NCBI GenBank assembly: GCA_900319225.1
Contig: ONNV01000003.1
Location: forward strand, 124,001 to 188,000
Length of the DNA stretch: 64,000 bases
Direction: 5' to 3'
From: an uncultured Prevotellaceae bacterium
Lineage (GTDB): Bacteria > Bacteroidota > Bacteroidia > Bacteroidales > Bacteroidaceae
Made by a program: the position numbers and the translations under genes. Below are positions 1 to 64,000 of this stretch, one piece after another. The first letter of the stretch is position 1. The number at the start of each line of letters is the position of its first letter. The notes beneath the pieces are model-generated. The model was not told the DNA's origin. It saw nothing but the letters and a program-made list of their open reading frames with translations, and did no database searches.

Positions 1-320
1 GGATAGTCATCACCGCACAGGCCCAGCACCTCTATATCGGCAGCCTGAACCTCAACGGCCTGACCTGAGCCGATGCTCTCAACCATGGTACCCTTAACGC
101 TCAGGCAGGCACCGGTGGTTATCTGTTTCATCAGTTCATCACTGAATTTATCCAGGTCAGCTACAATCTGAACATTCTTGATTGTCGATCCGTCATTAAG
201 GGCAATGAAGCTTACGTTCTTGCTACCACGCTTGGTCCTCACCCAGCCCTTTACAACTACCTCCGTTCCAAAATCGGTACGTTTAAGGAGGTCGGCAATC
301 CTAGTTCTCTTAATATCCAT
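1..320 (-). CDS. asnS: Asparagine-tRNA ligase, N-terminal part (cut by window edge)
   Basis: Charges tRNA-Asn with asparagine in the cytoplasm. Only about the first 106 residues lie in the window. They begin [12 protein letters not shown] and continue through a stretch of the anticodon-binding OB-fold type ([19 protein letters not shown], then [13 protein letters not shown]), the typical start of class IIb synthetases AsnRS and AspRS. The WVRTKR and FIALNDGS wording fits bacterial AsnRS best. The ATG is at 318-320. The catalytic domain lies outside the window, so AspRS or a paralogue is not fully excluded. The gene is downstream of, and on the same strand as, the pseudouridine synthase gene, with 22 nt between them, so they may be co-transcribed. 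Confidence 0.85.
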
Positions 321-342
321 TGTATAAGGTTTAATTCATTAA

Positions 343-1710
343 TTACTCATATGCACCCATGCGGAGCATGTTAACCTCCTTCTCAGTGAGGAAACGCCAG
401 TCACCGCGACGCAGACGCTTCTTGGTAAGTCCGGCAAACTGTACGCGGTCAAGCTTGGTTACGCGATAACCCAGAGCGTCGAACATACGACGAACCACAC
501 GGTTACGGCCTGAGTGAATCTCAACACCCACCTGGGTCTTGTCATCGTTAACGTAGCTTACCTCATCGGCGCGTACGATATCGCCATCCTCCTCACCTAT
601 GTTTACACCGTCAAGCAGCTTCTGCAGATCCTCGCCGCTTACAGCGCGGTCCAGACGTGCATGATAGATCTTCTTCTTGAGGAACTTGGGGTGTGTAAGA
701 CGGCTTGCCATCTCACCGTCATTGGTAAGCAGCAGCACACCAGTGGTGTTGCGGTCCAGACGGCCTACGGGGTATACACGCTCCTTGCAGGCACCCTTTA
801 TATAATCCATAACGGTCTTACGCTCCTGGGGATCATCAACAGTGGTAACGCAATCCTTAGGCTTGTTGAGCAGGATGTAGATCTTACGCTCAATGCTTAC
901 CAGCTGATCGTGGAACAGCACGTTGTCACCGCGATGTACCTTGGTACCCAGCTCGGTAACGGTCTGGCCGTTTACCTTAACTACACCAGCCTGGATGAAC
1001 TCATCGGCCTCACGACGTGAGCATACACCGGCATTTGCCAGGTACTTGTTCAAACGTATCTCCTCCTCGGGATCGTGAATTACATCCTGATACTCAATAC
1101 GCTTGCGGTTGTCCTGACGCTTCTGCATGGGCTTGCGGAAACCGCCCTGCTGGCCGTAGCCACCCTGGCGCTGGTAACCGCCCTGACGCTGGCCGTAGCC
1201 GCCCTGGCGCTGATAGCCACCCTGACGCTGGCCGTAGCCACCCTGACGCTGGTAGCCACCCTCCTCACCGTTCTGGCCCTGCACACGCTCTCTGTAAAAA
1301 CGGGGCTGACCCTCCTGGTCCTGGTTGTTGTACTGACGCTGCTGATTATATCTGGGACGATCCTGTCCGTACTGCGGGCGGTTATTGTTGTAACCACGGT
1401 TCTGATATCCGCCACCGTACTGGCGCTGGCCATACTGGGGACGATCCTCACCTGCACCCTGACCGTACTGACGACGGGGACGATCCTGGTTGTAGCCCTG
1501 CTCGCCATCCTGGCGTGCGGGACGCTCTACTCTTGAATACTGAGGACGATTGTTGTTGTAATCAACTCTTACAAAACGCGGACGGCCCTGACGTGTGCCA
1601 CCCTGATTGTTGTCATCGGAATTTCCGTTAAATCTGTTGAAGCTGTTTTCCTGCTCTTCCTGATTCCCGCTCTCGTCGTAGAATCTGTTTCCGTTCTCTG
1701 TTTCCATCAT
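343..1710 (-). CDS. RluB/RsuA-family rRNA pseudouridine synthase with long disordered N-terminal tail
   Basis: Expected to isomerise a uridine in 23S rRNA. Residues about 217-270 form an S4 RNA-binding domain (IRLNKYLANAGVCSRREAD). The catalytic domain follows, with the family motif GRLDRNTTGVLLLTNDG; Asp319 is the expected catalytic residue. The first ~210 residues are low-complexity, rich in Gly, Arg, Tyr, Gln and Asn, and contain a 13-residue unit (GGYQRQGGYGQRQ) repeated about three times at residues 151-190. The family core is about 240 residues, so the tail nearly doubles the protein. Such tails are known in Bacteroidota homologues; their role is unclear, and RNA binding or condensate formation is my inference. 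Two adjacent ATGs (1708-1710, 1705-1707) could start it. Confidence 0.9.
   Translation of the reverse strand: MMETENGNRFYDESGNQEEQENSFNRFNGNSDDNNQGGTRQGRPRFVRVDYNNNRPQYSRVERPARQDGEQGYNQDRPRRQYGQGAGEDRPQYGQRQYGGGYQNRGYNNNRPQYGQDRPRYNQQRQYNNQDQEGQPRFYRERVQGQNGEEGGYQRQGGYGQRQGGYQRQGGYGQRQGGYQRQGGYGQQGGFRKPMQKRQDNRKRIEYQDVIHDPEEEIRLNKYLANAGVCSRREADEFIQAGVVKVNGQTVTELGTKVHRGDNVLFHDQLVSIERKIYILLNKPKDCVTTVDDPQERKTVMDYIKGACKERVYPVGRLDRNTTGVLLLTNDGEMASRLTHPKFLKKKIYHARLDRAVSGEDLQKLLDGVNIGEEDGDIVRADEVSYVNDDKTQVGVEIHSGRNRVVRRMFDALGYRVTKLDRVQFAGLTKKRLRRGDWRFLTEKEVNMLRMGAYE
1138..1260. repeat. Coding tandem repeat (39-bp unit) inside the pseudouridine synthase gene
   Basis: About three imperfect 39-bp units encode Gly-Gly-Tyr-(Gln/Arg) blocks of the N-terminal tail. 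Units differ mostly at synonymous positions. Repeats like this can change copy number by slippage, so the tail length may vary between strains. Confidence 0.8.
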
Positions 1711-1798
1711 AATAAAATCCTTTTTTAGTCAGAAAGCCTCACGGCCTCCCTTTTTTTTAGTAAACAATTAGATTTTGAAAAATAATAAGTTAGTTAGT

Positions 1799-3145
1799 TT
1801 ATACACCGTAATAGTTGCCCGGTGTTATGGCTTTTAATTCATTCTTTACACTCTCGCTAACATTAAGACCATCGATAAAATCGCTTATGGACTCACGGGT
1901 TACTTGACTGTTTGTACGGGTAAGAGCCTTGAGTGCCTCATACGGATGGGGGTAGCCCTCACGACGCAGGATAGTCTGTATGGCCTCGGCCACAACGCTC
2001 CAGCAACCGTCCAGGTCAGCGGCAATCTTCTGCTCGTTGATGAGCAGCTTGCCCAGGCCCTTGAGTGAGCTGGCGATAGCTATCATCTGATGTCCGAAAG
2101 GCACGCCGATATTGCGGATTACGGTTGAGTCCGTAAGGTCACGCTGCAGACGTGATACGGGCAGTTTGCGTGACAGGTGCTCCAGGATGGCGTTTGCCAT
2201 ACCCAGGTTACCCTCGGCGTTCTCAAAGTCTATGGGGTTGACCTTATGAGGCATAGCGCTTGAGCCTACCTCGCCGGCCTTGATCTGCTGTTTGAAATAC
2301 TCCATTGATATGTACTGCCAGAAGTCGCGGTTCATATCAATCTGGATGGTGTTCATACGCTTCATGGCGTCAAACAGGGCTGCCAGATTATCATAGTTCG
2401 ATATCTGGGTGGTGAACTCCTCACGCTGCAGGCCCAGCTTCTCACTCAGGAACTTGGCACCGAATGCCTTCCAGTCAATCTGGGGATAAGCTACATGATG
2501 AGCGTTGAAGTTACCTGTGGCTCCGCCGAACTTGGCCGATACGGGCACAGCCTTGAGCTGCCCCAGCTGCTCGCGCAGACGGTAGGCGAATACCTCAATC
2601 TCCTTACCCAGACGTGTGGGTGATGCGGGCTGTCCGTGTGTGCGGGCCAGCATGGGGATATCCTTCCAGCGCTGTGCATACTCCTCCAGCTTGTCAATCA
2701 GTGACTGGATGCCGGGATAGTATACATTCTCCAGAGCCTCCTTGACCATCAGGGGCACTGAAGTGTTGTTTATATCCTGTGATGTAAGACCAAAGTGGAT
2801 GAACTCCTTGAATTCCACCAACTCAGGTACAAGGTCAAATTTCTCCTTGAGGAAATACTCAACGGCCTTGACGTCATGGTTGGTTACTTTCTCTATATCC
2901 TTTATGTGCGCCGCATCCTCCTCGCTGAAGTTCTGCCATATCAGGCGCAGACCATCCAATGAGGCACGAGATACGCCTGCCAACTGGGGCAGACCAAACT
3001 CACAGAGCGCTGTAAAGTACTCTATCTCAACTCTGACCCTGTAACGGATCAGGGCATATTCTGAAAAATAAGATGCAAGTTCTTGTGTCTTGCCACGATA
3101 TCGCCCGTCTATGGGGGATACAGCTGTTAATTCATCAAGTTTCAC
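1799..3145 (-). CDS. purB: Adenylosuccinate lyase
   Basis: Catalyses two steps of purine synthesis: SAICAR to AICAR, and adenylosuccinate to AMP, each releasing fumarate. The 448-residue length is normal. The fumarase/aspartase superfamily signature is seen as GSSAMPHKVNPIDFENAEG, the flexible loop holding the catalytic serine. The N-terminus MKLDELTAVSPIDGRY is typical of the longer proteobacterial/Bacteroidota PurB type. The gene is transcribed away from the MFS gene at 3271, so the 125 bp between them should hold divergent promoters. It is followed by the pseudouridine synthase gene after 88 bp. Confidence 0.97.
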   Translation of the reverse strand: MKLDELTAVSPIDGRYRGKTQELASYFSEYALIRYRVRVEIEYFTALCEFGLPQLAGVSRASLDGLRLIWQNFSEEDAAHIKDIEKVTNHDVKAVEYFLKEKFDLVPELVEFKEFIHFGLTSQDINNTSVPLMVKEALENVYYPGIQSLIDKLEEYAQRWKDIPMLARTHGQPASPTRLGKEIEVFAYRLREQLGQLKAVPVSAKFGGATGNFNAHHVAYPQIDWKAFGAKFLSEKLGLQREEFTTQISNYDNLAALFDAMKRMNTIQIDMNRDFWQYISMEYFKQQIKAGEVGSSAMPHKVNPIDFENAEGNLGMANAILEHLSRKLPVSRLQRDLTDSTVIRNIGVPFGHQMIAIASSLKGLGKLLINEQKIAADLDGCWSVVAEAIQTILRREGYPHPYEALKALTRTNSQVTRESISDFIDGLNVSESVKNELKAITPGNYYGV

Positions 3146-3222
3146 TGCAAAAACAATCTCTTAATAAATGCCTTTTTCCAATAATTTAAATTTTCACGCT
3201 TTTCTGCTTCGCAGCAGCGATG

Positions 3223-3230
3223 CAAAAGTA
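3223..3230 (-). promoter_or_regulatory. Probable purB promoter (-7 box)
   Basis: The minus strand reads TACTTTTG, matching the Bacteroidota -7 consensus TAnnTTTG, 78 nt before the purB start. No clear TTTG lies at the usual -33 distance, so the call rests on the -7 box alone. It faces the plus-strand box at 3243-3250, so the two promoters overlap. Confidence 0.5.
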
Positions 3231-3242
3231 CTAAGAAATTCA

Positions 3243-3250
3243 TAATTTTG
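3243..3250 (+). promoter_or_regulatory. Probable promoter of the MFS gene (-7 box)
   Basis: TAATTTTG matches TAnnTTTG and ends 20 nt before the ATG at 3271. The -33 region is not recognisable. Confidence 0.45.
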
Positions 3251-3270
3251 CATACTCAAATTATTAAAAT

Positions 3271-4638
3271 ATGTCACAGATAATCAAGAAGAAGTTAAGT
3301 GAGAGTAAGGCCGCCCGCTGGACAGCGATGATAATGGTGTCACTCACCATGATGTTCGGCTATTTCTTTACCGATGTCATGGCACCGCTCGAGGAGCTGC
3401 TCACACGCTCTCAGGAGCTTGGAGGACTGGGCTGGAGCAGTGAGGAGTATGGATTCTTCTCAGGAGCATACGGCTTTTTCAATGTATTCCTGCTGCTTCT
3501 TTTCTTTGGAGGCATAATACTTGACAAATTCGGCATCCGCATTACCGGAGTACTGAGTGCCGTACTCATGCTGGGCGGTGCCCTGATAAAATACTGGGCC
3601 GTAAAGAACAGTTTTGAAGGCACTTTGACACTCCCCCTGGGAATAGGGACATACAGCATACAGGTAATCTGGGCATGTGTAGGTTTCGCCCTGTTCGGAG
3701 TAGGCTGTGAGATTGCCGGCATAACCGCAAGCAAAATCATAGTAAAATGGTTCACAGGACATGAGCTGGCCCTGGCCATGGGTATCCAGGTTGCCCTTTC
3801 ACGTGTAGGTACCGCAGCTGCACTTGCAGCAGCACTGCCGTTCGCACAGCGCTGCGGAGGCGTATCGGCATCAGTGGGACTGGGAGCCGTGATGCTGTGC
3901 ATCGGCCTTCTGTGCTATCTGGTATACTGTGTTATGGACAAGAAGGAGGATGAATCCGTGGCATCAATCCAGGCTGAGCCCGAGGAGGGATTCCATTTTG
4001 CCGACCTCAAGATACTCTTTACCAGCAAGGGATTCTGGCTTATCACGCTGCTATGCCTCATGTTCTATGCAGGAGTGTTCCCGTTCCTTAAGTTCGCCAC
4101 CAAGCTGATGATCACCAAATACGGAGTGAGCGACAGCCTGGCCGGCCTCATACCCGCAATGCTGCCGTTCGGCACCATCATACTGACCCCGCTGTTCGGA
4201 GGCATATATGACAAGCGCGGCAAGGGCGCCACACTTATGGTCATTGGCTCGGTACTGCTTACGCTTGTACATATAATATTCGCCATTCCGGTAAACAGCT
4301 GGATTGTTGCCATTGCCGATATGCTCATTCTGGGCATCTCGTTCGGTCTGGTTCCGGCTGCAATGTGGCCGTCGGTCCCCAAGATCATACCCATGAAACT
4401 GCTGGGTACCGCATACGCCATGATATTCTACATCCAGAATATAGGTCTGTCACTTGTACCTATCCTGATTGGCAAGATCAACCAGGCCAATACCGATGCA
4501 GCCGGAGTAATCAACTACACACAGTCCATGTACTGCTTCACGCTGTTCGGAATAATTGCGGTACTGCTTTCCATATGGCTTAAGTCTGTTGACAGCAAGA
4601 AAGGTTACGGACTTGAGGAGCCCAACATCAAGGATTGA
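3271..4638 (+). CDS. MFS transporter, substrate unknown
   Basis: A 455-residue inner-membrane protein with about 12 hydrophobic segments and the two-half layout of the major facilitator superfamily. A charged central loop lies near residues 222-245 (MDKKEDESVASIQAEPEEG). Loop signatures resembling the family motif are present (LDKFGIRITG after TM2, GGIYDKRGKGA in the second half). I cannot assign a substrate from sequence. It is followed after 3 nt by a sodium-dependent transporter gene, so the two are almost certainly co-transcribed and may serve related nutrients. Confidence 0.85.
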   Translation: MSQIIKKKLSESKAARWTAMIMVSLTMMFGYFFTDVMAPLEELLTRSQELGGLGWSSEEYGFFSGAYGFFNVFLLLLFFGGIILDKFGIRITGVLSAVLMLGGALIKYWAVKNSFEGTLTLPLGIGTYSIQVIWACVGFALFGVGCEIAGITASKIIVKWFTGHELALAMGIQVALSRVGTAAALAAALPFAQRCGGVSASVGLGAVMLCIGLLCYLVYCVMDKKEDESVASIQAEPEEGFHFADLKILFTSKGFWLITLLCLMFYAGVFPFLKFATKLMITKYGVSDSLAGLIPAMLPFGTIILTPLFGGIYDKRGKGATLMVIGSVLLTLVHIIFAIPVNSWIVAIADMLILGISFGLVPAAMWPSVPKIIPMKLLGTAYAMIFYIQNIGLSLVPILIGKINQANTDAAGVINYTQSMYCFTLFGIIAVLLSIWLKSVDSKKGYGLEEPNIKD

Positions 4639-4641
4639 CAT

Positions 4642-6012
4642 ATGGAAAGGAGAGAAAGACGCAAGGAGAGATTTGACAGCCGTTTTGGAATGATAATGGC
4701 CATGGCCGGATCGGCCGTAGGTCTGGGCAATCTGTGGCGTTTCCCGTTCCTGGCGGCACAGAACGGCGGCGGAGCATTCATATTCGTATATCTGGTGCTG
4801 CTTCTTACCATCTGCATCCCGGTCCTGATGACCGAGATTACGCTGGGCCGCAAATGCCGCTCAAACGTAACCCGCGTCTATGACAATCTGGGTGCACCAC
4901 GCTGGCGCTGGGCCGGTTTCATTACCCTGCTCACCCCCATCGTCATAATGGCATTCTACACCGTGGTCGGGGGCTGGTCAGTAAAGTACCTCATCCAGGC
5001 CTGCTCATTCAGTTTCAGCACTCCTGATGCCGATTATGCAGGCGCGTTCGGCGGGTTCATCAGCTCCACCTGGGAGCCCCTCATTTACACACTCATATTC
5101 CTGCTGGTAACTGCACTGGCCAACTTTGGCGGCGTAAAGAACGGTATCGAGAAGTTCTCCAAGCCCATGATGACCATACTCTCCATAACCATAATCCTGG
5201 TGGCCATACGTTCACTTACACTGCCCGGCGCATCCGAGGGTACAAAGTATCTGCTCATACCTGATTTCAGCAAGATAGACGGCAAGGTGCTGCTTACGGC
5301 ACTGGGACAGGCATTCATGTCGCTGAGCATCGGCATAGGCATCCTGCTCACCTACGGCTCATATGTCAAGACCAAGGAGGATATAGCCATGACATCCATA
5401 TCAACCGGTCTTATTGACACGCTGTTTGCCATCATTGCCGGTCTGGCCATCATCCCCGCCGTATACGCAATTGCCTATATGAACGGCACCGAGCCCGCCA
5501 TCAACGCAGGTCCCGGACTGGTATTCATCACCCTGCCGGGAGTATTCGCATCAATGCCGGGCGGCGGGATCATAGCCATACTCTTTTTCCTGGCACTGCT
5601 GCTGGCAGCCGTGACATCGGCCATATCCATGCTTGAAGTGATTGTGGCCTATTTCATCGAGGAGTGGAAACAGAGCCGCAACGGCGCAGTCATAACCTCC
5701 ATGATAGTCATCATTGTGCTGGGCTGCATCTGCTCGCTGTCACAGGGCATGCTCTCCGGAATAAGCATTGCCGGTAACAACATCTTTGATTTCTTTGATG
5801 TGATTTCATCCGATGTGCTCATCACCGTGGGCAGCCTCATCATGGTGCTGTTTGCAGGATGGCGCATCAGGAAAGATGATTTCCTGGATGAGCTCTCAGG
5901 ACACGGCACATCCAGGACTCCGGCATGGATATATAAGTACGTATATTTTATGGTACGCTGGATTGCCCCGTTGGTAATCATAGTTATCATGCTGAGCAAT
6001 ATCATTCTCTGA
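4642..6012 (+). CDS. Sodium-dependent transporter, NSS/SNF family
   Basis: A Na+-coupled symporter of the neurotransmitter:sodium symporter family, which in bacteria usually moves amino acids. The N-terminal signature is clear: FGMIMAMAGSAVGLGNLWRF, then PFLAAQNGGGAFIFVYL, which builds the sodium and substrate site in TM1 and TM2. The 456-residue length and roughly 11-12 hydrophobic segments match bacterial members such as LeuT and MhsT-type proteins. The start ATG lies 3 nt after the MFS stop, so it is the second gene of a two-gene operon. The actual substrate is not predictable here. Confidence 0.9.
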   Translation: MERRERRKERFDSRFGMIMAMAGSAVGLGNLWRFPFLAAQNGGGAFIFVYLVLLLTICIPVLMTEITLGRKCRSNVTRVYDNLGAPRWRWAGFITLLTPIVIMAFYTVVGGWSVKYLIQACSFSFSTPDADYAGAFGGFISSTWEPLIYTLIFLLVTALANFGGVKNGIEKFSKPMMTILSITIILVAIRSLTLPGASEGTKYLLIPDFSKIDGKVLLTALGQAFMSLSIGIGILLTYGSYVKTKEDIAMTSISTGLIDTLFAIIAGLAIIPAVYAIAYMNGTEPAINAGPGLVFITLPGVFASMPGGGIIAILFFLALLLAAVTSAISMLEVIVAYFIEEWKQSRNGAVITSMIVIIVLGCICSLSQGMLSGISIAGNNIFDFFDVISSDVLITVGSLIMVLFAGWRIRKDDFLDELSGHGTSRTPAWIYKYVYFMVRWIAPLVIIVIMLSNIIL

Positions 6013-6030
6013 TACTTCTCTACCCTCTGT

Positions 6031-6073
6031 TTATCCGCAATAGGTTAAAATATGTTAATGCTATTGCGGATAA
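6031..6073. promoter_or_regulatory. 13-bp perfect inverted repeat, candidate operator
   Basis: TTATCCGCAATAG (6031-6043) and CTATTGCGGATAA (6061-6073) are perfect reverse complements separated by 17 nt. There is no T-tract on either side, so it is a poor terminator. The right arm covers the putative -33 box of the promoter that ends at 6093, which would suit a repressor or activator site for the gene at 6161. Confidence 0.55.
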
Positions 6074-6093
6074 AAATTTGCTCCGTATATTTG
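6063..6093 (+). promoter_or_regulatory. Promoter of the small outer-membrane protein gene
   Basis: ATTG at 6063-6066 as the -33 element, 19 nt spacer, then TATATTTG at 6086-6093 (-7 element, TAnnTTTG). The leader to the ATG at 6161 would be about 60 nt. Confidence 0.65.
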
Positions 6094-6160
6094 CAGTGTC
6101 TTAGTGAAGTAATACACCAATAAAGAAGACAAAACTATTAACTACTCAAATACAATTATT

Positions 6161-6778
6161 ATGAAAAAAGTTATCCTTTCACTTGCTTGCATCATGGCAT
6201 TCTCATTTGCCGGAGCTCAGAACGCGCCCAAACTGAAATCATCTGCATTTGGCAATATCAAGCCTTTTGAGATGAGCGTAAGCGCAGGTTACAACGGCTC
6301 ATCAATCACTTTCCCTAAAGCGTCTCTCTTCACCAACGGCCAGACCGGCCTGACAGCAGGTCTGACAGCACAGTACAATTACAAATCCTTCTTTGCAATC
6401 CGTACAGGAGCCCTGTTTGAGATGAAGAAATGCGCCTACCCTGACCAGACCAACCTATTCAATTCATCACTTACATACAGGCAGACAGACATTGACGTTC
6501 CTCTCTCCCTGATATTTCAGTGCGGCAACCAGTCTTCAAGAGTATACCTTGGCCTTGGTGCCGATGCAAGATTCCTGCTTGACTCTGATCTTGAGACACT
6601 TGACTACAAGACCAACAATGTACAATACGGAATGCACGTCCTGTTTGGATTCAAGTTCAGCAATTTCTTTATGGAGGAATGCGTAGGTTATCAGATGAAT
6701 GACCTGTTCCATAAAGACGCTGCCGCCCCAGAGTCAGCATTGAACACCTTCTCCTTCAAAGTAGGCTGGATGTTCTGA
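6161..6778 (+). CDS. Small outer-membrane beta-barrel protein, function unknown
   Basis: A 205-residue protein with a clear signal peptide (MKKVILSLACIMAFSFAGAQ, cleavage probably after GA). The mature part has alternating polar and aromatic stretches typical of a small 8-10 strand barrel: SVSAGYNGSSITF, GLTAGLTAQYNYKSFFAIRTG, YGMHVLFGFKFSNFFM. It ends in an aromatic residue (FKVGWMF), as barrels inserted by BamA often do. This resembles the PorT/outer membrane beta-barrel group common in Bacteroidota, but no specific function can be given. It has its own promoter with a possible operator upstream and a hairpin downstream, so it is probably monocistronic. Confidence 0.65.
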   Translation: MKKVILSLACIMAFSFAGAQNAPKLKSSAFGNIKPFEMSVSAGYNGSSITFPKASLFTNGQTGLTAGLTAQYNYKSFFAIRTGALFEMKKCAYPDQTNLFNSSLTYRQTDIDVPLSLIFQCGNQSSRVYLGLGADARFLLDSDLETLDYKTNNVQYGMHVLFGFKFSNFFMEECVGYQMNDLFHKDAAAPESALNTFSFKVGWMF

Positions 6779-6810
6779 CACCCCATACATCTCCTTGTTT
6801 GCCTAAAAGT

Positions 6811-6846
6811 CAATATGGGCGACCGTCTCTGCGGCCGCCCATATTG
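6811..6846. terminator. Probable bidirectional terminator between convergent genes
   Basis: CAATATGGGCG (6811-6821) pairs perfectly with CGCCCATATTG (6836-6846) around a 14-nt loop. It sits between the convergent ends of the barrel gene and the exonuclease gene. A short T-rich run (ACTTTTAG) follows only in the minus orientation. Confidence 0.6.
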
Positions 6847-6862
6847 TACTCAGACGGATAGT

Positions 6863-7354
6863 TCAGAGTATCTCGCGCGCAATCCAGGCGCAGGCTTCGG
6901 CGTCGGCCAGGGCGTGGTGATGATTCTCAAGGCAGTAGCCGCAGGCCTCAGCTACGGTCTGCAGCTGGTGATTGGGAAGACTGCGCATCCTACTGCGGGC
7001 GGCGCGCAGCGTGTCATAGAATTCATAATCCGGATAATCCATCTGATAGACACGGAACACGGCCTTGAGGCAGCCCTCATCAAAAGTGCTGTTATGCGCT
7101 ACCAGCGGCAGGCCCTCAATCATGGGCTCTATCTGGGCCCACACCTTGGGGAACACGGGAGCGCTGTCAGTATCGGCATTACAGAGTCCATGCACCTGCT
7201 GGCACCAGTAATTGTAATAGTTGGGCTCCGGCTGGATAAGTGAATAGAATGAATCCACTATCTCACCTTCCCTTACAATCACTACTCCTACAGAGCAGAC
7301 TGATGAACGCTCCCTGTTGGCCGTCTCAAAGTCTATTGCGGCAAAATCCTTCAT
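6863..7354 (-). CDS. DEDDh 3'-5' exonuclease (DnaQ/epsilon-like)
   Basis: A 163-residue stand-alone exonuclease domain. The first acidic motif is Asp8-Phe-Glu10 (AAIDFETAN), the second region holds AHNSTFDEG, and the third has HHALADAEA, giving the D-E-D-H-D set of DnaQ-type nucleases. It resembles the short epsilon-like exonucleases of Bacteroidota and the N-terminal domain of larger DNA polymerase III-related proteins. Whether it proofreads for PolC/DnaE, processes RNA or acts in repair cannot be read from the sequence. It lies 35 nt downstream of the peptide transporter gene on the same strand. Confidence 0.85.
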   Translation of the reverse strand: MKDFAAIDFETANRERSSVCSVGVVIVREGEIVDSFYSLIQPEPNYYNYWCQQVHGLCNADTDSAPVFPKVWAQIEPMIEGLPLVAHNSTFDEGCLKAVFRVYQMDYPDYEFYDTLRAARSRMRSLPNHQLQTVAEACGYCLENHHHALADAEACAWIAREIL

Positions 7355-7389
7355 TCCTTGTGTTTGTACGCATGCAAAAGTTGCTTGCT

Positions 7390-8970
7390 TTATTCCTGGG
7401 TGGCAGACTCAAGCTTGCGGCGCAGGATGAACATGATAAGTCCGGCAACTACGCACAGGCCGATGATGATGGCCCAGTTTGCCATGAGCGGAATCTTGTT
7501 CCACAAGGCTGACGGTATGCGGCTAAGATAGTTTCCGATTGCTGTTGCGGCAAACCAGCCACCCATCATAAGACCCTTGTACTTGGGGGGAGCAACCTTG
7601 CTGACAAAACTCATACCCATAGGACTGAGCAGCAGCTCGGCCACGGTCAGGGTAAAGTAGGTTCCTATAAGCCAGTTGGGGTCAAGTATGTTCTGAGACC
7701 TGTCGCCCAGGTCCATAGGTGATATCAGTCCGGCCGATGCAACAGTAATCACAGCAAAACCTACGCCGGCCACGAGCATACCAAGACCTATCTTGACGGG
7801 AGCTGACGGCTCCTTGCCTTTCTTGGCCAGGGCTCCGAACACCGATACCGATATGGGAGTAAGGGCAACCACGAAGAACGGGTTGAACTGCTGGAAGTCC
7901 GATGTTACGGCGTTGAATGAATCCGGCATCTGCAGATAGAATGCGATGGCGCCTGCCCAAAGCAGAACCGTCACTACAGCTGATATGATACGTCCCTTGC
8001 GGTTGTCACTCTGGAATATGCCGAACAGGGTGTAGATTGATACAGCAATGAGTACCAGAGACCATATGTTGAACCACATACGGTTTACGCCTGTGATGTC
8101 ATTGAGCTGAGTGTATTTATCGGCAAAGAATGTCAGGGCGGAGCCGTTCTGGTGGAATGCCATCCAGAAGAAGATTACTACGGCAAACACAAGCAGCAGT
8201 GCAACCATGCGCTGACTGGTCTGCTGGGGAGTGAGTTCCTGCTGGGGAATATCCTTAGCCTTAGCCTCCTTACTGGTGATATCCGCATGTCTGTACCAGG
8301 GGCGGCATATCAGGTAAATAAGGAATGAAATTACGTGTGCGGCACATGCGATGATAAAGCACAGACGGTAACCGCCTGCTATCGTATCCAGATACTCTGC
8401 CGAGCGTGAGCCGAACTCGACTACGGCATTGTCAATAGGAACAAAGTGGAATCCTGACTTCTCAATGAACGGCATGTACATAGCCTTGGCCATGGCCGGT
8501 GCAAACATGGCACCGATGTTGATTGCCATATAAAACAGGCTGAATGCCGAGTCTCGCTTATCGGCCAGCTTGGGGTCATCATAAAGATTTCCCACCAGCA
8601 CCTGCAGGTTACCCTTGAACAGGCCTGTACCGATGGCAATGAGTGCCAGACTCAGGAACATGGCCCACTTGTCGACCTGATCGGTAGCCATAGGGATTGA
8701 CAATGCGATATAACCCAGGATCATGACTATGGATCCTATTGATACGCACTTGCCGTAACCTATCTTGTCGGCTATCATACCGCCAAACAGAGGCATAAAA
8801 TAGAGACCTGCCAGGAAAATGGCATATACCTGTCCGGATTCATTCTCATCCCAGCCGAACTTGGCCCTCATGTAGAGGGTGAAAATGGCCAGCATCGTGT
8901 AGTATCCGAATCTCTCACCTGCATTGGAAAGTGCCAATGCAAACAGACCTTTTGGTTGTCCTTTAAACAT
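7390..8970 (-). CDS. POT/PTR-family peptide:proton symporter
   Basis: Proton-coupled uptake of di- and tripeptides across the inner membrane. The N-terminus holds the POT signature NAGERFGYYTM, where the ERF motif takes part in proton coupling, followed by LYFMPLFGGMIADKIGYGKCV. Length is 526 residues with 12 to 14 hydrophobic segments. The C-terminal half has the long variant loop typical of Bacteroidota members (LGDRSQNILDPNWLIG). It has a likely promoter at 9012-9043 and is followed by the exonuclease gene. Confidence 0.92.
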   Translation of the reverse strand: MFKGQPKGLFALALSNAGERFGYYTMLAIFTLYMRAKFGWDENESGQVYAIFLAGLYFMPLFGGMIADKIGYGKCVSIGSIVMILGYIALSIPMATDQVDKWAMFLSLALIAIGTGLFKGNLQVLVGNLYDDPKLADKRDSAFSLFYMAINIGAMFAPAMAKAMYMPFIEKSGFHFVPIDNAVVEFGSRSAEYLDTIAGGYRLCFIIACAAHVISFLIYLICRPWYRHADITSKEAKAKDIPQQELTPQQTSQRMVALLLVFAVVIFFWMAFHQNGSALTFFADKYTQLNDITGVNRMWFNIWSLVLIAVSIYTLFGIFQSDNRKGRIISAVVTVLLWAGAIAFYLQMPDSFNAVTSDFQQFNPFFVVALTPISVSVFGALAKKGKEPSAPVKIGLGMLVAGVGFAVITVASAGLISPMDLGDRSQNILDPNWLIGTYFTLTVAELLLSPMGMSFVSKVAPPKYKGLMMGGWFAATAIGNYLSRIPSALWNKIPLMANWAIIIGLCVVAGLIMFILRRKLESATQE

Positions 8971-9011
8971 AAGTTCCTTTATATTTTGTACATTATTTCT
9001 TCAACGGAGCG

Positions 9012-9043
9012 CTAATATAGCACATCCCGCAATACTGAGCAAA
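9012..9043 (-). promoter_or_regulatory. Probable promoter of the peptide transporter
   Basis: On the minus strand, TTTG (9040-9043) is followed after 20 nt by TATATTAG (9012-9019), one base off TAnnTTTG. The leader would be about 40 nt. Confidence 0.45.
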
Positions 9044-9074
9044 CGGTTTGACAAATAATAGAAAACTACCAAGG

Positions 9075-9105
9075 TTTGATTTTGTACTGATTTATTTTAT
9101 CTTTG
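9075..9105 (+). promoter_or_regulatory. Promoter of the beta-propeller lipoprotein pair
   Basis: TTTG (9075-9078), 19 nt spacer, TATCTTTG (9098-9105): an exact fit to the Bacteroidota consensus. The ATG is at 9143. Confidence 0.75.
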
Positions 9106-9142
9106 TCTCCAACTTAGTTATTACCTGATTATTTCCAATAAG

Positions 9143-10303
9143 ATGAAATTAAACGACATTTTAAAGACAGTTGCCCTGTGCGGTCTTGTCTGCTTTTTTG
9201 TTACAGGATGCTCAAACAGCTCCAAATCAAGTGAGAACGGCTTTAAGGAACTCCATCCCAACGCCGATGGGATCACATTTGATGATTTCCGGGTTGTTGA
9301 GCTGTCCAAGGATATCCCGTTGAGCTCTATCAGTAAAATCACCTTAGAGGATGACCTTATATTCTTCTGTTCCGATGACCGTCTGTACTCATTCAATATG
9401 GACGGATCCTTTAATAAAGTATACGGAATGCAGGGACGTGCCGGAAACGAGTATATCAACCTGTCGGCCTATTATGTCGATAAAGAGGCCAGGCAGGTCT
9501 GCATCATAGACGGCTCACTGGGTAAACTGCTCTATTTTGATTATGACGGGGAGTTTATCAGAAAACAGGATCTTGAGGCGTTGAATTCAAGATTGAATTT
9601 CCTGTATGATGTACGCCTGCTCCCCGACGGCAGGCTGTTTGTACACAACCGTATCCTTAATGACAGCGGTCTGCTGTTTGCCATCGTTGACCTTAAGGAC
9701 GGAAGCGTAACTGACTTCAAATCCGTACCGTTCTCAACCGCCAATACCGCAGAGTTCTGCGGAGAGCACATGTGCAACCTCTTTGACGGACACCTGTACT
9801 ACATCATACCCTTTGACCCCAACATCTATGTCCTTAACGGCAATGAGGGAACCGTATTGAGAGAGATTCCCGGAGTGGAGAACGTGCCCACGCAGAAGGA
9901 ACTTGAAAGCATAACTGACTACAACTTCTTTACAGAGTACAATATGTACAATGAAGGCAAGTTCGCAGGATTCAGCGGTGTATATGAGACTGACTCGCTC
10001 ATATTCATGAACGTGATGGCGCAGATGAACTATTACATCATTGACAAGAACTCCGGCGTAGAGAAACGTTATGAGTATTCATTGGACGATGAGGTAAGCA
10101 AGCTGCCCATCAAAAGCATAAAAGCCACATATAAGGACTGGCTCATTGGTGTAGTTGACCCAATGAATCTTATCCAGATGTGTGAGGATATGCCCCGGAA
10201 TCCATCGGACCCCTATCTAAAGAAACTGGTTGAAACAGCCGGCAAGACCACGATAGAGTCCAATCCCGTACTCCTGTTCTACAAGATCAAGTCAATCCGA
10301 TAA
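9143..10303 (+). CDS. 6-bladed beta-propeller lipoprotein
   Basis: A 386-residue exported lipoprotein. The signal peptide ends in the lipobox-like FVTGC, so Cys23 should be lipidated. The rest shows the spaced DGSF, DYDGEF, LPDGRLFVHN and VDLKDGSV turns of Bacteroidota 6-bladed (TolB-like) beta-propellers. Such proteins are abundant surface or periplasmic lipoproteins in this order, and their ligands are mostly unknown. It begins a two-gene unit with the related gene at 10309, 5 nt after its stop codon. Confidence 0.75.
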   Translation: MKLNDILKTVALCGLVCFFVTGCSNSSKSSENGFKELHPNADGITFDDFRVVELSKDIPLSSISKITLEDDLIFFCSDDRLYSFNMDGSFNKVYGMQGRAGNEYINLSAYYVDKEARQVCIIDGSLGKLLYFDYDGEFIRKQDLEALNSRLNFLYDVRLLPDGRLFVHNRILNDSGLLFAIVDLKDGSVTDFKSVPFSTANTAEFCGEHMCNLFDGHLYYIIPFDPNIYVLNGNEGTVLREIPGVENVPTQKELESITDYNFFTEYNMYNEGKFAGFSGVYETDSLIFMNVMAQMNYYIIDKNSGVEKRYEYSLDDEVSKLPIKSIKATYKDWLIGVVDPMNLIQMCEDMPRNPSDPYLKKLVETAGKTTIESNPVLLFYKIKSIR

Positions 10304-10308
10304 TCGAT

Positions 10309-11424
10309 ATGAAACACCTACCTCTCTCCTTTGTATTTGCCGCCATGCAGATCCTGCTCTTTTCATGTAAGCAGGAGACTGCAATTGAGGTCCGTGAGAC
10401 CGACTTCCTTAATAAAGCGGAGGTCACGGTGCATGGTGTTCCTGTCAGTGCCCAGCTGCCATTCGAGATACATGGAATGGTACACATAGACTCACTTAAC
10501 ATCGTGGTGGCCGAAGGTCCCGGCGGATATGTATTTGTCTATTCTGACAGCTGGCAGCTGCTTGATGTATTCTCCGGCCAGGGACGGGCCCGCTACGAGT
10601 TCCTGCAAAGTCCCAGCATGAACCGTAGTCAGGTATTCAAAGGTGCCGACGGTCACATACTCCTGCCTCTCTCTGACCCGAGAGCCCGGCTTATCAAATT
10701 GATGGATATTACCGAATCACTGGCTAACCATAGAACCATCATTGCCGATGTCCGCGACTTTAATTTTGGAGATGAAGTCAAGGTTTATGACAACGACAGG
10801 AAATCTGAGATCCATCTGAGGACCAGTTTCAGTTTCCTGTACCTTGACAATAACATCCACCACACTCTGGAGATTACCAATGCCGATTTTTATGAGATAC
10901 TCAATAACCCAATAGAATACCGCATAAGGCATGATTTTACATTCATTAGAAAGCCGGAGATACTTTCCGGTATGGAGAAGGTTGTGGGTCGTGAATATAA
11001 GGACAATTACACCAGGATTGCACACCGCCATCCCAAACGTAATCTAATCATTGAAACTTATTATCACTTAAACTACATCGCATTCCTTGACCTTGACAAT
11101 AACCGCAGTTTTTTAATCCATCAGGCCGGTTCCCCCACCTTTAAGGATGAAGCAGACCTTGAGAAGTTCTGTTTTTCATATACAATTGCCACAGACTCTT
11201 TTTTTATGACGTTCTATCGCGGCGCCAATACTACTTCAGAAACAATTTCCCCGGAACTGATGTTCTTTGACTGGGACGGCAATTTCATAAAGTCCGTAAA
11301 ACTGGACATGCTTACCCATTTCAATATTTTTGATCCCAAGACCAAAACCGTCTACGGAATCAGACCCCTGGATGAAGAAGAACAACTGATAAGCTTCGAC
11401 CTCTCCCCAATAATAGACTGGTAA
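10309..11424 (+). CDS. Second 6-bladed beta-propeller lipoprotein
   Basis: A 371-residue protein related in layout to its upstream neighbour. The signal peptide ends LLFSC, with the Cys of FSCKQ as the lipidation site. Propeller-type turns are visible (SWQLLDVFSGQGRARYEF, FDWDGNFIKSVKL). The GQGRARYEF segment matches the MQGRAGNEY segment of the neighbour, which supports a shared fold and an old duplication. The function is unknown. It is probably translated from the same mRNA, since the start follows the upstream stop by 5 nt. Confidence 0.7.
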   Translation: MKHLPLSFVFAAMQILLFSCKQETAIEVRETDFLNKAEVTVHGVPVSAQLPFEIHGMVHIDSLNIVVAEGPGGYVFVYSDSWQLLDVFSGQGRARYEFLQSPSMNRSQVFKGADGHILLPLSDPRARLIKLMDITESLANHRTIIADVRDFNFGDEVKVYDNDRKSEIHLRTSFSFLYLDNNIHHTLEITNADFYEILNNPIEYRIRHDFTFIRKPEILSGMEKVVGREYKDNYTRIAHRHPKRNLIIETYYHLNYIAFLDLDNNRSFLIHQAGSPTFKDEADLEKFCFSYTIATDSFFMTFYRGANTTSETISPELMFFDWDGNFIKSVKLDMLTHFNIFDPKTKTVYGIRPLDEEEQLISFDLSPIIDW

Positions 11425-11607
11425 AAAACGCAGATATTAACGCAGGTGCATTACGCAGGTGCAATAGTATCGGAGCGAGCGAATGCCTGGAGCGAGACCG
11501 CGGACCCGGAGGGCCGCCAGAGTGACCGAAGGGAACGGATTTGCGTAGCAAATTAAAAAAAGGACGAAGGGCGGTTTACCGCCCTGGTTCGAATCCGCAA
11601 CGTCCAC
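11425..11607. other. Intergenic stretch with short hairpins and an inverted tRNA 3' fragment
   Basis: No gene is seen. It holds a small direct repeat (ACGCAGGTGCA twice near 11440-11463), then a GC-rich stretch with hairpin-forming pieces (GCGG-a-CCC / GGG-c-CCGC near 11500, GATTTGC / GCAAATT near 11540, AGGGCGG / CCGCCCT near 11567-11584). At 11586-11607 it ends in a plus-strand copy of a T-arm and acceptor that mirrors the 3' part of the tRNA-Val gene. Confidence 0.6.
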
Positions 11608-11643
11608 AAAAAAAGAGGTCCGCGAATGCGAACCTCTTTTTTT
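11608..11643 (-). terminator. tRNA-Val terminator (T-tracts on both strands)
   Basis: Seven A, GAGGT, a short loop region, ACCTC and seven T form a nearly symmetric hairpin directly downstream of the tRNA-Val gene. It can act in both directions. Its centre (11625.5) is also the centre of the larger tRNA quasi-palindrome. Confidence 0.85.
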
Positions 11644-11644
11644 G

Positions 11645-11719
11645 TGGGCGTTGACGGATTCGAACCGCCGACCCTCTGCTTGTAAGGCAGATGCTCTGAA
11701 CCAGCTGAGCTAAACGCCC
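11645..11719 (-). tRNA. tRNA-Val (anticodon TAC)
   Basis: The minus strand from 11719 gives a full cloverleaf. The acceptor is GGGCGTT / AACGCCC with discriminator A. The D-arm holds AGCTCAGCTGGTT, and the anticodon stem-loop is TCTGC-CTTACAA-GCAGA with TAC at 34-36, which reads GTA. The T-loop is GGTTCGAATCC. The CCA end is not encoded (CAA follows). Promoter upstream at 11741-11770, terminator immediately downstream. Confidence 0.95.
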
Positions 11720-11740
11720 GTGCTTTCTTGTAAAGCGGTG

Positions 11741-11770
11741 CAAAGATAAGCACTTTTCTTGACGAACAAA
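11741..11770 (-). promoter_or_regulatory. tRNA-Val promoter
   Basis: On the minus strand TTTG (11767-11770), 18 nt spacer, TATCTTTG (11741-11748), followed by GCACCGCTTT. The same downstream sequence follows the tRNA-Gln promoter. Confidence 0.7.
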
Positions 11771-11822
11771 AACTTTTGGAGGTTTTTTTGCGTGTTTTTC
11801 AAAAAATATGCCCGTTTTGTGG

Positions 11823-11830
11823 TATCTTCG
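11823..11830 (+). promoter_or_regulatory. Possible trpS promoter (-7 box)
   Basis: TATCTTCG is one base off TAnnTTTG, 25 nt before the trpS ATG. No clear -33 element was found. Confidence 0.4.
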
Positions 11831-11855
11831 CGGTGCAAAACACTAATATAATAAA

Positions 11856-12848
11856 ATGGAAACAGTTCTCAGCGGCATTCGCCCCACAGGAAATCTTCAC
11901 CTTGGTAACTATTACGGTGCAGTGACAAGCTTCATCAAGCTTCAGGATTTGTACAGATGCTTCTTCTTTATTGCAGACTGGCACTCCCTGACCACACACC
12001 CCACCCCTGAGAACATCCAGAACAGTGCCCGCACAATCCTGGCCGAGTACCTGGCATGCGGACTGGATCCTGAGAAGTCAACCATCTACGTTCAGAGTGA
12101 CGTACCTGAGGTTGTTGAGCTCTACCTTTATCTTAACATGAACGCATATCTGGGAGAGCTGGAGCGTGTAACATCATTCAAGGAGAAAGCCCGCAAGCAG
12201 CCTGACAACGTGAATGCAGGTCTGCTCACATACCCCACCCTTATGGCATCGGACATCATTATCCATAAGGCCAACAAGGTGCCCGTCGGTAAGGACCAGG
12301 AGCAGAACATGGAGATGGCACGTAAGTTTGCACGCCGATTCAACCAGATGTACGGTGTTGAGTTCTTCCCCGAGCCCGCATCATTCTCACTGGCCAAGGA
12401 GGGTGGCATAAAGATCCCCGGACTGGACGGATCGGGCAAGATGGGTAAGAGCGAGGGCAACTGCATCTACCTGTGTGACGAGCCCTCAGTTATCCGCAAG
12501 AAGGTGATGAAGGCAGTGACCGATGCAGGCCCACAGGCTATGAACAGCGAGAAGCCTGAGGTTATCCAGAACCTCTTTACTCTGCTTGAGGTGGTATCAT
12601 CAAAGGATACATACAACTATTTCAACGATAAGTGGAATGACTGCACTCTGCGTTACGGAGACCTTAAGAAGCAGCTGGCCGAGGATATCGTGGCTGCTAC
12701 GGATCCTATCCGCGAGCGCATCAAGGAGTTCCAGAGCAACACACAGTTGCTGGACAGCATTGCTCGGGCTGGTGCTGAGAAGGCTCGGGAGAGCGCTTCA
12801 AAAACCCTTAGGGAGGTTAGGCAGATTATTGGATTTAGGGTGTACTAA
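11856..12848 (+). CDS. trpS: Tryptophan-tRNA ligase
   Basis: Class Ic aminoacyl-tRNA synthetase that charges tRNA-Trp. The HIGH motif is HLGN at residues 15-18 within GIRPTGNLHLGNYYGA, and the KMSKS loop is KMGKS at 195-199. The 330-residue length is normal for bacterial TrpRS. The Rossmann-fold segments FFIADWHSLTTHP and MASDIIIHKANKVPVGKDQ (tryptophan and ATP site) are present. The gene stands alone, convergent with mutL, and the structured intergenic element lies between the two stop codons. Confidence 0.97.
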   Translation: METVLSGIRPTGNLHLGNYYGAVTSFIKLQDLYRCFFFIADWHSLTTHPTPENIQNSARTILAEYLACGLDPEKSTIYVQSDVPEVVELYLYLNMNAYLGELERVTSFKEKARKQPDNVNAGLLTYPTLMASDIIIHKANKVPVGKDQEQNMEMARKFARRFNQMYGVEFFPEPASFSLAKEGGIKIPGLDGSGKMGKSEGNCIYLCDEPSVIRKKVMKAVTDAGPQAMNSEKPEVIQNLFTLLEVVSSKDTYNYFNDKWNDCTLRYGDLKKQLAEDIVAATDPIRERIKEFQSNTQLLDSIARAGAEKARESASKTLREVRQIIGFRVY

Positions 12849-12864
12849 GCCATGCGGCGGGAAC

Positions 12865-13135
12865 AGCTCGCGCCTTTGGCGCTCGGTTGTTTTTGACTTT
12901 TTGGGCCCGTAGGGCCTCAAAAGTCGCTAGCTGGAAACCTATCTGCGTATTAGAAACAACCTTTTTTTAGTTTGGGGCGGCGACGCCCCAAACCCGTTCC
13001 GCGGGACATGGTCCCGCTCCACTCTGCCGGCCTTCCAGGCCGGGTAAAACTAAGACCTCGCTAGCTTTGCTCGCGAGGCCTTAGTTTTACTGGGTGCAGC
13101 TGGAAACCTTGTTGGTGTGTGCAGCTGGAAACCTA
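12865..13135. repeat. Structured intergenic repeat element, copy A
   Basis: Fills the space between the convergent trpS and mutL genes. In order it holds a GCGCCTTTGGCGC hairpin; GACTTTT...AAAAGTC with an inner GGCCC/GGGCC; the unit GCTGGAAACCTATCTGCG; GTTTGGGGC / GCCCCAAAC; GCGGGAC / GTCCCGC; CCGGCC / GGCCGG; and a long GTAAAACTAAG...CTTAGTTTTAC stem. It ends with two copies of GCAGCTGGAAACC (13096-13108, 13121-13133). The last copy runs into the mutL stop codon. A second copy with the same order of hairpins lies at 51,928-52,276. No open reading frame in it looks real. Confidence 0.85.
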
Positions 13136-14944
13136 GTCAAACCATTTAGATATTTCCTGGACCGGTTTTACCACGTAGGTGGTTTTGGCATCGGGGGTGC
13201 GGGATGGCATGGGGCTGGATTTGAGGGAGCGGACCAGCTCTCGCATTTCATCCTCGGTGAGATGACGGCCGGACGGGATGGCAGCCTTGCGTGCCATTGC
13301 CAGCGCCATTGACTCCAGCTGACGGCTCTGCTCCTGGGTGGGGTTGATACGCAGGTCAGCTATCATATCGGTGATGAGACGCTCATAATCCTGTCCCTCC
13401 ATACCTGACGGAACGCCCTGAACGGCAACTGCGCCACGCCCCATATCCGACAGGTCAAAACCCAGCTCGGCAAAGCGTGGCTTGAGTTCGGAGAATATGG
13501 CGGCATCGGCAGCTGAGAGCTGGAACATCTCAGGAAACAGAAGTCCCTGCGACGGTGCGTTATGGGCCTGGGCATCGGCCATGAAACGGTCATAAAGCAC
13601 ACGTATATGGGCTCGGTGCTGATCTATGATCATAAGTCCCTCGTCAGATGGAACCAGTATATAGCGGTCTGCAAACTGGTATGGATGCAGGGGCTGCTCC
13701 TCGGGCTGAACCAGAGGCTGCGGCGCGGGACGGAAATCTATGGGGCTCTCATTGACCTTACGCTCTATCACATCGCCGTAAAGCTTGCTCCAGTTATCGG
13801 TATTGCTGCGGTTGACATGACAGTCACTGCGGCCACCGGCAAACGGGTTGAATGAGGTGTTTATCTCAACCTTGGGCTGGACCACGGGACGTGAGGGATC
13901 ATAGATGGGGATATCGGGCATATCGGTCGTATTGAAATCTATGGTGGGCATCTCCTCAAAACGGCCCACGGTCTCCTTTACGGCAGCCATTATTATCTTC
14001 CAGATAACCTGCTCGTCCTGGAACTTGATCTCTGTCTTGGTGGGGTGTATATTCACGTCAATAGTATCGGCCGGAACCTCCAGGAAGAGGAAATATGACG
14101 GCTGGTCACCCTCCGGCACAAGACCCTCATATGCGCTCAGCACAGCCTTATGGAAATAGGGATGGCGCATGTAACGGCCGTTCACAAAGAAGAACTGCTT
14201 GGTGCCCTTACCCTTCACGTTATCCAGGTTGGAGCAGAATCCGCTCACCTTCACCACCGATGTCTCAACATCCACCGGCAGCAGCGCCTCATTTATCTTG
14301 CGGCCAAAAAGGTTTACTATCCTCTGTTTTACGGCCGATACGGGCAGAGACAGCACCTGCTCATTCTGATGGGTGAGCTCAATTGCCACCTCAGGGTGAG
14401 CCAGAGCCACACGCTCTATCTCATTTACTATATGTCCGAACTCAGTCTGGTTGCTTTTTAGGAACTTGCGGCGTGCCGGCACGTTATAGAACAGGTTGCG
14501 CACGGTGAATGTACTGCCTACAGGGCATACGCAGGGCTCGTCATGCTCTATCTCGGAGGCCTTGATTATGATCTCCGTTCCGGTATCGCTGTCAGCGGTG
14601 CGGGTACGCAGCTGGACCTCGGCTACCGCAGCGATTGACGGCAGGGCCTCACCGCGGAATCCGAATGTGGTGAGCGTATAGAGGTCATCACTCTCACGTA
14701 TCTTGGATGTGGCATGACGCTCAAATGCCGTACGTGCATCCTGCGCCTCCATACCGCAGCCGTTGTCCGTAACCTGGATCATGGTACGGCCGGCATCGGT
14801 AAGGATCACCTTGATACTGTCAGCACCGGCATCAACGGCGTTCTCAACCAACTCCTTTACCACCGATGCGGGGCGGTTTACCACCTCACCGGCTGCAATC
14901 TGGCTGGCCACCTGCTGTGAAAGAACCTTGACCTTACCCTCCAT
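13133..14944 (-). CDS. mutL: DNA mismatch repair protein MutL
   Basis: GHKL ATPase that couples MutS mismatch recognition to strand removal. The N-terminal ATPase motifs are clear: ELVENAVDAGADS with Glu31 and Asn35, DNGCGM, and GFRGEALPSIAAV. The C-terminal dimerisation domain is present (AMARKAAIPSGRHLTEDEM). Where endonuclease-type MutL proteins have DQHA-xx-E-xxxx-E, this one reads DQHRAHIRVLYD, so the usual glutamates are absent and nicking activity is doubtful. Length 603 residues. It ends a long minus-strand gene block, and its TAG stop overlaps the last base of the structured repeat. Confidence 0.95.
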   Translation of the reverse strand: MEGKVKVLSQQVASQIAAGEVVNRPASVVKELVENAVDAGADSIKVILTDAGRTMIQVTDNGCGMEAQDARTAFERHATSKIRESDDLYTLTTFGFRGEALPSIAAVAEVQLRTRTADSDTGTEIIIKASEIEHDEPCVCPVGSTFTVRNLFYNVPARRKFLKSNQTEFGHIVNEIERVALAHPEVAIELTHQNEQVLSLPVSAVKQRIVNLFGRKINEALLPVDVETSVVKVSGFCSNLDNVKGKGTKQFFFVNGRYMRHPYFHKAVLSAYEGLVPEGDQPSYFLFLEVPADTIDVNIHPTKTEIKFQDEQVIWKIIMAAVKETVGRFEEMPTIDFNTTDMPDIPIYDPSRPVVQPKVEINTSFNPFAGGRSDCHVNRSNTDNWSKLYGDVIERKVNESPIDFRPAPQPLVQPEEQPLHPYQFADRYILVPSDEGLMIIDQHRAHIRVLYDRFMADAQAHNAPSQGLLFPEMFQLSAADAAIFSELKPRFAELGFDLSDMGRGAVAVQGVPSGMEGQDYERLITDMIADLRINPTQEQSRQLESMALAMARKAAIPSGRHLTEDEMRELVRSLKSSPMPSRTPDAKTTYVVKPVQEISKWFD

Positions 14945-14947
14945 AAA

Positions 14948-15250
14948 TCAGTTCATGAAGAAAATATCGCCTGTCCAGAGCCAGTATAACAGGAATGCCA
15001 GGCCTATGATAAGTACGATAGCCATCTGAACGGATATCCTGGGGCCTCCGTTCTCCTTACGGCGTTTAAGGTGGGTGGTACCCTCCACAAACTTGCCGCG
15101 TATGTTCTCCGGGTTGAAAGTCTCATCGGACAGCATACCCAGTTCACGCTTGGCCTTTTCCTCTATCTTGGCCAGTTTCTCCTTGCGCTCGTCATAGTAG
15201 ATATACTTATGCTCAAAGCGGCGCGGTTCCCTGATATTGAACATTCCCAT
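14948..15250 (-). CDS. Small membrane protein, function unknown
   Basis: A 100-residue protein with a charged N-terminal two-thirds (RRFEHKYIYYDERKEKLAKIEEKAKREL, likely helical) and one C-terminal membrane segment (about residues 74-92, VQMAIVLIIGLAFLLYWLW). Similar small proteins occur next to mutL in other Bacteroidales. The topology suggests a cytoplasmic domain anchored at the C-terminus. It lies 3 nt upstream of mutL and 2 nt downstream of the OstA-like gene, so it is tightly inside the operon. Confidence 0.7.
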   Translation of the reverse strand: MGMFNIREPRRFEHKYIYYDERKEKLAKIEEKAKRELGMLSDETFNPENIRGKFVEGTTHLKRRKENGGPRISVQMAIVLIIGLAFLLYWLWTGDIFFMN

Positions 15251-15252
15251 AG

Positions 15253-16929
15253 CTACTTCTTCTTTTTCTTTCTCTTTCCGTCAAGAGTAGGCAGCGGAAC
15301 CTCCTTGTTCTGGTTGCTTTTCTTGAGTTTCTCATCATCACGTTTACCACGCCAGAAAAATACATCCTCCGGGCTGGTGGGACGTATGCGGCCGAACCAC
15401 TGGTAGTTGGGCAGGTACATCTTGGTAGGATCTATCTTCTCCATAGGATACATCACTCCATTGGAGCGGCTGTGTATGGCTATGCGGTCTACCGCACGGT
15501 CCACAAAGAAGACCGTAAGATTGGATGACTCTGTGGTATTCATGCCTATCATGGCCGAATCCCCGTCCAGAGGATAGAACACAGCACGGACATTACCTAT
15601 TACATCGGTCTTGTCTATCTCGGAGTTCTTGAAATAGGCCTTCATCTCACGACCGGTAATCTGATTGTAATGGATGGTGTCATTCCTCTGTACAAAGAGG
15701 GCCTGACCTATCACATGTGCCCAGTCAATGGTGCTGTCATTCATGTAGAAGATAATCATCTCACCCAGCACTTGCTGGCCCTCATTCCAGACAATCGGGT
15801 CATGGAACAGGGTAAGGCTGGAATCCGCAGTGGTAAATACCATGGAATCCGCAACCATCTGCATATCCGGGCGGTATGCACGAACCCTGCGGAAGCCACG
15901 CACCTGACGCTCAATCACCGTATCGCCTGCCTGGTTGTAGAATGTTACCAGACGGAATGTATCGGCATGCATGAACAAGCTGTCACCCGCCGAGTACTCT
16001 ATGAGCAGGGCCCTGCCGGTAACAACCGCAGAATCTATGTTCTGGTTGTAATAGACATACTCGCCCTGAACGTCAACCTTATCCTTGTAGTTATTGATTA
16101 TCACATCGCCAAATCCCTGCATCTCACCCCCCTCCTTGTCATAGACGATGCTGTCACCTGTCATGCGGTTCTCACCGCCGTTCTGCTCAACGACCGAACG
16201 GTCCAGCAGCACTGCATTGTTATTCTGGGTGTTGAACCTGCCGTGACTGGTATTGATCACATTGCCCTCATTCACAATCGTGGCAGGGCTGTTCAGGAAT
16301 GCTATATGGGTGTCTGTGTTGTAGTTCAGCGTATCGGTGGTAAGAGTATAATCAGGACTCTCCATTGACACGCCGTCCATGAAAGTGGCAAGCTTGGTGT
16401 TTGTATCAAACTGTCCATATTCCGATATCAGCGTACTCTCATCATCCAGAAGCGTACCGCCGTCAAAGAACCATCCCAGTCCCGTATTGCGGTCATAGTT
16501 CAGACTGTCGGTAAGCAGAACCATGGACTTGTTCTCCAGGCGCACACGGTCCCTTACACGCAGCAGCTTGGTATTGCCGTCATAAAACAGCGAGTCGCCG
16601 TAAAGGAACAGGGTGTCACCCTGCTCTGCCCTTACGTTATGATAGGCGCTGAACCGGTTCTGTTTCTGATAGAACAGGGCGCTGTCACAGTACATGTACA
16701 TGCTGTCATGGCGGAACACCACGTTACCGATAAGCCGGTTGGCGTCAGGGTTGATAACCTCATCAAAACGTATCACGTCAGAGTGAATCAGATACACATA
16801 ACTTGTATCCTGCGGCTGGGCAGCTGTACTGTCAGGCACGGAACCGGCCTCCTGCGCCATGACAACCGTCATACTGCACAGAAAAAACAATATGGACAAC
16901 AACCTGTACCTGAACACTGCGGATTCCAC
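15253..16929 (-). CDS. OstA-like (LptA/LptD N-domain) envelope protein
   Basis: A 558-residue exported protein with a signal peptide (LLSILFFLCSMTVVMAQ). It carries repeated short beta units such as VIRFDEVINPDANRLIGNVVFRHDSMYMYCDSALFY and YGDSLFYDGNTKLLRVRDRVRLEN, the OstA/LptA beta-jellyroll pattern that binds lipopolysaccharide in the periplasm. It lacks the large LptD barrel, so it is an LptA-like or stand-alone OstA protein; binding LPS during transport is inferred from the family. The tail is very basic (GKRKKKKK). The start is a GTG at 16927-16929. It follows the surA-like gene by 5 nt, a sensible pairing because SurA assists outer-membrane proteins. Confidence 0.8.
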   Translation of the reverse strand: MESAVFRYRLLSILFFLCSMTVVMAQEAGSVPDSTAAQPQDTSYVYLIHSDVIRFDEVINPDANRLIGNVVFRHDSMYMYCDSALFYQKQNRFSAYHNVRAEQGDTLFLYGDSLFYDGNTKLLRVRDRVRLENKSMVLLTDSLNYDRNTGLGWFFDGGTLLDDESTLISEYGQFDTNTKLATFMDGVSMESPDYTLTTDTLNYNTDTHIAFLNSPATIVNEGNVINTSHGRFNTQNNNAVLLDRSVVEQNGGENRMTGDSIVYDKEGGEMQGFGDVIINNYKDKVDVQGEYVYYNQNIDSAVVTGRALLIEYSAGDSLFMHADTFRLVTFYNQAGDTVIERQVRGFRRVRAYRPDMQMVADSMVFTTADSSLTLFHDPIVWNEGQQVLGEMIIFYMNDSTIDWAHVIGQALFVQRNDTIHYNQITGREMKAYFKNSEIDKTDVIGNVRAVFYPLDGDSAMIGMNTTESSNLTVFFVDRAVDRIAIHSRSNGVMYPMEKIDPTKMYLPNYQWFGRIRPTSPEDVFFWRGKRDDEKLKKSNQNKEVPLPTLDGKRKKKKK

Positions 16930-16934
16930 TCTCT

Positions 16935-18305
16935 TTATTTCTTAATCCATCCCGGATACATGAAATCGCAATCGTTCCAGCCGGCGTTTATGCGGACAAA
17001 AGTGGTTTGCTGTTTCTCATGAATCCATTTCTCCAGTGCCTCCTCACGGCGCATATTGGTTATAAGCTCATACAGAGTCTCATAGTCATCCGTAAGATTG
17101 GCCTTGTGTGCGTTGACACGGCTCTTAAGCTTTACTATAACGCATACGGTCTTGCCGTTTACCATCATAGTGAAGGGGTCCGATATCTCTCCCACATGCA
17201 TGCGGTCCACCACCCTTGCCATCTCGGGCGGGAGCTGCTCCATCCTGTACTTGGATACACCGGGCACATTCTGTCCGGGACTGTAGGACATAAGACCGTT
17301 ATTGTTACGGGTATCCTTATCCTGTGAGTAGGCTGCAACGCAGAACTCAAATGTGTGCTGACCGTTACGGATTCCGTTGGCTATGGTATCCAGACGGCCA
17401 AGGCAATTTGTAATGCTCTCTTTGGGAACTTTAGGTCTGCGCAGGATATGGCGTACACGGACGCGGTCACCCAGACGCTCTACGAACTGGATGATATGGT
17501 ATCCGTACTCAGTCTCCACAATCTTGGAAATCCTGTTGGGATCTGTCATATTGAATGCCACGGCCGAGAACTCCGGCACCATCTCACCACGACCAAAAAA
17601 TCCGCAGTCACCGCCTTTTGATGCAGAACCCGGATCTTCCGAGTAGAGGACAGCCAGAGTGGAGAATGACACCTCACCTGCCTGTACACGGTCTATATAA
17701 CTACGTAGGTCACTCTTAACCTCATCTATCTCCTCCTGCGGGATAACCGGTTCCTGTGTTATGATCTGTACCTCAACCTGTGTGGGGATGGACGGTATCA
17801 TATCTGTCGGGAGTTCCTTAAGTGAGCGTCTCACATCGGCCGGAGTAACCTTTACACGGGAAACAATCTTACTGCGCACCTGGCTGATGGTGTACTCATT
17901 CCTGTAATTCTCATAAAGGCGGGCCCTTATCTGCTCCAGGGTCATACCCTCATAATACTCAATCAGCTTATCCTCTGATCCGGCCTCTTTAATCATGGCA
18001 TTCAGGTCTCTTTCCACATCAGGGGCCACATCATCCTCTGTCACGATTATACTGTCCAGCTCCGCCTGGTTAAGGAACAGTTTGTTTACGGCAAGCTGCT
18101 CAGGAATGATGCAATAGGGATCACCATCCCACTGCATGCCCTTTCTCTGGGCATCGCGACGGGTCTGCTCAATCTCTGATTTATAGATAGCCTCATCGCC
18201 TACCACCCAGGCAATCTCATCTATCACATTGTTCTGGGCTACGCTGACAGCGCACTGTAACAAGACTGCCAAAAACGTGATGCAACTGTATAATCTGTTT
18301 TTCAT
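16935..18305 (-). CDS. surA: Periplasmic peptidyl-prolyl isomerase/chaperone, SurA type
   Basis: Folds outer-membrane proteins in the periplasm. The 456-residue protein has a signal peptide (FLAVLLQCAVSVAQ), a SurA N-domain (VIDEIAWVVGDEAIYKSEIEQTRRDAQ) and parvulin domains. The first parvulin domain is the clearer one (TLAVLYSEDPGSASKGGDCGFFGRGEMVPEFSAVAF). A second, more diverged one follows (VRVRHILRRPKV ... CVAAYSQDKDTRNNNG). It overlaps the upstream lipoprotein gene by 4 nt (ATGA), so the two are translationally coupled. Assignment as the true SurA rather than a paralogue is likely but not certain, because three related proteins are encoded in a row. Confidence 0.87.
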   Translation of the reverse strand: MKNRLYSCITFLAVLLQCAVSVAQNNVIDEIAWVVGDEAIYKSEIEQTRRDAQRKGMQWDGDPYCIIPEQLAVNKLFLNQAELDSIIVTEDDVAPDVERDLNAMIKEAGSEDKLIEYYEGMTLEQIRARLYENYRNEYTISQVRSKIVSRVKVTPADVRRSLKELPTDMIPSIPTQVEVQIITQEPVIPQEEIDEVKSDLRSYIDRVQAGEVSFSTLAVLYSEDPGSASKGGDCGFFGRGEMVPEFSAVAFNMTDPNRISKIVETEYGYHIIQFVERLGDRVRVRHILRRPKVPKESITNCLGRLDTIANGIRNGQHTFEFCVAAYSQDKDTRNNNGLMSYSPGQNVPGVSKYRMEQLPPEMARVVDRMHVGEISDPFTMMVNGKTVCVIVKLKSRVNAHKANLTDDYETLYELITNMRREEALEKWIHEKQQTTFVRINAGWNDCDFMYPGWIKK

Positions 18306-19198
18306 TTTTTCAATTCATGAAATGTGATTCTGCCCTTCTCCAAGGCTGCCTCATAGAGGTCCTCCTTGATCTTGCGCATATATGAAACCTTATTATTGTT
18401 TATCATGAGTCCCAATATCCTGCTACGGGCATGATCCAACGGCTCATATCCCCCCTTGGGAGCAAACTCGCTGACATTGAGAAGATATATGTACTCCTCA
18501 TCCCTGAATTCAAGAGCGGTATCCTGGGCAAGCTGTTTCTCCAAAGGCTTGTCAAGAGTAGGCAGCAGCATCTCCAGCTCGGCAACCGTACGCCAGTTGT
18601 CATAAAAGAACTCGCAACGGGCTGCGTTACGTATGCTGTATTTCTCTATCTCCTCAAAAGTCTCGTCATCCTGCCGGGTATAGAGTTTCCTTATCTCTGC
18701 CAGGTCATGCGACTTGTTGGAAATCTTAAGGAACAAACCCTTCAGGAGTGACTCGTCAAGCACAAAGAGCCTGCGGTTATCGTTATAGAACTGTTCTATC
18801 TCCTGATCCGTAATCTCGGATGAGAATTTCTGGGCAATAAGCCTGCGCTGATACTCATGTTCAATCAGTGAACGGCGGTAGTTCTCAACCAGACGGTCAA
18901 TATCCTTTGTGTCCGGTATGTTACGGATGGCATTCTGGTAGAACAGCACATCCTCAACCCAATTCCGGATATACTGTTGGGCCAATTTGGTACTGTCAGC
19001 ATCAGAGAGTCCCAGAGGAATGGCCTGTTTGAGGTCCTCAAGATAGAGTACGTCAGTGCCTACTTCTGCAACAGGAGTCCTGCCCGATACATATTCCACC
19101 ACGCTGTGTTTCCACCAGCAGGAGGTCAACGACACGGAGAGCAGGACTGTCAACAATCCCACTGTTCCCCCCATGCAATACCGTTTTATCCTACTCAT
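18302..19198 (-). CDS. PPIase-like lipoprotein without a clear parvulin domain
   Basis: A 298-residue predicted lipoprotein; the signal peptide ends SLTSC. The mature part has the SurA-like N-terminal pattern (VAEVGTDVLYLEDLKQAIPLGLSDADSTKLAQQYIRNWVEDVLFYQNA) and the helical segment before a PPIase domain. A recognisable parvulin core (GGD.G motif) is missing. It may therefore be a pure chaperone that works with its neighbours. It overlaps the PPIase gene upstream and the surA gene downstream by 4 nt each, so the three are translated as a coupled set. Confidence 0.72.
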   Translation of the reverse strand: MSRIKRYCMGGTVGLLTVLLSVSLTSCWWKHSVVEYVSGRTPVAEVGTDVLYLEDLKQAIPLGLSDADSTKLAQQYIRNWVEDVLFYQNAIRNIPDTKDIDRLVENYRRSLIEHEYQRRLIAQKFSSEITDQEIEQFYNDNRRLFVLDESLLKGLFLKISNKSHDLAEIRKLYTRQDDETFEEIEKYSIRNAARCEFFYDNWRTVAELEMLLPTLDKPLEKQLAQDTALEFRDEEYIYLLNVSEFAPKGGYEPLDHARSRILGLMINNNKVSYMRKIKEDLYEAALEKGRITFHELKK

Positions 19199-20625
19199 TT
19201 GTCAAGGCTGACTTTCCTAAGCGCTCTCTTGTAGATTTTGTATTTATACTTGCTCTTAAGGCTCTTTACCCATTCATCCTCCAGGTATTTCTGGAATCCT
19301 TCAACAACCTGGCTCTTGGCATCATCTACACTCTCGGGACCCTCTATGGTCTTACCTATTACATTGACATAAGGGAAGTTTGTCATAGGCTCGTACTCAC
19401 CCTTTCCGAATACGATCTTGTCAACATAGGCATTCTGTCCCTGTTTGATTATTCCGGATTCAGATGATCCTCTCATTACGCGGAACAGCAGTTCTGACTT
19501 GTTGATGGGGAGCACCTTCTCTATCCAGTCTTTTATTTCAACTCCGTCAAGAGTATCCTTTATCCGGTTGAACACTTCTTCATTGGTGCAGAAGAAAACC
19601 ATCCCCTTGAATGCAGGCTCGCTGTATTTGAAATCAGCCTTATGGGATTTGAAATACTCCTCCATACCCTCACGGTTAAGTGAAGCCTTATCCCAAACCT
19701 CCCTGTTGCTGACATCAAACAGGAGCAGACCGTCATGATACTCTCTGGATATGTTTCCGAATTCAGGCTCAACCTCCTCAAGGACGCTGTCCAGACGGGC
19801 TACGGCCTCCGCATCCCTTTCTGTCCAACCCAGTTTGACGGCATACTCATTGGCCTTACGTCTCCTGGCCTCTTCCTTAAAGTAGGGCCTTTTATTCATC
19901 CAGTCGTATATCTCGGCACTCTCAGCCTCAAAACTTCCAATCTGGCGGCGACGGTCAACCTTGAATATCACGAACAGTTCATCCAGATTCACTGGCTCAC
20001 TGAACTTACCGGGTTCAAGACCAAATATCAAATTGCCTATTTCAGGAGGGAACTGGTCTCTCATTACCCAGCCCATATCACCTCCGGCAGATGCAGTCTC
20101 CTCATCATCGGAGTACTCTATGGCAAGAGAGGCAAAATCCTCACCGTTCAGTAACTTCTCATATACTGCCGACATCCTTTCTACGCAAGAGTCATAAGAT
20201 GCCAGGCTCTCACTCCTGGGCATGAAAGACATAACCCTGAGGTATGCCAGTCCGTCAGAACCTACATCCTCTACAGTCTTCTTGTAGGCCTCATGAGCTA
20301 TACTGTCCAGAAAGGCATTATCAGTAAGATAGTCCTCAGCCTGCATGTTACGGTACATCCTGTACTCCTTAAGGAATGAATCTGACTGATCCAATCCCTC
20401 ATCCATAGCAGCCTGAACCTTAAGCTTAAAGTTAAGGTAAAGGTCTGCATACTGACGGACTGTCTTTCTGGTAACGTCGGTCTCTGTCCTGTTCTTCCTG
20501 AAAAAATATTCAAACTCCGACTTCTTTACATCGTATCCGTTTACCGTCATTATTACCGGCTCTTTCTTGGCAAAGACCGGCAAGCCCAGCATAACGGATA
20601 ACATGTAAATCAGGATACGTTTCAT
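19195..20625 (-). CDS. Periplasmic peptidyl-prolyl isomerase, parvulin type
   Basis: About 476 residues from the ATG at 20623-20625; an upstream TTG is also in frame but less likely. A signal peptide (ILIYMLSVMLGLPVFA) is followed by a PPIase N-domain (VNGYDVKKSEFEYFFRKN). A parvulin domain follows, with the core ASLAIEYSDDEETASAGGDMGWV, where the GGD-G pattern marks the active domain. The C-terminal half has no domain I can name. Expected to fold exported proteins in the periplasm together with the two downstream proteins. It follows guaB in the operon. Confidence 0.82.
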   Translation of the reverse strand: MKRILIYMLSVMLGLPVFAKKEPVIMTVNGYDVKKSEFEYFFRKNRTETDVTRKTVRQYADLYLNFKLKVQAAMDEGLDQSDSFLKEYRMYRNMQAEDYLTDNAFLDSIAHEAYKKTVEDVGSDGLAYLRVMSFMPRSESLASYDSCVERMSAVYEKLLNGEDFASLAIEYSDDEETASAGGDMGWVMRDQFPPEIGNLIFGLEPGKFSEPVNLDELFVIFKVDRRRQIGSFEAESAEIYDWMNKRPYFKEEARRRKANEYAVKLGWTERDAEAVARLDSVLEEVEPEFGNISREYHDGLLLFDVSNREVWDKASLNREGMEEYFKSHKADFKYSEPAFKGMVFFCTNEEVFNRIKDTLDGVEIKDWIEKVLPINKSELLFRVMRGSSESGIIKQGQNAYVDKIVFGKGEYEPMTNFPYVNVIGKTIEGPESVDDAKSQVVEGFQKYLEDEWVKSLKSKYKYKIYKRALRKVSLDK

Positions 20626-20646
20626 AAGCAATTGGTTTAAGTCCTT

Positions 20647-22122
20647 TTATTCGTGGCGGCTGTAGTTGGGTGCCTCGCTTGTGATGGCTACGTCATGCGG
20701 ATGGCTCTCGTTCATACCGGCATTGGTTATGCGTACGAACTTGGCCTCATGCAGCTTCTCGATATTGGGAGCACCGCAGTAGCCCATACCTGAGCGCAGA
20801 CCGCCTGCCAGCTGGTATACAACCTCATAAAGGGTTCCCTTGTAAGGAACGCGGGCTGCGATACCCTCCGGAACAAGCTTACGGGTATCCTTGGTATCGG
20901 CCTGGAAGTAGCGGTCCTTTGAACCGTTCTCCATAGCCTCAAGTGAACCCATGCCACGATATGATTTGAACTTACGTCCGTTGAATATGATGGTCTCACC
21001 GGGAGACTCCTCTGTACCGGCTACAAGTGAACCGAACATAACGCTGTCACCACCGGCTGCCAGAGCCTTAACCACATCACCTGAGTAGCGCAGACCGCCG
21101 TCAGCGATGATAGGCACACCAGAGCCCTTGATTGCAGAGTATACGTCATATACGGCCGATACCTGAGGAACACCTATACCGGCAATGATACGGGTGGTGC
21201 AGATTGAACCGGGACCCATACCAACCTTAACTGCATCGGCACCTGCCTCAACAAGCATCTTGGCGGCAGCACCTGTAGCGATGTTACCAACTACGATATC
21301 TATGTTGTTGAAGCTTGCCTTTGCCTCTCTGAGCTTGGCGATAACGCTCTTGGTGTGACCGTGTGCGGTATCGATTACGATAGCATCGGCTCCTGCGTTA
21401 ACAAGTGCCTCCATGCGCTCCAGGGTATCGGCGGTAACACCTACACCGGCAGCTACGCGCAGACGGCCCTTGCTGTCCTTGCAAGCCATGGGTTTATCCT
21501 TAGCCTTGGTGATATCCTTGTATGTGATAAGACCTACCAGCTTACCGTTGTTGTCCACAACAGGCAGCTTCTCAATCTTATTCTCCTGAAGTATCTGTGA
21601 AGCCACTTCCATGTCAACCTGCTGGTGGGTGGTAACCAGATTCTCCTTGGTCATGACATCCTCAATCTTGACATCATAGTTACGCTGGAACCTGAGGTCA
21701 CGGTTTGTTACGATGCCACACAGTTTTCCGTCCTCCTCTACGACAGGAATACCACCGATATGATATTCTGCCATAAGGGCAAGGGCGTCCCTGATAGTAT
21801 TGGAACGGAGAATTGTAATGGGGTCATATATCATTCCATTCTCAGCACGCTTTACGATTGCAACCTGACGCGCCTGTTCAGCAATAGGCATATTCTTGTG
21901 AATAACGCCGATACCACCCTCACGGGCAATGGCAATAGCCATACGTGACTCGGTTACGGTATCCATAGCGGCAGTCACAAACGGAATGTTAAGGTTGATG
22001 TTACGTGAGAATCTTGATGAAAGATTGATGTCACGCGGCAGAACCTCTGAATAAGCGGGGATGAGCAGGACATCATCAAATGTCAAGCCCTCCATTGCAA
22101 CTCTATCTTCTAAAAATGACAT
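20647..22122 (-). CDS. guaB: IMP dehydrogenase
   Basis: Oxidises IMP to XMP with NAD+, the committed step of GMP synthesis. The start chosen is [22 protein letters not shown] at 22120-22122; an in-frame extension further upstream would overlap recQ and has no homology. The catalytic loop is [10 protein letters not shown] with the active cysteine. Two CBS domains sit between the barrel halves ([35 protein letters not shown]), and [19 protein letters not shown] is the phosphate site. About 491 residues, normal length. It follows recQ by 13 nt, so the recQ promoter probably also drives it. Confidence 0.96.
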
Positions 22123-22135
22123 AATATTGTGTTGT

Positions 22136-24316
22136 TTAGTTACCCATTTCTGAAATGAACTTGATACGTACCAGGCGGATCTCCTCCTCGCTGTAGTCAT
22201 CACCAAGTTCGTCTATAGCATCATCTATCGAGTCACTCTCTGACTCGCGGAAATATTCATAGATATCCTCGGCACGGTCATCATCCATCACACTCTCTAT
22301 GAAATAGTCTATGTCAAGCTTTGTTCCGGAGTTGACAATAGCCTCAATCTCCGTGAGAAGCTCATCAAAGTCAATGCCCTTGCTGATTGCGATGTCATCC
22401 AGCGCCACCTTCATGTCAATGCTCTGGATGATGCTCACCTTAAGCTTTGACTTGTTGGCAACGGTACGTACACGCAGGTCCTCGGGACGCTCTATCTCAT
22501 TCTCCTCGACATGACGCTTTATGAGGTCAATGAAATCCTGACCGTAGCGCTTGGCCTTGCCGGCGCCCACACCCGGGATATTCTGGAGCTCGTCTATGGT
22601 AACCGGATAGGTTGTGGCCATAGCCTCCAGTGACGGATCCTGGAATATCACGTAAGGCGGCAGCTGCAGGTGCTTGGAGAGTTTCTTGCGCAGGTCCTTG
22701 AGCATCGAATAAAGCTCTGGGTCAACGGCAAATGATCCGCCGCCGCGCATCGGGCCCTCCTGCTCCTCATCGTCAAACTCCTTGTCCTCAACAATCATGA
22801 ATGACTTGGGGTTCTTAAGGAAGTCACGGCCCTCATCAGTTATCTTGAGCAGTCCGTAGTTCTCAACATCCTTGCGGATATAGCCTGCAATCAGTGCCTG
22901 ACGGATAACGGCGTTCCAGGTCTTCTCCTCCTCATCCGATCCTGATCCGAACACCTCCAGGTCATCATGCATGTGATCCGTAATCTCCGATGTCTCCTTA
23001 CCCAGGAGCATATCTATGATATAGTCGGCCTTGAAGTTCTCCTTTACAGCCAGGATAACCTCAAGCACGGTCTCCAGCAGCTGCTGTGCCTCAACCTGTT
23101 TCTTGGGATTCAGGCAGTTGTCGCAGTTACCGCAATTATCCTCATCATAGTTCTCGCCAAAGTAGTGCAGCAGCAACTTACGGCGGCATACTGATGACTC
23201 ACAGTAAGCGGTGGTCTCAGCCAGCAGCTGACGGCCTATATCCTGCTCTGCCAGAGGCTTACCCTCAAGGAACTTCTCCAGTTTCTGCACATCCTTGCTG
23301 TTGTAGAAAGCTATGCACTGGCCCTCACCGCCGTCACGTCCGGCGCGTCCGGTCTCCTGATAGTAGCCCTCCAGGCTCTTGGGAATGTCATAATGGATCA
23401 CATAGCGTACATCAGGTTTGTCTATACCCATGCCGAACGCTATGGTGGCCACAATCACGTCAATCTTCTCCATGATGAAGGCGTCCTGCGTCTTGCTGCG
23501 TGCGGCAGCCTCCATACCTGCGTGATATGCCATGGCCGATATGTCATTGGCCTGCAGAATCTCGGCCAGCTCCTCAACCTTCTTGCGTGAGAGGCAATAG
23601 ATTATACCAGACTTGCCGGGATTGGCTTTTATGAACTTGATTATATCCTTGTCTACGTTCTTGGTCTTGGGTCTTACCTCATAGTAGAGGTTGGGACGGT
23701 TGAACGATGACTTGAAATCCTTAGCATCCTGGATTCCCAGGTTTTTCTTGATATCGTCACGCACCTTATTGGTAGCTGTAGCTGTTAATGCTATGATGGG
23801 AGCCAGGCCTATCTCCTTTACGATATCCCTGATCTTGCGGTACTCAGGGCGGAAATCATGACCCCACTCTGATATACAGTGGGCCTCATCAATAGCGTAG
23901 AATGAAATCTTTACTTTCTTAAGGAAATCCACATTCTCCTCTTTGGTAAGTGACTCCGGAGCAACGTAAAGGAGTTTTGTCTTACCTGACAGTATATCGG
24001 CCTTGACCAGGTCAATTGACGTCTTGTTCAGGGACGAATTGATGAAATGTGCAATACCGTCCTCCTCACTCAGATTGCGCATGGCGTCAACCTGATTCTT
24101 CATGAGAGCGATAAGAGGAGAGATTACTATGGCCGTACCATCCATAACAAGGGCCGGGAGCTGATAGCAGAGAGACTTGCCGCCACCCGTAGGCATAAGC
24201 ACGAATGTATCGTTGCCGCCCAGCAGATTGCGTATTATCGCCTCCTGGTCTCCCTTGAAAGTGTCGAATCCGAAATGGACTTTCAGGATTTCCTGCAGAT
24301 TAACCTCGTTTGCCAT
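22136..24316 (-). CDS. recQ: ATP-dependent DNA helicase RecQ
   Basis: 3'-5' helicase acting in recombination and replication repair. Helicase motif I is MPTGGGKSLCYQLPA, motif II is DEAH (AIDEAHCISEWGHDFRPEYR), and motif VI is GYYQETGRAGRDG. A zinc-binding RQC domain follows, with the cysteine cluster CESSVCRRKLLLHYF ... CGNCDNC. An HRDC domain comes next (LYSMLKDLRKKLSKHLQLPPYVIFQD) and then an acidic C-terminal extension with a helix-turn-helix-like part. At 726 residues it is longer than E. coli RecQ (about 610), as usual in Bacteroidota. It has its own promoter at 24362-24394. Confidence 0.96.
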   Translation of the reverse strand: MANEVNLQEILKVHFGFDTFKGDQEAIIRNLLGGNDTFVLMPTGGGKSLCYQLPALVMDGTAIVISPLIALMKNQVDAMRNLSEEDGIAHFINSSLNKTSIDLVKADILSGKTKLLYVAPESLTKEENVDFLKKVKISFYAIDEAHCISEWGHDFRPEYRKIRDIVKEIGLAPIIALTATATNKVRDDIKKNLGIQDAKDFKSSFNRPNLYYEVRPKTKNVDKDIIKFIKANPGKSGIIYCLSRKKVEELAEILQANDISAMAYHAGMEAAARSKTQDAFIMEKIDVIVATIAFGMGIDKPDVRYVIHYDIPKSLEGYYQETGRAGRDGGEGQCIAFYNSKDVQKLEKFLEGKPLAEQDIGRQLLAETTAYCESSVCRRKLLLHYFGENYDEDNCGNCDNCLNPKKQVEAQQLLETVLEVILAVKENFKADYIIDMLLGKETSEITDHMHDDLEVFGSGSDEEEKTWNAVIRQALIAGYIRKDVENYGLLKITDEGRDFLKNPKSFMIVEDKEFDDEEQEGPMRGGGSFAVDPELYSMLKDLRKKLSKHLQLPPYVIFQDPSLEAMATTYPVTIDELQNIPGVGAGKAKRYGQDFIDLIKRHVEENEIERPEDLRVRTVANKSKLKVSIIQSIDMKVALDDIAISKGIDFDELLTEIEAIVNSGTKLDIDYFIESVMDDDRAEDIYEYFRESESDSIDDAIDELGDDYSEEEIRLVRIKFISEMGN

Positions 24317-24361
24317 ACAAAATATTAAAAAGCATCTAATCTATCCTGTGGGGATAGAAAA

Positions 24362-24394
24362 CAAAGTTAAGTACAAGTATTTTATACTTGCAAA
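24362..24394 (-). promoter_or_regulatory. recQ promoter with palindromic spacer (candidate operator)
   Basis: On the minus strand TTTG (24391-24394) and TAACTTTG (24362-24369) flank a 21-nt spacer. Seventeen of those bases (24374-24390) form the perfect inverted repeat CAAGTAT-TTT-ATACTTG. A protein bound there would block RNA polymerase directly. The leader to the recQ ATG is about 40 nt and contains a small CTATCC / GGATAG hairpin. Confidence 0.7.
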
Positions 24395-24407
24395 CTTTTT
24401 GACGAAA

Positions 24408-24433
24408 AAAAATGCAAATAATACTAAGTATTA
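24408..24433 (-). terminator. Weak terminator after clpX
   Basis: Just downstream of the clpX stop, TAATACT-a-AGTATTA (24419-24433) is a perfect but A/T-only stem. On the minus strand it is followed by TTTGCATTTTTTTT. The position is right, but the stem is weak. Confidence 0.4.
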
Positions 24434-24446
24434 TAACCTGTGCATA

Positions 24447-25676
24447 TCAGGCATTACGGAACGCCACGCCGTCGGCCTTGTCCAGCTGAGACTTGGCGTA
24501 ATCAAGGGTTACCGTGTAGCTCTTGCTGCCCGATGACGGGATCTCATACATGGCGTCAATCATTATCGTCTCAACGATTGAGCGGAGTCCGCGTGCACCA
24601 AGCTTGAACTCTATGGCCTTGTCCACGATAAAGTCCAGGACCTCAGGCTGAAACGTGAGTTCCACACCGTCCAGTTTAAAGATTTTGATATACTGGCGGA
24701 CAATCGAGTTCTTGGGCTCGGTAAGGATATTTCTAAGAGCCTCACGGTCCAGGGGCTGCAGGCTTGTAACCACCGGCAGACGACCTATGATCTCCGGGAT
24801 AAGACCGAAAGACTTGAGGTCCTGCGGTGAGACATATTTCATGAGGTTGGTCGTATCCACCTTGCTGCGCTGTTCCACGGAGTCGAATCCTACCACCTGG
24901 GTATTAAGGCGGTTGGCTATCTTACGCTCTATACCGTCAAAAGCACCTCCGCATATGAACAGTATGTTCTTGGTGTCAACCTGTATGAATTTCTGCTCAG
25001 GATGCTTGCGTCCTCCCTGTGGCGGAACATTTACAACTGATCCCTCCAGGAGTTTAAGCAAGCCCTGCTGGACGCCCTCACCACTCACGTCACGTGTAAT
25101 GGAGGGGTTGTCACTCTTACGGGCTATCTTGTCTATCTCATCTATGAATACAATACCGCGCTCAGCGGCAGCCACATCATAATCGGCCACCTGAAGCAGA
25201 CGAGACAGGATGCTCTCCACATCCTCGCCCACATAACCGGCCTCAGTGAGAACCGTAGCGTCAACTATCGTAAACGGCACCTTGAGAAGGCGGGCGATGG
25301 TCTTGGCAAGAAGGGTCTTTCCGGTACCTGTGGCACCCACCAGGATGATATTGCTCTTCTCTATGTCAACATCATCGGTTTCAGGCTGTGTAATACGCTT
25401 GTAATGGTTGTATACGGCAACAGAAAGGTAACGTTTGGCGGCATCCTGACCAATCACATAGTCATCAAGGAACTTCTTTATCTCCTTGGGTTTGGGTACG
25501 GAATCCATCGTGAATGAAGGATGCTCTGCACCCTGCTTGGCATCACGTACTATCTCCCCCGCACGCTCCACACACTCATTGCATATGCAGCCGTCAATGC
25601 CGGTGATGAGGAAACCCACCTCCTTGTCACTGCGACCGCAGAAACTGCACGTCCTGCCTTTCTTAATTCCTGCCAT
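24447..25676 (-). CDS. clpX: ClpX, ATPase subunit of the ClpXP protease
   Basis: Unfolds substrates and feeds them to ClpP. The N-terminal zinc-binding domain has four cysteines ([15 protein letters not shown], then CICNEC). The AAA+ core has Walker A GATGTGKT, Walker [11 protein letters not shown] and a sensor region ([14 protein letters not shown]). The pore loop is GYVG. I chose the second ATG (25674-25676), giving about 409 residues and placing the zinc finger at the usual distance from the start. The upstream in-frame ATG (25697) would overlap the clpP end. ClpP is encoded immediately upstream on the same mRNA, as in most bacteria. Confidence 0.96.
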
Positions 25677-25680
25677 CCGC

Positions 25681-26346
25681 TTACTTGCGCTTTTCAAATA
25701 CCTGATCTATCATTCCGTACTCCTTTGCCTCCTGTGCCGTCATCCAGTAGTCACGGTCACTGTCGGCCCACACCTTGTCAAACGGAGTGTGTGAGTGCTC
25801 GGATATGATTGTGTAAAGTTCTTTCTTCATCTTCTGGATCTCACGCGCGGTGATCTCAATATCACTGGCCTGTCCCTGAACACCACCCAGAGGCTGGTGA
25901 ATCATGACGCGGCTGTGAGGCAGAGCCGAGCGCTTACCCTCCTGACCAGCAACCAGAAGCACGGCTGCCATGCTGGCTGCCATACCTGTGCAGATAGTGG
26001 CCACAGGACTGGAGATGAACTGCATTGTATCATAAATTCCCAAGCCGGCGGTTACGCTGCCGCCGGGGGAATTCAGATATATGGATATCTCCTTGGACGA
26101 GTCAATAGAGTCCAGATACAGCAGCTGTGCCTGGATTGTATTGGCCGTATAGTCGCTTATCTCAGTGCCCAGGAATATGATGCGGTCCATCATAAGGCGT
26201 GAGAACACATCCATCTGAGTAACGTTCAGCTGACGCTCCTCAAGGATATAAGGATTCAGATACTGTGACTCTGCCTTGATGACATCATCAAGAGTCTGGC
26301 TGTTCATTCCCAGATGACGGGTAGCGAATTTACGGAAATCGTCCAT
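25681..26346 (-). CDS. clpP: ATP-dependent Clp protease, proteolytic subunit
   Basis: Serine peptidase that forms the tetradecameric chamber of ClpXP. The catalytic triad is visible: Ser125 in [11 protein letters not shown], His150 in [11 protein letters not shown] and Asp199 in DSDRDYWM, with normal ClpP spacing. The glycine-rich [14 protein letters not shown] strand is also present. Length is 221 residues; the first ~30 residues may include a short propeptide. It lies 21 nt after the trigger factor gene and just before clpX, the classic tig-clpP-clpX order. Confidence 0.97.
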
Positions 26347-26367
26347 TGTGATACTCTTTTCTAGTTA

Positions 26368-27756
26368 TTACTTCTTTGCAGCTTTCTTGGCCTTGGGCTC
26401 AGCGGCAGCGGGCTCAAAAAGCTTGTTGAACTCATCAACGGTAACCTTTTTCTTCTTGAGCTTTACTACCTCCTTGATGGCGGCTGAGAGCTTGCTCTCA
26501 ATAGCGCGGTTTACAAGGCCGTCTACGGTCTCACGCTTCTTGAGCATCTCCTTTGAGTAGTTGTCAAGCAGCTCGTCGGGGATGTTCATCATGCCGTACT
26601 GGGCGAACTGGGCGCGTGTTGCCTCGCGGGCCATAGCCTGGATATCAGCCTCCTCAACCTTGATGTTGAACTTGGCAACCAGCTTCTCCTGGATGAGGTG
26701 CCATGTCAGCTCCTCAAGGCTGCGCTGGAATGTCTCCTCGCTCTGGTCTGCATCGGGCTTGTTGGCGGTCATAATGCGCTTGAGCAGATCCTCGGCATAC
26801 TCCTGCTTACCAACCTTCTCCATCATGTATGTACGTACATCGAGCAGGAACTTGTAGTCGCAGTCAGGAACAAAGCTCTGAGCCAGTGACTCCTCAACCT
26901 TGGCGCGGAAACCGGCCTCATCCTTTACGGCATCCTTACCGAATACACGGTCAAATACCTCCTGGTTAAGCTCGCTCTCTACGAAACGTGTTATATCCTG
27001 GATGGTGAGTGAGAAATCAGCCTTGATATCCTCAACCTCCTCTTTCTTCTTGTTGAGCAGTGAAGAGATCTCGATTGCGTTGCCCTCATAAGCCTTGGCG
27101 GGGTTGAATACTATTGCATCACCCTTCTTGGCCTTGGCAAAGAGTTTCTTCTGAGCGGCATCCTTGATGTATGAAGGCATCAGTGTAGCGCCCTCAACTA
27201 CGATTCCACCCTCCTTGGCGGCACCGTTCCCGTCAAGCTCTACCAGCTGGCCCTTAACTACATCGTTCTCCTGGAAGCTGTCAACCTGCTCATACTTGCC
27301 GTTCTGCTGCATGTATGCCTTAACCTGGCCGTCAACCATCTCAGGGGTAACCTTGATCTCATAGTAGTTGATTGAGTCATCCTTGCCGATCTCAGCCTCG
27401 AACTGGGGGGCAAGAGCAATGTCAAAATAGAAAGTCTGATTGTCATCATCAAGGCTCATTCCAGCCTCCTTCTCCTCATTGGGCATAGGCTCACCCAACA
27501 TATCGATCTTGTTGTCCTTGATGTAGCCGAACACCTTCTCCTGAAGCAGCTTGTTGATCTCATCGGCCTTGATTGATTTGCCGTACATCTTCTGCACCAG
27601 GCTCATGGGAACCATACCCGGACGGAAGCCCGGCATCTGTACCTTCTTCTTGGCGTCCTTGAGTGCCTTGTCTACATTCTCCTGATAATCAGCCTTCTCC
27701 ATGCTGACGGTAAGCAGGCCCTGTACCTTGCTTACATTCTCAAACTTTACGTTCAT
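26368..27756 (-). CDS. tig: Trigger factor
   Basis: Ribosome-bound chaperone for nascent chains. The N-terminal ribosome-binding region carries MPGFRPGMVPMSLVQKMYG, the Bacteroidota form of the GFRxGKxP signature, near residues 43-60. The rest is mostly helical and charged, fitting the SurA-like C-terminal chaperone arms. The central PPIase domain is diverged. The tail is Lys/Ala rich (AAEPKAKKAAKK). The 462-residue length is usual. It is the first gene of the tig-clpP-clpX set. Upstream lies a dense cluster of palindromic repeats, and a TAATTTTG box at 27801-27808 (minus strand) is a possible promoter. Confidence 0.93.
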   Translation of the reverse strand: MNVKFENVSKVQGLLTVSMEKADYQENVDKALKDAKKKVQMPGFRPGMVPMSLVQKMYGKSIKADEINKLLQEKVFGYIKDNKIDMLGEPMPNEEKEAGMSLDDDNQTFYFDIALAPQFEAEIGKDDSINYYEIKVTPEMVDGQVKAYMQQNGKYEQVDSFQENDVVKGQLVELDGNGAAKEGGIVVEGATLMPSYIKDAAQKKLFAKAKKGDAIVFNPAKAYEGNAIEISSLLNKKKEEVEDIKADFSLTIQDITRFVESELNQEVFDRVFGKDAVKDEAGFRAKVEESLAQSFVPDCDYKFLLDVRTYMMEKVGKQEYAEDLLKRIMTANKPDADQSEETFQRSLEELTWHLIQEKLVAKFNIKVEEADIQAMAREATRAQFAQYGMMNIPDELLDNYSKEMLKKRETVDGLVNRAIESKLSAAIKEVVKLKKKKVTVDEFNKLFEPAAAEPKAKKAAKK

Positions 27757-28411
27757 TCTGTATTTATAGTGTGAATTATTCGCCTTTTTTAATTAGGGTG
27801 CAAAATTACTGCAAATCCTGCAAATAGTGAAAATTTTGAGGATTTTTAGCAGTCAGCCGGCAATTTGGGGACAGTCCCCTTTGGCCCGTGCCGGATTGCT
27901 AAATGCGTCAAAGTTGGCGACAATTTGGGGACAGTCCCCTTTGGGCCTTGCCTGGTTTCTCATATCGGTCAAACTTTCTTGGCCCAAAAGGGACAGTCCC
28001 CGTGCGTTCGCCAGCCGCAGCAAGGTCAGCTAGCAAACCTCTCGCCAGCCGCAGCAAGGTCAGCCAGCTAGTCACTCGCCAGTCGCAGCAAGGTCAGCCA
28101 GCTCCACGGGGACTGTCCCCTTTGGCCCAGGAAACCTTTACTGATACGTAAACCTTGGCACGGGCCAAAAGGGACTGTCCCCAAATTATCGCTGACCTTG
28201 CCGCGTTTAGCGCCCAGCACGGGCCAAAAGGGACTGTCCCAAAATTATCGCTAACCTTGGTGCGGCTGAAAGAGACTGACCGGGGACGGTTCTTTTTGTG
28301 TCGGGAAATATTTCCATATATGTCAAGTCCGGCACGACACAAAAAGAACCGTCCCCTTTCAGCATCGCCAACGTTGTCAATGTTAGCAAATTGCACTATC
28401 TTTGCAGTGTT
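27757..28411. repeat. Cluster of GGGACAGTCCC palindromes and 34-bp tandem repeats
   Basis: About 650 bp between the divergent tig and lptB genes. Two direct units CAATTTGGGGACAGTCCCC (near 27861 and 27921) are followed by opposite-facing copies with CCAAAAGGGACAGTCCCC or CAAAAGGGACTGTCCC (near 27984, 28106, 28166, 28222). Between them lie three tandem units CGCCAGCCGCAGCAAGGTCA (28009, 28043, 28077; period 34). A separate long hairpin at 28280-28357 has GGGGACGGTTCTTTTTGTGTC and its reverse complement. Reading frames crossing this region follow the repeats and do not look like genes. It resembles REP/BIME arrays. Confidence 0.85.
28373..28404 (+). promoter_or_regulatory. lptB promoter
   Basis: GTTG (28373-28376), 20 nt spacer, TATCTTTG (28397-28404). 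The first in-frame ATG (28412) is only 7 nt after the -7 box, and the next (28436) is 31 nt after it. Confidence 0.65.
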
Positions 28412-29176
28412 ATGGAAGAAAACACCGACCACAAGATGGTCTTAAGGACCGAGGACCTGGTAAAACGCTACGGAAAGCGCACCGTGGTCAATCATGTGTC
28501 ATTTGATGTCAAGCAGGGTGAGATTGTAGGGCTGCTGGGCCCCAACGGTGCTGGCAAGACCACATCATTCTACATGACTACAGGTCTTATCACCCCCAAT
28601 GAAGGTCACATCTACCTTGATGATACAGACATAACTGACTATCCTGTCTACAAGCGTGCCCGCGCCGGCGTAGGCTACCTGGCTCAGGAGGCCAGCGTAT
28701 TCCGCAAGATGAGCGTTGAGGACAACATAGCCTCTGTTCTGGAGCTTACCGGCAAACCCCTTGATTACCAGCGCGACAAGCTGGAGAGCCTGATTGCCGA
28801 GTTCCGCCTGCAGAAGGTACGCAAGAACCTGGGTGACCGCCTGTCGGGTGGTGAGCGCCGCCGTACCGAGATTGCCCGCTGCCTGGCCATCGAGCCCAAG
28901 TTCATCATGCTTGACGAACCATTTGCAGGTGTTGACCCCATAGCCGTTGAGGATATCCAGCAGATCGTATGGAAACTAAAGGACCGCAACATAGGCATTC
29001 TCATAACTGACCATAACGTTCATGAGACCCTGAGCATCACAGACCGCGCCTACCTGCTGTTTGAGGGCCGCATCCTGTTCCAGGGCACCCCCGAGGAACT
29101 AGCCGTCAACCCCATCGTAAGGGAGAAATACCTCAGCCAGAGTTTCGAGCTCAAGAAGAAGAATTTCCAGAACTGA
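28412..29176 (+). CDS. lptB: LPS export ABC transporter ATP-binding protein
   Basis: ATPase of the LptB2FG complex that pulls LPS from the inner membrane. Walker A is GPNGAGKTT, the ABC signature is LSGGERRR, Walker B is FIMLDEP, and the H-loop is ITDHNV. LptB-type markers are visible ([34 protein letters not shown]). Two starts are possible: ATG 28412, which would give a leaderless mRNA from the promoter at 28397-28404, or ATG 28436 ([13 protein letters not shown]), which matches the usual start of homologues. The reading frame upstream of 28412 is repeat DNA. The stop overlaps the next start (TGATG). Confidence 0.93.
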
Positions 29177-30798
29177 TGAGAGCCTTAAGGCACATACTTG
29201 CTTTACTGGCTTGCACTCTGTCACTTACTGCGAGCTATGCCGTCCAGATTCGTCCCGGATCAGGCAAACGCATACCCGAGCACATAATACCTACCGATAG
29301 GGACAACCCTGCCCTGTGGGCCCCGCAGTCCGTGACCAAAGGCGCCGCACCCGGTCAGTATGCCATCAGGGACATATCCAGAACCGGCACCCTGGAGATA
29401 GTCCTGATACTGGTTGATTTCATTGACAAGCCTTTCAGCATTAAGGACACATCGGCCCTGCTCAACCGGTTCGAGCAGCTCTACAATCAGGAGGGCTATA
29501 CTGACGATACAGAATACTATCACAACGGAGTTTATTTCAAGGGTGCATCGGGCAGTGCAGCTGACTATTTCAAGGCGCAATCAAACGGACAGTTCACCGT
29601 CAAATTCAATATTGTCGGTCCCATACACCCGGCAAAAGGATACGCATACTACGGTGAGGGCTACAATGACTCCAGGATATCAACCTTGATCCGTGAAGTT
29701 TGTGACACCCTTGCCACAAATGGAATTGTGGACCTTAAGGAGTATACCAGCAACGGAAACATAGACCATCTCTCAATAATATACGCCGGAAACGGCGAGA
29801 ACTATGACGGAGCCGACAAGAGCACCATCTGGCCCCGTGCCGATATCCTGGGGTACAACAAGAACGGTATCAAAGATGTAAAGTATACCGTATCATGTGA
29901 GCTCTACTGGGATTCGGACACCATAATTGACGGCATCGGCACTTTCTGTCATGAATTTTCACATACGCTTGGACTACCGGATTTCTACAATGTAAACTCG
30001 GCATCCGATACCAAGGCAAATATCGGCATGGGATACTGGAGCCTGATGGATTTCGGCAATTATGAGAATGAGGGATTCTCACCTGTTGGCTATACCGCGT
30101 TTGAGAAATACTCTCTGGGATGGATGGACCTGGAAGATATCACTGCTCCCGGCAACTACACACTGCACAATATAAGCTACGCTTCTGATCCAGACAACGG
30201 AATCCATACCGCATACCGCCTCAACACACTGGATGATGACCAGTTCATAATTCTGGAGAATCACACCCGCACCGGCTGGTATCAGTATCACCAGGCAGAA
30301 GGACTGATGATAACCACAGTCAATTATGACTCCTACAGCTGGCATAACAAGAACGTGAACGGCTACACTACCAAGCGTTATCGCATATTCCCGGCCGATA
30401 ATGACTACACCTGGTCAACATGTGCCGGTGATTTGTTCCCCTATCAGGATATTGACAGCGCCACAACATTAGGCACCCCCACGCTCTGCGTAAGCGGCTC
30501 ATTCCCGCCCTACTCAATCTACAACATCTCTCTTAAGGACAGTCTTGTAACATTCTATGCAGGACTGGATATGCCCACCCGCATTGCCCGGAGTTCCGTC
30601 ACGGAGATATCCATATCACTTGACGGCGGCAAACTCTCCGTCACGGCACCCGTGGGCAGCAAAGTCACTATCCATGACCTGTCGGGCAAGCAGGTGATGC
30701 AGGTAATCACATCAGAGGTTACAGAACAGATTGAACTGCCCGGCCACGGAATCTGGCTGGTAAAATGCGGTAACAGGACAAAAAAAGTGAGCCTTTGA
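29176..30798 (+). CDS. M6-family secreted metalloprotease with probable type IX secretion tail
   Basis: A 540-residue exported zinc protease. The signal peptide is RHILALLACTLSLTASYAV. The zinc motif is HEFSH at residues 259-263 within FCHEFSHTLGLPDFYN, the immune-inhibitor-A-like M6 pattern. A met-turn-like GMGYWSLMD follows. The last ~75 residues (TEISISLDGGKLSVTAPVG ... GIWLVKCGNRTKKVSL) resemble type A type IX secretion sorting domains, which end in a lysine-rich strand. PorQ, a T9SS protein, is encoded at 38660. Its ATG overlaps the lptB stop codon by one base. Substrates are unknown. Confidence 0.82.
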   Translation: MRALRHILALLACTLSLTASYAVQIRPGSGKRIPEHIIPTDRDNPALWAPQSVTKGAAPGQYAIRDISRTGTLEIVLILVDFIDKPFSIKDTSALLNRFEQLYNQEGYTDDTEYYHNGVYFKGASGSAADYFKAQSNGQFTVKFNIVGPIHPAKGYAYYGEGYNDSRISTLIREVCDTLATNGIVDLKEYTSNGNIDHLSIIYAGNGENYDGADKSTIWPRADILGYNKNGIKDVKYTVSCELYWDSDTIIDGIGTFCHEFSHTLGLPDFYNVNSASDTKANIGMGYWSLMDFGNYENEGFSPVGYTAFEKYSLGWMDLEDITAPGNYTLHNISYASDPDNGIHTAYRLNTLDDDQFIILENHTRTGWYQYHQAEGLMITTVNYDSYSWHNKNVNGYTTKRYRIFPADNDYTWSTCAGDLFPYQDIDSATTLGTPTLCVSGSFPPYSIYNISLKDSLVTFYAGLDMPTRIARSSVTEISISLDGGKLSVTAPVGSKVTIHDLSGKQVMQVITSEVTEQIELPGHGIWLVKCGNRTKKVSL

Positions 30799-30806
30799 GC
30801 TCACTT
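30780..30806 (-). terminator. der terminator lying inside the protease gene end
   Basis: AAGTGAGC (30785-30792) and GCTCACTT (30799-30806) form an 8-bp stem around the protease stop codon. On the minus strand seven T follow. The two convergent genes thus share the hairpin, with only 2 nt between their stop codons. Confidence 0.7.
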
Positions 30807-32114
30807 CTGTCTGATAAAGATATTTATCGGCGTTCCGCTAAAGTCCCATTTCTCACGGATCTTGTTCTCCAGGAAACGCTTGTACGGATCTTTCACGTAC
30901 TGCGGCAGGTTTGCAAAGAATATGAATGTAGGTATCTGCGGTCCCTGCAGCTGAGTACAATACTTGATCTTGATATACTTACCCTTGGTTGATGGTGGCG
31001 GATAGGCCTCAATCAGAGGCAGCATCTCGGCATTCAGCTTACCTGTAGACACGTGATTGGTCTTATGCTTGTAAACATCCTTGGCGCACTCCAGAACCTT
31101 GAGTATACGCTGCTTCTCTATGGCCGATGTAAACACGATGGGGAAATCAGTAAACGGAGCCAGACGTGAGCGTATGGCATCCTCATAGTTCTGCATCACC
31201 TTGGCCGAGCGGTCCTCTATAAGGTCCCACTTGTTTACCACCACCACAAGACCCTTCTGGTTCTTGACGATGAGTGATACTATGTTCATATCCTGGCTCT
31301 CGATACCGCGGGTGGCATCAAGCATCAGCACACAGACATCACTGTTCTCTATGGCACGGATGGAGCGCATAACGGAGTAGAACTCCAGATCCTCCTCCAC
31401 CTTGCTTTTCTTGCGGATGCCGGCTGTATCAACCAGATAGAAATCAAATCCGAACTTGTTGTATCTGGTATATACGGAGTCACGTGTGGTACCGGCTATA
31501 TCGGTCACGATATTGCGGTCCTCACCAATGAATGCGTTCACAATGGAGCTCTTGCCCACGTTAGGACGACCCACCACCGCAAAACGGGGAATGTCTTCAC
31601 TGACCTCGGCATCGGCCTCAACCGGAAGTTTGGCAACGATTGCATCCAGCAGATCACCGGTGCAGCTGCCGTTGGCGGCCGATATGGTAAGGGGGTCACC
31701 CAGTCCCAGACTATAGAACTCGGCTGCGGCATACTGCAAGTCAAAGGTGTCCATCTTGTTGGCTACCAGTATCACCGGAGTCTTGGAGCGGCGCAGGATA
31801 CCTGCCACCTCATCATCCAGGTCCGTGACACCGTTCTTGATATCAACAAGGAACAGTATCAGGTCAGCCTCCTCTATGGCTATCTTAACCTGCTTGCGGA
31901 TCTCCTCTTCAAAAACATCATCGGAGTTAACCACCCAACCGCCGGTATCCACTATGGAGAATACGCGGTCTCCCCACTCGCACTTGCCGTACTGGCGGTC
32001 ACGGGTGGTGCCGGCCTCATCGTCCACAATAGCCTGACGGGTCTGAGTCAAGCGGTTGAACAGCGTTGACTTACCTACGTTGGGACGGCCTACTATTGCT
32101 ACAAGGTTGCTCAT
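30801..32114 (-). CDS. der: Ribosome-associated GTPase Der (EngA)
   Basis: Double GTPase required for 50S subunit assembly. There are two G domains in tandem, each with a full motif set. The first has G1 [19 protein letters not shown] and NKMD near residue 117; the second has G1 [33 protein letters not shown] and NKWD. A KH-like C-terminal domain follows ([28 protein letters not shown]). The 437-residue length is typical. It is encoded 6 nt after era, a pairing common in Bacteroidota. Confidence 0.97.
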
Positions 32115-32120
32115 AATATA

Positions 32121-33002
32121 TCAATCTTGTGAATATCCAAAGTTGCGGAGCTCACGGTCCGAGCTGCGCCAGTCCTTATCTACCTTGACAAAGAGCTCCA
32201 TGAATATCTTCTTGCCGAAGAACTTCTCCAGGTCCTTGCGGGCCTCGATGGCCACACGTTTCAGGGCCTGCCCCTCATGACCTATCAGGATACCCTTCTG
32301 TGACTCACGCTCCACGTAAATAACGCAGTTTATCAGTATGCGGTTCTTGTTCTCCTTGAACTGCTCTACCGCAACCTCAACGGAGTAAGGTATCTCCTTG
32401 TCATAATGGAGCAGGATCTTCTCCCTTACAATCTCCGACACAAAGAAGCGGGCCGGCTTGTCAGTAAGCTGATCCTTGTCAAAATAGGGAGGTGACTCCG
32501 GCAGGAGTTCATTGACGCGCTTGAGCACGGTCTCCACGCCGAAAGAGTTGGCTGCGGATATAGGTATTATTTCCGCATTGGGCAGTTTTTCATGCCAGGC
32601 CTCGACCAGCTTTATCAGGTTCTCCTGATCGGTCAGGTCTATCTTGTTTATGATAACTATCACAGGCACCTTCATCTTGGCCACCTTCTCCAGGAACTCA
32701 GAGTTCTTATCGGCTTTCTCAACCACATCGGTCATGTAGAGCAGCACATCGGCGTCAACCAGTGCGCTCTCTGAGAATGCCAGCATGGATTCCTGCAGCT
32801 TATAGTTAGGTTTGAGCACACCGGGAGTGTCCGAGAAGACTATCTGGGACTCCTCAGTGTTCACTATACCCATTATCCTGTGACGCGTTGTCTGCGCCTT
32901 GAATGTGGCAATGGATATGTGCTCACCGACAAGCAGGTTCATCAGGGTTGACTTACCTACGTTGGGGTTACCTACTATGTTTACGAATCCGGCCTTGTGC
33001 AT
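32121..33002 (-). CDS. era: GTPase Era
   Basis: GTPase that binds the 3' end of 16S rRNA during 30S maturation. The G1 motif is [12 protein letters not shown], followed by SDTPGV and INKIDLT. The C-terminal KH domain holds the family signature GILIGHEGQALKRVAIEARKDLEKFFGKKIFME. I chose the ATG at 33000-33002 (MHKAGFVNIVGNPN), giving 293 residues; an upstream ATG (33023) adds seven residues without homology. A strong terminator (33032-33060) separates it from rpmF, so era and der probably use their own promoter. Confidence 0.96.
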   Translation of the reverse strand: MHKAGFVNIVGNPNVGKSTLMNLLVGEHISIATFKAQTTRHRIMGIVNTEESQIVFSDTPGVLKPNYKLQESMLAFSESALVDADVLLYMTDVVEKADKNSEFLEKVAKMKVPVIVIINKIDLTDQENLIKLVEAWHEKLPNAEIIPISAANSFGVETVLKRVNELLPESPPYFDKDQLTDKPARFFVSEIVREKILLHYDKEIPYSVEVAVEQFKENKNRILINCVIYVERESQKGILIGHEGQALKRVAIEARKDLEKFFGKKIFMELFVKVDKDWRSSDRELRNFGYSQD

Positions 33003-33031
33003 GCTGCCTGAAGCTATTTTCAAAAAGAGTC

Positions 33032-33060
33032 AAAAAAAACGCATCTGGAAGGATGCGTTC
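33032..33060 (-). terminator. Terminator after rpmF
   Basis: On the minus strand AACGCATC (33052-33059) pairs with GATGCGTT (33038-33045) around a 6-nt loop, followed by eight T. A typical intrinsic terminator. Confidence 0.85.
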
Positions 33061-33072
33061 TCTGTTTTTGGT

Positions 33073-33261
33073 TTATTCAGCGGCTGCTTCCTTGACTACT
33101 GCCAACTTGCCTCTGTAATAACCGCACTCACCGCATACTGTGTGATAGACGTGCCATGCTCCGCAGTTAGGGCAGATTGCCAGTGTAGGTGCTACTGCCT
33201 TATCGTGAGTCCTTCTCTTCGCAGTTCTTGTCTTGGACTGCCTTCTTTTAGGATGTGCCAT
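33073..33261 (-). CDS. rpmF: 50S ribosomal protein L32
   Basis: A 62-residue large-subunit protein. The start MAHPKRRQSKTRTAKRRTHDKA is the standard L32 N-terminus. A zinc-ribbon follows (CPNCGAWHVYHTVCGECGYYRG), with all four cysteines kept, so this is the zinc-binding C+ form. The C-terminus is short and acidic. It follows the DUF177 gene by 24 nt, the conserved yceD-rpmF pair, and ends at a strong terminator. In many bacteria, including relatives, plsX or fabH follows; here era follows directly. Confidence 0.97.
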   Translation of the reverse strand: MAHPKRRQSKTRTAKRRTHDKAVAPTLAICPNCGAWHVYHTVCGECGYYRGKLAVVKEAAAE

Positions 33262-33285
33262 TTTGTTTTGTTTTTATTATTGTTG

Positions 33286-33828
33286 TTATTCGTTATCTGA
33301 ATCCATCAGGCTGTTCAGGGCATCCCAGCGGGGATCTGTGGCACCGGTATCAATCTCCGGCTCTCCGTCTTCACCCTCGGCGGCGGTATGCTCGTCAAGC
33401 TTCTCCATCATTCCCTTGTTGCACTTGCCGGGAGCGTGTACGTGTTTGATTGGAATGGCCAGAGCTATGAACTCATAGATGTACCACGATACATTCACGA
33501 TACCCTTATCCTCGGGAACTACAACAATGTCACCGTCATCGGCAAAGTCCGGACCAAGCTTGACCTTGAGTTCACCTGTATTCTCAATATCAAGTGACAT
33601 ATCGTCAAGACAGCGGTCGCAGGTTACTATAACCGTTCCGGCTACCGAGAAATTGAGATGATAAACACCGGATGCCTTGGTGACCTTGAGATCCACATTC
33701 ACCTTGCCGCGCTGAACCTCCTCGCCCTCCACTATACTGAAGAACTCCTGGTCAACGGTCCAACTGTAGGTGGAATTGGCCTCCGTAAGACCTTTCAGGT
33801 CAACGTTATATTTATCCAGTCTTCCCAT
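33286..33828 (-). CDS. DUF177 (YceD-like) protein
   Basis: About 180 residues from the ATG at 33826-33828 (MGRLDKYNVDLKGL). DUF177 proteins are co-encoded with L32 across bacteria and are linked to 23S rRNA accumulation in plants and E. coli. The family core cysteines are present (CDRCLDDM), and a further motif CNKGMMEKL lies in the C-terminal part. The tail is acidic. An in-frame upstream ATG (33873) would start within the promoter region and is rejected. A -7 box (TATCTTTG) lies at 33849-33856. Confidence 0.88.
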   Translation of the reverse strand: MGRLDKYNVDLKGLTEANSTYSWTVDQEFFSIVEGEEVQRGKVNVDLKVTKASGVYHLNFSVAGTVIVTCDRCLDDMSLDIENTGELKVKLGPDFADDGDIVVVPEDKGIVNVSWYIYEFIALAIPIKHVHAPGKCNKGMMEKLDEHTAAEGEDGEPEIDTGATDPRWDALNSLMDSDNE

Positions 33829-33848
33829 CAAACAATTTTTTCGGGGCA

Positions 33849-33856
33849 CAAAGATA
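33849..33856 (-). promoter_or_regulatory. Promoter (-7 box) of the DUF177-rpmF unit
   Basis: The minus strand reads TATCTTTG, 20 nt before the ATG at 33828. A TTTG lies only 14 nt further upstream, shorter than usual, so the -33 element is unclear. Confidence 0.55.
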
Positions 33857-33903
33857 CGATAATATTTTAGCAAAGTGAAATGATTAAGTTTTTTTTTGGA
33901 AAC

Positions 33904-35055
33904 CTATCTGGGAATTTCAATGCGGAAGGTGGTGCCGCGGCCTAGTTCGGAGTGAGCGACGTAGATGCGGCCTTTGTGGTACTCGGTGACTATTCGTTTG
34001 GCTAGTGAGAGGCCAAGGCCCCAGCCACGCTCCTTTGTGGTGTAACCGGGATCGAATACCGAGCGCCAGGAGTTCTTGGCTATACCCTTGCCGGTATCGG
34101 TAACGTCAATAATAACGTAATTCTTATCCTCTGTAAGCTTGATGGTGAGAGTTCCCTTGCCGCTCATGGCATCAACCGCGTTCTTGCAGATGTTCTCAAT
34201 GACCCAGCCAAACAGCGATGCGTTTACGCGGGCATTGACAGGAGGATTGGGGAAATCACGCACAAAAGATACCGTTGCGGGAGAGCGATGCTCCACGTAA
34301 TCTATCACGCCGTCCAGCACACCAACCATATCGGCCTGTACAGGTTCAGGCATGGAGCCTATCTTGGAGAATCGTTCGGCTACCATCTGCAGACGGTCCA
34401 CATCCTTCTCCATCTCGGCAATAAGTTCATCGTCATACTTGTCCTTGAGCAGCTCCGTCCATGCCATGAGTGATGATATGGGGGTGCCCAGCTGGTGGGC
34501 GGTCTCCTTGGACAGGCCTACCCATACACGGTTCTGTTCTGTCTTCTTGAAACTGAGCAGGGCGAATATGGCAATCAGCACAAAGAGCATCACCACGCCC
34601 ATCTGAATGTACGGATATACGGTAAGACGGTTCAGAAGCAGCGACTCATCAAAGCATACCTCATTGTAATGTGACTCATCAGAGTCGTCAAAGTATATCT
34701 TGATTGAGTTTCCAAGTCCGCGCATACGCTCCACATAACCGTTGAGATATGCCAGGGTATCGGCCTTGGGGATCTCTATGTTTATGTAGTTGCGTATCAC
34801 ATTCTTCTCATCGACCACAATCACGGGGATGGTCTGGTTGCCCGATATCACCGCAAGCACCAGGCTCAGGTCCGTATTCTCATCGGCATCACTGAGCAGC
34901 TGATACGCCTCGGCAAATATCTCCATCTTGGAATGCTCCTCACGTGACAGATCCTTGACCAGTGACTGTGATACGAACAGCGATATGAAGGCTATTATTA
35001 TGGCTACAACAATAAGGATGGTCCTTATCCGCTTGAACTCTCTGAATTTCCTCAT
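33904..35055 (-). CDS. Membrane sensor histidine kinase without adjacent regulator
   Basis: A 383-residue kinase. TM1 spans about residues 11-31, a periplasmic sensor domain about 32-148, and TM2 about 149-168. The H-box is KETAHQLGTPISSLMAW with the phosphorylated His at 187. The ATPase domain has the N-box ENICKNAVDAM, G1 DTGKGI and G2 GWGLGLSLAKRI. No response regulator gene is in the neighbourhood, so the partner is unknown. The TAG stop lies inside a GGAAACCTATCTG motif shared with the structured repeat elements. Confidence 0.88.
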   Translation of the reverse strand: MRKFREFKRIRTILIVVAIIIAFISLFVSQSLVKDLSREEHSKMEIFAEAYQLLSDADENTDLSLVLAVISGNQTIPVIVVDEKNVIRNYINIEIPKADTLAYLNGYVERMRGLGNSIKIYFDDSDESHYNEVCFDESLLLNRLTVYPYIQMGVVMLFVLIAIFALLSFKKTEQNRVWVGLSKETAHQLGTPISSLMAWTELLKDKYDDELIAEMEKDVDRLQMVAERFSKIGSMPEPVQADMVGVLDGVIDYVEHRSPATVSFVRDFPNPPVNARVNASLFGWVIENICKNAVDAMSGKGTLTIKLTEDKNYVIIDVTDTGKGIAKNSWRSVFDPGYTTKERGWGLGLSLAKRIVTEYHKGRIYVAHSELGRGTTFRIEIPR

Positions 35056-35064
35056 TTAGAAATG

Positions 35065-35087
35065 CCGCACCTGTTTTTGGGGTGCGG
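35065..35087. terminator. Hairpin between the TatD and kinase genes
   Basis: CCGCACC (35065-35071) pairs with GGTGCGG (35081-35087) just 9 nt before the kinase start. There is no T-tract, so it may be a weak terminator of the TatD gene or a leader hairpin of the kinase mRNA. Confidence 0.4.
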
Positions 35088-35123
35088 TATAGAATAAACG
35101 GATTAACCTTGCGGATATTGTAT

Positions 35124-35921
35124 TTACCCGATGCCGAAGAGACGGCGGGCGTTGCCGGATGTGATGCCGGCTATGTCATCAAAGCTTATACCGTACGCCT
35201 GGGCCATAGCCTGTGCGGTATTGACGATGTATGACGGCTCATTGCGTTTGCCCCGGAACGGTACCGGCGGCAGATAGGGACAGTCGGTCTCCAATACCAC
35301 GCGGTCCAGGGGTATGAGCGGCAGTACCTGCGGCAGGGTGGATTTCTTATAGGTAAGCACGCCGCCTATGCCAAACATGAAACCGGGGAATTCCATGAGA
35401 GCCTGCGCCTCATCGGCACTGCCGGAGAAACAGTGGAATATACCTCTCAGGCCGCTGTCCCTGTAATCCGACATCACCTTGTAGAGTTCCGCGAACGCAT
35501 CCCTGGAGTGTATCACTATGGGCAGGTCATACTGAAGGGACCACTCAATCTGTATGCGGAATGACTCTATCTGGTCATCCAGACGTGACTTGTCCCAGTA
35601 GAGATCCAGCCCGGTCTCACCTATACCTATATAGCGGCGTGCCCCACCCTCTCTGCGGTCCTCATCAAGCAGGGCCTTGAGATGATTGAGCTGGCCATTG
35701 AAATCGGCATCCAGGTCTTCAGGGTGCAGGCCTATCATAGGGCGGCACACGCCCGGCCACGTGTCACACACACGTAGCAGGTCATCCAGAGTCTGCGGGT
35801 TTATGTTGGGCAGCAGCAGATACTCAAGACCGGCATCACGGGCACGTTCCATGACTTGGGGCAGATCCTCACGGAATGCCTCGTCATAGACATGACAGTG
35901 AGTGTCAATCAGCTTTTTCAC
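35124..35921 (-). CDS. TatD-family metal-dependent nuclease
   Basis: A 265-residue TIM-barrel hydrolase. Metal ligands are seen in the opening IDTHCHVYDE (His-x-His), in GETGLDLYWDKS, in IHSRDA, in FHCFSGS and in ETDCPYLPP, the full TatD set. Family members are Mg-dependent 3'-5' exonucleases with proposed roles in DNA repair or RNA turnover. The start is GTG (35919-35921), and it overlaps the upstream hypothetical gene by 17 nt, so the two are probably coupled. Confidence 0.93.
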   Translation of the reverse strand: MKKLIDTHCHVYDEAFREDLPQVMERARDAGLEYLLLPNINPQTLDDLLRVCDTWPGVCRPMIGLHPEDLDADFNGQLNHLKALLDEDRREGGARRYIGIGETGLDLYWDKSRLDDQIESFRIQIEWSLQYDLPIVIHSRDAFAELYKVMSDYRDSGLRGIFHCFSGSADEAQALMEFPGFMFGIGGVLTYKKSTLPQVLPLIPLDRVVLETDCPYLPPVPFRGKRNEPSYIVNTAQAMAQAYGISFDDIAGITSGNARRLFGIG

Positions 35922-36606
35922 CGGAACGGTAATAGTATATCAGTCCGTACTGACGGCAGGCGTTGAGTTTCTTTTCACCCGTAAGGTCAGAGAAATAACT
36001 CTCGATGGAGTTCCAAACCTCAAGTATCACCTCATCAATCTGAGGGCGCATAAGCGATACCACCAGCAGTGCCTCATCAGTAAGCGAACGCAGCTTGCAC
36101 TGCTTGTCATAGAGCTCCTTGAACAGGTCATAATGAACCGCTACCTTGGCTATGGTGGGGTTGTAAATGGGAATTCCGCCGTTTGCGGTCCTCTGCTTGT
36201 CACCGTCGATAGTGTTCTGGCAGCAACGGATCACTGCTATGTCACTTGACATATCAGGGAGTTCACCCGATTCCTGCGGGATTGAATAGAATTCCCTGTC
36301 TGATGCTTTCATCTCACCGCGTTTTACGCACATATTGAATACGGTAAGATAGTGGGATACATACATCTTGGCATTCTTAAGCCTTGTCTGATAGGGCTCA
36401 GACTTGGAATAGCTCACTTGTGATTCCAATGAGTTGACATAGCGGTCAACCGCCTCCTTGAACTGACTGAGTTTCTTGTCAGCTTTGGAGAAAAGTTCAG
36501 GTGACATTACGGGAGCATAATACTCATTGTAACGCATCCTGTTGATGGCCATTTCCAGTGAACGGATTCTGGCTTTGTCAGTGTTAGGTAGTCTTCTGTA
36601 AGGCAT
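35905..36606 (-). CDS. Conserved protein of unknown function
   Basis: A 233-residue soluble-looking protein with no signal peptide or membrane segment. It is mostly helical and charged (LSQFKEAVDRYVNSLESQVSYSKSEPYQTRLKNAKMYVSHYL). I recognise no catalytic motif. Two cysteines (IRCCQN) are close together. It sits between the prenyl synthase gene (4 nt away) and the TatD gene (17-nt overlap), which suggests a single transcript, but these neighbours do not point to a function. Confidence 0.75.
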   Translation of the reverse strand: MPYRRLPNTDKARIRSLEMAINRMRYNEYYAPVMSPELFSKADKKLSQFKEAVDRYVNSLESQVSYSKSEPYQTRLKNAKMYVSHYLTVFNMCVKRGEMKASDREFYSIPQESGELPDMSSDIAVIRCCQNTIDGDKQRTANGGIPIYNPTIAKVAVHYDLFKELYDKQCKLRSLTDEALLVVSLMRPQIDEVILEVWNSIESYFSDLTGEKKLNACRQYGLIYYYRSGEKAD

Positions 36607-36610
36607 AGTT

Positions 36611-37585
36611 TTATAAAACTCTATTTAATAAACTGCCGGCATAGTCCTTTAATAATCCTTTTTTTTCGGCAGGTAGATTTACAGTCTCCAGTTTGGCCAT
36701 AGCTTCATCAAAAAGCGATCCAATCAGTTTCTCGGACATTTCCTTTACGCCCACCGCATCGTAGATGGCACGCACCCCGGCAATCTTTGATTCCGGATCA
36801 TTGCCGTCATATACAGCCCAACGGTCCAGAGCCTCTCTCTGTTCCTTGTCGGCCAGGCGGTAGGTATTTATATATAGGTATGTCTTCTTGTTGCAAAGTA
36901 TGTCGCCGCCTATCTTCTTGCCGAATACGGCGGGATCACCATATACATCCAGCAGGTCATCCTGAAGCTGGAATGCAAGACCTATCTTCTCACCGAATTC
37001 ATAGAGAAGACGGGCATCGGCATCACAGGCTCCACCCAGGACGGCACCCATCTCTACGCAGGCGGCAAGCAGGACCGATGTCTTGAGGCGTATCATCTCA
37101 ATATACTCCTGCTCAGTCACGTCATTGCGGGTCTCAAACTCCATGTCATACTGCTGACCCTCCATGATGCCGGTGAATGTCTCGTTAGCCAGGTCAAGAG
37201 TGCGCTTAAGATACTGTGGCTTGGTCAGGGCCAGATACCGGTAGGCAAGTACCAGCATTCCGTCACCTGACAGGATGGCCGTGTTGTCATTCCATTTCTT
37301 GTGTACTGTGGGTTTTCCGCGACGCATATCGGCACGGTCCATGAGGTCATCATGCAGCAGCGTGAAGTTGTGGAAAATCTCCATCCCGGCAGCAGTGCTG
37401 AACACGCTCTCTATATCATCGGCATACATATTATAAGCCATAATAAGGAACGTGGGGCGAATGCGCTTGCCGCCAAGCGATAGCACATACCTTATGGGAG
37501 CGTACAGTTCATCCGGCTTTCGTGAATAGTCCAGGGATTGAAGATAGCTCTCAAAATCCTCTTGAATCTGTTTTGAAGTCTTCAT
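36611..37585 (-). CDS. Polyprenyl diphosphate synthase
   Basis: Class I trans-prenyltransferase that extends allylic diphosphates with IPP. The first aspartate-rich motif is HDDLMDRADMRRGKPT (DDxxD), and the second is LQDDLLDVYGD. The substrate-binding GGKRIRP motif lies in the N-terminal part. About 324 residues from the ATG at 37583-37585. Chain length cannot be read reliably; it may make farnesyl-geranyl or longer products for quinones or for the undecaprenyl precursor. The TACTTTTG box at 37592-37599 ends 6 nt before the ATG, which hints at a leaderless mRNA. Confidence 0.92.
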   Translation of the reverse strand: MKTSKQIQEDFESYLQSLDYSRKPDELYAPIRYVLSLGGKRIRPTFLIMAYNMYADDIESVFSTAAGMEIFHNFTLLHDDLMDRADMRRGKPTVHKKWNDNTAILSGDGMLVLAYRYLALTKPQYLKRTLDLANETFTGIMEGQQYDMEFETRNDVTEQEYIEMIRLKTSVLLAACVEMGAVLGGACDADARLLYEFGEKIGLAFQLQDDLLDVYGDPAVFGKKIGGDILCNKKTYLYINTYRLADKEQREALDRWAVYDGNDPESKIAGVRAIYDAVGVKEMSEKLIGSLFDEAMAKLETVNLPAEKKGLLKDYAGSLLNRVL

Positions 37586-37591
37586 CAATTG

Positions 37592-37623
37592 CAAAAGTAA
37601 CAACTTGTTTTGAATTACCACAA
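37592..37623 (-). promoter_or_regulatory. Promoter of the prenyl synthase gene
   Basis: On the minus strand TTG (37621-37623), 21 nt spacer, TACTTTTG (37592-37599). The start codon follows after 6 nt. Confidence 0.5.
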
Positions 37624-37631
37624 CAAAACGA

Positions 37632-37668
37632 ATATAAAAAAACGAAGAGGCCGGAAGCGGCCTCTTCG
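37632..37668 (-). terminator. Terminator after the TonB gene
   Basis: CGAAGAGGCC (37643-37652) pairs with GGCCTCTTCG (37659-37668); on the minus strand seven T follow. Confidence 0.85.
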
Positions 37669-37692
37669 CATTCTATGCATTTGATATCCTAA

Positions 37693-38379
37693 TCAGTTAA
37701 GGCGGAAGTTAACCGGAACGGTGAACTTTACACGTACCTCCTTACCGCGCTGCTTACCGGGTTTCCAGTTAGGCATACCTGCGATAACGCGGAGGGCCTC
37801 CTTATCAAGTGAGGGGTTAACGCCCTTTACAATCTCCGGCTCAACTATTGATCCGTCCTTGTTTACAACGAATGAAACAAGTACACGACCCTGAATGTTG
37901 TTCTCGCGGCAGATTGGCGGATATTTGATATGCTCTCTAAGATACTTGAGGAGAGCCTCGGTTCCACCCGGGAACTCAGGAGCATCCTCAACAACCATAA
38001 AGATCTCTTCCTCCTCAGGCTCGGGCTCAAGCTCGAATACCTCAACCTCATCCATATCATGCCACTCAACGTTATCCTCAACAGAGGCCATTACGTCCTC
38101 GGGCTCCTCAGAGTCATTCTCAACGATCTCAATTACATCAGCATTTGATACAGCTGCTGGTGGAGGGGGAACGGTTTTCTTTTCCGGCATGGTGATAGGA
38201 ATCTGTTCCTGATCAAGAACAATGTCCGGAGCCTTGAAAATATCGGAATTGTCTTCCTTTTCCCTCTGAGTCCACTCCAGCGCCACGAACATGACAGCCA
38301 GAGCCATTACGAATCCTATCAGGAGTGAAGTACTCTTACCCCTTTCAAGATCGGCACGTTCAGATTTCTTGATTTCCAT
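37693..38379 (-). CDS. TonB-family energy transducer
   Basis: A 228-residue protein that would link inner-membrane ion flow to outer-membrane transporters. There is one N-terminal membrane anchor (about residues 19-36, SLLIGFVMALAVMFVALEW), then a Pro/Glu-rich periplasmic linker (PEKKTVPPPPAA; ELEPEPEEEEIF). The C-terminal TonB domain covers about 140-228 (FPGGTEALLKYLREHIKYP; VSFVVNKDGSIVEPEIVKG; KVRFTVPVNFRLN type ending). No ExbB or ExbD is encoded nearby. It has a likely promoter box (minus-strand TATTTTTG at 38424-38431) and its own terminator. Confidence 0.9.
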   Translation of the reverse strand: MEIKKSERADLERGKSTSLLIGFVMALAVMFVALEWTQREKEDNSDIFKAPDIVLDQEQIPITMPEKKTVPPPPAAVSNADVIEIVENDSEEPEDVMASVEDNVEWHDMDEVEVFELEPEPEEEEIFMVVEDAPEFPGGTEALLKYLREHIKYPPICRENNIQGRVLVSFVVNKDGSIVEPEIVKGVNPSLDKEALRVIAGMPNWKPGKQRGKEVRVKFTVPVNFRLN

Positions 38380-38659
38380 AATTATTAATAGTTTAGTTTT
38401 TAGGCACCTTTATTATCTAACGGCAAAAATACTACTCTTTTTGTCATCACGGATAACAAAAGCCCTTTTTTGTGTATTTTTAATACTTAACAAGGCTCTC
38501 TCTTTATCCCTGTTTCTGTCATATAAACGTAGCGGAACCGGCAATACGTCCATAATCCCTGAAAAAAAATCTCCGGTATGTTTTTCTTGCAGACCAATGT
38601 ACCTGTTTGGCTCTTAAAAACGTTATTAGCTAAAGGTATTTTTTGTACATTTGTTCCCG
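38380..38659. promoter_or_regulatory. Divergent promoter region of the TonB gene and porQ
   Basis: The minus strand has TATTTTTG at 38424-38431 for the TonB gene; the plus strand has TACATTTG at 38646-38653 for porQ. Neither has a clear -33 box at the usual distance. The plus-strand box ends 6 nt before the porQ ATG. The A/T-rich DNA between holds a small GTATT / AATAC palindrome near 38475 and nothing that looks like a gene. Confidence 0.5.
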
Positions 38660-39646
38660 ATGAAGAGAAACCTACTGACAGCAGCACTGGTATCATGCCT
38701 GATTCTATCAGGCAGCGTTCAGGCGCAGAGTCTGGAGAGTTCCTTTGAGTTCCTCAAGCTGCCGGTTGCTGCCCACAGCTCGTCACTGGGCGGCCGAGTG
38801 GTATCAGTCTATGATGCCAGTCCGGCGCTGTTCGTTGCAAACCCCGCACTCCTTTCTGCAAACGGGGCCCGTCTGCTGGGACTCAACGCCATGACCTGGT
38901 TCTCCGGCACCACGGTTGCAGGTGCGCAGTTCAGCGACCTGTTTGACGAGCGGTCACATTATGCGTTCAACGCCCGCTATGTAAGCTACGGCAAGATGAA
39001 AGAGACAACCGCCGACGGCACAGTAACCGGAACCTTCACAGCTAAGGACATTGCCGTAGGTGCCACCTGGGCCTATATGCTTACCGATAATCTGAGCGGC
39101 GGCGTGACCGGCAACCTGATCACATCCCGTTACGGTTCCATGACATCGGTCGCAATCGGCGTGGACCTGGGTCTTTTGTACAATGCTCCTGACAAGGGTA
39201 TCAGCATAGGTCTGGCAGCAACCAACCTGGGCGGTCAGATAAAGGCATTTGAGAACACTTTCCAGAAACTGCCGTTTGACATATGTGCCGGTATCACCTG
39301 GCAGCCGGAGCATGCCCCGCTGCGTTTTACCGTATCGATGGATAACCTCACCCGCTGGGATGCAAAGGATTTCTATTTTGCGGACGATGCACGCAAGGGA
39401 TTCGGAGAGATACTTAAAAGACATATATCACTGGGTGTTGACCTTAACCTTACGGACCGTTTCTATATCGCCTACGGCTGTAACCTGCGTAACCGTGAGG
39501 AGCTGGCTGAGAAGGGAAGCAAGGGATTCACCGGCATGACCATTGGCACCGGACTCAGGATTGGCCGTATCATGTTTGACATATCATACGGCAAGTACCA
39601 GGTTTCAGAGTCATCATTAATCTGCAATTTCGGATTCAACATATGA
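38660..39646 (+). CDS. porQ: Type IX secretion system protein PorQ
   Basis: An outer-membrane beta-barrel protein of the PorV/PorQ/FadL-like type. In the T9SS the PorQ-PorZ pair takes part in the attachment complex that anchors cargo on the surface. A signal peptide ([19 protein letters not shown]) is followed by the typical [19 protein letters not shown] ... [13 protein letters not shown] opening. The end is strand-rich ([20 protein letters not shown]). I chose ATG 38660; a TTG nine bases upstream is less likely. It overlaps cmk by 4 nt (ATGA). The order porQ-cmk-ispH occurs in other Bacteroidales as far as I recall. Confidence 0.85.
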
Positions 39647-40323
39647 AAAAGATAATCATAGCGATGGACGGTCATTCGTCCTGTGGCAAGAGTACCATGG
39701 CAAAGGCACTGGCCAAGAAGATAGGATACACTTACATAGATACCGGCGCCATGTACCGCGCGGTGACACTTTATGCCATGCGCCGCGGTTTTATAGGTAA
39801 GGACGGCATCGATGAGGAGGCCCTGCGCCGTGAACTACCGCAGATAAAGATATCGTTCGGTCATGAGAACGGACAGCAGTACACCATACTGAACGGTGAG
39901 AACGTAGAGCGCCAGATACGCGGTATGGAGGTGTCCGGTAACGTGAGCCCCATATCGGCCATAGGTTTTGTAAGGGAGGCCATGGTTGACCTGCAGCGCG
40001 AGATGGGCCGTCAGGGCGCCATAATCATGGACGGACGTGACATCGGCACTACCGTGTTCCCCAATGCGCAGCTCAAGATATTCGTGACCGCGACCGATGA
40101 GATCCGTGCCCGCCGCCGTTATGACGAGCTGATGGAGAAAGGTGAAAATCCGGTATATGAGGATGTGCTCAAGAATGTGCGCGAGCGTGACTACATAGAT
40201 TCACACCGTGCCGTATCACCCCTGCGTCAGGCCGATGACGCCATCGTGCTTGACAACAGCAACATGACCGTTGAGCAGCAGGATGAGTGGCTTATGGAAC
40301 AGTATCTCAAGGCAGCAAAATAA
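39643..40323 (+). CDS. cmk: (d)CMP kinase
   Basis: Phosphorylates CMP and dCMP. The P-loop is [17 protein letters not shown] (residues about 10-26), with the substrate segment [16 protein letters not shown] and [14 protein letters not shown], all family hallmarks. The lid motif [12 protein letters not shown] and the conserved [13 protein letters not shown] follow. The 226-residue length is normal. It is the middle gene of porQ-cmk-ispH, translationally coupled to porQ. Confidence 0.97.
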
Positions 40324-40329
40324 GAAGGT

Positions 40330-41196
40330 ATGACGGTTGAGATAGACAATGACTCAGGTTTCTGCTTTGGCGTGCTTTCGGCAATAGGTAAGGCCGAGGA
40401 GGAACTGCGCCGCAGCCGTGAGCTGTATTGTCTGGGCGATATAGTCCATAACGGAATTGAGTGCGAACGCCTGCAGGGCCTTGGACTCAAGACCATCAAC
40501 CATGAGCAGTTCAGTTCTCTGTTGGGTGCCAAGGTGCTCCTGCGGGCACACGGTGAACCGCCTTCAACATACCAGACTGCGCGTGACAACGGCATCACGC
40601 TTATCGATGCCACCTGCCCCGTGGTGCTTAAGTTGCAGCAGCGCATACACCGCCAGTATCAGGAGCTGGACAGGGAGACCGGCCAGATAGTGATATTCGG
40701 TCAGAAAGGACATGCCGAGGTGCTGGGACTGGTGGGTCAGACTGACGGTACGGCCATAGTGATAGAATCGGCCGATGAGATAGACCGCATAGATTTCAAA
40801 AAGGATATATTCCTATACTCACAGACAACCAAATCAGCCTCCAGCTACAACCAGCTGATAGAGAAGATAGCTGAGCGTGTGCCGGAGGGCCGCAGGTTCG
40901 TACATAACAATACCGTATGCGGACAGGTGTCACACAGGCGTGAGAACATACGTGAGTTTGCCAGCCGTCATGACGTGATTCTGTTCGTGTCGGGACGCAA
41001 GAGTTCAAACGGCAAGGTGCTGTTCAATGAGTGCCTTAACGTGAACCCCAAATCATATATGATAGAAGGTAAGGAGGACATAGATTTCAGCCTGCTTGAC
41101 GGTGCCCGGTCGGTGGGGATATGCGGTGCCACATCCACGCCCAAGTGGCTTATGGAGGAGTGCAGGGACGAGATTATGAAAAAAGACAAGAGCTGA
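40330..41196 (+). CDS. ispH: 4-hydroxy-3-methylbut-2-enyl diphosphate reductase
   Basis: Last enzyme of the MEP pathway; it makes IPP and DMAPP with a [4Fe-4S] cluster. The three cluster cysteines are seen in GFCFGV, DATCPVV and GICGATSTPKWL. The catalytic glutamate region NTVCGQVSHRRE and HGEPP are present. The 288-residue length is usual. It is the last gene of the porQ-cmk-ispH unit, 6 nt after cmk. Its product feeds the prenyl synthase encoded at 36611, though that gene has a separate promoter. Confidence 0.96.
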   Translation: MTVEIDNDSGFCFGVLSAIGKAEEELRRSRELYCLGDIVHNGIECERLQGLGLKTINHEQFSSLLGAKVLLRAHGEPPSTYQTARDNGITLIDATCPVVLKLQQRIHRQYQELDRETGQIVIFGQKGHAEVLGLVGQTDGTAIVIESADEIDRIDFKKDIFLYSQTTKSASSYNQLIEKIAERVPEGRRFVHNNTVCGQVSHRRENIREFASRHDVILFVSGRKSSNGKVLFNECLNVNPKSYMIEGKEDIDFSLLDGARSVGICGATSTPKWLMEECRDEIMKKDKS

Positions 41197-41259
41197 CAGA
41201 AACAAGACAACAGACAAGAGATAATTTATAACATTTAACAAATTACTATCCAACTTATT

Positions 41260-42210
41260 ATGCTTAGAAAAAACGAGATTGGAAAGACCGGAATGAAAGT
41301 GGCCAGACTGGCCTTTGGTGCGTCATCACTTGGCGGGGTCTTTCATGAGATCAATGAGAAAAAAGCGATTGAGGCGGTATTCACTGCCGTTGACAATGGT
41401 CTGAACTTTATTGACGTGTCGCCTTATTACGGTCACTACAAGGCTGAGACCGTTTTGGGTAAGGCTCTCAAGGATATCCCGCGTGACAAGTACTATCTGT
41501 CCACCAAGGTGGGCCGATACGGAAAGGACGGCGTGAACACCTGGGATTACAGTGCCAAACGTGCCACTGAGAGTGTGTACGAGAGCATGGAGCGCCTCAA
41601 CATAGACCACATAGACCTTATAAACGTACATGACATAGAGTTCCAGGCTGCACTGCCCGGCGGATTGCAGAAGGTGGTTGATGAGACCCTGCCCGCACTT
41701 GTTGAACTGCGTGACAAGGGAATCGTAAGCCATGTGGGTATAACTGACCTGCAGCTTGAGAACCTTAAATGGGTGATTGACCATGCTCCTGCAGGTACTG
41801 TGGAGAGCATTCTCAACTTCTGCCATTTCTGTCTGAATGATGATAAGCTGAATGATTATCTGGGTTATTTTGAGCAGAAAGGTATAGGCGTAATCAACGC
41901 CTCCCCGCTGGCCATGGGACTTCTGTCCGAGCGCGGTGTACCGGACTGGCATCCCGCACCCAAACCTCTGGTAGAGGCCTGCACCAAGGCTGCCCAGCAC
42001 TGCAAGAGCCGCGGTACATCGATAGAGAAGCTTGCAGTACAGTACTCTTACAGCAACCCGCGTATAGCAACCACCCTCTTCAGCTCGGCCAATCCTGCCA
42101 ATGTGCTCAAGAACATTGAGGCAGTACAGGAGCCGCTTGACTGGGACCTGGTATTTGAGGTACGTGAAATCATAGGCAATCAACAGCGAGTAACCTGGTG
42201 CAACTCATGA
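41260..42210 (+). CDS. Aldo/keto reductase, probable sugar 1-dehydrogenase
   Basis: A 316-residue TIM-barrel NAD(P) oxidoreductase. The AKR active-site pattern is visible: Asp and Tyr in FIDVSPYYGHYKAE, Lys in YLSTKVGRYG and His in LINVHDIEF. The overall type resembles L-galactose/D-arabinose/L-fucose dehydrogenases, which oxidise the sugar to a lactone. It begins a four-gene unit with a lactonase-like amidohydrolase, a FucP-type symporter and a zinc dehydrogenase, which supports a role in 6-deoxysugar oxidation; the sugar itself is my inference. The stop overlaps the next start. Confidence 0.85.
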   Translation: MLRKNEIGKTGMKVARLAFGASSLGGVFHEINEKKAIEAVFTAVDNGLNFIDVSPYYGHYKAETVLGKALKDIPRDKYYLSTKVGRYGKDGVNTWDYSAKRATESVYESMERLNIDHIDLINVHDIEFQAALPGGLQKVVDETLPALVELRDKGIVSHVGITDLQLENLKWVIDHAPAGTVESILNFCHFCLNDDKLNDYLGYFEQKGIGVINASPLAMGLLSERGVPDWHPAPKPLVEACTKAAQHCKSRGTSIEKLAVQYSYSNPRIATTLFSSANPANVLKNIEAVQEPLDWDLVFEVREIIGNQQRVTWCNS

Positions 42211-43127
42211 TGAAAATCATAGATACACACTCCCATCTGTGGCTGCGTCAGGACACCGTGGTGAACGGCATGCCCATACGTACGCTTGAGAACGGCCGCT
42301 CACTGTTTATGGGTGAGGTCCGCCAGATGGTGCCCCCGTTCATCATTGACGGCCGTAACACCGCCGAGATTTTCCTATCCAACATGGATTATGCCCAGGT
42401 TACGGCTGCCGTAGTGGTTCAGGAGTTCATTGACGGACTGCAGAATGAATACCTGACCGATGTGCAGAACCGTTGGCCCGACCGCTTTATAACATGCGGC
42501 ATGGCCGATTACCGCCAGCCCGGTTGGATTCATCAGGCAAAAAACCTTATAAGCCAGGGATTCAAAGGTATTGCCATTCCCGGTCACAGGCTGCAGACGC
42601 CCACCGGACGCATCAGCCTTACCAGTACTGATATGATGGATATGTTCCGTATCATGCAGGAGAAAGGCCTGTTCCTGTCCATCACCCTTGAGGACGGTGA
42701 CGTTCAGGTGCCTGAGATGGAAGAGGTAATACAGGAGTTCCCTGACCTTAAGATTGCTGTAGGCCATTTTGGTATGGTCACACGGCCCGGATGGATGGAA
42801 CAGATACGTCTGGCCCGCCACAAGAACGTGATGATTGAATCGGGCGGTATCACATGGCTGTTCAACAGTGAGTTCTATCCGTTCAATGGAGCAGTCAGGG
42901 CTATCCGTGAGGCGGCCGATGAGGTAGGTATGGACAAACTGATGTGGGGATCGGACTACCCCCGTACCATAACTGCCATAACCTACCGCATGTCATATGA
43001 CTTTATACTTAAGTCTACCCTTCTAACTGACCGTGAGAAAGAGCTGTTCCTTGGAGAGAACGCGGCTGCTTTCTACGGTATCGATACAGAAATAGAGTTA
43101 CCTTACATTAAAAACATGTCAGAATGA
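42210..43127 (+). CDS. Amidohydrolase-2 family protein, candidate sugar lactonase
   Basis: About 305 residues. The metal-binding opening is IIDTHSHLW; other family points are AVGHFGM and the terminal WGSDYPRT with its catalytic aspartate. This is the COG3618-like group that includes L-fuconolactonase and L-rhamnonolactonase. Two ATGs (42207, 42210) are possible, and both overlap the stop of the aldo/keto reductase gene (ATGATGA). Next to a sugar dehydrogenase and a FucP-type permease, opening a sugar lactone is the most likely reaction, but other amidohydrolase functions cannot be excluded. Confidence 0.8.
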   Translation: MKIIDTHSHLWLRQDTVVNGMPIRTLENGRSLFMGEVRQMVPPFIIDGRNTAEIFLSNMDYAQVTAAVVVQEFIDGLQNEYLTDVQNRWPDRFITCGMADYRQPGWIHQAKNLISQGFKGIAIPGHRLQTPTGRISLTSTDMMDMFRIMQEKGLFLSITLEDGDVQVPEMEEVIQEFPDLKIAVGHFGMVTRPGWMEQIRLARHKNVMIESGGITWLFNSEFYPFNGAVRAIREAADEVGMDKLMWGSDYPRTITAITYRMSYDFILKSTLLTDREKELFLGENAAAFYGIDTEIELPYIKNMSE

Positions 43128-44341
43128 GTATGAAAACAAATAAAAACACCGTTGCACTGGCAATGGTATTCAGCCTGTTTTTCCTTTGGGCTATCAGCAA
43201 CAACCTTTTGTCACCGGTTGTAAACAAGATGATGTCACTGTTCAATATCGACCAGGGTCAGGCCGAGTTCGTGGAGACATCGTACTGGTTCGCATATTTC
43301 CTGTTCCCTATCCCTATAGCCATGTTCATGAAGCGCTACAGCTACAAGGCCGGCATAGTACTGGGACTCCTGATATCGGCCGTAGGCGGACTGCTGTTCA
43401 TCCCGGTAACGTCACTCTACAGTTTCCCGCTCTACCTGTGCGCCTTCTTTATCGTGGCCATAGGCATGTGCTTCCTGGAGACCGCAGCCAATCCTTATGT
43501 GACTGAACTGGGCGATCCCGCCACAGCTCCGCGCCGTCTTAACCTGGCACAGGCATTCAACGGTCTGGGTGCATTCATTGCAGCCATGTTCCTGAGCAAG
43601 CTTATCCTTATTGATGATGCATCGGCCGGTACGCTCCCTGATGCCGAGATACATAACTTCAAGCTTACATATGCCATTTTCGGCATAGTGCTCATCCTGA
43701 TTGCCCTGGTAATCAGTTTCACCAAGTTGCCGCGTATTGAGATTGAGGATAATGACAAGGACAACGGCAAACTGATATCCTTCCATGTGCTCAAGCGCCG
43801 TCATCTGCGTAACGGTGTAATTGCACAGTTCTTCTATAACGGCGGCCAGACTGCAGTGAACAGCCTTTTCATTGTTTACTGCGTAAAGTATTCAGGCCTT
43901 TCACATGACATGGCCACCACCCTGTTCGGCTTCTATATGCTTTCATTCCTGGTGGGTCGTTGGGTAGGTGCATGGCTCATGGGTAAGTTCCAGCCCAAGA
44001 ACATGCTGGTGGTTTACGGCCTTGCAAACGTGCTGCTGTGCGCAGTCATCTGCCTGTCACACGGCATGACTGCCATATACGCCATGATGGGCATATCATT
44101 CTTTATGTCTATCATGTATCCCACACAGTTCTCGCTGGCTCTTACCGACCTTAAGGGTGAGACCAAGAGCGGATCTGCATTCCTGGTGATGGCTATCGTG
44201 GGTAACTCAGTGCTGCCGTTGCTTACCGCAAAGTTCCAGGTGTCACTTACGGGTAACCCGGGACTTGCTTATATCATTCCGCTCATCTGCTTTGCTGTAT
44301 GTGCATGGTATGGATGGCGTGGACACAAAGTCATTGATTAA
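43124..44341 (+). CDS. FucP-family MFS sugar:proton symporter
   Basis: A 405-residue inner-membrane transporter with about 12 hydrophobic segments. The opening VFSLFFLWAISNNLLSPVVNK and the middle FLETAANPYVTELG with LNLAQAFNGLGAFIA are the FucP/GluP markers; FucP carries L-fucose in E. coli. The start overlaps the amidohydrolase stop by 4 nt (ATGA). The substrate is probably the sugar oxidised by the neighbouring genes. It is about 30 residues shorter than E. coli FucP, mainly at the ends. Confidence 0.88.
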   Translation: MSMKTNKNTVALAMVFSLFFLWAISNNLLSPVVNKMMSLFNIDQGQAEFVETSYWFAYFLFPIPIAMFMKRYSYKAGIVLGLLISAVGGLLFIPVTSLYSFPLYLCAFFIVAIGMCFLETAANPYVTELGDPATAPRRLNLAQAFNGLGAFIAAMFLSKLILIDDASAGTLPDAEIHNFKLTYAIFGIVLILIALVISFTKLPRIEIEDNDKDNGKLISFHVLKRRHLRNGVIAQFFYNGGQTAVNSLFIVYCVKYSGLSHDMATTLFGFYMLSFLVGRWVGAWLMGKFQPKNMLVVYGLANVLLCAVICLSHGMTAIYAMMGISFFMSIMYPTQFSLALTDLKGETKSGSAFLVMAIVGNSVLPLLTAKFQVSLTGNPGLAYIIPLICFAVCAWYGWRGHKVID

Positions 44342-44344
44342 TTG

Positions 44345-44404
44345 AAAATGTGGGAAAGGGGACAGTGACTTCGTCGAGCTAAACCTTCCCCTTTTCCACA
44401 TTTT
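44345..44404. repeat. 18-bp-stem hairpin inside the sugar cluster
   Basis: AAAATGTGGGAAAGGGGA (44345-44362) pairs with TCCCCTTTTCCACATTTT (44387-44404), with one mismatch and a 24-nt loop. The AAAGGGGACAGT start resembles the other GGGACAGTCCC repeats. It separates the symporter from the dehydrogenase gene and could stop or tune transcription between them. Confidence 0.75.
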
Positions 44405-44422
44405 AAAGCAAAATATAATAAT

Positions 44423-45442
44423 ATGAGACAGATAAGGATTCCCGCACAGGGAGAGATGATTGTGGAGCAGGCACAGAAGCCCACGGCAGGAGCCGGTGAG
44501 GTGCTGCTCAAGATAATGTATGTAGGATTCTGCGGATCGGACCTTAACACATTCCTGGGCCGTAACCTCATGGCCAAGGAGCAGGTAATTCCCGGGCATG
44601 AAATAGGTGCCGTGATAGAGAGCGTGGGTGCAGGCGTGCCTGAGTTCCTCACTCCGGGACTTACCGTAACCGTGAACCCCTACACCAACTGCGGACATTG
44701 TGCCGCATGCCGTTCAGGTCACAGCAATGCATGTGAGTTCAATGAAACCCTGGGCGTACAGCGTGACGGTGCCATGCGTGACTATATGGTGCTTCCATGG
44801 CAGAAAGTAATTCCTGCACAGGGCATATCACCCCGTGACTGCGCCCTGATAGAGCCCATGAGCGTAGGATTCCATGCCGTATCCAGGGCCGATGTTACCG
44901 ACTCCGATACCGTTCTGGTATTTGGCTGCGGAATGATTGGCGTGGGAGCCATAGTACGTGCCTCACTGCGCGGAGCCACAGTCATTGCAGTGGATCTGGA
45001 TAATGACAAGCTGGCTCTGGCCCGCCGTCTTGGTGCGACCTACACCATAAACTCAAAGGAGCAGGACCTTCATGCCACACTCATGGAGCTTACATCAGGC
45101 CTGGGTCCGACCGTAGTGGTAGAGGCTGTTGGAAGCGTACCTACATACCAGGCTGCCATTGATGAGGTGGCATTCTCAGGCCGCGTAGTCTGCATAGGCT
45201 ACTCCAAGAATGACGTTACGTTCCACACCGGACTCTTTGTAAAGAAGGAACTCAACATCCGCGGTTCCCGCAACGCTATGCCGTCTGACTTTGAGGCGGT
45301 AATCCGCTACCTGCAGCGCGGCACCTGTCCCAAAGACGAGCTAATCTCCGCCATCGTCAAACCGGAATCCGCCCTAGCCGCCATGCAGAATTGGGTAGCC
45401 GCCCCCGGCAAGGTCTTCCGGATATTGGTTGATTTTTCCTAA
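44423..45442 (+). CDS. Zinc-dependent alcohol/polyol dehydrogenase
   Basis: A 339-residue MDR-family dehydrogenase. Catalytic zinc ligands sit in GFCGSDLN (Cys) and GHEIG (His-Glu); structural zinc ligands sit in CGHCAACRSGHSNAC. The cofactor site is VFGCGMIGVGAI, with Asp-Leu-Asp after the second strand, which favours NAD+. Family members act on polyols or on sugar-acid intermediates. It is the last gene of the putative fucose-type cluster, behind a strong hairpin, so it may be expressed at a different level. Confidence 0.87.
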   Translation: MRQIRIPAQGEMIVEQAQKPTAGAGEVLLKIMYVGFCGSDLNTFLGRNLMAKEQVIPGHEIGAVIESVGAGVPEFLTPGLTVTVNPYTNCGHCAACRSGHSNACEFNETLGVQRDGAMRDYMVLPWQKVIPAQGISPRDCALIEPMSVGFHAVSRADVTDSDTVLVFGCGMIGVGAIVRASLRGATVIAVDLDNDKLALARRLGATYTINSKEQDLHATLMELTSGLGPTVVVEAVGSVPTYQAAIDEVAFSGRVVCIGYSKNDVTFHTGLFVKKELNIRGSRNAMPSDFEAVIRYLQRGTCPKDELISAIVKPESALAAMQNWVAAPGKVFRILVDFS

Positions 45443-45451
45443 TCCGCAGAT

Positions 45452-45520
45452 ATGACCCAAAAGGGACAGTCCCCCTGTGCCATGCAAGATGGCACAGGGG
45501 GACTGTCCCTTTTGAGTCAT
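45452..45520. terminator. 31-bp palindrome between convergent genes (REP-like, likely terminator)
   Basis: The arms 45452-45482 and 45490-45520 match over 31 bp with one mismatch around a 7-nt loop. The core is AAAAGGGACAGTCCCCCTGT. It lies between the ends of the dehydrogenase gene and the DUF349 gene and would form a very stable hairpin in either transcript. Confidence 0.85.
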
Positions 45521-47305
45521 TTATTCCTCCGATTGCAGAGAGCGGATCTGAGCGAGCAGCTCCTCCGCCTCCTTCTTAAGAGTCTCAATCTTAGAGTTGA
45601 TAGCATCAACAAAACTGTTACCAGCCTTGCTGGATGCATTCATGAATCCTATGTTATTCTCATAGGTCTGGATCTCACTCTTCTTCTGCTCATACTGGCG
45701 CTGCAGTTTCTCAAGCGGTGATCCTGCATCACGTGACCCGCCACGCTGAGCGCCGCCACGACCGCGACGTGTGCTGACCACACTTGCAAACGGTTCCATG
45801 GCAGCCTTGAACTGAGCGGCAATCTTATCCTTGACCTTGAAAGGTACGAATCCTATACCGTTCCACTCGTCAACCAGCTGCTGTATGGCCTGAGCATCAT
45901 CATCACTCAGATTTGAAGCATCAAAAGCCTGTAACTTGGCCAGAATCTCCTTCTTGGCTGCAAGGTTTGCGTTCTCCTCACGTTTCTTGGATGATGTGTT
46001 CTTGTCACGCTGCTCGTAAAAATAATCACATGCGCCGATAAAGCGTTTCCAGATAGAGTTGGTGTATTTCTTCTGTACGGGGCCAATCTCACGCCACTGT
46101 TTCTGGAGCTCGGCCAGCTTATCGCCTGTCTCCTTCCAGTCTGTGCTGTCCTTGAGTGCCTCGGCCTGCTCGCAGAGAGCGGTCTTTTTCTCAAGGTTGG
46201 CGGTCATATCGGTCTTGGCCTGCTTAAAGAACTCACCCTTGCGGCCAAAGAAATCATCACATGCAGCGCGGAAACGCTCAAATATCTTCTGGTTATGCTT
46301 GGCAGGTGCAAAACCTATGTCTTTCCACTTCTTCTGCAGGGCAAGCACCTCCTGGGTCTTGTCATTCCAGCTCTGGAAAGTGGTCAGCTTGTCATATTCA
46401 ATACCCTCCAGCAACTCACAGATTACGGTCTTCTGGTCCAGGTTCTCCTTTTCCTTCTCCTTAAGCTGCTCAAAATGCTGCTGGTGACGCTTGTTGATTA
46501 CGGTCGATGCGGTCTTGAACCTGTTCCATATCTCCTCACGTGACTCCTTTGATACAGGACCCGTCTCACGGTAATCCTGATGCAGTTTCTGGAGCTTGCG
46601 GAAAGCGGCTACGATATCGGGCTCATCGGCCAGTTTCTCAGCCTCCTCACAGATGGCAATCTTAGCCTCCATGTTCTTCTTGAAGTCATACTCGCGGAAC
46701 TCATTGTTCAGCTTCTGTATGTCATAGAACTGCTCGGCGTACTGCTGGTATGCCTTCCATAGTTCATTTGCCTTATCGGCCGGAACCTCCTTTATATCTT
46801 TCCACTCCTGCAGGAGCGCCTTGAATTCATTGTATGATGCACCCTCAGTATTAGCTTTCTCTATGAGTGCCTTAAACTGGTCTAGCAGTTCCAGTTTCTT
46901 CTTGTAGTTCTCTTTCTGGACAATCTCAAGAGCCTCCTGTGCGGCAGCTTTCTTCTCCTTGATTATGTTCATGAGCTTGCGGAACTGCTCCTCCAGGGGA
47001 TCAGTCTCCGGCTTGAACTCCTCGGCTGTGCCGCCACCGGCTACAAATGCAGCTACCTGCTCCTCCTGGGCAGCACGCTGCAGCTTATAGAATGACTGCT
47101 TTAATGACTCTAATTCGGGACGCTTGGCCAATGAAATATCACTTACCATCTCCTGCAGGCGTGCAATGATTTCCTCACGTGAGGATACGGGAGCAACAAC
47201 TTCAGCAGGAGCCTCAACCTCAGCCTCCTTCTCTACGATAGGTTCAACAGGAGCAACCTCAGCCTTAGCCTCCAAGGTGTTCTCTGTATTCAATTCTTCA
47301 CTCAT
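45521..47305 (-). CDS. DUF349 repeat protein
   Basis: About 594 residues from the ATG at 47303-47305 (MSEELNTENT); an in-frame start at 47353 would add 16 residues in the leader. After an acidic Ala/Glu/Val-rich N-terminus (AKAEVAPVEPIVEKEAEVEA) come several DUF349 helical repeats with the recurring Trp pattern (LLQEWKDIKEVP; QKKWKDIGFAP; QKQWREIGPVQKKY; VDEWNGIGFVPFK). The C-terminus is a predicted coiled coil (SKIETLKKEAEELLAQIRSLQ). The biochemical function is unknown; large DUF349 proteins are typical of Bacteroidota. Confidence 0.88.
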   Translation of the reverse strand: MSEELNTENTLEAKAEVAPVEPIVEKEAEVEAPAEVVAPVSSREEIIARLQEMVSDISLAKRPELESLKQSFYKLQRAAQEEQVAAFVAGGGTAEEFKPETDPLEEQFRKLMNIIKEKKAAAQEALEIVQKENYKKKLELLDQFKALIEKANTEGASYNEFKALLQEWKDIKEVPADKANELWKAYQQYAEQFYDIQKLNNEFREYDFKKNMEAKIAICEEAEKLADEPDIVAAFRKLQKLHQDYRETGPVSKESREEIWNRFKTASTVINKRHQQHFEQLKEKEKENLDQKTVICELLEGIEYDKLTTFQSWNDKTQEVLALQKKWKDIGFAPAKHNQKIFERFRAACDDFFGRKGEFFKQAKTDMTANLEKKTALCEQAEALKDSTDWKETGDKLAELQKQWREIGPVQKKYTNSIWKRFIGACDYFYEQRDKNTSSKKREENANLAAKKEILAKLQAFDASNLSDDDAQAIQQLVDEWNGIGFVPFKVKDKIAAQFKAAMEPFASVVSTRRGRGGAQRGGSRDAGSPLEKLQRQYEQKKSEIQTYENNIGFMNASSKAGNSFVDAINSKIETLKKEAEELLAQIRSLQSEE

Positions 47306-47406
47306 AATCACTAATTGTTTGAGTTTTATACCAAAATATGCAAATAAAAGCAAATCTCTGCGAAATTCCTATTTTTCACAGAGATTTATTTGAAAAAGGG
47401 CTCAAA

Positions 47407-47518
47407 GGGGCGCAAAAGGGACGCAAAGGGGACGGTTCTATCTGTGCCCTTGTATTGAGAATCGGCTGATTCCGTCTTTTTCTTAAGGGCACAGATAGAA
47501 CCGTCCCTTTTGTGCCCC
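47407..47518. repeat. Long imperfect palindrome with GGGACGGTTCTATCTGTG core
   Basis: The left arm (47425-47451) reads GGGGACGGTTCTATCTGTG and the right arm (47485-47510) its complement, with one extra G. An outer pair GGGGCGCAAAAGGG (47407-47420) / CCCTTTTGTGCCCC (47505-47518) competes with it, because the left arm holds a local duplication. It lies between mgtE and the DUF349 gene. The mgtE stop codon TAG sits at the edge of the repeat. Confidence 0.75.
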
Positions 47519-48864
47519 TATAAGATAATCAGCGTGATTACCGCCATGTAGATGCCCATGCCCAGAAGGTCATTGGTAATCTGGACAAAGGGGCCGGTGG
47601 CAATAGCGGGATCAATATGAATCTTCTCAAATATAAGCGGGAGCAGCGTTCCCCAGAGGGTTCCTATCAGAACCAGCGCAAACAGGCTCACCGGAACGGC
47701 GTATGTCACAATCTGTGTCGGACCGAACTGATACATGTTGTATGCCAGCACAAGCAGTGACAGGACGATAGCATTGAGCAGAGCCACGGCACTCTCCTTG
47801 AACACCTGCTTCCAGATGTTTGATGTATTGAGCGAACCGTTGGCAAGACCCTGTACCACTATGGCCGATGACTGGGTACCCACGTTACCTCCCGTACCAC
47901 CGATAAGCGGGATGAACAGCAGCAGTCCCAGGTAACCCTGCAGTGTAGGCTCAAACTTACCCAGCAGCATGGAGTTGAGGATACCTCCTATCATACCTAT
48001 CAGAAGCCACGGGATACGTGACATCATCTGGCGGAATACGCTGTCATCGGTCTCAACGTCACCGGTAAGACCCGATGCCATCTGGTAGTCATGCTCCTGT
48101 TGGTCACGCAGCTCATCGATCACATCATCGACCGTGATCATACCCTGAAGGCGTCCTATGCTGTCAACAACCGGGACCGATACCAGGTTATACTTTTCAA
48201 TCAGCTGCACCACATCATCGATGGGTGTATCGACCTTGGTGCTTATCACATCCTCATCCATCACGTACTTTACCTTTGATACGGACGGGTTGGTTATCAT
48301 CTTCTTGAGCGGGAACACACCCTTAAGGCGGCCGTCATCATCAACCACATAGACGTTGTATATGTCATCCAGGTCTTCGGCCTGCTTACGCATCTCCTGC
48401 AGACACTCCGGCATGGACATATTCTCATTCACAACCACCATCTCGGTGCCCATCAGACCACCGGCGGTATCCTCATCATACTGCATCAGGTCAACGATAT
48501 CGCTGGCCTGCTCTATATCACCAATGTGCGCCAGCACCTCCTCCTGCTTGTCCTCATCCAGGTCCTGAATGATATCTACGGCATCATCGGTATCCATGTT
48601 ATCGATGAACTTGGATGCGATGATATCTGACGGCAGTTCATCCAGCAGGCGCTTACGGTTGTCCTCATCCATCTCAACCAGCACATCGGCTGCGGTCTCA
48701 TTATCCAGATGGCGGTAAACCGCACGGGCGTCATCCACGTCAAGCTCGTCGCACAGCTCGGCTATATCGGCGGGGTGCATATCCTCCAGGATTGCCTTGA
48801 GACGGGCCGAATCCTGGCTCTTGATTACTTCAATGATGTTATCCAGAAATTCCTTCTCCTCCAT
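47518..48864 (-). CDS. mgtE: Magnesium transporter MgtE
   Basis: A 448-residue Mg2+ channel/transporter. The order is right: an N-terminal MgtE domain (LKAILEDMHPADIAELCDELD; MDTDDAVDIIQDLDEDKQEEVL), two CBS domains (VVDDDGRLKGVFPLKK; LVSVPVVDSIGRLQGMITVDD) and about five C-terminal membrane segments with the pore signature PLIGGTGGNVGTQSSA. The acidic N-domain and CBS domains sense cytoplasmic Mg2+ and close the pore when it is plentiful. Confidence 0.96.
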   Translation of the reverse strand: MEEKEFLDNIIEVIKSQDSARLKAILEDMHPADIAELCDELDVDDARAVYRHLDNETAADVLVEMDEDNRKRLLDELPSDIIASKFIDNMDTDDAVDIIQDLDEDKQEEVLAHIGDIEQASDIVDLMQYDEDTAGGLMGTEMVVVNENMSMPECLQEMRKQAEDLDDIYNVYVVDDDGRLKGVFPLKKMITNPSVSKVKYVMDEDVISTKVDTPIDDVVQLIEKYNLVSVPVVDSIGRLQGMITVDDVIDELRDQQEHDYQMASGLTGDVETDDSVFRQMMSRIPWLLIGMIGGILNSMLLGKFEPTLQGYLGLLLFIPLIGGTGGNVGTQSSAIVVQGLANGSLNTSNIWKQVFKESAVALLNAIVLSLLVLAYNMYQFGPTQIVTYAVPVSLFALVLIGTLWGTLLPLIFEKIHIDPAIATGPFVQITNDLLGMGIYMAVITLIIL

Positions 48865-48928
48865 AGTTCTGAATATTTTGGTCCTGAAGTTGGACCGGGT
48901 AAACGTTCTGTTTTCTTTTCTCTACGGC

Positions 48929-49705
48929 TCAGGCTTTACCCTCAACCATAAGTGTCAGCTTTATGAAGTCCTCAACTGACAACTGTTCCGGACGCTTGTC
49001 CAGATACGGGCAATCCGCCGGTAGAGGGGAGTCTTTCTCATAGACCTGTCTTAAGGAGTTTCGCAACATCTTGCGGCGCATTCCGAACGTGGCTTTCACA
49101 ATCTTGCGGAACAGGGCCTCGTTGCACTCCAGTGAGCGGCGGTTATTGCGTACCAGACGGATAACGCCGCTCTTGACCTTTGGAGGCGGGTCAAAAACGT
49201 TTTCATTAACGGTAAAGAGATATTCGGTATCATACCATGCCTGGATGAACACGCTCAGTATGCCGTAGTCCTTGTTACCGGGGCCGGAGCATATGCGCTG
49301 TGCCACCTCACGCTGCAGCATGCCTGTGCAGCAGGGTATGAGTTCCTTGTAATCCAGCATCTTGAAGAATATCTGGCTGGAAATATTGTAAGGATAGTTT
49401 CCTGTAAGTACAAACTGACGGCCGTCAAACAGAGTGCTCAGGTCAAGCTGCAGGAAATCACCCTCAATCACATTAAGTGAGGGATAGTTCTCATGCAGGT
49501 ATACCACAGACTCGGTGTCTATCTCAACCACCTTGAGCTCACGGTTTTTCTGACTTAGGAATTGTGTAAGGACGCCTGTGCCGGGTCCTATCTCAAGAAT
49601 CGGGAGGTCGGCGCGCAGATCAACAGTGCCGGCTATACGCTGAGCGATATCCATATCCCTCAGGAAATGTTGGCCTAGAGCCTTTTTGGGTCTTACTGTC
49701 CGCAT
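48929..49705 (-). CDS. rsmA: 16S rRNA (A1518/A1519) dimethyltransferase
   Basis: KsgA-type enzyme that dimethylates two adenines near the 3' end of 16S rRNA. The SAM-binding motif is LEIGPGTGVLTQFL, and the catalytic motif IV is GNYPYNISSQI (NxPY). The start MRTVRPKKALGQHFLRD at 49703-49705 is the family N-terminus; the in-frame ATG upstream (49789) is not supported. About 258 residues. It is divergent from the flippase-like gene. Confidence 0.95.
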   Translation of the reverse strand: MRTVRPKKALGQHFLRDMDIAQRIAGTVDLRADLPILEIGPGTGVLTQFLSQKNRELKVVEIDTESVVYLHENYPSLNVIEGDFLQLDLSTLFDGRQFVLTGNYPYNISSQIFFKMLDYKELIPCCTGMLQREVAQRICSGPGNKDYGILSVFIQAWYDTEYLFTVNENVFDPPPKVKSGVIRLVRNNRRSLECNEALFRKIVKATFGMRRKMLRNSLRQVYEKDSPLPADCPYLDKRPEQLSVEDFIKLTLMVEGKA

Positions 49706-49752
49706 CAACGTCCATATAGAATATGTTTGGTTATACAATCGCGAAAATTTGT

Positions 49753-49760
49753 TATCTTCG
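49753..49760 (+). promoter_or_regulatory. Possible promoter of the flippase-like gene
   Basis: TATCTTCG is one base off the -7 consensus, with TTTG 22 nt upstream (49727-49730). The ~75-nt leader to the ATG at 49838 contains a small CAGCATT-g-AATGCTG palindrome and a TGCCGC / GCGGCA hairpin. Confidence 0.4.
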
Positions 49761-49837
49761 CAGCATTGAATGCTGACCTCCTGCCGCATTCACGCGGCAA
49801 AGGTAGGCAAAATCATCCAAAGGATGAACACTTTGTA

Positions 49838-50848
49838 ATGAAAAAGATAACTTCAACCACACTCAAGATTGCCATCCCGCTGATCATATCGGCCGTGGTT
49901 CTCTACTATACCTACCGCGACTATGATTTCAGCCGTTTCTGGACCGATATGCGTAGCATCCGTTGGGGCTGGCTTATTGCAGCGCTCTCATTCAGTGCTC
50001 TGGGCCCCCTGTTCCGTGGCCTGCGCTGGAACCTGCTGCTGGAACCCATTGGATATGACGTACCCAGGAAAGACACGGTGCTTACCGTATTCACCGGATA
50101 CGCCGCCAACATAATCATACCCCGTGTGGGTGAGATATGCCGCTGCGGCATGCTGGAGCAGAATGCCCGTGTCCCGTTCAGCAAAGGTCTGGGCACGCTG
50201 GTAGCCGAGCGCGTGGTGGATGCCGTGCTGCTGGGACTCATTGTCCTGGCCGGAGTGCTGGTTTCATGGAATGAGTTCACCCTGCTTCTTACTCCCGATG
50301 CCGATGCAGCCGCACCCGCCGTTGAGAGCGTACCCCTGCTGCAACAGGCCCGGTTCTGGTACTGGACCGCTGGTATCCTTATCTTTGCCGCCGTATGCTG
50401 GTGGGTAGGCGTAAAGTTCCACCTGTGGGATAAGGTAAAGAATTTTGTACTTGGATTCTGGGAGGGATTCATGTCCCTCAAGAAGATACAGCGCCTGCCC
50501 CTGTTCCTTATCTACTCACTGGGAATATGGGTATGCTACTACTTTGAACTCTATCTGGCATTCTACTGCCTGCCCTCTACCGCGGCCGTAGGCCCCATAG
50601 GAGGACTGGCCTGTTTTGCTGCCAGCAGCGTTGCGGTTCTGGTGCCCACCCCCAACGGAGCCGGCCCCTGGAACCTGGCAATCGTAAAGATGCTGGGCAT
50701 ATACGGAGCCAAGCTGAATGAGGCCCAGATCATGTCATTCGTACTGCATTTCTGCCAGACCATGATATATCTGCTCTGCGGATTCATAGCCTGGATAGCA
50801 CTCAAGTTCATACATCGTCAAGCCAATGGAACATCCCGAGAACAGTGA
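49838..50848 (+). CDS. Flippase-like membrane protein (LPG synthase TM domain family)
   Basis: About 336 residues from the ATG at 49838 (MKKITSTTLKIAIPLI). Multiple membrane segments and the UPF0104/AglD-like signature regions are seen: LSFSALGPLFRGLRWNLLL, TGYAANIIIPRVGEICRCGML and VPTPNGAGPWNLAIVKMLGIYG. The family contains the membrane half of lysylphosphatidylglycerol synthase and proposed lipid flippases; no aminoacyl-transferase domain is attached here. An in-frame start at 49727 would run through the promoter and is rejected. The 3' end overlaps meaB by 23 nt. Confidence 0.85.
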   Translation: MKKITSTTLKIAIPLIISAVVLYYTYRDYDFSRFWTDMRSIRWGWLIAALSFSALGPLFRGLRWNLLLEPIGYDVPRKDTVLTVFTGYAANIIIPRVGEICRCGMLEQNARVPFSKGLGTLVAERVVDAVLLGLIVLAGVLVSWNEFTLLLTPDADAAAPAVESVPLLQQARFWYWTAGILIFAAVCWWVGVKFHLWDKVKNFVLGFWEGFMSLKKIQRLPLFLIYSLGIWVCYYFELYLAFYCLPSTAAVGPIGGLACFAASSVAVLVPTPNGAGPWNLAIVKMLGIYGAKLNEAQIMSFVLHFCQTMIYLLCGFIAWIALKFIHRQANGTSREQ

Positions 50849-51914
50849 TGAATACAAAGGACTGGCCGTGAACAGCGGTGTAGTCAGCCCCGGCTCCATA
50901 AACCCTTACCTTAAGAGAAAAAGCCGCCCCACACTCTCCGTGCAGGATTATGTGGACGGTATCATAAAAGGTAATGTAACGGTGCTCAGTCAGGCCGTGA
51001 CTCTGGTTGAGAGCCTCAAGCCTGAGCATCAGGCCATAGCACAGGAAGTGATTGAGAAGTGCCTTCCCTACTCCGGCAATTCGGTCCGCATAGGCATAAG
51101 CGGTGTGCCCGGCGCCGGCAAGAGTACCAGCATCGATGCGTTCGGACTGCATGTGCTCAAGGATGGCGGCAAGCTGGCCGTACTGGCCATTGACCCCAGC
51201 TCAGAGCGCACCAAAGGCAGCATACTGGGTGACAAGACCCGTATGGAACGCCTGGCCGTTCACCCCAAGGCATTCATACGCCCCAGCCCGGCAGCAGGCT
51301 CACTGGGCGGCGTGGCCCGCAAGACCCGTGAGACCATTGTGCTGTGTGAGGCCGCCGGCTTTGACAAGATATTCGTTGAGACCGTAGGCGTTGGCCAGAG
51401 CGAGACCGCGGTCCACTCAATGGTAGATTTCTTCATGCTCATACAGCTGGCCGGAACCGGTGACGAGCTGCAGGGCATAAAACGCGGCATCATGGAGATG
51501 GCTGATGGCATAGTCATCAACAAGGCCGATGGAGACAACGCCCCCAAGGCCGAACTTGCCGCCAGCTCGTTCCGTAACGCGCTGCACCTCTTTCCGCCAT
51601 CGGAGAGCGGCTGGATACCGCAGGTAATCACCTACTCCGGATTCTACGAATATAAGATCAAGGAGGTGTGGGATATGGTTTGGGCCTATATTGATTTTGT
51701 AAAGAAGAACGGGTATTTCCAGTACAGGCGTAATGAGCAGGCCAAGTACTGGATGTATGAGAGCATCAATGAGGCCCTTAAGAACGGATTTTATAATAAT
51801 CCGGAGATTGCGGATAGGCTGGGTGAGTTTGAGAAGGCGGTTTTGTGTGGGGAGGTTAGCTCGTTTGGGGCGGCTCGGCAGCTGCTGGATATTTACCGTT
51901 CGGGAAGGGGGTGA
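50826..51914 (+). CDS. meaB: MeaB-type GTPase, methylmalonyl-CoA mutase chaperone
   Basis: G3E-family GTPase that loads and protects the B12 cofactor of methylmalonyl-CoA mutase. The P-loop is GVPGAGKSTSID, and Walker B-like DPSSERTKGSILGDKTRM and ETVGVGQSE are the MeaB/ArgK hallmarks; the NKADGD motif gives guanine specificity. The 362-residue length is normal. No mutase gene lies in the window, although meaB is often next to mutA and mutB, so the mutase must be elsewhere. The start overlaps the flippase-like gene by 23 nt, suggesting coupled translation. Confidence 0.93.
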   Translation: MEHPENSDEYKGLAVNSGVVSPGSINPYLKRKSRPTLSVQDYVDGIIKGNVTVLSQAVTLVESLKPEHQAIAQEVIEKCLPYSGNSVRIGISGVPGAGKSTSIDAFGLHVLKDGGKLAVLAIDPSSERTKGSILGDKTRMERLAVHPKAFIRPSPAAGSLGGVARKTRETIVLCEAAGFDKIFVETVGVGQSETAVHSMVDFFMLIQLAGTGDELQGIKRGIMEMADGIVINKADGDNAPKAELAASSFRNALHLFPPSESGWIPQVITYSGFYEYKIKEVWDMVWAYIDFVKKNGYFQYRRNEQAKYWMYESINEALKNGFYNNPEIADRLGEFEKAVLCGEVSSFGAARQLLDIYRSGRG

Positions 51915-51927
51915 TATTTCCATCCGG

Positions 51928-52276
51928 CGGATTGCTCGCGCCTTCGGCGCTCGGTAGTTTTTGACTTTTATGGCCCAAAGGGCCTAAAAAGTCGTTAGCT
52001 GGAGACCTATCTGCGTATTAGGAACAACCTTTTTTTAGTTTGGGGCGGCGACGCCCCAAACCCGCTACGCGGTATTCCATTTTATTCCATACCGCTCCGC
52101 TCTGCCGGCCTTCCAGGCCGGGTAAAACGAAATCCCGACAACGCTTTGCTGTCGGGATTCCGTTTTACTGGGTGCAGCTGGAAACCTTTTTATACCTTGA
52201 GGGGTGCAGCTGGAAACCTTTTTATACCTTGAAAAGGTGCAGTTGGAAACCGTGCTGGTGTGTGCAGCTGGAAACC
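51928..52276. repeat. Structured intergenic repeat element, copy B
   Basis: Same order of hairpins as copy A: GCGCCTTCGGCGC; GACTTTT...AAAAGTC with GGCCC/GGGCC; a GCTGGAGACCTATCTGCG unit; the identical GTTTGGGGC / GCCCCAAAC hairpin; GCGGTAT / ATACCGC (copy A has GCGGGAC / GTCCCGC); an identical CCGGCC / GGCCGG hairpin; and GTAAAACGA...AATCCCGACA / TGTCGGGATT...CGTTTTAC. It ends with four GCAGCTGGAAACC-type units (52174, 52206, 52239 with one change, 52264). It lies between the convergent meaB and tRNA-Gln genes and contains no plausible gene. Confidence 0.85.
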
Positions 52277-52320
52277 TATCTGCGAATTAGGGACACGCAC
52301 GGGGAAACGTATTTATGTTT

Positions 52321-52367
52321 AATGCCGTAGGCATTGGATAGGGGTAGCCAGCCATTTCAATGGCTGG
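52321..52367 (+). repeat. Two-hairpin cassette, copy 1
   Basis: AATGCC-gta-GGCATT is followed by a short linker and GGGTAGCCAGCCATTTCAAT then GGCTGG, the second hairpin being a 20-bp near-perfect palindrome. The same 26 bases recur on the minus strand at 55968-55993. Confidence 0.7.
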
Positions 52368-52392
52368 GAGATTGTATTTTTAAAGGAATCCT

Positions 52393-52420
52393 CCTGCCTT
52401 TCCTGGTTCGAGTCCGGGTA
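52393..52420 (+). repeat. Inverted partial copy of the tRNA-Gln 3' half
   Basis: Twenty-eight bases on the plus strand are identical to the tRNA-Gln sequence from the anticodon-stem 3' side through the T-arm (minus strand 52475-52502). The match weakens in the acceptor part. It has no 5' half and cannot be a working tRNA. Confidence 0.85.
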
Positions 52421-52429
52421 AGCTAGGCA

Positions 52430-52463
52430 TAAAAAGAAAGAGAGGCGCGTTAACGTCTCTCTT
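52430..52463 (-). terminator. tRNA-Gln terminator
   Basis: On the minus strand AGAGAGACG pairs with CGCCTCTCT (one G-T pair) around a 6-nt loop, then CTTTCTTTTT. It sits between the tRNA gene and its inverted copy, close to the centre of symmetry. Confidence 0.8.
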
Positions 52464-52465
52464 AG

Positions 52466-52539
52466 TGGCTGGGCTACCCGGACTCGAACCAGGAAAGGCA
52501 GGACCAGAATCTGCAGTGTTACCATTACACCATAGCCCA
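52466..52539 (-). tRNA. tRNA-Gln (anticodon CTG), CCA encoded
   Basis: From 52539 on the minus strand: acceptor TGGGCTA / TAGCCCA, discriminator G and an encoded CCA. The D-arm is GTGT-AATGGTA-ACAC; the anticodon arm is GCAGA-TTCTGGT-CCTGC with CTG at 34-36; the T-arm is CCTGG-TTCGAGT-CCGGG. The closing pair of the anticodon stem (31-39) is A-C, a mismatch. The U1-A72-type acceptor is typical of tRNA-Gln. Promoter at 52561-52590. Confidence 0.93.
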
Positions 52540-52560
52540 GTACATTGCTCAAAAGCGGTG

Positions 52561-52590
52561 CAAAGATACAGCTTTTTTGTGTAACGCAAA
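52561..52590 (-). promoter_or_regulatory. tRNA-Gln promoter
   Basis: On the minus strand TTTG (52587-52590), 18 nt spacer, TATCTTTG (52561-52568), then GCACCGCTTT, exactly as at the tRNA-Val promoter. Confidence 0.7.
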
Positions 52591-52669
52591 CATTTTGGCA
52601 TATTTTTTGTGCTAACAGATGCAGAAAATAATCGTCATCAAAATCGCAAATGATTCTGACGGAAATTAT

Positions 52670-52677
52670 TATTTTTG
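52670..52677 (+). promoter_or_regulatory. Probable rsfS promoter (-7 box)
   Basis: TATTTTTG matches TAnnTTTG, 37 nt before the rsfS ATG. The -33 element is not clear. Confidence 0.5.
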
Positions 52678-52714
52678 CAGAATAGTGTCATAAAACAAAA
52701 CCATAACAGGATAA

Positions 52715-53083
52715 ATGGCAAAAAAGAAAAAGAGAGAAAGCATTATAGAGAGTATTATTGAAGGTATTCAGGAACGTAAGGGAGAGGGTATCACAGTCGT
52801 TGACCTGACAGGCATTGAAGATACCGTTTGCCGCTATTTTGTAATATGCCAGGGAGGAACACCTAACCAGACATTGGCCATTGAGGACTCAATCCGCGAG
52901 ACCGTACGCGTAAAGGAGGGCCGCAAGCCCGATTTTGTAGAGGGAACGCGTTACGCCCACTGGATTGCAATGGATTACGGCGATGTCATGGTACATATAT
53001 TCATCCCTGAGCTGCGCCAGTTCTATGACCTGGAACATCTCTGGGCCGATGCCGTCCTTGAGGATATCCCCAACGTGGACTGA
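52715..53083 (+). CDS. rsfS: Ribosomal silencing factor RsfS
   Basis: Binds L14 on the 50S subunit and blocks subunit joining in starved cells. The 122-residue protein has the family pattern: VVDLTGIEDTVCRYFVICQGG, then ARYAHWIAMDYGDVMVHIF-type sequence (here GTRYAHWIAMDYGDVMVHIF) and ELRQFYDLEHLWADA. The N-terminus is basic (MAKKKKRES). It begins the rsfS-ftsH-cdsA unit; ftsH follows after 35 nt. Confidence 0.95.
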   Translation: MAKKKKRESIIESIIEGIQERKGEGITVVDLTGIEDTVCRYFVICQGGTPNQTLAIEDSIRETVRVKEGRKPDFVEGTRYAHWIAMDYGDVMVHIFIPELRQFYDLEHLWADAVLEDIPNVD

Positions 53084-53118
53084 CACCTTGACATAACAAA
53101 ACTGACACCGACAAACCT

Positions 53119-55086
53119 ATGGCAAATAACAAAGACAACAAACCCAAGAACGGATTAAAGATCCAATCCATTCTATACATTCTCCTGTTCATAGGGTTCG
53201 GATACATCCTGCTCAAGGATGACGGATCCGAGCTGACCGGAGAGGCCACATACACCGAGTTCAAGGAGTACATGGAGAAAGGTTACGTAAGCAACCTGGT
53301 GGTATACTCCAACATGGGCGCCATGGATATGTACATAAAGCCCGATTCGGCCAGGTACGTATTCGGAGACCGCGCCGTGGCCCAGCCCATGGTAAAGCCC
53401 ATGCTCAACGTGGGAGTAGGTTCACTTGACAACCTGCAGGAGTTCATAGACTCACTTGAGCAGACCGGCCAGTTTACCGGTGAGGTTGAGTACCGCAAAC
53501 GCTCACACACATTTACCGATATACTGGTAAGCGTATTCCCCTTTGTGCTCATCATAGCATTCTGGATTATCCTGAGCAGGCGCATGGGCGGTGGAGCCGG
53601 CGGCGGTGGCGGCGTATTCAGCGTGGGCAAGTCAAAAGCCAAAGTCTATGAGAAGGGACAGGCTGACCGCGTGACATTCAAGGATGTAGCCGGACAGGCC
53701 GAGGCCAAGACTGAGGTTGAGGAGATTGTAGAGTTCCTCAAGAACCCCAAGAAATATACTGACCTGGGCGGAAAGATACCCAAGGGAGCCCTGCTTGTAG
53801 GTCCTCCGGGAACCGGTAAGACCCTGCTTGCCAAGGCCGTAGCCGGTGAGGCCGATGTACCCTTCTTCTCACTGTCAGGTTCTGACTTTGTTGAGATGTT
53901 TGTAGGTGTGGGCGCATCACGCGTACGTGACCTGTTCCGTCAGGCCAAGGAAAAAGCCCCCTGCATCATATTCATAGATGAGATTGACGCCGTGGGCCGT
54001 GCCCGTGGCAAGAATCCCGCAATGGGCGGCAATGACGAGCGTGAGAATACCCTGAACCAGCTGCTCACTGAGATGGACGGATTCGGCACCAACAGCGGTG
54101 TCATAATCCTGGCCGCCACCAACCGTGTGGATATCCTGGACAAGGCCCTGCTGCGTGCAGGACGTTTTGACCGCCAGATACATCTGGACCTGCCCGACCT
54201 GAACGAGCGCAAGGCCGTATTCGGAGTTCATCTGCGCAACATCAAACTGAGCAAGAACGTCGATGTGGACCTGCTGGCCCGCCAGACACCCGGATTCTCA
54301 GGTGCCGATATAGCCAACGTATGTAATGAGGCAGCCCTGATTGCGGCACGTCATAACAAGAAAGCCGTAGATAAGGATGACTTCCTGGCAGCCGTTGACC
54401 GTATAGTAGGCGGACTGGAGAAAAAGACCAAGGTACTTACCGCCGATGAGAAACGTACCATAGCCCTACATGAGGCCGGTCACGCCACCCTCTCATGGTT
54501 CCTGGAGTATGCCAACCCGCTCATCAAGGTTACCATCGTTCCGCGTGGCCGTGCACTGGGAGCTGCCTGGTATCTGCCCGAGGAGCGTCAGATAACCACC
54601 AAGGAGCAGATGCTTGACGAGATGTGCGCCACACTGGGCGGACGTGCCGCCGAGGAGCTCTTTACCGGCCACATATCAACCGGCGCCATGAATGACCTGG
54701 AGCGTGTAACCAAGCAGGCCTACGGAATGATTGCCTACGCCGGCATGAGCGACAAGCTGGCCAATCTGTGCTACTACAGCAGCACTGATGAGTATGCATT
54801 CCAGAAACCCTACTCAGACAAGACAGCCGAGACTATTGACAGTGAGGTCAAGGCTCTTATAGCCCAGCAGTATGAGCGCGGCAAGAAGCTGCTGCTGGAG
54901 CATGAGGAGGGACACCATCAGCTGGCACAGCTGCTCATAGAGCGTGAGGTTATCATGGCCGAGGATGTGGAGCGCATATTCGGCAAACGTCCTTGGGCGT
55001 CACGCAGTGAGGAGATCCTTGAGGAGGATAAACCGGCTGCTGAGAGCACCCCGGTAACTGAGAATCATGATCATGTTGAACCCTAA
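53119..55086 (+). CDS. ftsH: ATP-dependent zinc metalloprotease FtsH
   Basis: Membrane-anchored AAA+ protease for membrane and short-lived proteins. TM1 is near residues 16-33 and TM2 near 133-153, with a periplasmic domain between. A glycine-rich linker ([11 protein letters not shown]) precedes the ATPase: Walker A GPPGTGKT, Walker [12 protein letters not shown] and [13 protein letters not shown]. The zinc site is HEAGH, with the downstream Asp in the [16 protein letters not shown] region. Length 655 residues, C-terminus acidic. The window also encodes ClpXP, so two major ATP-dependent proteases are covered here. Confidence 0.97.
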
Positions 55087-55098
55087 TAACTGACCGTA

Positions 55099-55944
55099 AT
55101 GCAATTTCTTAAAAGGACTGTAACCGCAATTGTATTTGCATCCATAATGCTGTTCTGCATTCTTAAGGGTGCACCATGGTTTGTGGCGCTGTTTGCCCTC
55201 ATAACCATACTTACAACCATTGAGTACACCGGTCTGGCCAACAAGCATATGCAGGCTAACACCAGTCGTCTCTGGGCTACCGTTGCCGCATTCACCTTCT
55301 ATGCAGCCATAGTAGGACTGTCAGTGATGCAAGGCAGCGCCGTTCTGTTCCTGCCGTTCATATTCACTCTGATTGTGATTATGATACGTGAGCTCTACTT
55401 CCGCAAGCCAAGCCCCATAACTGACTGGGTACACACCCTGTTCCCCGTCATTTACGTTGCCCTGCCATTTGCGCTCACATCATTGCTCGCTTTCGATTCA
55501 CAAGGCCCAGACACAGGCTACAGCCCCGTAATCCCCATCACGCTGTTTGTATTCCTGTGGTGCAATGACGTAGGCGCCTACTGCACCGGATGCACCATAG
55601 GCAAGCACAAACTGTTTGAGAGGATATCACCCAAGAAGACATGGGAGGGCTCCATTGGAGGTGCCGTATTCACCATGATTGCGGCTTTCCTGCTCCACAC
55701 CTTCCTGCCTGACTGGTACAGTTTCATGCCCGTATGGGTATGGATAGGCATGGCACTCGTAGTGGTAGTGTTCGGCACATGGGGTGACCTTATCGAGTCA
55801 CTCATGAAACGTGAGATGGGAATAAAGGATTCAGGCAAGATCCTGCCCGGACACGGAGGCATGCTGGACCGTTTTGACAGCGCCCTGCTGGCAATCCCGG
55901 CTACAGTGGTTTATCTAAGCTTGGTTGGGTTTTACGCTGTTTAA
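55099..55944 (+). CDS. cdsA: Phosphatidate cytidylyltransferase (CDP-diglyceride synthase)
   Basis: Makes CDP-diacylglycerol, the precursor of phospholipids. A 281-residue membrane protein with about 8 hydrophobic segments. The C-terminal family signature is clear: ISPKKTWEGSIGG, then GDLIESLMKREMGIKDSGKILPGHGGMLDRFDS, holding the catalytic acidic residues. It lies 12 nt after ftsH, probably in the same transcript. Confidence 0.96.
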   Translation: MQFLKRTVTAIVFASIMLFCILKGAPWFVALFALITILTTIEYTGLANKHMQANTSRLWATVAAFTFYAAIVGLSVMQGSAVLFLPFIFTLIVIMIRELYFRKPSPITDWVHTLFPVIYVALPFALTSLLAFDSQGPDTGYSPVIPITLFVFLWCNDVGAYCTGCTIGKHKLFERISPKKTWEGSIGGAVFTMIAAFLLHTFLPDWYSFMPVWVWIGMALVVVVFGTWGDLIESLMKREMGIKDSGKILPGHGGMLDRFDSALLAIPATVVYLSLVGFYAV

Positions 55945-55961
55945 TAACAGAATCATGTATT

Positions 55962-56015
55962 AAAAAACCAGCCATTGAAATGGCTGGCTACCCGTATCAT
56001 ACCCCTACAGGGTAT
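55962..56015 (-). terminator. lpxB terminator made of a two-hairpin cassette (copy 2)
   Basis: On the minus strand, right after lpxB, come ATACCC...GGGTAT (55999-56015) and then CCAGCCATTTCAATGGCTGG (55968-55987), followed by six T. The GGGTAGCCAGCC...GGCTGG part is identical to the cassette at 52341-52367. Confidence 0.75.
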
Positions 56016-56022
56016 AGAGGTA

Positions 56023-57144
56023 TTATTTCTTTTTCAGGAGGTTTACAATTTCTTTAGCAGCTCGGTCCGGCGCACCCGCGGGGCCGAGTATGTTTTTCAT
56101 CTGGGTGTAACCCTCCAGCTGCATACGGCGTTCGATGGTATTTGAGAGCAGCGGATTGAGATACTGCTTTACATTTTCCACGTTCATATCATCACCAAGC
56201 AGCTCCGGAACCACCTCCGAGAATGAGATAAGGTTAACCAGTGACACGTACTTGACCTTGATGAAGAACCGGCGGAAAAGATCGGCCAACAAACCTCCCG
56301 GTACCTTATAGCATACAACCTGCGGGACACCCATCAGGGCTGTCTCAAGGGTTGCCGTGCCCGATGTAACCAGAGCGGCATAGGCTGACTCCAGTACGCC
56401 GTAAGTATTTCCGTAGACCTTCTCTATCTCCTGATTCCCGATAAATGAGTCATAGAAATCAGGTTCTATTCCGGGCGCACAGGCCAGCACCGGACGTATG
56501 CAGTCAATATCCTTGATGGACTCAAGCATGACAGGCAGGTTACGGGTTATCTCCTGACGGCGGCTTCCGGCCAGCAGGGCTATCACGCGGCGGCCGTCAT
56601 CCTCAAACGGCGGCTTGCGGTTCTTATCGGCCTTGAATGCGGTTATCTCATCTACGGTGGGGTTACCCACATAGTTGATTGCGTAATTGTGACGGCGGAA
56701 CCAGTCAACCTCAAACGGCAGGATTGAGAACATGGCATCCACATGATTGCGTATGCTCCTTATCCTCCAGCTCTTCCAGGCCCATATCTTGGGTGATATG
56801 TAGTAATAGACCGGAATACCCAGATGACGGTGTACCTTCTTGGCTATGGATAGATTGAAACCGGGATAATCAACCAGGATCACTGCATCCGGTTTCCATT
56901 TCTTTATGTCCTTGAAACAGAGTTTTGCGCCTCCCAGAATAGTGCCCAGATGAGTTATGACGGGAACAAAACCCATAAAAGCCAAATCACGGTAGTGTTT
57001 GACCAGGGTTCCTCCGGCCTGCTGCATAAGGTCACCCCCAAAGCAACGGAACTGAGCGGATGAATCCGTTCGGGCTATTGATTTCATCAGGTTTGAGGCG
57101 TGCAGATCACCTGATGCCTCACCTGCTACAAGGTAGTACTTCAT
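56023..57144 (-). CDS. lpxB: Lipid-A-disaccharide synthase
   Basis: Joins UDP-diacyl-glucosamine and lipid X to form the lipid A disaccharide backbone. The 373-residue GT19 glycosyltransferase opens with YYLVAGEASGDLHASNLMKS, the LpxB N-terminal signature. It also has LVDYPGFNLSIAKKVH, YYISPKIWAWK and the nucleotide-binding LLAGSRRQEI. LPS export genes (lptB, OstA-like) elsewhere in the window depend on its product. It is divergent from parA. Confidence 0.97.
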   Translation of the reverse strand: MKYYLVAGEASGDLHASNLMKSIARTDSSAQFRCFGGDLMQQAGGTLVKHYRDLAFMGFVPVITHLGTILGGAKLCFKDIKKWKPDAVILVDYPGFNLSIAKKVHRHLGIPVYYYISPKIWAWKSWRIRSIRNHVDAMFSILPFEVDWFRRHNYAINYVGNPTVDEITAFKADKNRKPPFEDDGRRVIALLAGSRRQEITRNLPVMLESIKDIDCIRPVLACAPGIEPDFYDSFIGNQEIEKVYGNTYGVLESAYAALVTSGTATLETALMGVPQVVCYKVPGGLLADLFRRFFIKVKYVSLVNLISFSEVVPELLGDDMNVENVKQYLNPLLSNTIERRMQLEGYTQMKNILGPAGAPDRAAKEIVNLLKKK

Positions 57145-57230
57145 GCGCGATGTTTTGGGATGTCAAAATTACAATATTTTTCCAATATCCCGATTTTTTG
57201 CAGTAACTTCACACCCTAAAATGTAAACGT

Positions 57231-57998
57231 ATGGGAAAAATCATTGCTTTAGCCAATCAGAAAGGAGGCGTAGGTAAGACCACAACCACTATCAATCTGG
57301 CCGCATCACTCGCCACGCTGGAGAAAAAGGTTCTTGTTGTTGACGCAGACCCCCAGGCAAACGCCTCATCGGGACTGGGTATCGACATCCAGACCCTGAA
57401 GTGTACCGTTTACGAATGTCTGGTTAACGGTAATGATCCTCATGATGCAATCATCAAGGCTTGTATTGACGGACTGTATGTGCTGCCGTCACATATAGAC
57501 CTGGTCGGTGCCGAGCTTGAGCTTATGAACATGGAGGGCCGTGAGACTGTCATGAAGAAGATGCTTGACGCTATCAAGAATGAGTATGACTACATCCTGA
57601 TAGACTGCTCTCCGTCACTGGGACTCATCACCGTGAACTCCCTTACCGCAGCGGACTCCATCATCATCCCCGTACAGTGTGAGTATTTTGCACTTGAGGG
57701 CATAAGCAAGCTGCTCAATACCATACGTATCATCAAGACCAAGCTCAATCCGTCACTGGATATAGAGGGATTCCTGCTCACCATGTATGACTCACGTCTG
57801 CGTCTGAGCAACCAGATCTATGATGAGATCAAGAAACACTTCCAGGAGCTGGTATTTGAGACAATTATTGCACGTAACGTAAAACTGAGCGAGGCACCCA
57901 GTTACGGACTGCCGGCCATCCTTTATGATGCCGAGTCAAAAGGATCCAAGAACTATCTGGCATTGGCTCAGGAGATACTCAAAAAAAATCAGAAATAA
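57231..57998 (+). CDS. parA: Chromosome-partitioning ATPase ParA (Soj)
   Basis: DNA-binding ATPase that moves ParB-parS complexes. The deviant Walker A is [14 protein letters not shown], preceded by IALANQ; Walker A' is [11 protein letters not shown] and the later [11 protein letters not shown] is Walker B. The 255-residue length fits chromosomal Soj-type ParA without an N-terminal regulatory domain. It is adjacent to parB with no spacing. A weak -7-like TAACTTCA lies at 57204-57211. Confidence 0.95.
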
Positions 57999-58865
57999 AT
58001 GACACCTCCCAAGAAATCGGCACTGGGTCGCGGCCTGGATGCCTTGATATCAACAGATCTTGTTAAGACACAGGGATCATCATCCATCAATGAGATCCCC
58101 GTAGACCAGATACATGCCAATCCTGACCAGCCGCGCCGCGATTTTGATCCGGACAGCCTCCAGGAACTGTCAGACTCCATACGCCAGATAGGCATCATAC
58201 AGCCCATCACCCTGCGTAAGATCAAGGAGGGTGACTACCAGATCATAGCCGGTGAGCGCCGATTCCGTGCCACAGTCATGGCCGGACTCAAGACCATACC
58301 TGCCTATATCCGTACTGCCGATGACGAGAACGTCATGGCGATGGCTCTTATAGAGAATATCCAGCGTGAGGACCTGAACTCAATGGAAGTTGCACTGGCC
58401 TGCCAGAACCTGCTGGAGGTCTATGACATGACACAGGAGCAGCTCTCATCCCGCATAGGTAAGAAACGCGCCACCATAGCCAACTACATACGTCTGCTCA
58501 AGCTCCCTGCCGAGATTCAGGTGGCACTCAAGAACAAGCAGATTGACATGGGTCACGCCCGCGCCCTGCTGGCAATTGATGACCCCATGAAACAGTTGCA
58601 GCTGTTCCATGAGCTTACCAAGTACGGCTATTCAGTACGTATGGTCGAGGATAAGGCCCGCCAGATGAATGACGCCAAGCCCACAACCCGTAAGAAGGCA
58701 GCCGATGACTCCCTGGCACCTCTGGCCGGACAGCTCTCCAAGTTCCTGGGTGCCCCCGTCAAGCTCAAGACATCGGCCAGCGGAAAGGGCAGCATCAGCA
58801 TATCATTCAAGAATGAGGATGACCTGGCCCGTATAATGCAAATGTTTGACAAACTCAAGAAATGA
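57999..58865 (+). CDS. parB: Chromosome-partitioning protein ParB (Spo0J)
   Basis: CTP-dependent DNA clamp that loads at parS. The N-terminal domain has the CTPase motif GERRFRATVMAGL and IQREDLNSMEVALA. The central helix-turn-helix is LSSRIGKKRATIANYIRLLKLP. The C-terminal dimerisation part includes SGKGSISISFKNEDDLARIM. Length 288. Its ATG follows the parA stop directly. I saw no canonical parS site in the window, though the parA-parB region is usually near one. Confidence 0.95.
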   Translation: MTPPKKSALGRGLDALISTDLVKTQGSSSINEIPVDQIHANPDQPRRDFDPDSLQELSDSIRQIGIIQPITLRKIKEGDYQIIAGERRFRATVMAGLKTIPAYIRTADDENVMAMALIENIQREDLNSMEVALACQNLLEVYDMTQEQLSSRIGKKRATIANYIRLLKLPAEIQVALKNKQIDMGHARALLAIDDPMKQLQLFHELTKYGYSVRMVEDKARQMNDAKPTTRKKAADDSLAPLAGQLSKFLGAPVKLKTSASGKGSISISFKNEDDLARIMQMFDKLKK

Positions 58866-59680
58866 CCATCAGCTCCGGATCCATAAGAAGGTTTCTTTTA
58901 GCCGCCATGGCTGTAATGACCGCGCTTACGGCCAGGTCACAGTCAGCCGACAGCATAGAATACCGTCAAGATGAAAGGAGCGCCCGCATAGACAGCATCT
59001 ACAGTTCTCTCAATGACTCCGCCACATGGCGTGAGGAGCTGGAGTTTGTAAGGAATCTTCAGTTTGATGAACTCAGTGACTCAGACCTGGTGCAGACCGC
59101 ACAGACTGACGCCCCCCGTAAGCGCAAACGCCCCACTTGGAAGGAGCAGGAGCGTCAGGCCATAGCTGAGATGGAGCGTGACAAGACCCTCTGGGAGCCC
59201 GAGCCCCGTGTTGCAGTCTGGATGTCACTGCTTGTACCGGGTGGCGGACAGATATACAACCGCAAATTCTGGAAACTGCCTATAGTCTACGGAGGTTACG
59301 TAGGCTGTATCTATGCCCTGACATGGAACCAGTCCACATATACTGACTACCAGAACGCATATGTGGATATCATGGATGACGATCCCAATACCAAGAGTTA
59401 TGAGGACTTCCTGCCTCCCCGTTATGAGATAGATACGGATATGGAGAACTGGCTCAAGGATGTCTTCAAGCAGAGAAAGAACAAGTACCGCCGCTACCGC
59501 GACCTTAGTATTTTCGCGTTTGCCGGCATGTATATAGTGGCTGCCATTGACGCTTATGTGGATGCGGAGCTGTCACATTTTGACATATCCCGCGACCTGA
59601 GCCTCAGGGTTCAGCCCAATATTTTGTTGGACCACAGGGGAGCTCCTTCAGCAGGATTCTCCTTAGCACTGAATTTTTAA
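58862..59680 (+). CDS. DUF5683 envelope protein
   Basis: A 272-residue protein with a probable signal peptide (LLAAMAVMTALTARSQ). After a charged linker comes the recognisable DUF5683 pattern PRVAVWMSLLVPGGGQIYNRKFWKLPIVYGGYVGCIYALTW, where a Gly-rich turn and aromatic segments suggest membrane association. Its function is unknown. It overlaps parB by 4 nt and is followed directly by the transglycosylase gene, an arrangement seen in other Bacteroidales. Confidence 0.8.
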   Translation: MTISSGSIRRFLLAAMAVMTALTARSQSADSIEYRQDERSARIDSIYSSLNDSATWREELEFVRNLQFDELSDSDLVQTAQTDAPRKRKRPTWKEQERQAIAEMERDKTLWEPEPRVAVWMSLLVPGGGQIYNRKFWKLPIVYGGYVGCIYALTWNQSTYTDYQNAYVDIMDDDPNTKSYEDFLPPRYEIDTDMENWLKDVFKQRKNKYRRYRDLSIFAFAGMYIVAAIDAYVDAELSHFDISRDLSLRVQPNILLDHRGAPSAGFSLALNF

Positions 59681-60970
59681 ATGAGCACAAGCAGAGTGAT
59701 GAGGACAATGGCTTTGGCCATAGGGTTGATTTCCGTGAATACCGTTTACGCACAGGAAACGCTTGCAGACACCATACAGGCTCCGGTTGACAGTACTGCA
59801 ATCTGTACTGACTCGCTGAGCATGGAGTTCCCTGAGAGCATGAGTTATGACGTGGACAGTCTCATGCAGATGTGGTTTGCCAAACAGTACATGACATATG
59901 ATGAGGATTGCCTGGAGAACTCCATCAACCCCAAATTCAGCGATACCGTCTACGCCGAGCGTCTGAGCGCCCTGCCCACAATCGTGGAGATGCCCTACAA
60001 CTACGTGACCCGCAACTCTATCGACGCCTATATGGGCCGCAACCGCAATGTCATATCATTTGCTCTGGGTATGATGCCCATCTATGAGGACATATTTGTA
60101 GAGGCGCTCATGAAATACAACGTACCCCTGGAGCTCAAGTACCTGCCTATAGTTGAGTCGGCCCTCAAGCCCAAGGCCTACTCCCGTGCCGGAGCCGCCG
60201 GCATGTGGCAGTTCATCTACTCTACCGGACGCACCTACGGCCTCTACGTGAACAGCCTGGTCGATGACCGCTATGACATAATAAAGGAGTCCGATGCCGC
60301 AGCACGCCACCTGCGTGACCTGTATGACATGTTCGGTGACTGGTCACTGGCCATATCGGCCTACAACTGCGGTCCGGGCAACATTACAAAAGCCATCACA
60401 CGTTCAGGCGGCAAGCGTGACTTCTGGGACCTCTACCCCTACCTGCCCCGCGAGACCCGTGGCTATCTGCCGGCATTCATCGCCGTGAACTACGCCATGA
60501 GTTACTACAAGGAGCACGGAATCTGCCCCATGCAGTCCACCCGTCCCGCTCAGACTGACACCCTGCACATAAACCGCAATCTCCATATAGGACAGCTCAT
60601 GCACTACAGCGGCATAAGCAAGGATGAGTTCACCGCACTTAACCCGCAGTACCTGACCGAGGTGATTCCCGGCGCCTACCGCACCTGCATACTCACCCTG
60701 CCCCAGCAGTACATCCGTCCGCTCATTGAGGCCGGAGATTCCCTTTATGAGTATGACAAGGAGAAATATTTCCCCAAGTCCAAGCTGGCATACATAGATG
60801 ATGACATGAAAAACCGTGTCACCTATGTAACCCATAAGATCAAGGCCGGTGAGACCCTGGGTGGCATAGCCATCAAGTATCACACCACGGTCAAGAACAT
60901 CAAGAACTGGAACAACCTTAAGAGTGACAATATCAGGGCCGGCAAGACTCTGAGAATATATAACCGATAA
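59681..60970 (+). CDS. Membrane-bound lytic transglycosylase, MltD-like
   Basis: Cleaves peptidoglycan to 1,6-anhydro products. A 429-residue exported protein with signal peptide (MALAIGLISVNTVYAQ). The SLT domain has the catalytic Glu in PIVESALKPKAYSRAGAAGMWQF and the later ISAYNCGPGNI. One C-terminal LysM repeat (VTHKIKAGETLGGIAIKYHTTVKNIKNWNNL) would bind peptidoglycan. This SLT plus LysM order fits MltD, usually with two or three LysM repeats in E. coli; here one is clear. Starts 0 nt after the DUF5683 gene. Confidence 0.9.
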   Translation: MSTSRVMRTMALAIGLISVNTVYAQETLADTIQAPVDSTAICTDSLSMEFPESMSYDVDSLMQMWFAKQYMTYDEDCLENSINPKFSDTVYAERLSALPTIVEMPYNYVTRNSIDAYMGRNRNVISFALGMMPIYEDIFVEALMKYNVPLELKYLPIVESALKPKAYSRAGAAGMWQFIYSTGRTYGLYVNSLVDDRYDIIKESDAAARHLRDLYDMFGDWSLAISAYNCGPGNITKAITRSGGKRDFWDLYPYLPRETRGYLPAFIAVNYAMSYYKEHGICPMQSTRPAQTDTLHINRNLHIGQLMHYSGISKDEFTALNPQYLTEVIPGAYRTCILTLPQQYIRPLIEAGDSLYEYDKEKYFPKSKLAYIDDDMKNRVTYVTHKIKAGETLGGIAIKYHTTVKNIKNWNNLKSDNIRAGKTLRIYNR

Positions 60971-60983
60971 AACGTTCTGCAAG

Positions 60984-63227
60984 ATGAGTGAGGATAATCT
61001 TTTTTCGCCCGATGAAGAGAGACTCATTGATGAGGCCTTCCAGCATCTGATAGAATCATATCTCCAGACCAAGCACCGCAAGAAGGTGGAGATAATAACC
61101 AAGGCGTTCCAGTTTGCGCGTCAGGCACACCGTGGCGTGCGCCGTCATTCAGGTGAACCCTATATCATGCACCCTCTGGCCGTTGCTCAGATTGTGTGCT
61201 CAGAGATCGGGCTGGGTTCCACATCCATCTGCTCTGCCCTGCTTCATGACGTGGTAGAGGATACGGATTACACCACTGATGACATCAAGAACGTATTCGG
61301 CTCCAAGATTGCCCAGATAGTGGACGGTCTTACCAAGATTGCCGGCGGTATATTCGGTGACAAGGCATCGGCCCAGGCAGAGAATTTCAAGAAGCTGCTG
61401 CTCACCATGAATGATGATATCCGAGTCATTCTGATAAAGATTGCGGACCGTCTGCACAACATGCGCACCCTGCAGAGCATGCAGCCGCGCAAGCAGTACA
61501 AGATAGCCGGTGAGACCCTTTACATATACGCCCCCCTGGCCTACCGTCTGGGACTCAACAAGATCAAGACTGAACTTGAGGACCTGAGTTTCAAGTATGA
61601 GCACCCGCAGGAGTATGAGGACATACAGCAGAAGCTGTCATTCTCACGTGAGGAGCTGAACAACATCTATGATGACTTTACGTCACCCATAGTTGAGAAA
61701 CTCGACGAGCTGGGAATCAAGTACAACATGTACGGACGTATCAAGTCACCCTACTCCATCTGGAAGAAGATGAACAAGAACAACCTTACCTTTGAGGAGG
61801 TCTATGACATCCTTGCGGTAAGAATTGTCTTTGACCCCCAGTCTCCCGATAAGGAGCAGAGTGAATGTTTTGACATCTATCTGGCACTCACCAAGATCTA
61901 CAAGTCACACCCCGACCGTCTGCGTGACTGGGTGTCACACCCCAAGGCCAACGGATACCAGGCTCTGCACGTAACCCTTATGAGCAAGAGCGGACAGTGG
62001 GTTGAGGTACAGATCCGCAGCCGCCGTATGGACGAGATTGCCGAGCAGGGTATTGCCGCACACTGGAAATACAAGGACGGTTCCAGCTATGAGGAGGACG
62101 AGTCAGAACTCACCCACTGGCTGGAGACCATCAAGGAGATACTTGAAGACCCGCAGCCGGACTCCATGGATTTCCTGGATACCATCAAGCTGAACCTCTA
62201 TTCATCGGAGATATTCATATTCACCCCCAAGGGAGAGTTGCGTACCATGCCTCAGGGCAGTACCGTGCTGGACTTTGCATTCACCATACACACCTATATG
62301 GGAACCAACTGCATAGGTGCCAAGGTAAACCATAAGCTTGAGGCCATAAACTATGAGCTCAAGAGCGGTGACCAGGTGGAGATACTCACCAGCAAGAGCC
62401 AGAAAGTGAGCCCCGAGTGGCTGGATTTTGCCACCACCGCCAAGGCCCGCGGCAAGATAAAGCAGGTACTGCGCAAGGAGGAGCGCGCCAACCAGAAATT
62501 CGGAGAGGCCATATTCCATGAGTTCCTTGAGAATGAGGAGCTGGAGGTTGATTCCGATAAGATGGAACGCATATGTCATCTGCACGGCATGGCCAGCCGT
62601 GACGAGCTGATGATAGCCCTGGGACAGAAAAAGATCATCCTGGGTGACGCCGAGCGTAATATTATAAAAGGTGAGAGTGACAGCTGGTACAAGAGATTCT
62701 GGTCATCATTCTCATCATCGTCCTCATCAAAGGAGAAAGAGAAGAAGGACCAGGAGGATTCACAGAGTGGAGTTGATGTAAAGCGCACGCTTATCATCAA
62801 TGACATGGATATGCACAAATACACCTTTGCTCACTGCTGTAATCCTGTTCCCGGCGATGCCGTTCTGGGATTTGCCGACGAGAAAGGCCATATCACCATA
62901 CACAAGCGCAAATGTGAGGTAGCCAACAAGCTCAAGGCAGCCAAGGGTAACCGTATCCTTACCATCGAGTGGCAGATAGAGAACAGCCTGTTCCCCGTAA
63001 CCATCTACATGAAGGGTCTGGACAGCATAGGTACCTTAGGTAAGATCACAGAGATCATCTCCAAGAAGATGAACGTGAACATGAACAAGCTTGTGATTGA
63101 ATCCAAGGAGGGCCTGTTTGAGGGCACAATCAGCGTCGAGGTCCACAGTCTTAAGGACGTGGATAAGATTCAGAAAGAACTTAAGAAGATCAAGAATATT
63201 ACAACGGTTGTCCGCAAGGAGGAGTAG
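60984..63227 (+). CDS. relA: Bifunctional (p)ppGpp synthetase/hydrolase (RelA/SpoT homologue)
   Basis: Makes and degrades the alarmone (p)ppGpp. The HD hydrolase domain has LLHDVVEDTDYT with His88-Asp89 and Glu92-Asp93, so hydrolysis should work. The synthetase domain follows (VYDILAVRIVFD; HPKANGYQALHVTLMSKSG; EQGIAAHWKYK), then TGS (IFIFTPKGELRTMPQGSTVLDFAF). A Ser/Lys-rich linker (SSFSSSSSSKEKEKK) precedes the zinc-finger region and the ACT domain (GLDSIGTLGKITEII). Length 747, normal. Its 3' end overlaps the convergent MerR gene by 29 nt. Confidence 0.95.
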   Translation: MSEDNLFSPDEERLIDEAFQHLIESYLQTKHRKKVEIITKAFQFARQAHRGVRRHSGEPYIMHPLAVAQIVCSEIGLGSTSICSALLHDVVEDTDYTTDDIKNVFGSKIAQIVDGLTKIAGGIFGDKASAQAENFKKLLLTMNDDIRVILIKIADRLHNMRTLQSMQPRKQYKIAGETLYIYAPLAYRLGLNKIKTELEDLSFKYEHPQEYEDIQQKLSFSREELNNIYDDFTSPIVEKLDELGIKYNMYGRIKSPYSIWKKMNKNNLTFEEVYDILAVRIVFDPQSPDKEQSECFDIYLALTKIYKSHPDRLRDWVSHPKANGYQALHVTLMSKSGQWVEVQIRSRRMDEIAEQGIAAHWKYKDGSSYEEDESELTHWLETIKEILEDPQPDSMDFLDTIKLNLYSSEIFIFTPKGELRTMPQGSTVLDFAFTIHTYMGTNCIGAKVNHKLEAINYELKSGDQVEILTSKSQKVSPEWLDFATTAKARGKIKQVLRKEERANQKFGEAIFHEFLENEELEVDSDKMERICHLHGMASRDELMIALGQKKIILGDAERNIIKGESDSWYKRFWSSFSSSSSSKEKEKKDQEDSQSGVDVKRTLIINDMDMHKYTFAHCCNPVPGDAVLGFADEKGHITIHKRKCEVANKLKAAKGNRILTIEWQIENSLFPVTIYMKGLDSIGTLGKITEIISKKMNVNMNKLVIESKEGLFEGTISVEVHSLKDVDKIQKELKKIKNITTVVRKEE

Positions 63228-63564
63228 CGTTCAGCTCATCCAGTATAGCCAAAAGCTCTTCACGTACCGCCTTGAGACGCTCCACGATCTCATGGGTATC
63301 GGTAGTTTTCTGCGGATTCTCCTTCATACGGGTCTTGGCACCCTTTATGGTGAGTGACTTCTCCTTTACAAGGTGATTCACCAGCTTTATCTGCTCAATG
63401 TCATCGAGAGTATAATGACGAACGCCATTGGCATTCTTCTTGGGTTTGATCTCCTTGAATTCCTTCTCCCAGTAGCGTAGAGTACTCTCGGGGATCTCAA
63501 GCATCTCCGACACCTCCTTTATGGAGTAATATTTCTTAAGAACCTTGTTGGGATTTAGTGCCAT
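63199..63564 (-). CDS. MerR-family transcriptional regulator
   Basis: About 121 residues from the ATG at 63562-63564 (MALNPNKVLKKYYS); a TTG further upstream would overlap the next gene. The N-terminal winged helix is clear (YYSIKEVSEMLEIPESTLRYWEKEF, then NGVRHYTLDDIEQI), followed by a dimerisation helix. No cysteine cluster for metal sensing is seen; the only cysteine is in the tail PPCGQPL. It is probably co-transcribed with the M23 peptidase gene upstream (1 nt gap). Small MerR-like proteins beside M23 peptidases are common in Bacteroidales; the target is unknown. Confidence 0.88.
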   Translation of the reverse strand: MALNPNKVLKKYYSIKEVSEMLEIPESTLRYWEKEFKEIKPKKNANGVRHYTLDDIEQIKLVNHLVKEKSLTIKGAKTRMKENPQKTTDTHEIVERLKAVREELLAILDELNATPPCGQPL

Positions 63565-63565
63565 A

Positions 63566-64000
63566 TCAGTCAAATACTTTTCCGTGGTTTTCGGCCAGTT
63601 TTATCATCTCCTCATACTGGTCCGCATTCAGATCCATGAAATAATAGTTTATAGGATTGACATCCTGCCATTTTCCTTTGGCCTTGTCATTTACCAGGAC
63701 CTCATAATGTACGTGCGGGCCGGTACTCTTTCCGGTTGATCCGGCCAGGCCAATCTCCTCACTGCGAACCACCTTCTGCCCCTCCTTGACGAGAATCTTA
63801 CTCAGGTGCGCGTATCGGGTCTTATATCCGTAACCGTGGTCAATCTCAACCAGGTTTCCAAAACCGGTCTGCCACTTGGCATAAACCACCGTTCCGTTAC
63901 CTGTAGCATAGACGGGTGTTCCGGTGTCACATGCAAAATCCATTCCGCGATGGAAACGGCGTACATGATATATGGGGTCATTACGGTATCCGTAACCGGA
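63566..64000 (-). CDS. M23-family (LytM-type) peptidase, C-terminal part (cut by window edge)
   Basis: Zinc endopeptidase or envelope scaffold related to cell-wall remodelling. About 145 C-terminal residues are visible. The LytM domain is intact: GYGYRNDPIYHVRRFHRGMDFACDTGTPVYA with the first His-x3-Asp zinc ligands, GYGYKTRYAHLSKI, and the final PHVHYEV (His-x-His). The C-terminal tail (YYFMDLNADQYEEMIKLAENHGKVFD) extends past the domain. The N-terminus, including any membrane anchor, is beyond 64,000. Confidence 0.9.
   Translation of the reverse strand, partial: SGYGYRNDPIYHVRRFHRGMDFACDTGTPVYATGNGTVVYAKWQTGFGNLVEIDHGYGYKTRYAHLSKILVKEGQKVVRSEEIGLAGSTGKSTGPHVHYEVLVNDKAKGKWQDVNPINYYFMDLNADQYEEMIKLAENHGKVFD

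Follow-up and report, generated by a model that had tools for sequence, protein, structure and literature searches.

A Dispersed, Modular Hairpin Repeat at Gene Ends in One Genus of Rumen Bacteroidales

Results and Discussion

Two Copies of a Six-Hairpin Element

The window analyzed here is a stretch of 64,000 nt from the 2.53 Mb genome of a rumen bacterium. It contains two copies, A and B, of a dispersed element of about 250 nt that lies between genes and encodes none itself. When both copies were read and aligned, six hairpins (H1 to H6) were found in one shared order, as the first-pass annotation had claimed (Table 1). That annotation was also correct in reporting two identical or nearly identical hairpins (H3 and H4, identical in A and B), two that keep their pairing with changed sequence (H5 and H6), and an end motif, GCAGCTGGAAACC, present twice in A and four times in B, one of the latter with a mismatch. 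The extent of copy A has to be redrawn to the whole interval given in Table 1. Copy B begins directly after a TGA stop (51912-51914), and its hairpins span 51935-52168. Several alleles of the linker occur among copies, and H4 elsewhere in the family has the form GTTTCC..GGAAAC.

Table 1. Features of copies A and B in window coordinates.
Feature	Position	Strand	Remarks
Copy A, whole element	12849-13133	- (assumed sense)	bounded by two stop codons: TAA of the plus-strand gene, 12846-12848 (left edge); CTA of the minus-strand gene, 13133-13135 (right edge)
Copy A, H1	12867-12885	-	top variable; base CGAGC/GCGAG conserved
Copy A, H2	12895-12925	-	GACTTTT..AAAAGTC hairpin
Copy A, linker	12926-12969	-	contains CTGGAAACC motif; T7 at 12962-12968
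Copy A, H4	12970-12993	-	GTTTGGGGC..GCCCCAAAC hairpin
Copy A, H5 with outer pairs	12996-13022	-	hairpin 13001-13017; outer pairs 12996-12997/13021-13022
Copy A, H3	13027-13043	-	CCGGCC..GGCCGG, nearly invariant
Copy A, H6	13044-13090	-	hypervariable; base GTAAAAC/GTTTTAC
Copy A, GCAGCTGGAAACC x2	13096-13108, 13121-13133	+	sequence read
Copy B, whole element	51915-52300	-	right end approximate
Copy B, H1	51935-51953	-	alignment to copy A
Copy B, H2	51963-51993	-	alignment to copy A
Copy B, H4	52038-52061	-	alignment to copy A
Copy B, H5	52069-52095	-	alignment to copy A
Copy B, H3	52105-52121	-	alignment to copy A
Copy B, H6	52122-52168	-	paired top unlike that of copy A
Copy B, GCAGCTGGAAACC x4	52174-52276 (starts 52174, 52206, 52239, 52264)	+	sequence read; one mismatch at 52239-52251

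Fold and Covariation

Folding of copy A gave z scores of -7.9 for the minus strand, -7.7 for the plus strand and -9.6 as DNA (200 shuffles each), and copy B scored -6.3 (100 shuffles); no shuffle folded as well as either copy. RNAalifold predicted 60 pairs from 24 own-genome copies, 18 of them with two-sided changes. A broader alignment, A3, comprises 85 of 107 context entries and represents 84 distinct copies, truncated or interrupted ones being omitted. The interrupted copies L017 and L031 each count twice among the 107, and L041-L047 and L049-L059 were omitted as repeats, with one distinct copy among them (L053, from G026). With the structure drawn from copy A and H5 excluded, 96.6% of 4103 paired cells in A3 are paired, compared with 86.1% after shuffling; double-change cells number 378 versus 96 in shuffles, and the covariation score is 0.247 versus 0.075 in shuffles and at most 0.059 in slid registers. 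None of 500 shuffles, and no slid register, reaches the pairing or covariation of the 84 distinct copies; the shuffles carry no correction for relatedness, and the slid registers do correct for it, but a structure drawn from copy A has an edge over them. The compensatory change first noticed between A and B thus extends well above shuffles to the further copies: H1-H4 and H6 keep their pairing while the sequence changes, and because these changes are compensatory we conclude that the structure is kept.

H6 has 64 distinct tops among the 81 that are readable. Its own arms are Watson-Crick partners at 750 of 810 positions, compared with 54.8% when each arm is matched with that of another copy, and the same test separates own from swapped arms in H1 (73.7% versus 25.4%). 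Little was gained for H2 (57.4% own versus 52.3% swapped, with a pattern misregistered for some alleles) and nothing for H5 (22.0% versus 23.4%). Only H6 and H1 were used from this test, because H5 has non-pairing GGAAT-type alleles and H2 is misregistered. Among the 31 own-genome copies the H5 region forms a hairpin in 12, is a GGAAT-type stretch in 17 and is neither in 2. Immediately outside H5, the pair is T-A in 54 of the 65 pattern-matching rows (of 85) and C-G in the other 11, without exception, and all 11 C-G rows come from the own genome. In the fold of copy A the linker also pairs with the sequence that follows H2, but by eye this failed in other copies and was discarded.

Read on the minus strand, H6 tops hold 35 G-U versus 11 A-C combinations (22 versus 10 among distinct tops, p 0.05), and the whole structure holds 65 versus 38. 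This bias mildly favors folding in minus-strand RNA or in a single strand, without being decisive. The commonest H6 loops are C-AAAGC-G (22), C-GAA-G (21) and C-AAA-G (19), the last two of which also lead in H1 and H2. GNA loops are stable in single-stranded DNA, and the loops do not decide between RNA and DNA. No promoter-like site was found in copies A and B with a sigma-70 consensus, which does not cover Bacteroidetes.

Family Size and Taxonomic Spread

The sharing between A and B holds, but the element is not the two-copy feature that it first appeared to be. When the assembly that contains the window was searched by DNA, 65 rows were returned, which group into 41 places, and a covariance model of H6 and H3 finds about 43 distinct places in the own genome among the matches listed (59 raw matches less opposite-strand echoes, which were removed by eye). 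Within the genus, this model matches 14 of 37 genomes, the own one included (13 of 36 other species), with one weak match each in G002 and G004; matches per genome range from 0 (23 of 37) up to about 43. The DNA search gave matches in 16 of 61 genomes, own included; the other 15 are all among the 36 of the genus, and those in G006, G017, G020 and G029 are partial only. Outside the genus, an order-wide model search with stricter filters than those used within the genus returned one weak match in each of 2 of 392 sampled genomes (38.5 and 35.7 bits), taken as chance. The exact core pattern occurs in named records in 13 metagenome-assembly stretches titled Bacteroidales (RUG isolates, which we take to be rumen genomes) or Bacteroidaceae, the latter from buffalo and yak reticulum. 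Phages and plasmids gave no blastn match at E 1e-5, and one exact pattern had 0 occurrences in viral contigs. The search for further copies in this genome and in related Bacteroidales therefore yields a family that is limited to the genus and patchy within it.

Gene Context and the Terminator Question

Gene context was taken from open-reading-frame calls rather than annotation, with orthologous copies counted per species. Family-wide, 63 of 96 junctions that carry the element are convergent and 3 of 96 are divergent, compared with 6 convergent among the 53 junctions of the window, that of copy A included (Fisher p 6e-11). At least one flanking gene ends toward the element in 93 of 96 cases; with the element read in the minus-strand sense, the upstream gene points toward it in 91 of 103. 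In 58 of 70 cases the downstream convergent gene has its stop codon 0-40 nt away from the element, and in 40 of these 70 the distance is 11-20 nt. Upstream stops fall within 40 nt in 43 of 86 cases and beyond 150 nt in 21 of 86.

The first-pass annotation had offered a bidirectional terminator module as one possibility. T-tailed hairpins do exceed expectation, being present in 17 (sense) and 9 (antisense) of 57 convergent-junction elements and in 0 of 285 mononucleotide shuffles, but most of the 24 junctions made almost only of element lack one in a given direction (found in 7 sense and 4 antisense). On the latter counts, a canonical two-way terminator, with a GC hairpin and T-run both ways, is weakly supported at best. 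A consensus terminator scan found none in copy B and two in copy A, versus 1.2 in shuffles. Element-free stretches at two loci carry a T-tailed hairpin in 6 of 8 cases each way (L196 among them faces another gene). The element thus occupies a position where relatives frequently have a terminator, mostly without being a canonical terminator itself; at 3' ends its hairpins may serve as a barrier or as a stabilizer, or it may have no host role.

The Same Junctions With and Without the Element

At the copy A locus, inspection by eye of 420 nt at the trpS 3' ends of 20 other genomes of the genus revealed the element in none. The same convergent gene faces trpS in seven of them (L121, L123, L124, L125, L130, L135, and L139), and most other trpS loci have a different next gene. 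Among the element-free junctions, the stops overlap in L130, L123 has about 53 nt with a terminator-like hairpin, and L121, L124 and L125 have another hairpin in about 120-130 nt. G025, which lies outside the set of 20, does have the element at its orthologous junction, where the top of H6 is a different one (L089). At the L028 locus the element is present in 4 of 18 loci and missing in 14; the stops are 5-6 nt apart in the element-free L202, L203, and L205, and L194 and L198 have another hairpin block. Among 20 loci corresponding to copy B, the element is whole in the own genome and partial in G015 (L185). The contrast between filled and element-free junctions means that the element has been gained or lost between intact genes. 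Comparison of the two by eye revealed no target duplication; the element ends are ragged, and the number of GGTTTCC motifs varies. Together, the multi-copy repeat and the element-free junctions of relatives support the earlier suggestion of a non-autonomous mobile element.

Hairpin Exchange Between Copies

Copies at orthologous sites have an identity of 0.84 in the conserved part and 0.63 in H6 (48 comparisons that are not independent), compared with 0.77 (0.771) and 0.54 for non-orthologous copies between genomes. The 48 come from 81 orthologous-site rows, share copies among rows, and in a few cases rest on one flank; the 33 rows left out mostly have a partner outside A3 or a single matching flank, and include L079/L106 and L099/L106. 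Within H6 at these sites, 154 cells changed two-sided and 20 one-sided with pairing kept, and a further 29 changed cells, 12 of them two-sided and 17 one-sided, lack pairing in at least one copy. With 154 two-sided changes against 20 one-sided, these alignments favor the view that whole hairpins were replaced rather than changed stepwise. In this sample, pairing is 587 of 621 at species-shared sites versus 423 of 436 at sites seen once, and such near-equality is compatible both with selection at each site and with exchange that refreshes the copies.

All 31 own-genome copies examined are distinct combinations of five modules, among which no association was detected (714 of 1000 shuffles were at least as high). 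Of 40 own copies, 18 have an H6 top that is repeated exactly at another place in their genome, compared with 2 of 59 in the incompletely sampled relatives, and some tops also turn up at unrelated sites and in different species. The loop variant GGGGCGCCG is present in all 7 rows of G015 and in no other row of A3. Identity of the conserved part between paralogs averages 0.835, G000 supplying 465 of the 620 pairs. It is above the between-genome value of 0.771 in G000 (0.849), G015 (0.906), G025 (0.848), G021 (0.798) and G019 (0.794), about equal to it in G008 (0.777), and below it in G007 (0.759), G022 (0.738) and G026 (0.728). By this measure G000, G015 and G025 are clearly homogenized and G019 and G021 slightly so; G007, G008, G022 and G026 show no homogenization. 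Our interpretation is that copies exchange hairpin variants from a common pool.

Other repeats are nested inside some copies. In L032, L036, L083, L085 and L086, from several species, a palindromic module of 70-80 nt (CGCCACGATAAAG type) is inserted in the H5 region. In L017, L026, L031, L033 and L040 of the own genome, a hairpin block of GTTTCC..GGAAAC and GGAATGTC..GACATTCC replaces part of the linker.

Comparison With Known Elements

No Rfam family matched above its gathering score in the window, nor in copy A under lax settings, which agrees with the earlier failure to recognize a described family; the His_leader and mir-991 scores of copy A are far below the gathering scores and were taken as chance. 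Searches of the literature by words, not by sequence, found no title or abstract start naming the element.

The closest parallels are in behavior. The BOX, RUP and SPRITE elements of Streptococcus pneumoniae are reported to be small dispersed repeats of strong secondary structure, modular in the case of BOX, that are almost confined to one species group, are enriched between convergent genes and have many insertions common to genomes; the authors of that study judge them parasitic (PMC3049150). The family described here is likewise dispersed, modular, structured, lineage-limited and biased toward convergent genes, and is thus a BOX-type interspersed repeat in kind. It differs from BOX in its compensated hairpin swaps, free reassortment of modules and frequent abutment on stop codons, and the likeness drawn here is one of behavior. 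REP and BIME sequences are described as palindromes that lie between genes, chiefly convergent or co-directional ones, and in some cases near stop codons (PMC3733652, PMC12306157), features that our often convergent, palindromic intergenic element has in common with them. However, REP/RAYT palindromes are given there as 20-40 bp with a GTAG or CGTC end (PMC3733652), whereas the element is about 250 nt long with up to six different hairpins. The family is best filed as BOX/REP-type in behavior.

The element does not flank a Y1_Tnp (RAYT) gene: the sole Y1 match, L048 (assembly 84.7% complete), has GGGGACGGTTC-type palindromes. Mobilization by a RAYT was rejected as a necessity, given six element-bearing relatives without a Y1 match (G007, G008, G009, G019, G026 and G033), whose assemblies are incomplete (78-97%); a REP transposase seems unnecessary. 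The GGGGACGGTTC-type palindromes lie around the Y1 gene of L048 (1021-1110 and 1950-2040) and also beside several elements, and are possibly the REP/TIR family of that Y1 transposase. The element resembles a MITE in being non-autonomous, dispersed, structured and without a gene, but terminal inverted repeats and a target duplication were not recognized by eye, and its ends are ragged. In its place between convergent genes and the A-run/T-run base of H6 it resembles a bidirectional intrinsic terminator, a likeness that breaks down at the element-only junctions described above.

Origin and Possible Role

With moderate confidence, we regard the element as a non-autonomous, modular repeat that is dispersed between genes in one rumen Bacteroidales genus and forms a sequence family of its own, whose copies would spread by rare insertion and hairpin exchange. 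On this model the folded element would rarely insert at gene ends through a putative trans-acting enzyme, and copies could then trade whole hairpins, using the conserved sequence that flanks each one for recombination or gene conversion. The fold might be kept because it is needed for spread, or because it provides the flanking genes with a 3'-UTR structure, perhaps mainly on the minus strand of the window, and thereby a tolerable transcript end. We lean toward an element that is chiefly selfish, with a structure that is tolerated at transcript 3' ends and may also be of use there. Several results count against this explanation: no mobilizing enzyme was found; homogenization is uneven; the ends are ragged with no target duplication seen; identical tops recur far less in the incompletely sampled relatives than in the own genome; and pairing is nearly as good at shared sites as elsewhere, which would be superfluous in an element that is purely selfish and decaying.

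This maintained pairing would be expected if the element were a domesticated 3'-end module, a string of hairpins that ends or protects the transcripts of facing genes and is selected at each junction, whether as a read-through barrier, an exonuclease stop or through a ribosome effect near the stop codon. We regard this as possible but doubtful. The position at stop codons between convergent genes, the presence of the element where some relatives have a terminator-like hairpin and the excess of T-tailed hairpins over shuffles point toward it, and there is a precedent in REP sequences, which reportedly stall ribosomes when within 15 nt of a stop codon (PMC12306157). However, few element-only junctions have a T-tailed hairpin, the consensus scan gave none in B and two in A against 1.2 in shuffles, and the element is patchy, being missing at 14 of 18 L028 loci and in all seven relatives with the trpS gene pair. 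Template switching in replication, in which one arm is copied from the other so that palindromes are corrected, pairing is mutational and stems drift, would also produce an excess of two-sided changes at orthologous sites, and it remains a rival for the many tops that are unique in the relatives sampled. We find it improbable: symmetric correction would not give the G-U excess on one strand of H6, certain tops are found again at unrelated sites and in different species, and the outer H5 pair is T-A or C-G in 65 of 65 rows, with the 11 C-G rows all from the own genome. Covariation, the near-invariant H3 and the long conserved unpaired linkers would suit a trans-acting structured non-coding RNA expressed from many loci, but matches that vary from none to about 43 within one genus, a flanking gene that almost always ends toward the element and the failure of the sigma-70 consensus, within its coverage, to find a promoter-like site make such a role very unlikely.

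A bolder version of the exchange model is that in this genus a dedicated process both moves and swaps folded hairpin cassettes among the scattered elements, with template exchange guided by structure and not by sequence; this we think unlikely. If it were true, facing gene ends would carry freely recombined hairpin strings that are structurally equivalent and distinct in sequence. Stepwise compensation should leave one-sided intermediates, which are few at species-shared sites though the paired stems differ widely, and the family is in this respect a natural experiment on wholesale stem change. It also carries a caution for covariation tests, as module exchange among repeats can yield strong covariation, and offers a system for asking how convergent transcripts end where a repeat replaces a terminator.

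Neighboring Repeats and tRNA Duplications

Beside tRNA-Val, window positions 11450-11566 hold a second hairpin repeat family with 22 own-genome matches, fragments included; by eye, it has in common with copy A the order CAGAGTG..GGAACGG, TTTGC hairpin, TAAAAAAAGG. At 11586-11666 the 3' part of tRNA-Val is present as an inverted duplication around a terminator hairpin, and at 52392-52503 the same arrangement involves the 3' part of tRNA-Gln; a hairpin element adjoins each. The inverted tRNA-Gln 3' part is also found in the relative L172 and apparently in L185, where the displayed stretch ends before the gene. These inverted duplications look like products of snap-back copying at the terminator. 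In L007, 35-216 nt upstream of the element, an exact direct repeat of 37 bp brackets another hairpin element; by eye it is part of a tRNA 3' end, like an integration duplicate.
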